DNA of 22,968 bases from a virus: positions 1-22,968 of the IMG/VR virus record IMGVR_UViG_3300047368_000122. One strand, given 5' to 3'. Below are positions 1 to 22,968 of this stretch, piece by piece. Both the position numbers and the translations under genes were made by a program. The notes under the pieces are model-generated. The model saw only the letters and a program-made list of their open reading frames with translations. It had not been told where the DNA came from and did no database searches. Positions within the stretch are counted from its first letter, which is position 1, and every line of letters starts with the position of its first letter.

Positions 1-56
1 AAATTTTCTCTAGCACCTTTTGTGCTTGTTACATTGTAGCTTGTTGCAATAGCCAT
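1..56 (-). CDS. Probable major capsid protein, N-terminal 18 residues only
   Basis: An ATG at 56 opens a frame that runs off the left edge, giving MAIATSYNVTSTKGAREN. A good ribosome site (AAGGAA, about 9 bases upstream) supports the start. The function is inferred from order: portal, then scaffold, then this gene is the usual arrangement in phage head operons, and the next gene after a scaffold is normally the major capsid protein. The 18 residues alone do not identify the protein. Confidence 0.6.
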   Translation of the reverse strand, partial: MAIATSYNVTSTKGAREN

Positions 57-90
57 TTTTTTAATTCCTTATTTTGAAGTTTTATAAATT

Positions 91-1116
91 TTATTCCGCT
101 AGAAATGCGGCTAGATCGTTTTCCGAGAGTCGTCCTCGCTCCAAAATCTTTTGTTTATTTGCAGTCTTTCGAGTGGCTGAAGTTTGAATCGGTGGGCTTG
201 AATCACCCATCGTTGGGGGAGGTGCTTTGGCTACCTTCTTGGCTTTCGGTTTGGCCGTCTTGGCCGCCTGATCCGCTTTAATCGCTTCCACCCCTCTTAC
301 GAGTGTGGCCGCTATAAAGTCGCCATTCGGTAGGGAGTTCAGAACATTTGCATACTGACTTTTTAACTGGTTAAAAACGCCACGGCGTTCTTCAGCTTGG
401 TCGGTATCCACTTTGTCTGAAACCCACGGATGAGCATTAATCGTATCCTGTTGCCATTGTGCGGCTGACTGAAGATATTGCGCCCTTTCGGGGATCTTCT
501 CGGTCAGGTATTCGTCTGCCTGTGTAAGAATGTTTCGGATATCATCATCCGAATACTCTCTCCCATCGACTTCCACAAAGTCCTTGCCTATGTGATGAAG
601 TGCAAACTTCTTGGCGGCAAGTGCTTCCTTTCGTAAAGTTTCCAATGACTGAAAGTCATTTACTTCATCCAGGGCTGGCTGACTGGGTTCCGATTGCTTC
701 TGCGGATTGGATTTTAAGGCTTCAATCTGAGCTTGTAATGCTTCGGCTGTTTCTTCGGCGGTCTTTGCTCGAGCAGTCAGTTTATTGACTTGTTTGAGCA
801 GTTTACCAACAGCTTTGGGCGGTTCAGCTTCGTCCTCTGTTTCCTCTTCCTCTTCAGCTATCTCCTCCGTTTCCTCCTCCTCTGATTCCTCAGACTCGGT
901 TGACTGTAAAAGAACATCTTTATCCTGGTCGGTATCTGCATCTGCGGTTGTGGTCTCGGGACCAGGCTCCACTTCAGATTCCTGTTTCGCTTCACTCTCC
1001 TCAACTTTGTCGACAAACGATGCTGTCAACTCCTCAAGGGTCGTAATGCTCTGCGTTGGTTGTATTTCTGCTTCCGTTGTTGTACCCGAAGCCTCGGTTA
1101 ATTCTGTATCTGCCAT
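91..1116 (-). CDS. Probable capsid assembly scaffold protein
   Basis: This 341-residue protein would act as a temporary inner scaffold for the procapsid. Residues 1-100 are very acidic and low in complexity, with long Glu/Asp runs. Residues about 105-140 look like a coiled coil rich in Lys, Ala, Glu and Leu. The C-terminal part has a lysine- and proline-rich linker (about 285-300) and ends in a short charged helix (ILERGRLSENDLAAFLAE), as scaffolds do when they contact the capsid protein. No catalytic motif is visible. It lies between portal and probable capsid genes, matching T7-like head operons. No strong ribosome site precedes the ATG. The identification rests on composition and position rather than on a diagnostic motif. 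Confidence 0.75.
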   Translation of the reverse strand: MADTELTEASGTTTEAEIQPTQSITTLEELTASFVDKVEESEAKQESEVEPGPETTTADADTDQDKDVLLQSTESEESEEEETEEIAEEEEETEDEAEPPKAVGKLLKQVNKLTARAKTAEETAEALQAQIEALKSNPQKQSEPSQPALDEVNDFQSLETLRKEALAAKKFALHHIGKDFVEVDGREYSDDDIRNILTQADEYLTEKIPERAQYLQSAAQWQQDTINAHPWVSDKVDTDQAEERRGVFNQLKSQYANVLNSLPNGDFIAATLVRGVEAIKADQAAKTAKPKAKKVAKAPPPTMGDSSPPIQTSATRKTANKQKILERGRLSENDLAAFLAE

Positions 1117-1207
1117 GTTTCTGCGTTTGAAGTTCGCACTCTTGCGTTAATCTGCACATCGATATGATGCACCGATTAATATTTTACATGGGGGTCGGGA
1201 ATAATTT

Positions 1208-1630
1208 TCAGGAAGTTTTAAATATTTCCCAATTTTCCCTAAACTTCTCGTGTTTGGCCTTTGAGTCCTTTACATGGGGATAGACGGCGATTGTTACAGC
1301 CCCATCAATGGCCATGCACGGAATTAGATACCAAATCCGAATGTCATCGCAGTAGACTGCCACCACATCGACCTTTGTGCAGTCGAGGGGCTTCTTTACG
1401 GCACGGCCAGTGGTACATGAAAACTTGTACCGCCGAATAGCCCGAGTTTTATCGCTTAGTTTAGCCTTTTCAGTCCCCTTGATTTGTACATTAAATTTTT
1501 TACCGGCCGCATTTACTACAATGCAGTCCTGTGGTAAGTGATCACCGAGCGGAGTGAATACTTCGAGGCCGTGCCTTAAAGCCTGAGTAAAAAATTCCTG
1601 TTCGTAAATATATCCAAGTCGTTTAGTCAT
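1208..1630 (-). CDS. PD-(D/E)XK endonuclease (PDDEXK_5-like)
   Basis: This 140-residue protein resembles small PD-(D/E)XK nucleases of the PDDEXK_5 type. Early in the chain is Glu10 (GYIYEQEFF), followed by FTPLGDHLPQDCIVV with the acidic pair D30/D35, and then FNVQIKG, where Q49-x-K51 replaces the classical E-x-K. The later stretch VDVVAVYCDDIRIWYLIP is typical of this family. It probably cuts or resolves DNA. Its place among head genes rather than replication genes is unusual; it may be a Holliday-junction or packaging-linked nuclease, or a selfish endonuclease. Its ATG overlaps the end of the preceding small gene by 8 bases. Confidence 0.65.
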   Translation of the reverse strand: MTKRLGYIYEQEFFTQALRHGLEVFTPLGDHLPQDCIVVNAAGKKFNVQIKGTEKAKLSDKTRAIRRYKFSCTTGRAVKKPLDCTKVDVVAVYCDDIRIWYLIPCMAIDGAVTIAVYPHVKDSKAKHEKFRENWEIFKTS

Positions 1631-1802
1631 CTAATGGGATGTCAGATTCAAAACCAACAACATCCTCATCCAGCCATTCCTCGACATCGTCGATAGCAAT
1701 TTTAGCAAGTTCCATATCATCGATATCGCTCTCCTCGATCCAACGATCAAGTAAAGCACGATGAGCATTTTTAAACTGCTGGTGGGGTGTCAGCTTCGGC
1801 AT
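1623..1802 (-). CDS. Small acidic protein, 59 aa, unknown
   Basis: The ATG at 1802 opens a 59-codon frame ending in TAA at 1623. The product starts MPKLTPHQQFKNAHRALLDR and is acidic and probably helical, ending in an Asp/Glu-rich tail (VEEWLDEDVVG...DIPLDD). It overlaps the end of the upstream 74-aa gene by 32 bases and the start of the nuclease gene by 8 bases, filling an otherwise empty gap in a polycistronic unit. No known domain was recognised. Good gap fit and protein-like composition support it. Confidence 0.6.
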   Translation of the reverse strand: MPKLTPHQQFKNAHRALLDRWIEESDIDDMELAKIAIDDVEEWLDEDVVGFESDIPLDD

Positions 1803-1995
1803 TTTCTAAACTTTCTATTATGCGAGTAAGTCCAGCGATCTCTCCCGACAGACGGGCAAGTTTTTGGGGATTATCCACATGGGTATAGTCCTGAAAATCC
1901 ACAAGGCACATATCCCTTTGCTCTTCAATAAATTCTTTTACGACTAACCATTCAGTCTGTTCGCCCAGTCCAGCGATTGCATCTGCTAATTTCAT
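1771..1995 (-). CDS. Small helical protein, 74 aa, unknown
   Basis: The frame stays open upstream to 2133, but that part is a shadow of the basic protein gene next to it. The ATG at 1995 is preferred because it overlaps the upstream TGA as ATGA, the junction style used throughout this operon. The protein (MKLADAIAGLGEQTEWLVVK...) is predicted helical, with a likely coiled segment toward the C terminus (LARLSGEIAGLTRIIESLEN). Function is unknown. It lies in a run of small genes between portal and scaffold, so a minor virion or assembly role is possible. Confidence 0.65.
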   Translation of the reverse strand: MKLADAIAGLGEQTEWLVVKEFIEEQRDMCLVDFQDYTHVDNPQKLARLSGEIAGLTRIIESLENAEADTPPAV

Positions 1996-2252
1996 TTTTT
2001 CTTTTTCTTTCTTACAATTGTTTTTACATTTGTAGGCTTGCCTCCAACTCCCTGAGGTTTTGATCGCTTTCGGCGAACCGCAGATGCTTTCTGTGACTTG
2101 GTCATTGTAGCCGCCTTGGCCTTGGGTACGCATTTGGGGTAACCTTTCCTCTTAGTACTCGCTTTCTTTCGGCCACAGCTTGGATGTCCACCGCCTTTTT
2201 TCTTTCGGCCAATGTCCACCCATTCCTCATTAAACCAATCCTTGAGGCTCAT
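1992..2252 (-). CDS. Highly basic Cys-containing small protein, 86 aa (DUF5872-like)
   Basis: About one third of this 86-residue protein is Lys or Arg. It reads W-V-D-I-G-R-K-K-K near residue 11, then a GGGHPSCGRK segment and YPKCVPKAKA, then SAVRRKR and GKPTNVKT, and it ends in a poly-lysine tail. The pattern of WVDI, a PSCGRK cysteine and a YPKC cysteine recalls small basic proteins often labelled DUF5872 in phages and large DNA viruses; that link is from memory. DNA or RNA binding, or presence in the virion, is an inference. The start overlaps the preceding TGA (ATGA). Confidence 0.7.
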   Translation of the reverse strand: MSLKDWFNEEWVDIGRKKKGGGHPSCGRKKASTKRKGYPKCVPKAKAATMTKSQKASAVRRKRSKPQGVGGKPTNVKTIVRKKKKK

Positions 2253-2404
2253 TTATATTTACCACCTCTTTTTTTATAGGTCTTAACTAACCAGGCATTC
2301 GCATAGGCTGATGGATAAACATCAAACTTCCGTTTGGCTTCCGATTTTACTCGGCTGTAAAGAGTGCTATTTGTTGGTGTCGGTCTTTTCTTTTTTGCTA
2401 CCAT
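2249..2404 (-). CDS. Basic small protein, 51 aa (YSRVKxEAKRKF...YPSAYANAWLV type)
   Basis: This 51-codon gene from ATG 2404 to TGA 2249 encodes a basic protein with the stretches LYSRVKSEAKRKF, YPSAYANAWLVKTY and KKRGGKYK. Short proteins with nearly this wording are common in environmental tailed phages, and the motif can also be the first part of longer DUF5872-type proteins, followed by the WVDI/PSCGRK part found here as the next gene. The two adjacent genes may therefore be a split form of a two-part protein. It overlaps the upstream gene by 7 bases and the downstream gene as ATGA. Confidence 0.75.
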   Translation of the reverse strand: MVAKKKRPTPTNSTLYSRVKSEAKRKFDVYPSAYANAWLVKTYKKRGGKYK

Positions 2405-2643
2405 TTTTTACAACTCCAGTATCCGGCAGTAAGTTTTGATTTTTTTTGATCGCACTTATGCCTAGCTCGAAAAGATTTACGAGCATCAGGATTAGATTTA
2501 CGGATTTTCATGTTTGCATCCCCGTAACGAATTGTCCTTGTCTTGCCATTTTCCGATGCAAGTACGACAAATTTCTTCTTCCCATATCCTGGCTCACCCT
2601 TTCGGATGCGTCTAGGGGAATTTACCTTGGTAGGCTTACTCAC
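2398..2643 (-). CDS. Basic Cys-containing small protein, 81 aa
   Basis: The gene starts at a GTG (2643) that overlaps the preceding TGA as GTGA. The product begins MSKPTKVNSPRRIRKGEPGY, has a short strand-like section (KKFVVLASENGKTRTIRYGD), and ends with RKSFRARHKCDQKKSK and GYWSCKKW, two cysteines about 16 residues apart. The ending NPDARKSFRARHxC...GYWSCKxW belongs to a widespread but uncharacterised group of environmental phage proteins (from memory). A metal- or nucleic-acid-binding role is possible but unproven. Confidence 0.75.
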   Translation of the reverse strand: MSKPTKVNSPRRIRKGEPGYGKKKFVVLASENGKTRTIRYGDANMKIRKSNPDARKSFRARHKCDQKKSKLTAGYWSCKKW

Positions 2644-2759
2644 TTTTTCTTCTTGAGCATTTTTTTCATTGCTGGACTCATTTTCTTACGAGCCATTGCT
2701 TTAGCTTTATTAGAAGGTCTTCCAACCTTTGATCCGTATGTTCCTTTCCCGTATGCCAT
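2640..2759 (-). CDS. Very small basic protein, 39 aa
   Basis: The ATG at 2759 opens a 39-codon frame, MAYGKGTYGSKVGRPSNKAK followed by a Lys- and Met-rich tail ending in KKKK. It fills the gap after the portal gene and its TGA overlaps the GTG of the next gene. More than a third of its residues are basic. A start of the MAYGKGTYG kind is familiar from other environmental phages (from memory). Likely DNA- or RNA-binding, or a minor head component. Confidence 0.7.
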   Translation of the reverse strand: MAYGKGTYGSKVGRPSNKAKAMARKKMSPAMKKMLKKKK

Positions 2760-2774
2760 AATATTTCCTTTTGT

Positions 2775-4862
2775 TTAAGCGGCCACTGATGTACCTGGTA
2801 CATTGCCAGGGGCAGTACCTAGCTGGCCAATTATTGCGTTCTTTTGTTGCATTTGCATCATTTCGAGCTGACCAGCGTATGTCTGAAGTCTCTTTGCAAA
2901 GTTCTCGTCCTCTTGCATTCTCTGCTGTACATCGGTTGCCGGTACTTCAGGCGTTCCTCTGAGGTACTCCTGAAGTTTCTGTAAACGAAGTTGAGAATTT
3001 ACACCCTGTTGGGGAACATTTACTACCTGACCCGATGCGATTTTAGCAATGTCGGCAGAAGTTTCCTGAATCTCTTTATCCGTTGCCTCTTCAACTGGGG
3101 CGATCAGTTGGCCGGCAAGATTAGGATCGATAGCTTCAAGGACTTTTCGGAGATATACATCATATCTGCCAACGCCTTGGCGGTCATACTGAGCCATTAA
3201 TTTACCCACTGTATCCAATTTCTGAAGAACCTTCTCCTCGTCCTGGTTCATGCTGTTCCAAGTGATATTGAAATCGTAAACCTCGGCCGTTTCATCGAGC
3301 ATGAGCATTGCACCCTGTTCATTATTGGTGACTCTGAACCAAATTTGCGGACCGCCGTAAGTCCGATCTAAACACCATACCCGATTTAAAATCTGTTTGA
3401 ATCCATTGAGCCACTGGTTAACCAAGTGCTGTCTAATACTGTTGGCTTCAACTGCATCCTCGGCGGAGGTTGCTCGACCGGTTATCTTGTTGGCGAGTTG
3501 TCTTAACTGCATCTCCACTTCCATGCTTGCCGGTGAGTAGCGAGGGATCTCAACGAATCCAAACTCTCCTCTTCTACGAACTGGAATCTGTGCGCCTGGT
3601 CCGATCCGTTCGGGTTTACGACCAACAACATATTCTGCGGCTGGCATTGTACTCATTGAGGCACGGTCACGCCGGCTGTCGAGTTCCGTTTTCACAGCCT
3701 GTTGGTAAGACTTTAAAAGTTCAGGGTAACCTCGAGAATCGAGTAATCGGTGATTTAAGTTCTCCCTAGTAATGCAGACAAATGGATATCTGCCCTGATC
3801 ATATTGCATCGGACTGTGAAAACCATGACCCTCAACCTCATCAGCCCAACAAGTAATCGTGCAGATAGGCACATCATCTTCATCCAGTTCCTTGCGATAT
3901 GTCGTAATTACCCGAACCATGCCCTCGTAATCCTGTTGGCCGTAAAAGTTACCGGTGTCGTAGGACATGAGATCCGTGGAATAGCTTTCCTCAGAATAAA
4001 ATCCTTTCGAGTTCTCTATCAGTTCCTCTATCCATTTTTTATCCCATCCCTCATTGACCTTCTGCATGAGTGCTTCGGGAGAATAATAATGAATGCAGTG
4101 AATCGACCTGGCAGACTCCAAATCAATTACATTTGAATCGATAATAATCTCCCTACCCAATTCATAAGCCTTAATAGCTGGGCGATTAACTACCGCCTTT
4201 TCTGTCGGAACTTTGGATACTCCCTTATTCCTAAGCTCATTAAGCATCTTCCGAACTCTCCGCTTTTTCAAGTTAGGGAATAGCGGAAAGAACATTTCCT
4301 CGACTCCCTCCTTCATCTCAGGGTCCTGGATTGCCATTGCCAGCTCGGGCGACATCTGTGCTATTTCCTCAAGGGTTATATCCTTAAATACTCGAGTGGT
4401 TTCCCTCTTCCAGTAAGTGCCGAAAAAAGTGATTCCATTCTGTAATAAATAATTTGCTCCGATGGCGGATTCTCGAGGAAGTTCAGTCATTGAGTTCATC
4501 CGCCACTTTAAAAACTCGCTCACCATCTTTGCACTACCAATGTCGGAACTTTCGACGGGAGCGGCTACGAGGTTAGCCTGTGACAGCGATTGCGAAAGAA
4601 GGGCTACATCCCCATCGATTAAAGGGTTAACAAGTGATGGCTCGAGATCAGAACTGCCGTCCCAAGGGAAGGCTTCCGGTCCATTCTTCTTGCCGCTTCC
4701 ATCCTTGCCCGCCCATTCATTGAACCGGCACTCCCTGGCCTCTTCAGCCTTATCCATCCAAAAGGACAGATTTGCTTTCGCATCATTAAATTCATGCTTA
4801 ATCGCATCTACATCCGGCCCTTTTTCATCAAACTCCTGTACTTCTAATCCATTTTCACTCAT
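2775..4862 (-). CDS. Portal (head-tail connector) protein
   Basis: This 695-residue protein would form the ring through which DNA is packaged and ejected. Its size and its place after the large terminase and before the scaffold and probable capsid genes fit a podovirus-type portal. The sequence has a charged N terminus, a long helical and strand-rich middle (for example ITTYRKELDEDDVPICTITCW), then a segment with the feel of a portal crown and stem (AAEYVVGRKPERIGPGAQ, then SPASMEVEMQLRQLANKITG) and a Gln/Met-rich tail. The ATG overlaps the end of the sigma-like gene by 8 bases. GGA lies about 6 bases before the start. Confidence 0.85.
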   Translation of the reverse strand: MSENGLEVQEFDEKGPDVDAIKHEFNDAKANLSFWMDKAEEARECRFNEWAGKDGSGKKNGPEAFPWDGSSDLEPSLVNPLIDGDVALLSQSLSQANLVAAPVESSDIGSAKMVSEFLKWRMNSMTELPRESAIGANYLLQNGITFFGTYWKRETTRVFKDITLEEIAQMSPELAMAIQDPEMKEGVEEMFFPLFPNLKKRRVRKMLNELRNKGVSKVPTEKAVVNRPAIKAYELGREIIIDSNVIDLESARSIHCIHYYSPEALMQKVNEGWDKKWIEELIENSKGFYSEESYSTDLMSYDTGNFYGQQDYEGMVRVITTYRKELDEDDVPICTITCWADEVEGHGFHSPMQYDQGRYPFVCITRENLNHRLLDSRGYPELLKSYQQAVKTELDSRRDRASMSTMPAAEYVVGRKPERIGPGAQIPVRRRGEFGFVEIPRYSPASMEVEMQLRQLANKITGRATSAEDAVEANSIRQHLVNQWLNGFKQILNRVWCLDRTYGGPQIWFRVTNNEQGAMLMLDETAEVYDFNITWNSMNQDEEKVLQKLDTVGKLMAQYDRQGVGRYDVYLRKVLEAIDPNLAGQLIAPVEEATDKEIQETSADIAKIASGQVVNVPQQGVNSQLRLQKLQEYLRGTPEVPATDVQQRMQEDENFAKRLQTYAGQLEMMQMQQKNAIIGQLGTAPGNVPGTSVAA

Positions 4863-5088
4863 TGATTTTCCATTGTAACATTATTTTTTTAAGTTTTTTC
4901 AGTGCCTCTTTTTCCACCCTGTGAACCGCCACTATTGGCACTCCGATAAATTCGCTAATCTCCTTGAGCGTGTACGCTTTCGGGTCTCTTCCCGAATCCA
5001 TTGCCGCCAAGCCCTCCTCAATGACCATCTCTCGGAGCATGGCATCGATCCTCGTTTCCGTCTGCTCATACGATTCGATACAGATCAT
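4855..5088 (-). CDS. Sigma-70 region 4-like DNA-binding protein, 77 aa
   Basis: Residues about 38-70 (AYTLKEISEFIGVPIVAVHR, then VEKEALKKLKKI) closely follow the helix-turn-helix of sigma factor region 4, where the usual wording is TLEEIG..LGVTRERVRQIEKKALRKLR. Regions 1-3 are absent, so it is not a full sigma factor. It might remodel host RNA polymerase for late genes or act as a simple DNA-binding regulator. It sits between terminase and portal genes and overlaps the preceding gene by 23 bases. A GAGG immediately before the ATG is too close for an ideal ribosome site, so translation may depend on coupling. Confidence 0.7.
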   Translation of the reverse strand: MICIESYEQTETRIDAMLREMVIEEGLAAMDSGRDPKAYTLKEISEFIGVPIVAVHRVEKEALKKLKKIMLQWKINE

Positions 5089-5407
5089 CCTCGACCTTTT
5101 TAACTAAAACCTGACTCTTCGGCGGGCGGTTGTCCTGTGGCCGCTTAACGCACCTGGCAACCCCCTCCCGATCATCAAAGTAAATCAGCATTAAACGAGG
5201 ATTGGGGACCAGTTTAAGCACCCTCGCCATAACTGTCTCCGATTTAGCCGGTAAATCCTCATCCTTTGCAGATTCCTTCCAAAATCCAATGCAAGTCCCC
5301 TTTGGGATGCCCGTCTGCCTACTGATCTTTACCCAGCTTATCCCGCTCTTTCTAAGCTCAACCACTTCCTCACGCTGTTCCTCGCTCCACTTCCGATTAG
5401 TTGCCAT
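5066..5407 (-). CDS. Helix-turn-helix protein, 113 aa
   Basis: The ATG at 5407 overlaps the terminase stop as TGATG and is preferred over a TTG one codon further upstream. The N-terminal 45 residues (KWSEEQREEVVELRKSGISW, then VKISRQTGIPKGTCIGFW) form a clear homeodomain-like HTH of the kind found in transposase N termini and small DNA-binding regulators. The C-terminal half (LVPNPRLMLIYFDDREGVARCV...VEDDLYRIV) looks like a small alpha/beta domain I do not recognise. A role in late transcription or in packaging-site recognition fits its place next to the large terminase. Confidence 0.7.
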   Translation of the reverse strand: MATNRKWSEEQREEVVELRKSGISWVKISRQTGIPKGTCIGFWKESAKDEDLPAKSETVMARVLKLVPNPRLMLIYFDDREGVARCVKRPQDNRPPKSQVLVKKVEDDLYRIV

Positions 5408-7008
5408 CAATAAGATCCTCCACCCGTTGAAATTAATTCCTCCTCATCAAAATACTCGAAATTGCCGATGCAAAAATATCTACATACATCAACAAAATCT
5501 TTGGAAAAATCCTTCAAGTTTCCAGGACTGTATGCCTGAAGACAACTTATGAGATTTTGGCATTCATCCGAAAACATCAATTTAGGATGATTATCCAATC
5601 CCATCTCCTTTTCCCGATCCCATGCGAGTAAATTATTGATCGCCTGAAGACCCGTTTCGATGTCCAAGGCTTCAGCGGGCTGAACAATAATATCTTCATC
5701 CGATAAATCATCGATAATGTTGGAAGATCCTTCCGCCTTTTGATAACTCGCCGCCCCTAAACGGGGGTCAATCACCCGAATTACCTCACTGTCCCCACAA
5801 ATCTTTTCCATCCTCCTAATCTCATCTGCGTAATCCTTCAACCCGTACCCGTTCGGTTGGGCCGCCTCGCCAGCGGATAATTTATCCTTGGTCAGATCAA
5901 TCCATCCACCCCAAGTGTCAAAATCAGGAAATTCCTTTACCGCCCAGGCAACTCCATGTGGATCGATTGCAAATAATACCATTGTCCAGGGCTTTGCTCC
6001 CGCCGGATCAATCGATAATACCCAATTTGCATCCGAGAAATCAGGAAGATTTTCGGGGGATACGAAGTTACGATCCGAGAGAGAATGAAAGATTGCCCTA
6101 GACTGCCTCACAGGGACTCCATACGCCCGACATAAAATTGTCTCCCGCTTCTCCCCTTCCAACTGATTCTTCATCGCCGCCCAACCGCCAAAGGGATTCG
6201 CCGCTGTATGAAAATACACCACAGAACTGGCTTTGCGGATGGGCTGTTGAACGAGGGGGACTTCCTCCCCGTCCAAGAGATCCGCTTTCGTTGACTGGAT
6301 GGTTCGCGCACCTGTGAGCATCGATTTGACTACACTGTTCCATCCGTCAACGGCGGTGAAGCTGATAATTCCCTTGGAATTGCGGGTCACGGTGCGGTAG
6401 CGAAGTGTATTTACCCAGCTCATCGGCACCAATTCGTCCGCCCAATATCCGATGTTATGTGTTTGATTATCAACGACTTGCGGCGAACCGATTTCTCCTC
6501 CCTCAATGGTGCTGATATCTTGGGACCAGTTACGGAAAATACATTCCGAGCGGTTAGGTAAAGTAAACTTTCCGGCAGTAAAGCCATTCCGAAGTGAATA
6601 CATAACATATCCAACCTTACCACGGCCCAAGGATTTCAGTTCTTTAGGCAGATATTTAAATATTAGCTTCTGCTGAAATTGTATGCTGTTGGCCGAGGTC
6701 TCTGTAAGACACCATATAATCGTGCCGGGGTTCTCTACTAGGGATTGAACTACCCGCTTGGCCGCCCATTCCGATTTACCGGCTCGGTTACCGCCCATAA
6801 CGAGGATTTCAGAATGTTCTTTAAGCTGATCGTCTGCCCGCTTCCAGGTATCCAGTTCAAAGCCATATCTATAAGGATCATCCTTTTCGAGCTTGATCGC
6901 TTCTTCCCTCTTCTCCCAGTATGCGAGGATTGATTCGGGGGTCATCGACAGCATCTCATCGGAGGTTAAGGCTGGTAAGGCTGGATGCGGTGTCCAAGAA
7001 AGTGGCAT
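5407..7008 (-). CDS. terL: Terminase large subunit
   Basis: This 533-residue motor protein cuts concatemeric phage DNA and pumps it into the procapsid. The ATPase half shows Walker A GGNRAGKS (72-79) and a Walker B-like IGYWADE ending in D191/E192. The nuclease half shows the RNase H-like acidic set: SIDPAG (D334), VIDPRLG (D414) and FVDVCRY (D507). Length and order match the family. It is the first gene of the leftward head cassette, downstream of the repeat-bearing non-coding region, so its promoter should lie there. AGGA sits only a few bases before the ATG. No frameshift or inserted domain was seen. Confidence 0.95.
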   Translation of the reverse strand: MPLSWTPHPALPALTSDEMLSMTPESILAYWEKREEAIKLEKDDPYRYGFELDTWKRADDQLKEHSEILVMGGNRAGKSEWAAKRVVQSLVENPGTIIWCLTETSANSIQFQQKLIFKYLPKELKSLGRGKVGYVMYSLRNGFTAGKFTLPNRSECIFRNWSQDISTIEGGEIGSPQVVDNQTHNIGYWADELVPMSWVNTLRYRTVTRNSKGIISFTAVDGWNSVVKSMLTGARTIQSTKADLLDGEEVPLVQQPIRKASSVVYFHTAANPFGGWAAMKNQLEGEKRETILCRAYGVPVRQSRAIFHSLSDRNFVSPENLPDFSDANWVLSIDPAGAKPWTMVLFAIDPHGVAWAVKEFPDFDTWGGWIDLTKDKLSAGEAAQPNGYGLKDYADEIRRMEKICGDSEVIRVIDPRLGAASYQKAEGSSNIIDDLSDEDIIVQPAEALDIETGLQAINNLLAWDREKEMGLDNHPKLMFSDECQNLISCLQAYSPGNLKDFSKDFVDVCRYFCIGNFEYFDEEELISTGGGSY

Positions 7009-7120
7009 AGTCCTATTTTATCAGATGGATTGATGAGTGGTACACCTGGTGAGGCAATTTTTTAAAATTAGTGAAATTTTGTTCGGACATACTGATAATC
7101 AAGGGTTTAAGATTTAATCC

Positions 7121-7175
7121 TAGCATATTCCAGCATAAGCTAACATAAGCTAACATATGCTAACATGAGCTAACA
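7121..7175. repeat. Decamer direct repeats, set A (TAACATAAGC-like)
   Basis: Five to six back-to-back 10-bp units: TAGCATATTC, CAGCATAAGC, TAACATAAGC, TAACATATGC, TAACATGAGC, then the partial unit TAACA. The period is exactly 10 bp, close to one helical turn, so a protein bound to each unit would sit on the same DNA face. The outer copies are the most diverged. Confidence 0.9.
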
Positions 7176-7178
7176 CTA

Positions 7179-7220
7179 TGTGGAGCAATGTGGAGGAATG
7201 CGTGGAGCAATGTGGAGCAA
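7179..7220. repeat. Decamer direct repeats, set B (TGTGGAGCAA; reverse TTGCTCCACA)
   Basis: Four units: TGTGGAGCAA (7179), TGTGGAGGAA (7189), CGTGGAGCAA (7201, after a 2-base insert) and TGTGGAGCAA (7211). Read on the minus strand each ends in TCCACA, as does the DnaA box TTATCCACA, with one extra base in between. They directly follow set A but have a different sequence, suggesting a second binding protein. Confidence 0.9.
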
Positions 7221-7272
7221 TTTGTGAAAATTTTTTCATGGGCTTCAATCGGTCTCGGTGACCGGCGGGCCG

Positions 7273-7296
7273 CCCGATCCGACCCCCCTCCCCCCC
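7273..7296 (-). other. G-quadruplex-capable G tracts on the minus strand
   Basis: The plus strand has CCC at 7273-7275, six C at 7283-7288 and seven C at 7290-7296. The minus strand therefore carries G7, A, G6, a 7-base gap and G3, which satisfies the usual four-run pattern of at least three G with loops up to seven bases. It lies between the repeat arrays and the AT-rich segment. Confidence 0.6.
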
Positions 7297-7454
7297 TGTT
7301 GGCGATTGACTGATATAATTTTACAAACTGCACGATTCATTTGCGTTTTCATAAAGCATTAATAATCAGCTATTTAATATTTACACTAATTTCGTGCAAG
7401 AATGATTATGTCTAATTCTCCTTGCGCAAATATTTATTTGGTTTAATTGTTTAA

Positions 7455-7988
7455 ATGCTTTCACCGATTAAAATCATGCCAACGAAAAGAAAGAGAACTA
7501 CAGTGATGCCGGATAATCTTCCAGCGAACCTAACCATCGATGAGGCTTGTCCGATAATCTACACCGCTCAAGGTTTATTCGATAAGAGACCAGGTGACTA
7601 TGCAAAGTTGGTTCAAATGCTTACGGATGGGATACCGGTCACTCGGATCAAGAAAGAGTTGAAAGTATCCCACAATACTATCGCTGTGGTTCGGTCTCGA
7701 GAGAAAGAGGTGATCGAGTCCTCGAAGAAAGTAATGAGAGGATTGATCGGCCATGCTTCACAGCTTGCAGTCGAAAAGATGATCGAAAAGCTGGAGAATG
7801 ATGAAATACCAAACGGAGTCCTACCAATCGCCACAGGCATCCTAATCGATAAGCATCGCCAGTATGAAGGTGAGCCTACTCAGACAATCGAAGTGAAGAA
7901 ATCTTTAAGCCTAGATGAGATCCGAGCAGAGCTTGCTAATCTGAAGGATGAGAAGGTAATCGATGCTGAGGTTACCGACATAGATTAA
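7455..7988 (+). CDS. HTH DNA-binding protein, possible small terminase subunit or regulator
   Basis: This is the only convincing plus-strand gene, 177 codons. Residues about 46-82 form an HTH (YAKLVQMLTDGIPVTRIKKE, then LKVSHNTIAVVRSREKE). A helical middle follows (ASQLAVEKMIEKLENDEIPN), then a stretch like LPIATGILIDKHRQYEGEPT and an acidic helical tail. N-terminal HTH, helical core and acidic tail is the layout of small terminase subunits, and the position next to terL fits; a repressor or repeat-binding replication protein is equally possible. Three in-frame ATGs (7455, 7476, 7506) compete; none has a strong ribosome site, though 7506 is preceded by a purine-rich AAGAAAGAGAA. It converges with the replication operon. 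Confidence 0.8.
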   Translation: MLSPIKIMPTKRKRTTVMPDNLPANLTIDEACPIIYTAQGLFDKRPGDYAKLVQMLTDGIPVTRIKKELKVSHNTIAVVRSREKEVIESSKKVMRGLIGHASQLAVEKMIEKLENDEIPNGVLPIATGILIDKHRQYEGEPTQTIEVKKSLSLDEIRAELANLKDEKVIDAEVTDID

Positions 7989-8463
7989 CAGAATAGCCTC
8001 TTAAATTGCCATACAGGCTACTCAGAGCGTCTTTCATCGCCTGACCTATACAATCTACCACGCTAGGGTATAAGACCGCCAATCCCGCCATTCCTCTGAA
8101 TGCCCTCCTAGCTGTGATTGCAGACAGGATATCTTTACCCCTCTTAGTTGTGATTGCTGATAGCATATTCTTATCGGATATCTTACGGATATATTTATAC
8201 CTCCTAACCGGTATAATATTTTGAACGAGTGAATGGGTAAGCTGATGATTGATTTTATTCTCCCAATCGAGTGAGCTTGTAGGCTGGCAATGTAGTGGGA
8301 GGTGTGCCGGCTTCAGCGGATGGGCTTTGCCTGTGTGGCCTGCTAAGGGCCACAGGCTAAGCGCAAGCGTCCCACTACTAACAGCCTTTCCACCTACTGA
8401 GAGTAGTGTGTGTTTTATATTATAAGGGCACACACTACCACTCTTCTGACTATTTAATTGCAC
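7972..8463 (-). CDS. Doubtful 163-codon frame after the helicase gene
   Basis: A GTG at 8463 shares a base with the TAG of the preceding ATPase gene, and the frame stays open for 163 codons, overlapping the end of the plus-strand gene by 17 bases. Against it: the ribosome site is weak, composition is unlike the neighbours, no domain is recognisable, and strong inverted repeats run through it. For it: the 36-bp DNA repeat at 8105-8176 is in phase with the frame and gives a 12-residue repeat (LSAITxxR). The region may simply be structured non-coding DNA. Confidence 0.2.
   Translation of the reverse strand: MQLNSQKSGSVCPYNIKHTLLSVGGKAVSSGTLALSLWPLAGHTGKAHPLKPAHLPLHCQPTSSLDWENKINHQLTHSLVQNIIPVRRYKYIRKISDKNMLSAITTKRGKDILSAITARRAFRGMAGLAVLYPSVVDCIGQAMKDALSSLYGNLRGYSVNLCR
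7994..8020 (+). terminator. Hairpin just after the plus-strand gene
   Basis: TAGCCT (7994-7999) pairs perfectly with AGGCTA (8015-8020) across a 15-base loop, six bases after the TAA of the HTH gene. There is no T-run after it, so a classical rho-independent terminator is not shown; position is the main argument. Confidence 0.3.
8105..8176. repeat. Two tandem imperfect 36-bp direct repeats
   Basis: Units at 8105-8140 and 8141-8176 share CTCYTAGYTGTGATTGC and further matches, with about eight differences over 36 bases. A partial third copy (CTCCTAAC) begins at 8201. On the minus strand the units carry AGGAGG-like purine stretches without a start codon at proper distance. Confidence 0.7.
8292..8378. 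other. Nested inverted repeat (long stem-loop)
   Basis: GTAGTGGGA (8292-8300) is the exact complement of TCCCACTAC (8370-8378). Inside it GCCTGTG (8329-8335) pairs with CACAGGC (8351-8357), extended by GCC/GGC with a two-base bulge and a 7-base loop. The result is a two-level hairpin of 87 bases on either strand. Confidence 0.75.
8403..8438. terminator. Perfect 10-bp hairpin 25 bases after the ATPase gene
   Basis: GTAGTGTGTG (8403-8412) and CACACACTAC (8429-8438) are perfect complements around a 16-base AT-rich loop. It lies 25 bases past the stop of the last replication gene, so it may end that transcript or protect its 3' end. No strong T-run follows on the minus strand. It shares the outer GTAGTG with the neighbouring stem-loop. 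Confidence 0.45.
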
Positions 8464-9620
8464 TATTCTGCTTTTAGCTTTAGCTTCAGAGAATAGGTAT
8501 TTGAATTGTTTGGACCATTCTTTTCGATCTCAATTTGGTCTTTCGTCATCTTCAAAATCTTATCAAATCTTTCCCTGGTGACTTCGTTATTGGTTTGCTT
8601 TTGGAGTAATTCAATTGCTCTGTTTTTTCCGGCAATCGGTTTATCCTTTAACAGCTCGAGGAACTTATCGCATAAAGCCTCATTAATCTTTTTTTGGATT
8701 GAGGAGGTTTGACCAGGCTTTCTGAACTTGGCCTCGAGGTCGGGTTTATGCTCGAAAAGGGGGAAGGTTTCAGCGGAAAATTCGAGGACTTTTGGAGGTG
8801 AGAATGGGCAGTTTCGGGAGGTGGTTTCAAGGATAAGATGCTCCTCTTCCTCATGGGAGGTCAGGGTTAGGATGGCATCGGGATCTCTTGCGAATACACC
8901 TGAACCGCTTGCTCTATCGATATGATCAGTTTCTGACTTATTACCCTTGGAGAAGTGGTGGGCGAAGACTATGGCGGCACCTGTTTCCTCGGAGAAATCT
9001 TCGATCAGATTGACTATTTCGCCTACCGCCTTGGCATCGTTTTCGTCTATACCGGTTGCCAGCTTATAGTATGGGTCGAGGATAATAAGGTCGTAGTTTC
9101 TCCTTTCGACTCGGATCTTGGTTAGGAGATCCAACAATTCTGTCCGATGCCCTCGTAAAGGCCAATAGTCCAGGTAGTAGTTTTTAGGTATTTCTCCCTT
9201 AAACATGGCCTTGGCTACTCGCTTTATCCGGTCCGTACCGAAGTATTTCTTAAGCTCGAAGTCGAGGTATAAGACTTTACTCTGCTTAACCGGCATCCCC
9301 AGCCACGGCATCCCACTGGATGCGGCGATGGCCAAGTTAATTAAGGACCATGTTTTACCGGCTTTCGAGGAGCCTGATATAATCATCTTGCATCCCTCGT
9401 GGAGACATCCCTCAATAATCTCTTCCAGTTCATTGGCTGGGTTCGTGGCGAACTCCATGCATTGACCGAAGGACATGATGTCGGGTAATGGTTTTGGATC
9501 ATCATTCCTCGTCTCGATTGAGCGGTTTGGCATATTGGTGACAGTCGGGCTGTCGAGCATATACTCGAGTTCTATGGCTTTTACTTGTGCTTTATAATAT
9601 GGGTCGTTTTCAGGTCTCAT
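8463..9620 (-). CDS. RepA/AAA_25-like replicative ATPase (probable helicase)
   Basis: This 385-residue RecA-fold ATPase resembles the RSF1010 RepA and AAA_25 group of hexameric helicases. Walker A is GSSKAGKT (83-90), Walker B is LIILDPYYKL (D182), and AAIVFAHHFSKG (221-222 HH) matches the conserved motif after Walker B in the RepA group. A winged-helix-like C-terminal part (about 310-385) may contact DNA or partners. It would unwind DNA ahead of the phage polymerase. The gene follows the primase and overlaps the preceding small gene as ATGA. No DnaB-type helicase is in the window, so this is the best candidate. A KaiC-like or recombination ATPase is less likely. Confidence 0.8.
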   Translation of the reverse strand: MRPENDPYYKAQVKAIELEYMLDSPTVTNMPNRSIETRNDDPKPLPDIMSFGQCMEFATNPANELEEIIEGCLHEGCKMIISGSSKAGKTWSLINLAIAASSGMPWLGMPVKQSKVLYLDFELKKYFGTDRIKRVAKAMFKGEIPKNYYLDYWPLRGHRTELLDLLTKIRVERRNYDLIILDPYYKLATGIDENDAKAVGEIVNLIEDFSEETGAAIVFAHHFSKGNKSETDHIDRASGSGVFARDPDAILTLTSHEEEEHLILETTSRNCPFSPPKVLEFSAETFPLFEHKPDLEAKFRKPGQTSSIQKKINEALCDKFLELLKDKPIAGKNRAIELLQKQTNNEVTRERFDKILKMTKDQIEIEKNGPNNSNTYSLKLKLKAE

Positions 9621-9805
9621 CTTTTTTTTATGTTATTTTTGATTAATGTTAAAATTATTTGGGGCTTTAAATTTATGTGATTTCTGACAATGAATATAGC
9701 ATCCCCTTCGTTCATCCGCTTAGCCATTTCAATCGCTTTGACCGGCTTGATGCCTAGTCTTATAAACCTTCGGACAATCTGTGCTTTGAGTAGGGTATTA
9801 ATCAT
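9617..9805 (-). CDS. Small basic helical protein between primase and helicase, 62 aa
   Basis: The ATG at 9805 overlaps the primase TGA as ATGA and is preferred over an in-frame TTG at 9814. The product (MINTLLKAQIVRRFIRLGIK...) is basic and helical, with PVKAIEMAKRMNEGDAIFIV in the middle that could be a small HTH-like unit, and it ends in KKR. Its stop overlaps the helicase ATG. A primase-helicase adaptor or DNA-binding role is suggested only by position. Confidence 0.65.
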   Translation of the reverse strand: MINTLLKAQIVRRFIRLGIKPVKAIEMAKRMNEGDAIFIVRNHINLKPQIILTLIKNNIKKR

Positions 9806-10656
9806 TCCCGCCAAAACAGAATTGGTTGAATGGCGGAATACTTCTCGCCCTTTTCAGTCTTCGGCTTTCTCGTTCCCCAAGGGAGTCGGACTAGGCCGAG
9901 GGGTGAATTATAAATCGATGGATCGGCTCCGAGCTTTATGGACATATGTCGGAACTGATCGAACTTACCAGGTATCCAATCATACCAGCAGTGTAGACTC
10001 TGGCCGCCACTATCGACTATCATCTTGAGGGGACAGATTGCTTCGAGGGCAAGTGCCGGTCCAATCTGTTCGGCCTTGGTCCATGTTGGATCATCAATTT
10101 CGTGGACTAAGTACATCCGCTCGCCGGCATTCTCCTTTTGACGAGGGCCGATATCCTTGAATGGGTTGTAACTGATAAATTCCATCTGCCCTACCCCTTG
10201 GGAGATGCCCCAATCGCCCGCCGTCTTGATCATCGTATTATATTTATCTGCCTGGATATTTATCCAGTGGTCGGGCTTGAAGAGTTTGGAAACCGCCTCC
10301 TCGGCATTCAAAGGAATGGCGGAGGAGCGTAGCTGGAGCATCTCGAGGTCTTCGGGCTTACCTTTTGATTTGGATGATATACCGGTATCAATGGATACTT
10401 TCTTCGATGGACTGATAATCTTCTCGCCTGAAAGGATTTGATATGCACCGGTTAATGCGTTTCGGATCTCATTTGGTTGGAGTGGTCGGCGGGTAAATTC
10501 TTTGGCTACTTCGAGGCAATAGTCATGTGCTTTCTCAAAGTCTGACTGATGGGTTGCCACTCGGAGGGTTAGTCGGGCTATAAAGGTATGGTGGCCAAAG
10601 TCACCTTGCGGGAGCCTGTCGAAGAACCCCGCCATGTCTGCGGATAGGATAGCCAT
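9802..10656 (-). CDS. Archaeo-eukaryotic-type primase (PrimPol-like)
   Basis: This 284-residue protein shows the core motifs of the archaeo-eukaryotic primase superfamily: YLVHEIDD with E186 and D188 for metal binding, VDSGGQSLHCWY (215-224) with the SGGxSxH signature and H222, and VRLPWGTRK (256-264), the usual site of a further conserved element. The first 90 residues are helical and may be an accessory domain. It would make primers for the phage polymerase. It is not a DnaG/TOPRIM primase. Pairing with a RepA-like ATPase two genes on recalls small-plasmid replication modules. The start shares bases with the preceding stop (TAATG). Confidence 0.8.
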   Translation of the reverse strand: MAILSADMAGFFDRLPQGDFGHHTFIARLTLRVATHQSDFEKAHDYCLEVAKEFTRRPLQPNEIRNALTGAYQILSGEKIISPSKKVSIDTGISSKSKGKPEDLEMLQLRSSAIPLNAEEAVSKLFKPDHWINIQADKYNTMIKTAGDWGISQGVGQMEFISYNPFKDIGPRQKENAGERMYLVHEIDDPTWTKAEQIGPALALEAICPLKMIVDSGGQSLHCWYDWIPGKFDQFRHMSIKLGADPSIYNSPLGLVRLPWGTRKPKTEKGEKYSAIQPILFWRE

Positions 10657-10868
10657 TATTCTTTACTTTCCTCTTTTAAAAACTGAGCGATGTAGTCGGT
10701 AATTTTTCCTATGGCCTGAGATTCTATCTGCTGAATAGTCTTTCTGTGAATCCCCGCCTTTTCCGCCAGTTCTCGTTGGGAGAATCCGTCGTGGTCCTCA
10801 GGAACTTTCTGAAGCATATTCCTGAGCTTGGCATCCACCGCCATCTTTTGGATGGTATTATCTGCCAT
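10656..10868 (-). CDS. Small HTH regulator, 70 aa
   Basis: Residues about 27-60 (FSQRELAEKAGIHRKTIQQI) form a canonical HTH of the Xre/sigma-like kind. The ATG at 10868 overlaps the end of the kinase gene and begins MADNTIQK; a second ATG at 10889 would add MNGCRWR. GGAGG touches the nearer ATG directly, which is closer than ideal, so the start is uncertain. It probably binds DNA, perhaps regulating the operon or assisting initiation beside the primase. Confidence 0.7.
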   Translation of the reverse strand: MADNTIQKMAVDAKLRNMLQKVPEDHDGFSQRELAEKAGIHRKTIQQIESQAIGKITDYIAQFLKEESKE

Positions 10869-11361
10869 CCTCCACCGACACCCATTCATCGATCATACCG
10901 CTTGGAAGTCCCGCCTCGGACACATGGGTATCATTTTCATCCGGTTCATATCCTTTCCTCGAGATATGGATTAGGGAGGTAAGAACCTCGTGGGTATTCC
11001 CCCATCTTCTAATCGCCCATGCCTCGTTTGGAAATCGGATGTCATCAAATACGATAGTTTTCTTCCCGATGTATGGCTGTGCTATTTTATAGGCTATATC
11101 CACCCACACATTCGGATAAACTTTTTCCCTTCCCCATTCTGTGCCAAGAGACTGTAAAAGCCTTCGGGCATTTAATTCTGCTGGGAATTGGGGGATTGGT
11201 TCTTCCTTAAAATTTAAATACTTCTGACCAGGTAATATGACCTTCAGCATTTCTTTTATGGGAGTGGCGAAGGATAAAATGACCGCTCCCTCGATGGTCT
11301 TGGCGTAAGTCGATTTACCCACGCCCTTGGGGCCGCATAGGCCGATAATTTTTGGTTTCAT
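10858..11361 (-). CDS. Deoxynucleoside monophosphate kinase
   Basis: This 167-residue P-loop enzyme resembles phage dNMP kinases of the T4 gp1 type, which turn dNMPs into dNDPs for DNA synthesis. Walker A is GPKGVGKST (10-18). RRLLQSLGTEWGR and IVFDDIRFPNEA (about 66-114) are the typical substrate and acidic motifs. Length is at the short end of the family but no key motif is missing. The ATG overlaps the stop of the membrane peptide gene (ATGA). It sits among replication genes, as expected. Confidence 0.85.
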   Translation of the reverse strand: MKPKIIGLCGPKGVGKSTYAKTIEGAVILSFATPIKEMLKVILPGQKYLNFKEEPIPQFPAELNARRLLQSLGTEWGREKVYPNVWVDIAYKIAQPYIGKKTIVFDDIRFPNEAWAIRRWGNTHEVLTSLIHISRKGYEPDENDTHVSEAGLPSGMIDEWVSVEDGR

Positions 11362-11477
11362 AGTGTGTAGATTAGTGATTCGATTAGTGTTAAAACTACT
11401 GCAAAAACGATGTAGAAAAACATCAGCGTGGCTAAAACGAACAGGACGATAAATCCGATGGTTTCGAGGAATTTCAT
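11358..11477 (-). CDS. One-helix membrane peptide, 39 aa
   Basis: The ATG at 11477 opens a 39-codon frame, MKFLETIGFIVLFVLATLMF followed by a second half that is equally hydrophobic (FYIVFAVVLTLIESLIYTL). Nearly the whole chain would be one membrane helix with almost no soluble part. It exactly fills the space between HNH and kinase genes and overlaps both as ATGA, strong evidence for a real, translationally coupled gene. A holin-like, replication-anchoring or superinfection function is possible; nothing decides it. Confidence 0.75.
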   Translation of the reverse strand: MKFLETIGFIVLFVLATLMFFYIVFAVVLTLIESLIYTL

Positions 11478-11986
11478 GCGTGTTGCCTTTCGTGGCATGA
11501 TCGGCAAACGGATACTAATTCCCATGCCGGTTCACTACCTGGAGATTGATTATAAGATTCGTAGGTCATATGATGGACTTCAGTCGCTTGTCTTTTGAGA
11601 CAGCACTGGCAGATGTTCCTATCTCGTTGGAGAATTAAACCTCTTTTATCCTTCCAAACCTCCGAATTGAGATATCTGTTATATGAATCCTTCCACTGTA
11701 AATGCTCTTCCTCCTTACGGGCTTGCCGAGCTTTAAGCTCTTCCTGAATTTGATTCTGTCGTTCGATGTTTTTTTGATTCTCATATTCTTTAGCCTTATC
11801 TTCATCGATAACCTCAACTCCAGTCGGGGGATAATCCGCAGTCAGCACCCCGCAAGCCCCGCAAAGGAGGCATTGCTTCTTATGGCTAATGCCACTCCCT
11901 TTCGAGTAGTACGGATGGGTTTTAACTCTGACCCAGCGACTAGGCTCATCGCACTGCTTAAACGATATTGCTTTGTGGCATCCCAT
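11474..11986 (-). CDS. HNH endonuclease with N-terminal zinc ribbon
   Basis: The C-terminal 70 residues are a classical HNH nuclease: WKDKRGLILQRDRNICQCC with the first cysteine pair, then the catalytic VHHMTYE, then LVSVCRSCHERQHA with the second pair. The N-terminal part carries a CLLCGAC knuckle (39-45) and a very charged coiled stretch of Glu, Lys, Gln and Arg (about 65-100). It may be a free-standing homing-type nuclease or a recombination or packaging nuclease. It lies directly before the membrane peptide and kinase and after a small helical gene. Confidence 0.85.
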   Translation of the reverse strand: MGCHKAISFKQCDEPSRWVRVKTHPYYSKGSGISHKKQCLLCGACGVLTADYPPTGVEVIDEDKAKEYENQKNIERQNQIQEELKARQARKEEEHLQWKDSYNRYLNSEVWKDKRGLILQRDRNICQCCLKRQATEVHHMTYESYNQSPGSEPAWELVSVCRSCHERQHA

Positions 11987-11997
11987 CCTTAATCCTT

Positions 11998-12174
11998 TTA
12001 ATCTCTCTCCTCGCTTTGGTCGGATAATGTTTCAGCTAATTGCCTAAGTCTGGCCTTAAACATCTCGTTAATTAATACCTCAAACTTTTTGGCAAACTCC
12101 TCATGGGTTTCTTTCGGCAAAATCTTGAGCCAAGGATTAATTGTGTCGCTGATTAGTTTTTTTAGTTCTTCCAT
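11998..12174 (-). CDS. Small helical protein, 58 aa, unknown
   Basis: The ATG at 12174 starts three bases after the polymerase stop and the frame ends at TAA 11998. The product (MEELKKLISDTINPWLKILP...) is helical and rich in Glu and Lys, ending in DQSEERD. It fills the gap between polymerase and HNH genes and reads like protein throughout. No domain was recognised; a polymerase accessory role is only suggested by position. Confidence 0.65.
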   Translation of the reverse strand: MEELKKLISDTINPWLKILPKETHEEFAKKFEVLINEMFKARLRQLAETLSDQSEERD

Positions 12175-12176
12175 AT

Positions 12177-13931
12177 TTAGTAGTGGTTTTTGATTTCCCC
12201 CTCTGCCGCCAAGGGTAGTCCCGGCAAATAGAGAGGTTCTTCGGTTAGTAGTTTGATCATTAAATCGAGTGCCGCCTGTCCCTCACTCTCCGCAACTTCG
12301 ACTGTGACCGAGTCGTGGACATGGAGTACAACAGGGAGTCCAGCGGCTTCAATCTTGAGGAGCGAATCCGCCATAATATCTCTCGCTGTTGCCTGGACTA
12401 GGTTTTCGGTAAGCAAGCCCCCATATAATTTCATCGACCCTTGCCCTCTTACCTTCTGACCGGTTAATTCTCGGCCATTATCTTTTACATTAAAATATCT
12501 GATCACATTGCCGGATCTCATGTGCATCACTGCACACTCGGGAGTATGCATGGCCTCCTCTCGGATGTGGTCCTCGCACTTCTTCCACAATTCGACAATT
12601 TTAGGATTCTGCTGGCGGAAATCTTTGACCTGTTTTCGGCTCTCAGAATCGGTCATTTTTAATTTCCCACCGGTCAAAGCCTGTGCCACTTGGCCGAATT
12701 TTTTTGGTCCACATCCATAGCCCAATCCGAGAACACGGGCTTTACATAAGTGACGAAGTTCGGGGGCTAAATCCTTCATTGGTTCATCCTCGTTGTAAAG
12801 TCCAGTCGCTCGGCCATGTGCCTCGTATAAGTCGATCCCGCCTCTGACCAAACCAAGGAAATCAAAGTCCCCGCAAAGATAGGCCAATACCCTCGGCTCG
12901 ATTTGCGAGAGGTCGGCAGAGACCATGACTCGGCCTTTGCCTGGTGTCAGACATTTCTTGGCCGATGTACCTTCCACCTCGTCCCGAGGAATGCCCTGAA
13001 AGTTTAACCCGCCCGCTCCACTCCAGCGACCGGTATGCGGCGCACCGCAGTATTTCAGACGGGTGGAAACTCGATGGTCGGGTCGGACTCGAAGGATCAT
13101 AGCGGTGTAGGTTTTATTGGCCTTATTCGCTTTTCTCCATCGGCTCATTGCATCAAGGATTGGGGCATATTGTGGATTCCTAGCTTTCCATAAAATGGTT
13201 TCCTCATCACCTTCATTGGTGGAGACCGGAGGCTCGACATTCTGCATCTTTAAATAATCTGCCAATGCCATCGGAGATGTTGGCTCCCCGCCCTGTGGAC
13301 CGACCCAAGGGAGAAAGTCTTCGACCTCTTTCATGATCTCCTTGGTCTTATTAATATATTCCTGGCAAAGTTTCTGATCGATTGCCATACCTCGGCTTGC
13401 AGTCCTTCGGGTAAATGCGGAAAGTAAAAATTCTTTTTCGGGGAAGGATATTTTTAATTCATTGTAAATCCGAATACACGCTCGGGAATCGCCGAGTGCA
13501 TACTGCTTAAACGATTCATTCTGAAAGATCTCCTCAGGTCGCAATCCGCTCATTTCATTGCGGGCATCCTTGTTTAGTTCCTCGCCAAATAGTTCCTTAT
13601 AACATCCCGCCAATGACCTCGGCAACTGATGCCAGCTTGCCATATCCGCCGTGCAAATCCATTCCTTCGGAGTGAACTGTGGCATCTGCCCCCTCGCCAT
13701 TGCCATTCTGCAACATACCGAATCAAACTCAGCATTATGGGCGCAGATTGATTGGCCGTTTAAGCGTTCGACCGGTAAGTCCCTCGGATCTCCTACCCAT
13801 TCAAATCCGTCATCGGCTACCAAGGAAACAATGGTTACCCTGAAGTCAGGGTGCTTGGCATATCGGTCGAGTCCCATCGTGGCCACTGAGTAACTCTTCG
13901 ACCAAACTGTTTCCACATCCAGGGCGATCAA
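12177..13931 (-). CDS. polA: Family A DNA polymerase with 3'-5' exonuclease
   Basis: This 584-residue replicative polymerase has exonuclease motifs I (LDVET, D5/E7), II (HNAEFD, N66/D70) and III (YALGD, Y144/D148), and polymerase motifs A (SADLSQIEPR, D340), B (RHLCKARVLGLGYG, R393/K397) and C (LHVHDSV, D540). The residue at the E. coli Pol I Phe762 position is Leu401. No 5'-3' exonuclease domain is present, as in T7-like enzymes. It starts at TTG (13931), which overlaps the previous TGA; AAAGGAGG about 7 bases upstream makes this start convincing. Small genes flank it on both sides. Confidence 0.95.
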   Translation of the reverse strand: MIALDVETVWSKSYSVATMGLDRYAKHPDFRVTIVSLVADDGFEWVGDPRDLPVERLNGQSICAHNAEFDSVCCRMAMARGQMPQFTPKEWICTADMASWHQLPRSLAGCYKELFGEELNKDARNEMSGLRPEEIFQNESFKQYALGDSRACIRIYNELKISFPEKEFLLSAFTRRTASRGMAIDQKLCQEYINKTKEIMKEVEDFLPWVGPQGGEPTSPMALADYLKMQNVEPPVSTNEGDEETILWKARNPQYAPILDAMSRWRKANKANKTYTAMILRVRPDHRVSTRLKYCGAPHTGRWSGAGGLNFQGIPRDEVEGTSAKKCLTPGKGRVMVSADLSQIEPRVLAYLCGDFDFLGLVRGGIDLYEAHGRATGLYNEDEPMKDLAPELRHLCKARVLGLGYGCGPKKFGQVAQALTGGKLKMTDSESRKQVKDFRQQNPKIVELWKKCEDHIREEAMHTPECAVMHMRSGNVIRYFNVKDNGRELTGQKVRGQGSMKLYGGLLTENLVQATARDIMADSLLKIEAAGLPVVLHVHDSVTVEVAESEGQAALDLMIKLLTEEPLYLPGLPLAAEGEIKNHY

Positions 13932-14140
13932 TTCCGATCCTCCTTTAAAATTGTTTCTGCGGACATCACCGCATTCTGTAGAGTCGGATATTCAAGGACT
14001 GGTAAGTCGGGAGTATCAAAGGTCACCGCCCAAACCATCTTATCCAAGTCGAGTAGGATGTCCGCCTGTCTGCTCCCCACTTTTACGACTACTTTCTCCC
14101 CTCGAGGTAAGCCTCTGCCCATTTTAAAGTCTGTATTCAT
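13928..14140 (-). CDS. Small protein before polymerase, 70 aa, unknown
   Basis: This 70-codon gene encodes MNTDFKMGRGLPRGEKVVVK followed by a strand-rich part (SRQADILLDLDKMVWAVTFD) and a helical end. It may be a small beta-rich fold. Both its start and stop overlap neighbours (ATGA, TTGA). It also carries the strong ribosome site of the polymerase inside its 3' end. Function unknown. Confidence 0.7.
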   Translation of the reverse strand: MNTDFKMGRGLPRGEKVVVKVGSRQADILLDLDKMVWAVTFDTPDLPVLEYPTLQNAVMSAETILKEDRN

Positions 14141-14286
14141 TTCTCCCCCTTCATGGGTTTAAGCTCAGGTGCTACTGCCGGAGCCTTGGTTGTCATTATT
14201 GGCGTGTTATACCCATGTGGGTTGGTTAGATAGCCCTTATGGTGAAGGGGCTGTTTAGGCCTTCTTTCCTGTTTTAATTTTCTCAT
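14137..14286 (-). CDS. Small Pro/Lys-rich protein, 49 aa
   Basis: The ATG at 14286 opens MRKLKQERRPKQPLHHKGYL and continues with Pro, Thr and Lys until TGA 14137, which overlaps the next ATG as ATGA. It overlaps the 56-aa gene by 32 bases in another frame. It probably has little fixed structure. The neat ATGA junction and gap filling are the evidence; the first part could be regarded as a shadow of the 56-aa gene. Confidence 0.5.
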   Translation of the reverse strand: MRKLKQERRPKQPLHHKGYLTNPHGYNTPIMTTKAPAVAPELKPMKGEK

Positions 14287-14425
14287 CCATTTCCTTTTCT
14301 ACTTTTTTAATAAATTCTTGCAGAGGGTTTCGGTGCATCTCCCGGATCCTAGCGTTTCCAATCTGTGAGCTAAGAATGCTGAGTGCTTCTAATGCTTCAG
14401 ATATTTCCTTCTTTGTAATCGCCAT
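14255..14425 (-). CDS. Small helical basic protein, 56 aa
   Basis: The ATG at 14425 opens MAITKKEISEALEALSILSS and continues as a helical, Lys- and Glu-rich chain to TAA 14255. A purine-rich GGAAGAAAG precedes the ATG and may be the ribosome site. It overlaps the end of the 67-aa gene by 29 bases. No domain recognised. Confidence 0.6.
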   Translation of the reverse strand: MAITKKEISEALEALSILSSQIGNARIREMHRNPLQEFIKKVEKEMDEKIKTGKKA

Positions 14426-14600
14426 CTTTCTTCCTCCCTTTGTTTCTGAAATCTAATTCATGCTTGGCTTTTGGGCGGACCCTCGGAATCTTGGTCCTAA
14501 CGATCCGCCCATTGACATAAGCCAGTTGGTTCTTCGTCCAAAAGAGGTCGTAAGCCTGTTTGACCTCGAAATGGAAACTGTACCAAGCATCCGGATTCAT
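14397..14600 (-). CDS. Small basic protein, 67 aa, unknown
   Basis: The start overlaps the preceding TGA as ATGA. The product begins MNPDAWYSFHFEVKQAYDLF with many aromatic residues and ends with a very basic tail (RTKIPRVRPKAKHELDFRNK and onward). Composition suggests nucleic acid contact, but no known fold was recognised. Confidence 0.65.
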   Translation of the reverse strand: MNPDAWYSFHFEVKQAYDLFWTKNQLAYVNGRIVRTKIPRVRPKAKHELDFRNKGRKKDGDYKEGNI

Positions 14601-14803
14601 TCCCCTAAGTATTTCTCTATTTCCTTATCTACCTTGCGCAGGTCCGCCGTTATCAGGTTTAATACATACCTGGACACGCCTTGCTTCTGACTATAAGACC
14701 GCCTTTTCAAGGCTTCCTTAATTTTATCAGGCATATTCACGCAGATATTAGTCTCCATCACCGAGTCGGGCAGGAGGTAACTCTTACTCTTGAATCTCTT
14801 CAT
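14597..14803 (-). CDS. Ribbon-helix-helix-like protein, 68 aa
   Basis: The frame remains open up to 14905, but the ATG at 14803 is chosen: AGGAGG lies 6 bases upstream and another gene occupies the upstream bases in a different frame. The product has a short strand (TNICVNMPD) followed by two helices (KIKEALKRRSYSQ and VSRYVLNLITADLRK), the arrangement of Arc/CopG-type DNA-binding dimers. It may regulate this operon. A longer 102-residue form starting MRIFQTS is possible but less natural. Confidence 0.65.
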   Translation of the reverse strand: MKRFKSKSYLLPDSVMETNICVNMPDKIKEALKRRSYSQKQGVSRYVLNLITADLRKVDKEIEKYLGE

Positions 14804-14909
14804 CTTCTTCCTCCTCTTCGGGTTTTGGATTCCGCCAACCTTCTCCCCGCCTTCTCCGGCGATCGGCAATGAGTTCGTCGTGGTACTCGTCTGAAATATC
14901 CTCATCCAT
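14784..14909 (-). CDS. Small acidic protein, 41 aa, in an alternative frame
   Basis: The ATG at 14909 opens MDEDISDEYHDELIADRRRR followed by a Glu-rich run to TAA 14784. It begins within the last codons of the exonuclease gene and overlaps the start of the 68-aa gene by 20 bases. Its sharply acidic composition looks more like a real protein than the competing frame's Thr-, Ser- and Gly-rich translation. Its 3' end contains the ribosome site for the next gene. It may be a DNA mimic or an inhibitor, but nothing proves this. Confidence 0.55.
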   Translation of the reverse strand: MDEDISDEYHDELIADRRRRRGEGWRNPKPEEEEEDEEIQE

Positions 14910-15726
14910 TGTTGGCATGGGTTCGGGGGTCATATCCTTTCAGAGATCTCCATACTTCGCAGATTGAGCGAAAAACTTTCCATGCTTTGGCTAAGTCTTC
15001 AGGGCTGTAGCGAATTACTTCAAAGCGACCTTTTTCCGTGCTAGATATAAAAGCATTCGCTCCATGTACCCGATGGTTCAGAACATTTTCCTCGCCCCAA
15101 TAGCAAGCGGCATATGCCGCAATCTGATGAATCTGAAAATCATATGCGGTTACTTTCTTTCCCTCTTGAGTCTTACGAGTTTTCCAGTCGAGAATGAACA
15201 TCTGATTATCTTTCCCACGACCTACGATATCGACTGTTCCCGCATACCCATGAGCTTTTGATACGAGCATTAGCTCAAATTCGATGAAGGACAGTTGGTT
15301 TTCCTGTTTCCAATCGAGAGCGGGTTGGATGTATTCCAATAACTCATCCGGTATATGCTTCCCTTTCCAATAGGACTCGATTGCATCGTGAACTTTAGTG
15401 CCAAAGTCTGCCGCTTCTTCGACAGGTTTTTCATGCTCAACGAGGCATCGGTTTGCATAGTCTTCGTAACTTTCGCCAGCTTTCGGAGGATTGCTGAATG
15501 CTATATTAAGAAGTTGATCCTGTTTCCACCGGTCAAGACCTGGCTTGGCAAACAGGCCAAGAAGAGTTGTAACCGATGGATATAGTCCCAATTTCTTGGC
15601 ATCCCTTAATGTGGTATTCCGTTCACCATCTCCCTTGGCGAGAGGCATGGTGTGCATGGCCTTCCCTTCGGAAGTGTACCAATGCCCTCCACTACCTCTT
15701 TTCGGTTTTGCTTGTAGAATAGCCAC
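14902..15726 (-). CDS. RecB/Cas4-like PD-(D/E)XK exonuclease
   Basis: This 274-residue nuclease has the complete RecB-family motif set: GTKVHDAIE (H113), GYAGTVDIVG (D166), FILDWKTRK (D180, K182) and QIAAYAACYW (Q201, Y205). No four-cysteine iron-sulphur cluster is obvious, unlike true Cas4. It likely degrades DNA ends for recombination or recycling of host DNA and works with the RuvC- and SSB-like proteins. The start is a GTG at 15726 with a consensus AAGGAGGT 5 bases upstream, so it is well supported. Confidence 0.85.
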   Translation of the reverse strand: MAILQAKPKRGSGGHWYTSEGKAMHTMPLAKGDGERNTTLRDAKKLGLYPSVTTLLGLFAKPGLDRWKQDQLLNIAFSNPPKAGESYEDYANRCLVEHEKPVEEAADFGTKVHDAIESYWKGKHIPDELLEYIQPALDWKQENQLSFIEFELMLVSKAHGYAGTVDIVGRGKDNQMFILDWKTRKTQEGKKVTAYDFQIHQIAAYAACYWGEENVLNHRVHGANAFISSTEKGRFEVIRYSPEDLAKAWKVFRSICEVWRSLKGYDPRTHANNG

Positions 15727-15747
15727 GGATTACCTCCTTTCCGCATC

Positions 15748-15764
15748 GGTATAAAAAGTATACC
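15748..15764. promoter_or_regulatory. Perfect inverted repeat upstream of exonuclease
   Basis: GGTATA (15748-15753) and TATACC (15759-15764) are perfect complements around a 5-base loop. It lies in the 63-base gap just before the strong AAGGAGGT of the exonuclease gene. It may be an operator or a small hairpin affecting translation. Confidence 0.4.
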
Positions 15765-15789
15765 AGGTGGATTCCTCTTTTCAGATATT

Positions 15790-16140
15790 TCATTTAATCT
15801 GCTCTCCCACCTTACGGATTATTGCCCCAAACTCTCGGTCGCATTCGAGGAAGTCCTCAATTCGTTTGCAAGTGTGCGTGACATTGGAATGGTTGCGGTT
15901 AAAAATCCTTCCCGTCTCTTCCACTCCTTTAATCTGCCGAGTGAAATAAATAGCGATCTGACGGGCGAGGGAAACTTTCTGTGTCTTCCCCCGCCCCTCG
16001 ATCTCATCTACTTTCACCCCCACAGTGTTAGCCGAAATCCTTTTAATATCTTCAATGGTCATCATAGAACCATGTCGGCCATTATTGCCGCCCAACCGAT
16101 GATTAGTAATATAGCTATCGGGTTCATCAGAATGGTACAT
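15790..16140 (-). CDS. DnaA domain IV-like origin-binding protein (mini-DnaA)
   Basis: Residues about 27-110 match DnaA domain IV, the double-strand DNA-binding domain. A helix with ARQIAIYFTRQIKG aligns with ARPRQMAMALAKEL of E. coli DnaA, and IFNRNHSNVTHTCKRIE aligns with AFGGRDHTTVLHACRKIE, so the recognition motif is NHSNV instead of DHTTV. The ATPase domain III and domains I-II are absent. The ATG at 16140 overlaps the SSB-like gene by 14 bases; an internal ATG at about 16065 is a fair alternative. It probably binds DnaA-box-like sites at the phage origin, and the changed motif suggests altered specificity. Confidence 0.8.
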   Translation of the reverse strand: MYHSDEPDSYITNHRLGGNNGRHGSMMTIEDIKRISANTVGVKVDEIEGRGKTQKVSLARQIAIYFTRQIKGVEETGRIFNRNHSNVTHTCKRIEDFLECDREFGAIIRKVGEQIK

Positions 16141-16810
16141 TTTCAGGTGCTGGACCGGTGAACTGTGTTCCCATTGTCTGCTGTTGCGGAGCGGGCTGTT
16201 GTACAGGTTGCTGTACGGCGGGAACCGGTTGAGGCTGATCAACATTCACAGTCGTATTAGTTTGAACCGGCTGTTGCTGAATCGGGGCTTGCATCGGTTG
16301 AACCGGTTGAACCACGGGAGCCTGTTGAATAGGTGCGGGTGCTTCGTCCCCTGTTGGGATGACAAATCTTGATCTGTCAGGTATCTGTGCTTCCCTGTCC
16401 GCCATTACTGGCATAATGGCCGTGATATCTGCATACTCCCGATTTTTTTTGCTAGTCTTATGCATGATGTTCAGAGTTGCTCCCTTACCGACCATGCTCT
16501 CGGTATCAAATCCGCCAAATGGCATTGTCCCGTTCCAACTCGTTAAAGTCTTAAACAACTTACTCTTTTCGTTTAAGCTGATTGTCATTTCACCGGTTTG
16601 GATCATTGTCCCATCGGGAAGACCGAATAAAAAACGGCAGAAGTTCTTCGTTTCAATTATGCTCGGATCTTCGTAGGAAGGTCGCTGAATGTTCATTGAA
16701 TCCTTAACTGCTAAACAGACTGCAAATGTCTGTCCTTGTGGGGCGAGTGTAGTTAGAGGCCAACCGGTTATAGGTCCGCTTCCGTTCGATGATTGCTGTA
16801 ATATTGCCAT
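16127..16810 (-). CDS. Single-stranded DNA-binding protein-like
   Basis: This 227-residue protein has an N-terminal folded region (about 1-150) and a long Gln/Pro-rich tail (about 155-220) ending in PAPENVPF. A disordered tail with a final acidic or hydrophobic VPF tip is the layout of bacterial SSB (DDIPF), where the tip recruits partners. The folded region (ETKNFCRFLFGLPDGTMIQT, then GEMTISLNEKSKLF) is strand-rich and fits an OB-like core, though no strict signature is visible. It lies between resolvase and DnaA-like genes. The alternative is another replication accessory protein. Confidence 0.7.
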   Translation of the reverse strand: MAILQQSSNGSGPITGWPLTTLAPQGQTFAVCLAVKDSMNIQRPSYEDPSIIETKNFCRFLFGLPDGTMIQTGEMTISLNEKSKLFKTLTSWNGTMPFGGFDTESMVGKGATLNIMHKTSKKNREYADITAIMPVMADREAQIPDRSRFVIPTGDEAPAPIQQAPVVQPVQPMQAPIQQQPVQTNTTVNVDQPQPVPAVQQPVQQPAPQQQTMGTQFTGPAPENVPF

Positions 16811-16857
16811 GATATGTATTTGTTTCTATCTCCATTTTTACGGGTGGAGGCCCATTG

Positions 16858-17319
16858 TTATCGATTAATAAGAAAATGTCTTAGTATTAGGATCGCATCG
16901 GCAGTCTTAAGGGTTATCCTCCCATTGGTATTGGGGAAGAATCGCTTGGCATGGTTCATCAGAACTTTCTTCCGCTTGTTTGAAGTTAAGCCCTGAAGTC
17001 CGCTTAATCCTTTTTGCCATTCCTGTGGGCGGACAAGTGTGAAAGGTATTTCTGCCATACGAAGTACCCCTTGAATAAATCCATAGTTCTCGCCTAGTTT
17101 GAATGAAGATGAGCTAGGAATCATCTTACCAGCAAAAGGCGGAACCAATTCGACCACCGCCTCGAGCGATGTTATTAATGGGTGGTCCTGAAGATCCTGA
17201 ATGTGTTCTACAAATTCAAAGTCCTCACCGATGGAATGCAGTTTAATATCACGCAAACCGCCCCAACCGATTGCGTAACCGCCTGACTTACCTGGATCAA
17301 TTCCGATGGTGACCTTCAT
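16858..17319 (-). CDS. RuvC-like Holliday junction resolvase
   Basis: This 153-residue protein has the RuvC/RNase H acidic set: IGIDPGKSGG (D8), VVELVPP (E57) and LKTADAILI (D141). Length matches the family. The stretch VRPQEWQKGLSGLQG and the following basic SNKRKKV helix also fit RuvC-like resolvases. It would cut four-way junctions before packaging. The start overlaps the previous TGA as ATGA. No catalytic residue is missing, although the second position of the C-terminal pair (often D/H) is less clear. Confidence 0.85.
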   Translation of the reverse strand: MKVTIGIDPGKSGGYAIGWGGLRDIKLHSIGEDFEFVEHIQDLQDHPLITSLEAVVELVPPFAGKMIPSSSSFKLGENYGFIQGVLRMAEIPFTLVRPQEWQKGLSGLQGLTSNKRKKVLMNHAKRFFPNTNGRITLKTADAILILRHFLINR

Positions 17320-17507
17320 GCGACCTCCTCGGAAAAGATGGCAATTACTTTTCGGACATCGGAAGCTAGGTAGTGCTGACCTCTTTTCCTGATTCCGAAC
17401 TCTCGCTTGAAAGCATTGAGAGCTTTATCAGATTTTAATCTGAATATTTCTTTGACCTCATTCTTGGTGAGGAATAAATTGTGATATTGGTTTAAATTAG
17501 TTTCCAT
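17316..17507 (-). CDS. Small winged-HTH protein (excisionase-like), 63 aa
   Basis: The sequence LTKNEVKEIFRLKSDKALNA, then FKREFGIRKRGQHYLASDVR, matches the small MerR/excisionase-like winged HTH pattern. It is the first gene after the structured leader and promoters at 17510-17704, so it may control the operon by binding its own leader DNA. No normal ribosome site precedes the ATG at 17507; instead a perfect hairpin ends two bases before it. The stop overlaps the resolvase start. Confidence 0.7.
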   Translation of the reverse strand: METNLNQYHNLFLTKNEVKEIFRLKSDKALNAFKREFGIRKRGQHYLASDVRKVIAIFSEEVA

Positions 17508-17509
17508 TT

Positions 17510-17580
17510 GCCGGTTAGTGTGAAACCGGCTGGAGATTTAAACCTTCCTACTTATTCAGAAAATGTGTCTGCCTAGGAAG
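17510..17580 (-). promoter_or_regulatory. Two-hairpin 5' leader of the replication operon
   Basis: In the transcript the first hairpin pairs CTTCCTA (17580-17574) with TAGGAAG (17550-17544), with an inner CAGA/TCTG stem (17571-17568 with 17560-17557). The second pairs GCCGGTT (17530-17524) with AACCGGC (17516-17510) around a 7-base loop and ends two bases before the ATG. The only good ribosome-site-like sequence, AGGAAGG, is partly in the first stem. The layout suggests RNA-level control or an operator for the HTH protein. Confidence 0.6.
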
Positions 17581-17601
17581 ATAATGCATATTGTGCGAAA
17601 C

Positions 17602-17629
17602 ATAATATACGCCAACCGGTATTTGTTAA
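17602..17629 (-). promoter_or_regulatory. Strong sigma-70-type promoter candidate for the replication operon
   Basis: On the minus strand TTAACA (17629-17624) is separated by 16 bases from TATTAT (17607-17602); each box matches the consensus at five of six positions. Transcription would start about 17595, some 88 bases before the first ATG, and would contain the two-hairpin leader. Confidence 0.6.
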
Positions 17630-17675
17630 GAATTTTAAAGAACTTATTCAGCCCATCCATTGCTGAACTATTCGC

Positions 17676-17704
17676 TTTAAAACCATATCGGCACATTGTG
17701 TCAA
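17676..17704 (-). promoter_or_regulatory. Second upstream promoter candidate
   Basis: On the minus strand a perfect TTGACA (17704-17699) is followed after 17 bases by TTTAAA (17681-17676), which matches the -10 box at four of six positions. It lies upstream of the first promoter and reads the same way. Confidence 0.45.
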
Positions 17705-17746
17705 TAAAAAGTTTAAAAAAATCTAATTTAGTACACATATAGCCTA

Positions 17747-18154
17747 TTATGAATTATTTTCATACCTCTTTTTAGCATCTTTTATCGTTCTTTTTGCTCG
17801 GAGTAAGCGGTAATAATTTGAATCTCCCCGAACTTTTTTCTTCCCACGGCCAGCTTGGCCGCCAATCTGCCCCAATAGTCTAGCCGCCTCTTTAACTCTG
17901 TCCCTACGGTCAATAATCTCATAATTAATGCGTTCTCCAGTGGGTGCGATAACATAACCATGCCACTCATTATGACTGACCTCAGTTAAATAGTCCATAT
18001 TCATATTCGCCCATATTTTCCACTTTCTATAGATGGCATTGGGCAGTTGTAGTTTCATATGCCTAAAATTGTGCGCAAAACACTTACGAGTCTCGCCCTT
18101 ATAGTACAATGTCGCTGCTAAATCATTTACCCATTTCTTCTGTCCTTTTCTCAT
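17747..18154 (-). CDS. Early protein of unknown function, 135 aa
   Basis: The ATG at 18154 is preferred: GAAAGG lies 7 bases upstream, while the more distant ATG at 18205 falls inside the promoter spacer. The product begins MRKGQKKWVNDLAATLYYKG, has an aromatic middle (RKWKIWANMNMDYL) and ends with a glycine- and lysine-rich basic part (LLGQIGGQAGRGKKKVRG, then RLLRAKRTIKDAKKRY). The tail may contact nucleic acid. As the first gene after the early promoter it is a candidate host-takeover or regulatory protein. No known domain recognised. Confidence 0.7.
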   Translation of the reverse strand: MRKGQKKWVNDLAATLYYKGETRKCFAHNFRHMKLQLPNAIYRKWKIWANMNMDYLTEVSHNEWHGYVIAPTGERINYEIIDRRDRVKEAARLLGQIGGQAGRGKKKVRGDSNYYRLLRAKRTIKDAKKRYENNS

Positions 18155-18180
18155 ATATAACCTTTCACTACTGCTTGCGT

Positions 18181-18209
18181 ACAATATGGGCATAGTTATA
18201 CCCATTCAA
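18181..18209 (-). promoter_or_regulatory. Early promoter with palindromic operator in its spacer
   Basis: On the minus strand TTGAAT (18209-18204) is followed by a 17-base spacer and TATTGT (18186-18181). The spacer is covered by a palindrome at 18186-18205 (ATGGG...CCCAT, with a further TAT/ATG match including a G-T pair). A protein bound here would block RNA polymerase. It precedes the 135-aa gene by about 27 bases. Confidence 0.55.
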
Positions 18210-18261
18210 GCCCTAAATCGGACTAAATTAGACCTTTTTTAACGCAAGGGTTAGCGAAGGA

Positions 18262-21200
18262 TTATCTGAATCGTTCAGATAGCCTAGCACCGGCTGAAGC
18301 GGCTGGAAGCATGAAGCGATTACCAGGCATAGCGGGTGCTTGGCGGGTAATGCGATTGGCGGGTTGGCTAGAAAAGTTTCCAGCCGGCAAGAAGTTTACT
18401 TCTTTAGAACCTCGGGGATTAGTTCTTCCTCCTCGGGGGTTGGCTCGTAATTCCGATCCCCCCAACTCAGACCGATATAATTCCTCCGATTTATTGGAAG
18501 ATTCATTACCTCCATCTGTTCCACTATCGGATCTTTCTGTAACCCATTCAGGTTCTCTGATTCCGTCTGCGGCTTCAAGGATTTGTTCTCTTGTTTCATT
18601 TAAAGTTAGTTCTCCATTCTCGTATTTTTTCCACAAATTGTCAATTTTAGCCTTATTAGATTTTGTTTTCCATTTAGCTTCATATAATCCTCTAACTGCC
18701 TCCCAGGTTATGCTTTGCATTTCTCTAGGCAAAATACCTCGAGCTTTTGCGGCCTTCCTGTATGCATCTGCATATATTCCATATGTGCCACTAATTCCTT
18801 TTACAGAACTATTCTTAATACTTCGTTTTGCACCTTTAGGCTTTGATCCGAAATTATTTGCAACCTCTAAATCTGCACCAGCTAATGGTCTGAGTAAAGC
18901 GGCGGCAATAGCATGGGTATCAATCGTTACAGAAAACTCATCTGCATTTGGAAGAAGGATATTATTGTAAAAGTTTCTAATTTTATGAGCATTACCTAGA
19001 GCAGTCGAAATACTTTCCTTAGATGGATTTCTTAAAACTTTAACCGCCTTAGAGATTTCCGTCATACTGCCCCACGCTACCTTTTTATTTACTCCATCTA
19101 ATGATTTTGCCAATCCGATAAAATCTCCTTCAGGAGAAACAACCTGGTACTCTCTTGGATTATAAACTTCATCGTATGAACGAATAAAAGCGGCTTGTTC
19201 AAAGTCACTTTGCAATTCGTTTAAAGTTTTACCGACCATAGCCTCTGCGATCTCGGTTGCTTTCTTCTTACCAATACCTTTTTCAAAAAGCTGAATATAT
19301 TTTTTCGCCATAGCTTTATCGAACGCAAAGCCTGATTGATCTTTATAGATATCAAGCATTCTGCGGGCTAAGTCTACATTCATAAACCAATCTTTTTGCG
19401 GAGATAAGGAAGCTAAAGCGGCGGCAATAGCTTGCTTATCATTCCCATATTTTTGATTCCACTTCTCGGTAATGTTTCTAGCACCATCGTACCAAAGTTT
19501 GGAGCGATTTCTGACTTCAGGGCGAACTTGATCATGGAGATATAAAAGATTATCCACCACATGATCCACAAACCTATCTATAATCCTTTTTGGCACTTTA
19601 GAGTTTTTCTTTATACCAGGGTATTCCTGAAGTGCTAAAGCATGAGATTCCAACATTGTAGCATCATCTGCAATCGATGCTGTATTGATTATTAAATCTT
19701 CTGTGATTGGATTTTCAGTCGCATTCTTAGCGGTAGGATTTCTTGTACTAATCTTGAAGTCTAAATCTGCGGCCTCGGCTTGCTTCCCCTTCCCCGCACC
19801 CGCTTCGGAGGCTGGCATGAAGAGTTTCTGCCCAGTTTCTAATTCTTTACGAATCTGATTAGCTGTGCGATCCGAGTCCCTAGACTTGGTAATATCCTGT
19901 GGATTTACATACTCCCGCCGTTGGCTAAACTCCTGTCCACTTTTATCAAAACCATAAAATGGATTCTGCTCGGGATTGTCTGCTACTCCCGATAGCCGAG
20001 ATCCATCCTTTAAATAGACTGGACTTTTAAAGGTTCTGACTTGAGCCGATATATCCCTTGAAGATTTTGGTCTAAAGAAACTACCAGGTGAACCTTCTTG
20101 GATTTCGGTGGGCATGAGCAACTTCTTAGCCCTATCGACATTTACATTGGAATTTCGATTCCCTGACCTTGTTACATCAAATATCCGATCCAAGCGAAAA
20201 GTCTTAGTGGCGGGTCCGAATGGTTGCCGTTTGGATGGGTTAAACATATCCATCCCTTTTAATTTACTTATCTCAGAAAGTATCGGATTTAAATTAATAT
20301 GCTCGGCATCGATTGCCCCGTGTAATGCATTAAGGAAGTTTTTCTTGCGGATTGCTCGGCTTGGATCGTCATCTAATCCAAGTTGGCCGTCCATTCCGTT
20401 GGCGGTATTTACTCGGTACTGTCGAAATGCTTCCCATACTTCTGTATCGTTATCAAATAGCTGGTTATATTCGTCTCTATATTTACCTGGTAATCTCCTA
20501 CCGCCCTTTAAGAATTTAAGGTTCTTTTCGAGTTGGGGTACATCGTGTAAAAGAGCTAGAATATTTCCATCCTTTGTAAGTTTAAATCCATATGGCATTT
20601 CTTTTCTTAAAGCGAATGGTACAGCTTTTGGCTTTCTACCAGTTGAGGCGGCAAAGTATCCAATTAAAAAGCCCGCTCGTTCGCCATCACCTTCCCGTAA
20701 TGATCGACTGATTTCTCGGAGTGTTTGTATCTGACGAGGATGCCACGGACCTTGTGCCAACTCATCAATCATTTCAGGAGTTAGGTTAGTAATATCTCCA
20801 GTCGATTTCTTTCCGTCCTTATGGGTAATAATATCAACTCCGTTTTTCTCAAATACTTTAATCGCATGATCGCCTTGCGCCCTGTTCTGTTTTTCCAACT
20901 CTTTTGCAGTGTATCGTTTTGGAGTACCAGTTGCATCAGTTTCTAATTCTGAACCTCCGTCTGCGGTCGGCCTCCATTTAAATACCCCACCTGTGTCAAG
21001 TTTTGCTTTAATAGCTGGATCGTTTTGATCTTTTATTGAGAACGAACTTTCAAATTCCTCCCCCTCGATTGGTCGCTTTGCCTTTCGGGAGTCGATGCTT
21101 AGTTCTTTATCCACCCGATTTGTACCTGGTGTGGTTACCTCCTCGCCTTGAATTTCCCTCTGCCTCATCGCCCGAGTATCTTTATAATACTGGTCGATCA

Positions 21201-22968
21201 GTTTGGTTATTTCAGGAATCCTCCTCAATTTGCCTTCAAAGAATCCACCCTCAATAAATTTACCATCGGCTTTCATTGGTAAGTTCATCTTTAATAGGAA
21301 GTCCCGAACGAATGGTGTTCCCATCATTGCCTCAGAGGATGCACGGATAATCTTTTCTGCGACTGTGTTACCTTTATCTTTTTTACCTGAAAGTAAGTAA
21401 TCCCGAACTTGCTCCGCAAACAATTCTGACACTAACAACTGTTGGCCTTCTTTGCCTTGGTATCGATCCGCATCGGCTGGGTTGATCGAATCATCTCCCG
21501 ATAATCTTTTCAGATAGAAATCTCTCAAATCCTCAAACTCTTTGTTGGGGACTATTTCACCTTCGTCATTAAATTTGCCATATACCCCACCTTCTTTAGT
21601 AACAGGATCGCCAAAGAATAGTTTATTTACCATCGGAGTAAGGCCGTGGATTTCTATATGGTGTCCTACTTCGTGGGCTAATACTCCTTCTATTAATCCC
21701 GCCCCCGTTGCTTTATTATATTCGACTACAGAAGTTTGAAGGTCAGGATTAAAACTAAAGTTGCCCCGTCCTTCTGTACCAGGTTGAAACATAATATCGG
21801 GATGGGATAAGCTGTAACCCGATAAGGCCATACGAATGTGCATAGGTAATGCATCAAAATCTGCCTGTTCGCTTTTATTAAGATGCTCCCGATAGTAATA
21901 AACATCACCCATCTTTTGCTGAAACAAATCGCTCTTATTTTTGTAAGATTGGAACATCCCAGCACCCGCCCCAATCGATGTGAATGGTGCGGATACTAAT
22001 GCACCAGCTATCGCACCTTCTGCCTGTCCGCCTGAACCTACATAACCAAAGGCGGCGGGTAAAGTTGACCCCGCAGTTACCACTGTCCCAAATCGTCCGA
22101 GTGTCTCTAATCCTCGCCCAAGTGTTGGAGTGCGATCCAAGAACTGAGCGACTTTCCTTGTCGGGTCGGACAGCATTTTATTGGTGTCACTAAGCCCTGG
22201 TCGAAAGGGTGCGCCGGTTGGAAATTCATCTTTTACAGATGTTACAATCCCTCGGCCTATTGGTCTGACCTTATCTATCGCCTTCTCTAAAATAGTTTCG
22301 CCACTAGATGTCCGAGTGAGTGCCTGAAAGCGGTCAGCATTTGCTCCGATTAATCCTTCATCCGCCGATGGTAACAATGCCAGCCTATTAAAGAACGGAC
22401 TATTCTCCCCCCTCGCATAGATCAACTCCGGTCCGATCACTCGACTATCCCTCATTGCGGCATCGGAGAACTGAGCGAGTTTGGGTAAAAATTTTAAAGC
22501 GAATGCACCTCCACCAATTTTAAGGAGAGAGTCGGATATTCCGCCACCGCCTTCTTGGCTACTTAAGACTGCTCCGCCGCCTAATCCCAATATTCCGGCT
22601 GGATATAAATATTTTGCCGTCAACCCTCGCCATTGTTTCCTTGCCGCCTGTTCGGTTATTTCCTCACCCGCTTCTGTGGCGGATCTCATAATATAGGATA
22701 TCGCTATATTTTCGGGCATTGTGGAAATTATCTTTGCACCTTTTAATATCGATGGGGCTAATGCTCCAGCCGCCGCTCCTTCGGGTCCAAACATAGATGC
22801 CCCGATAGTTGCTCCAGCAATTTCAGGAGTGAATTTTGCACCCATTGCGATTCCTTTACGGACAAGCCCAATCTTCCCGCTGGGCTTCATGGCATTATAT
22901 ACCATATTCATGGATGCCTTTCCGGCATCGGATGCGGTATCAATATTCTTGGCGGCTACCTTTAATAA
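18262..22968 (-). CDS. Giant multidomain protein, partial: HExxH peptidase plus DUF7178-like domain
   Basis: The frame is open to the right edge, so at least 1568 codons are present and the 5' end is missing. Residue numbers here count from the Met at 22911. Residues about 30-330 have glycine-rich hydrophobic segments (AAGALAPSIL, GILGLGGGAVL, AIAGALVSAPF), which may cross or disturb membranes. HEVGHH (413-418) with SELFAEQ (E496/E500) is a gluzincin zinc-peptidase pattern. Residues about 1130-1415 (AIAAALASLSPQKDW, IRNFYNNILLP, VTIDTHAIAAA, QSITWEAVRGLY) resemble DUF7178, as I remember it. The tail ends RFMLPAASAGARLSERFR. Size and features suggest an ejected internal virion protein that opens the cell envelope. 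Confidence 0.8.
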   Translation of the reverse strand, partial: LLKVAAKNIDTASDAGKASMNMVYNAMKPSGKIGLVRKGIAMGAKFTPEIAGATIGASMFGPEGAAAGALAPSILKGAKIISTMPENIAISYIMRSATEAGEEITEQAARKQWRGLTAKYLYPAGILGLGGGAVLSSQEGGGGISDSLLKIGGGAFALKFLPKLAQFSDAAMRDSRVIGPELIYARGENSPFFNRLALLPSADEGLIGANADRFQALTRTSSGETILEKAIDKVRPIGRGIVTSVKDEFPTGAPFRPGLSDTNKMLSDPTRKVAQFLDRTPTLGRGLETLGRFGTVVTAGSTLPAAFGYVGSGGQAEGAIAGALVSAPFTSIGAGAGMFQSYKNKSDLFQQKMGDVYYYREHLNKSEQADFDALPMHIRMALSGYSLSHPDIMFQPGTEGRGNFSFNPDLQTSVVEYNKATGAGLIEGVLAHEVGHHIEIHGLTPMVNKLFFGDPVTKEGGVYGKFNDEGEIVPNKEFEDLRDFYLKRLSGDDSINPADADRYQGKEGQQLLVSELFAEQVRDYLLSGKKDKGNTVAEKIIRASSEAMMGTPFVRDFLLKMNLPMKADGKFIEGGFFEGKLRRIPEITKLIDQYYKDTRAMRQREIQGEEVTTPGTNRVDKELSIDSRKAKRPIEGEEFESSFSIKDQNDPAIKAKLDTGGVFKWRPTADGGSELETDATGTPKRYTAKELEKQNRAQGDHAIKVFEKNGVDIITHKDGKKSTGDITNLTPEMIDELAQGPWHPRQIQTLREISRSLREGDGERAGFLIGYFAASTGRKPKAVPFALRKEMPYGFKLTKDGNILALLHDVPQLEKNLKFLKGGRRLPGKYRDEYNQLFDNDTEVWEAFRQYRVNTANGMDGQLGLDDDPSRAIRKKNFLNALHGAIDAEHINLNPILSEISKLKGMDMFNPSKRQPFGPATKTFRLDRIFDVTRSGNRNSNVNVDRAKKLLMPTEIQEGSPGSFFRPKSSRDISAQVRTFKSPVYLKDGSRLSGVADNPEQNPFYGFDKSGQEFSQRREYVNPQDITKSRDSDRTANQIRKELETGQKLFMPASEAGAGKGKQAEAADLDFKISTRNPTAKNATENPITEDLIINTASIADDATMLESHALALQEYPGIKKNSKVPKRIIDRFVDHVVDNLLYLHDQVRPEVRNRSKLWYDGARNITEKWNQKYGNDKQAIAAALASLSPQKDWFMNVDLARRMLDIYKDQSGFAFDKAMAKKYIQLFEKGIGKKKATEIAEAMVGKTLNELQSDFEQAAFIRSYDEVYNPREYQVVSPEGDFIGLAKSLDGVNKKVAWGSMTEISKAVKVLRNPSKESISTALGNAHKIRNFYNNILLPNADEFSVTIDTHAIAAALLRPLAGADLEVANNFGSKPKGAKRSIKNSSVKGISGTYGIYADAYRKAAKARGILPREMQSITWEAVRGLYEAKWKTKSNKAKIDNLWKKYENGELTLNETREQILEAADGIREPEWVTERSDSGTDGGNESSNKSEELYRSELGGSELRANPRGGRTNPRGSKEVNFLPAGNFSSQPANRITRQAPAMPGNRFMLPAASAGARLSERFR

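What the first reader, a model, noticed from the sequence alone, without database searches (positions are those of the whole stretch)
7121..7175. Second decamer array in helical phase beside terL
Five to six units of TAACATAAGC type repeat every 10 bp with no spacer, so bound proteins would all sit on one DNA face. The sequence differs from the neighbouring array, pointing to a different partner, most simply the plus-strand HTH protein encoded 280 bp away. It could be a packaging (pac) site, an iteron origin or an operator.
Basis: partly seen in the sequence, partly recalled or inferred. Interest (0 to 1): 0.75.

Follow-up and report, generated by a model that had tools for sequence, protein, structure and literature searches.

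The report
Optional decamer-repeat cassette before phage terminase
The repeats are real, but they belong to a short optional piece of regulatory-looking DNA that related water-borne phages gain, lose and swap in front of their DNA-packaging gene, so they are not the essential packaging site or the obligatory target of the neighbouring gene's protein.

Summary
The array is real: six head-to-tail 10-bp units at 7117-7176 (motif ATGYTRGNAT on the minus strand), then four GTGGAGCAAT units at 7180-7221; 0 of 2000 shuffles give such a period-10 array. Comparison with 80 terL relatives changes the reading. Both arrays lie in one ~163-bp insert (about 7056-7218) that 54 relatives lack and 23 loci (window included) carry, immediately upstream of a conserved leaderless terL promoter. 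It shows at least 10 presence/absence changes on the terL tree, has at least two payload types with a common core, and stands before different terL-promoter backgrounds. Array length varies only in 10-bp steps (3-6 units). A relative whose HTH protein is 165/169 identical has no array, so an essential pac/cos/TerS site, or an obligatory site of that protein, is not supported. The better packaging candidate is the neighbouring poly-G block (7283-7296), inside a possible ~215-bp terminal repeat (7251-7465; suggestive only). Decamer arrays with other units recur at other intergenic sites in distant family members. Best reading: an exchangeable upstream regulatory cassette whose phased repeats seat an oligomerising DNA-binding protein. 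The cassette is shown; the function is inferred.

The parts
7117..7176 (-). decamer array, six units of ATGYTRGNAT type
   Evidence: shuffles
7180..7221 (-). second decamer array, four ATTGCTCCAC units, one 12-bp step
   Evidence: the same array in other phages
7069..7090 (-). constant core of the insert, ATGTCCGAACAAAATTTCACTA, shared by payload types A, B and the third type
7092..7101 (-). near-palindrome TGATTATCAG next to the core (possible operator)
   Evidence: present right of the poly-G block in all insert-bearing loci tested and in none of the 49 insert-lacking ones
7056..7218 (.). optional insert (type A) with near direct repeats ending in AATTGC at its edges
7015..7020 (-). -10 box TAAAAT of the presumed leaderless terL promoter
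   Evidence: 81 of 81 loci, background 14%
5407..7008 (-). terL, large terminase subunit (533 aa)
   Evidence: weak Pfam Terminase_6N; relative of annotated large terminases
7283..7296 (-). conserved G7AG6 block, packaging/terminus candidate
7251..7465 (.). possible terminal direct repeat (hypothesis from contig ends)
7476..7988 (+). HTH protein, 170 aa from the conserved start (177 aa from 7455), possibly small terminase
   Evidence: identity unresolved

Best explanation
The array is part of an optional, horizontally exchanged ~163-bp upstream cassette, inserted about 45 bp before the start of a presumed leaderless terL gene and just outside the conserved poly-G (probable packaging/terminus) block. 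SHOWN by comparison: presence/absence, flanking direct repeat, several payload types on a common core, occurrence before different terL-promoter backgrounds, 10-bp copy-number steps, a conserved -10 box. INFERRED: the cassette works as an upstream regulatory region. The phased decamers are degenerate direct-repeat sites for a small DNA-binding protein that polymerises head-to-tail, about one subunit per helical turn (as BldC, RdfS/Xis-type wHTH or RHH proteins do), and its binding, together with a regulator at the constant core and near-palindrome, tunes transcription of terL and the late genes behind it. Array length sets occupancy and changes by slippage or recombination; exchange goes by homologous recombination at the AAATTTYCACYAATTGC repeats.
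For: Insert states: 54 none, 14 A, 1 A+B in tandem, 6 B, 2 other or truncated, 4 too short to tell. At least 10 forced changes of state on the terL tree. L066 has AAATTTCCACCAATTGC...AAATTTCCACTAATTGC around the insert where sister rows L063/L064 have one such copy. Type A stands before at least four different terL-promoter backgrounds. All array indels are multiples of 10 bp, 3-6 units; unit positions 2, 3 and 7 invariant, position 8 nearly free, as in a recognition motif. TANNNT box 5-7 nt before the ATG in 81/81 loci. The core pattern was found in 26 viral contigs, at terL in all those examined. Analogues: BldC and RdfS (PMC5859096, PMC11963761), ParR with 10-bp repeats (PMC5016525).
Against: No binding protein identified: no gene convincingly restricted to array-bearing genomes; small HTH/RHH-looking ORFs have no Pfam match. 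No transcription data. Unit sequence drifts fast between lineages and between neighbouring arrays, which fits poorly with one highly specific protein. Most relatives do without the cassette.
Confidence: 0.42

Rival explanations
1. Selectively near-neutral modular insert: a tandem-repeat (VNTR) piece that spreads by homologous recombination between co-infecting phages and grows or shrinks by slippage, with no dedicated binding protein.
For: Optional in the family, many state changes, copy number changes by whole units, fast drift of unit sequence and different unit mixtures in near-identical phages.
Against: The core and the unit motif (TG, G7 invariant) are conserved; non-coding arrays keep period 10 although neutral slippage should give any period; the same TGCTCCACA array recurs at different sites in far relatives.
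Confidence: 0.3
2. Accessory packaging element: the array helps terminase docking or sets packaging efficiency, like repeat boxes of pac sites, in those phages that carry it.
For: It lies between terL and the conserved poly-G block / possible terminus; SPP1 pac has direct repeats, though the related SF6 small terminase DNA-binding domain showed little specificity for them (PMC4737164).
Against: Absent from most relatives, among them one with a 165/169-identical HTH protein; in far relatives the arrays stand kilobases from terL.
Confidence: 0.12
3. Arm-type sites of a tyrosine recombinase / att region acquired from temperate relatives.
For: In G010/G012 a TGCTCCACA array starts at the end of a recombinase-like ORF; arm-type sites are short direct repeats (general knowledge).
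Against: No PF00589 integrase in insert-bearing G000, G001, G002, G007, G019 (G000, G007 and G019 are incomplete); several unlike units side by side would need several recombinases; G003, which has an integrase, has no array.
Confidence: 0.07
4. Iteron-type replication origin.
For: Head-to-tail short repeats in an AT-rich intergenic region.
Against: Optional in the family; no initiator gene next to it; the primase/helicase-like and DnaA-domain genes lie elsewhere.
Confidence: 0.04

Closest known systems
BldC / RdfS-type direct-repeat sites (MerR-like wHTH proteins; PMC5859096, PMC11963761)
   Same: head-to-tail direct repeats near one helical turn apart, variable number of units (BldC), weak or absent consensus (RdfS), in promoter or att regions
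   Different: BldC units are 9 bp; no BldC-like protein is shown here; here the sites sit in a swappable phage cassette
ParR/parC plasmid centromeres (PMC5016525)
   Same: contiguous short direct repeats (10-bp in the cited ParR complex) bound in helical phase
   Different: no par operon or motor gene identified; the array is optional and beside terL
SPP1/SF6 pac site with direct-repeat boxes (PMC4737164)
   Same: direct repeats next to terminase genes
   Different: there the region is required for packaging initiation; here the array is absent from most relatives
VNTR loci / minisatellites (general knowledge)
   Same: copy number differs by whole units between close relatives
   Different: 10-bp step throughout, part of a modular insert with a conserved core, unlike arrays side by side

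Membership tests
packaging site (pac/cos) of this phage family | present in all members that share the terminase | tested here: not met
   54 of 77 classifiable loci lack it
packaging site (pac/cos) of this phage family | virion DNA ends map to it | not testable with these tools
   only contig ends are available; they hint at the poly-G/GACC block, not the array
obligatory site of the 177-aa HTH protein | site goes with the protein and its HTH segment | tested here: not met
   165/169-identical HTH protein on a contig without array
VNTR locus | copy number varies by whole units between relatives | tested here: met
   3-6 units, indels of 10 or 20 bp
helically phased direct-repeat operator (BldC/RdfS/ParR-like) | contiguous repeats of about 10 bp with a partly conserved unit | tested here: met
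helically phased direct-repeat operator (BldC/RdfS/ParR-like) | cognate oligomerising DNA-binding protein | tested here: inconclusive
   candidate ORFs 17316-17507 and 14597-14806 have no Pfam match; no array-specific gene
helically phased direct-repeat operator (BldC/RdfS/ParR-like) | changes transcription of the neighbouring gene | not testable with these tools
   needs reporter or transcript data
iteron origin | repeats conserved because replication needs them, initiator gene adjacent | tested here: not met
   optional in the family; no adjacent initiator
attP with arm-type sites | tyrosine integrase in the same genome | tested here: inconclusive
   PF00589: none in insert-bearing G000, G001, G002, G007, G019, but G000, G007 and G019 are fragments

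The most novel reading that the evidence does not exclude
A family of aquatic phages carries a general class of 10-bp tandem arrays, dispersed over intergenic sites and swapped between lineages, in which the helical period is kept while the unit sequence is free to change (up to five different units side by side). The arrays would be length-coded platforms for a filament-forming DNA-binding protein that reads phase more than sequence, exchanged as plug-in control modules in front of genes such as the terminase.
Probability: 0.2. Interest if true: 0.75.

Novelty: new variant of a known kind. Interest (0 to 1): 0.48.

Why it matters
It shows a phage late-gene control region evolving by plug-in cassettes, with presence, type and array length changing between near relatives; these are natural variants for testing how the number of phased repeats sets transcription. 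It also moves the search for the packaging site of this uncultured family from the decamers to the conserved poly-G block and gives a concrete terminal-repeat hypothesis to test with reads. If period is kept while unit sequence drifts, that would be an unusual form of constraint on DNA.

Tried and rejected
Rfam: no RNA family in the window. RNA folding of the insert: z = -2.3 on one strand, -0.5 on the other, not convincing. Host origin of the TGCTCCACA array: 3 hits in 257 Gb of prokaryote genomes, about what chance gives for a 19-mer (about 2), in unrelated MAGs. Identity of the HTH protein: family searches weak or contradictory, AlphaFold pLDDT 55 and no significant PDB fold match, no alignment to ORFs before terL in two distant phages. 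Genes confined to array-bearing genomes: only small ORFs, holin-like by eye, judged accessory. Literature searches for decamer arrays in phages found nothing relevant. The G001 end repeat was kept as suggestive only: the end of G003 and of G004 also recurs near their start (overlaps of about 135 bp at other places), as assembly closure would give. The constant core as a sigma-70 promoter was considered; by eye the -35/-10 match is poor, above all in the other payload types.

Full report
OBSERVATION. On the minus strand it reads GTGTTAGCTC ATGTTAGCAT ATGTTAGCTT ATGTTAGCTT ATGCTGGAAT ATGCTAGGAT, plus-strand 7117-7176; the neighbouring array is 7180-7221. None of 2000 dinucleotide shuffles of the intergenic region gives a period-10 array of score 60.

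SETTING. The window is a 22,968-bp virus record, probably a fragment (near relatives run to about 37-38 kb). terL (5407-7008, minus) and the HTH gene (start about 7476, plus) are divergent. Between them lie, from terL: a -10 box TAAAAT six bases before the terL ATG, the insert with core and two arrays, a CCCATGAAAAAATTTTCAC anchor, the poly-G block, and an AT-rich stretch. A TANNNT box 5-7 nt before the ATG is found in 81 of 81 loci against a 14% background, so terL is probably transcribed as a leaderless mRNA and the insert lies directly upstream of its promoter.

RELATIVES. A search of 2.9 million viral contigs with TerL found 192 relatives; the best 80 (85-98% identity of the best segment) were kept. 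In 54 loci there is no core and no array; where the anchor is measured it lies 59-69 bp from terL (a few loci also show a second, chance anchor match further off). In 23 loci, window included, there is an insert, with anchor distances of 176-232 bp, or 318 bp in L024, where a type B and a type A insert stand in tandem. Type A carries the two decamer arrays, type B a different payload (CCGCCTCCGAAGC...ATCGATAATCCACCCCTCGTAAGTA), and L073 shows the end of a third; all share the core. On the terL tree the state changes at least 10-11 times. L066 has the insert between AAATTTCCACCAATTGC and AAATTTCCACTAATTGC, where its sister rows L063/L064 have one such copy. Type A stands in front of at least four different terL-promoter sequences, which points to exchange between phages. 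Copy number is 3-6 and every length change within the decamer array is 10 or 20 bp.

The contig of L042/L150 encodes an HTH protein 165/169 identical to the window's and the stretches held contain no array or core. Conversely, 69-71%-identical HTH alleles (L086 = L002, L087 = L005) stand beside type A inserts. The array is therefore not an obligatory site of that protein. What the HTH protein is stays open: terminase-small-subunit families match 2 of 41 members weakly; the model is of low confidence with no significant fold match.

PACKAGING. The GGGGGGGAGGGGGG block (run lengths vary) is found in all close relatives examined whole and in the far relatives G008, G009 and G014. The 37,447-bp contig G001 has a 214-bp end repeat (213/214) running from GGTGCAAGC, just upstream of the HTH gene, to GAC beyond the poly-G block; L048 begins at the homologous base, and L196, L220 and L218 end within a few bases of the homologous end. 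Against this, G003 and G004 show end overlaps at other places, as assembly closure gives, and other contig ends scatter through the region. A terminal repeat at about 7251-7465 is a hypothesis, not a result.

A WIDER CLASS. The 19-mer TGCTCCACATTGCTCCACA has 15 hits in viral contigs. Thirteen lie in the window's close family or in contigs tied to it by TerL or other proteins; the other two (G010/G012) share only a few genes with it and have no TerL match, and there the array begins at the very end of a recombinase-like ORF. It has only 3 hits, in unrelated MAGs, in 257 Gb of prokaryote genomes. In far members it stands elsewhere: after the terL stop codon together with CTTACTACAG, CTTTGTATAG, CTTATTCCAC and GTTGGAACTG arrays (G011; its near relatives L325-L329 have other mixtures), beside the poly-G block 5 kb from terL (G008), or in other spacers (G009, G014). 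Several share the odd 12-bp step TGCTCCACGSAY. The ATGYTAGNAT array also occurs in contigs without detected kinship (L315, L316, L319, L320, L323, L324); L319 again has unlike units side by side. Non-coding period-10 arrays are 9 of 28 in array-bearing genomes, 2 of 10 in array-lacking ones and 0 of 5 in five control phages. The numbers are small and the array-bearing set was partly chosen for its arrays, so this is a lead, not a proof.

MECHANISM. The position upstream of a promoter, a constant core with an adjoining near-palindrome (TGATTATCAG, 7092-7101), and phased degenerate direct repeats of variable number fit a regulatory cassette read by an oligomerising DNA-binding protein. Known proteins of that behaviour are BldC and, as proposed by its authors, RdfS (PMC5859096, PMC11963761), and ParR (PMC5016525). 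This step is inference; a near-neutral repeat insert is the main rival.

VERDICT. Observation confirmed. Interpretation partly supported: a phased binding array is possible; an essential pac or origin role and an obligatory HTH partnership are not supported. The cassette is a new variant of known kinds (phased direct-repeat operator, VNTR).

Noticed in passing
7015-7020 (minus) and 80 relatives: terL appears to be leaderless: a TANNNT -10 box ends 5-7 nt before the ATG in 81 of 81 loci, though its sequence differs (TATCAT, TAAAAT, TACACT, TACAAT, TAACAT, TATAAT).
   Followed up: partly
7283-7296 and 7251-7465: Conserved G7AG6 block inside a possible ~215-bp terminal direct repeat inferred from contig ends; packaging-site candidate.
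   Followed up: partly
L106 (G011:13939-14151), L325-L329: Four to five different decamer arrays head to tail right after the terL stop codon, in different mixtures in closely related phages.
   Followed up: partly
L319:11284-11407: ATGCTGGAAT, ATGTTAGGAT, ATGTGAGAAT and CCGCAACGAT arrays side by side in a contig with no detected kinship to the window's phage.
   Followed up: no
L103/L107 (contigs G012/G010): An ATCGCTCC/TGCTCCACA array begins inside the last codons of a tyrosine-recombinase-like ORF; possible arm-type sites.
   Followed up: no
17316-17507 (minus) and 14597-14806 (minus): Small ORFs that by eye look like a winged-HTH (excisionase/MerR-like) and a ribbon-helix-helix protein; no Pfam match; candidate partners of direct-repeat arrays.
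   Followed up: partly
15793-16245 (minus): Phage ORF with a clear DnaA C-terminal DNA-binding domain (Bac_DnaA_C, E 2e-15), too short to hold the DnaA ATPase part.
   Followed up: no
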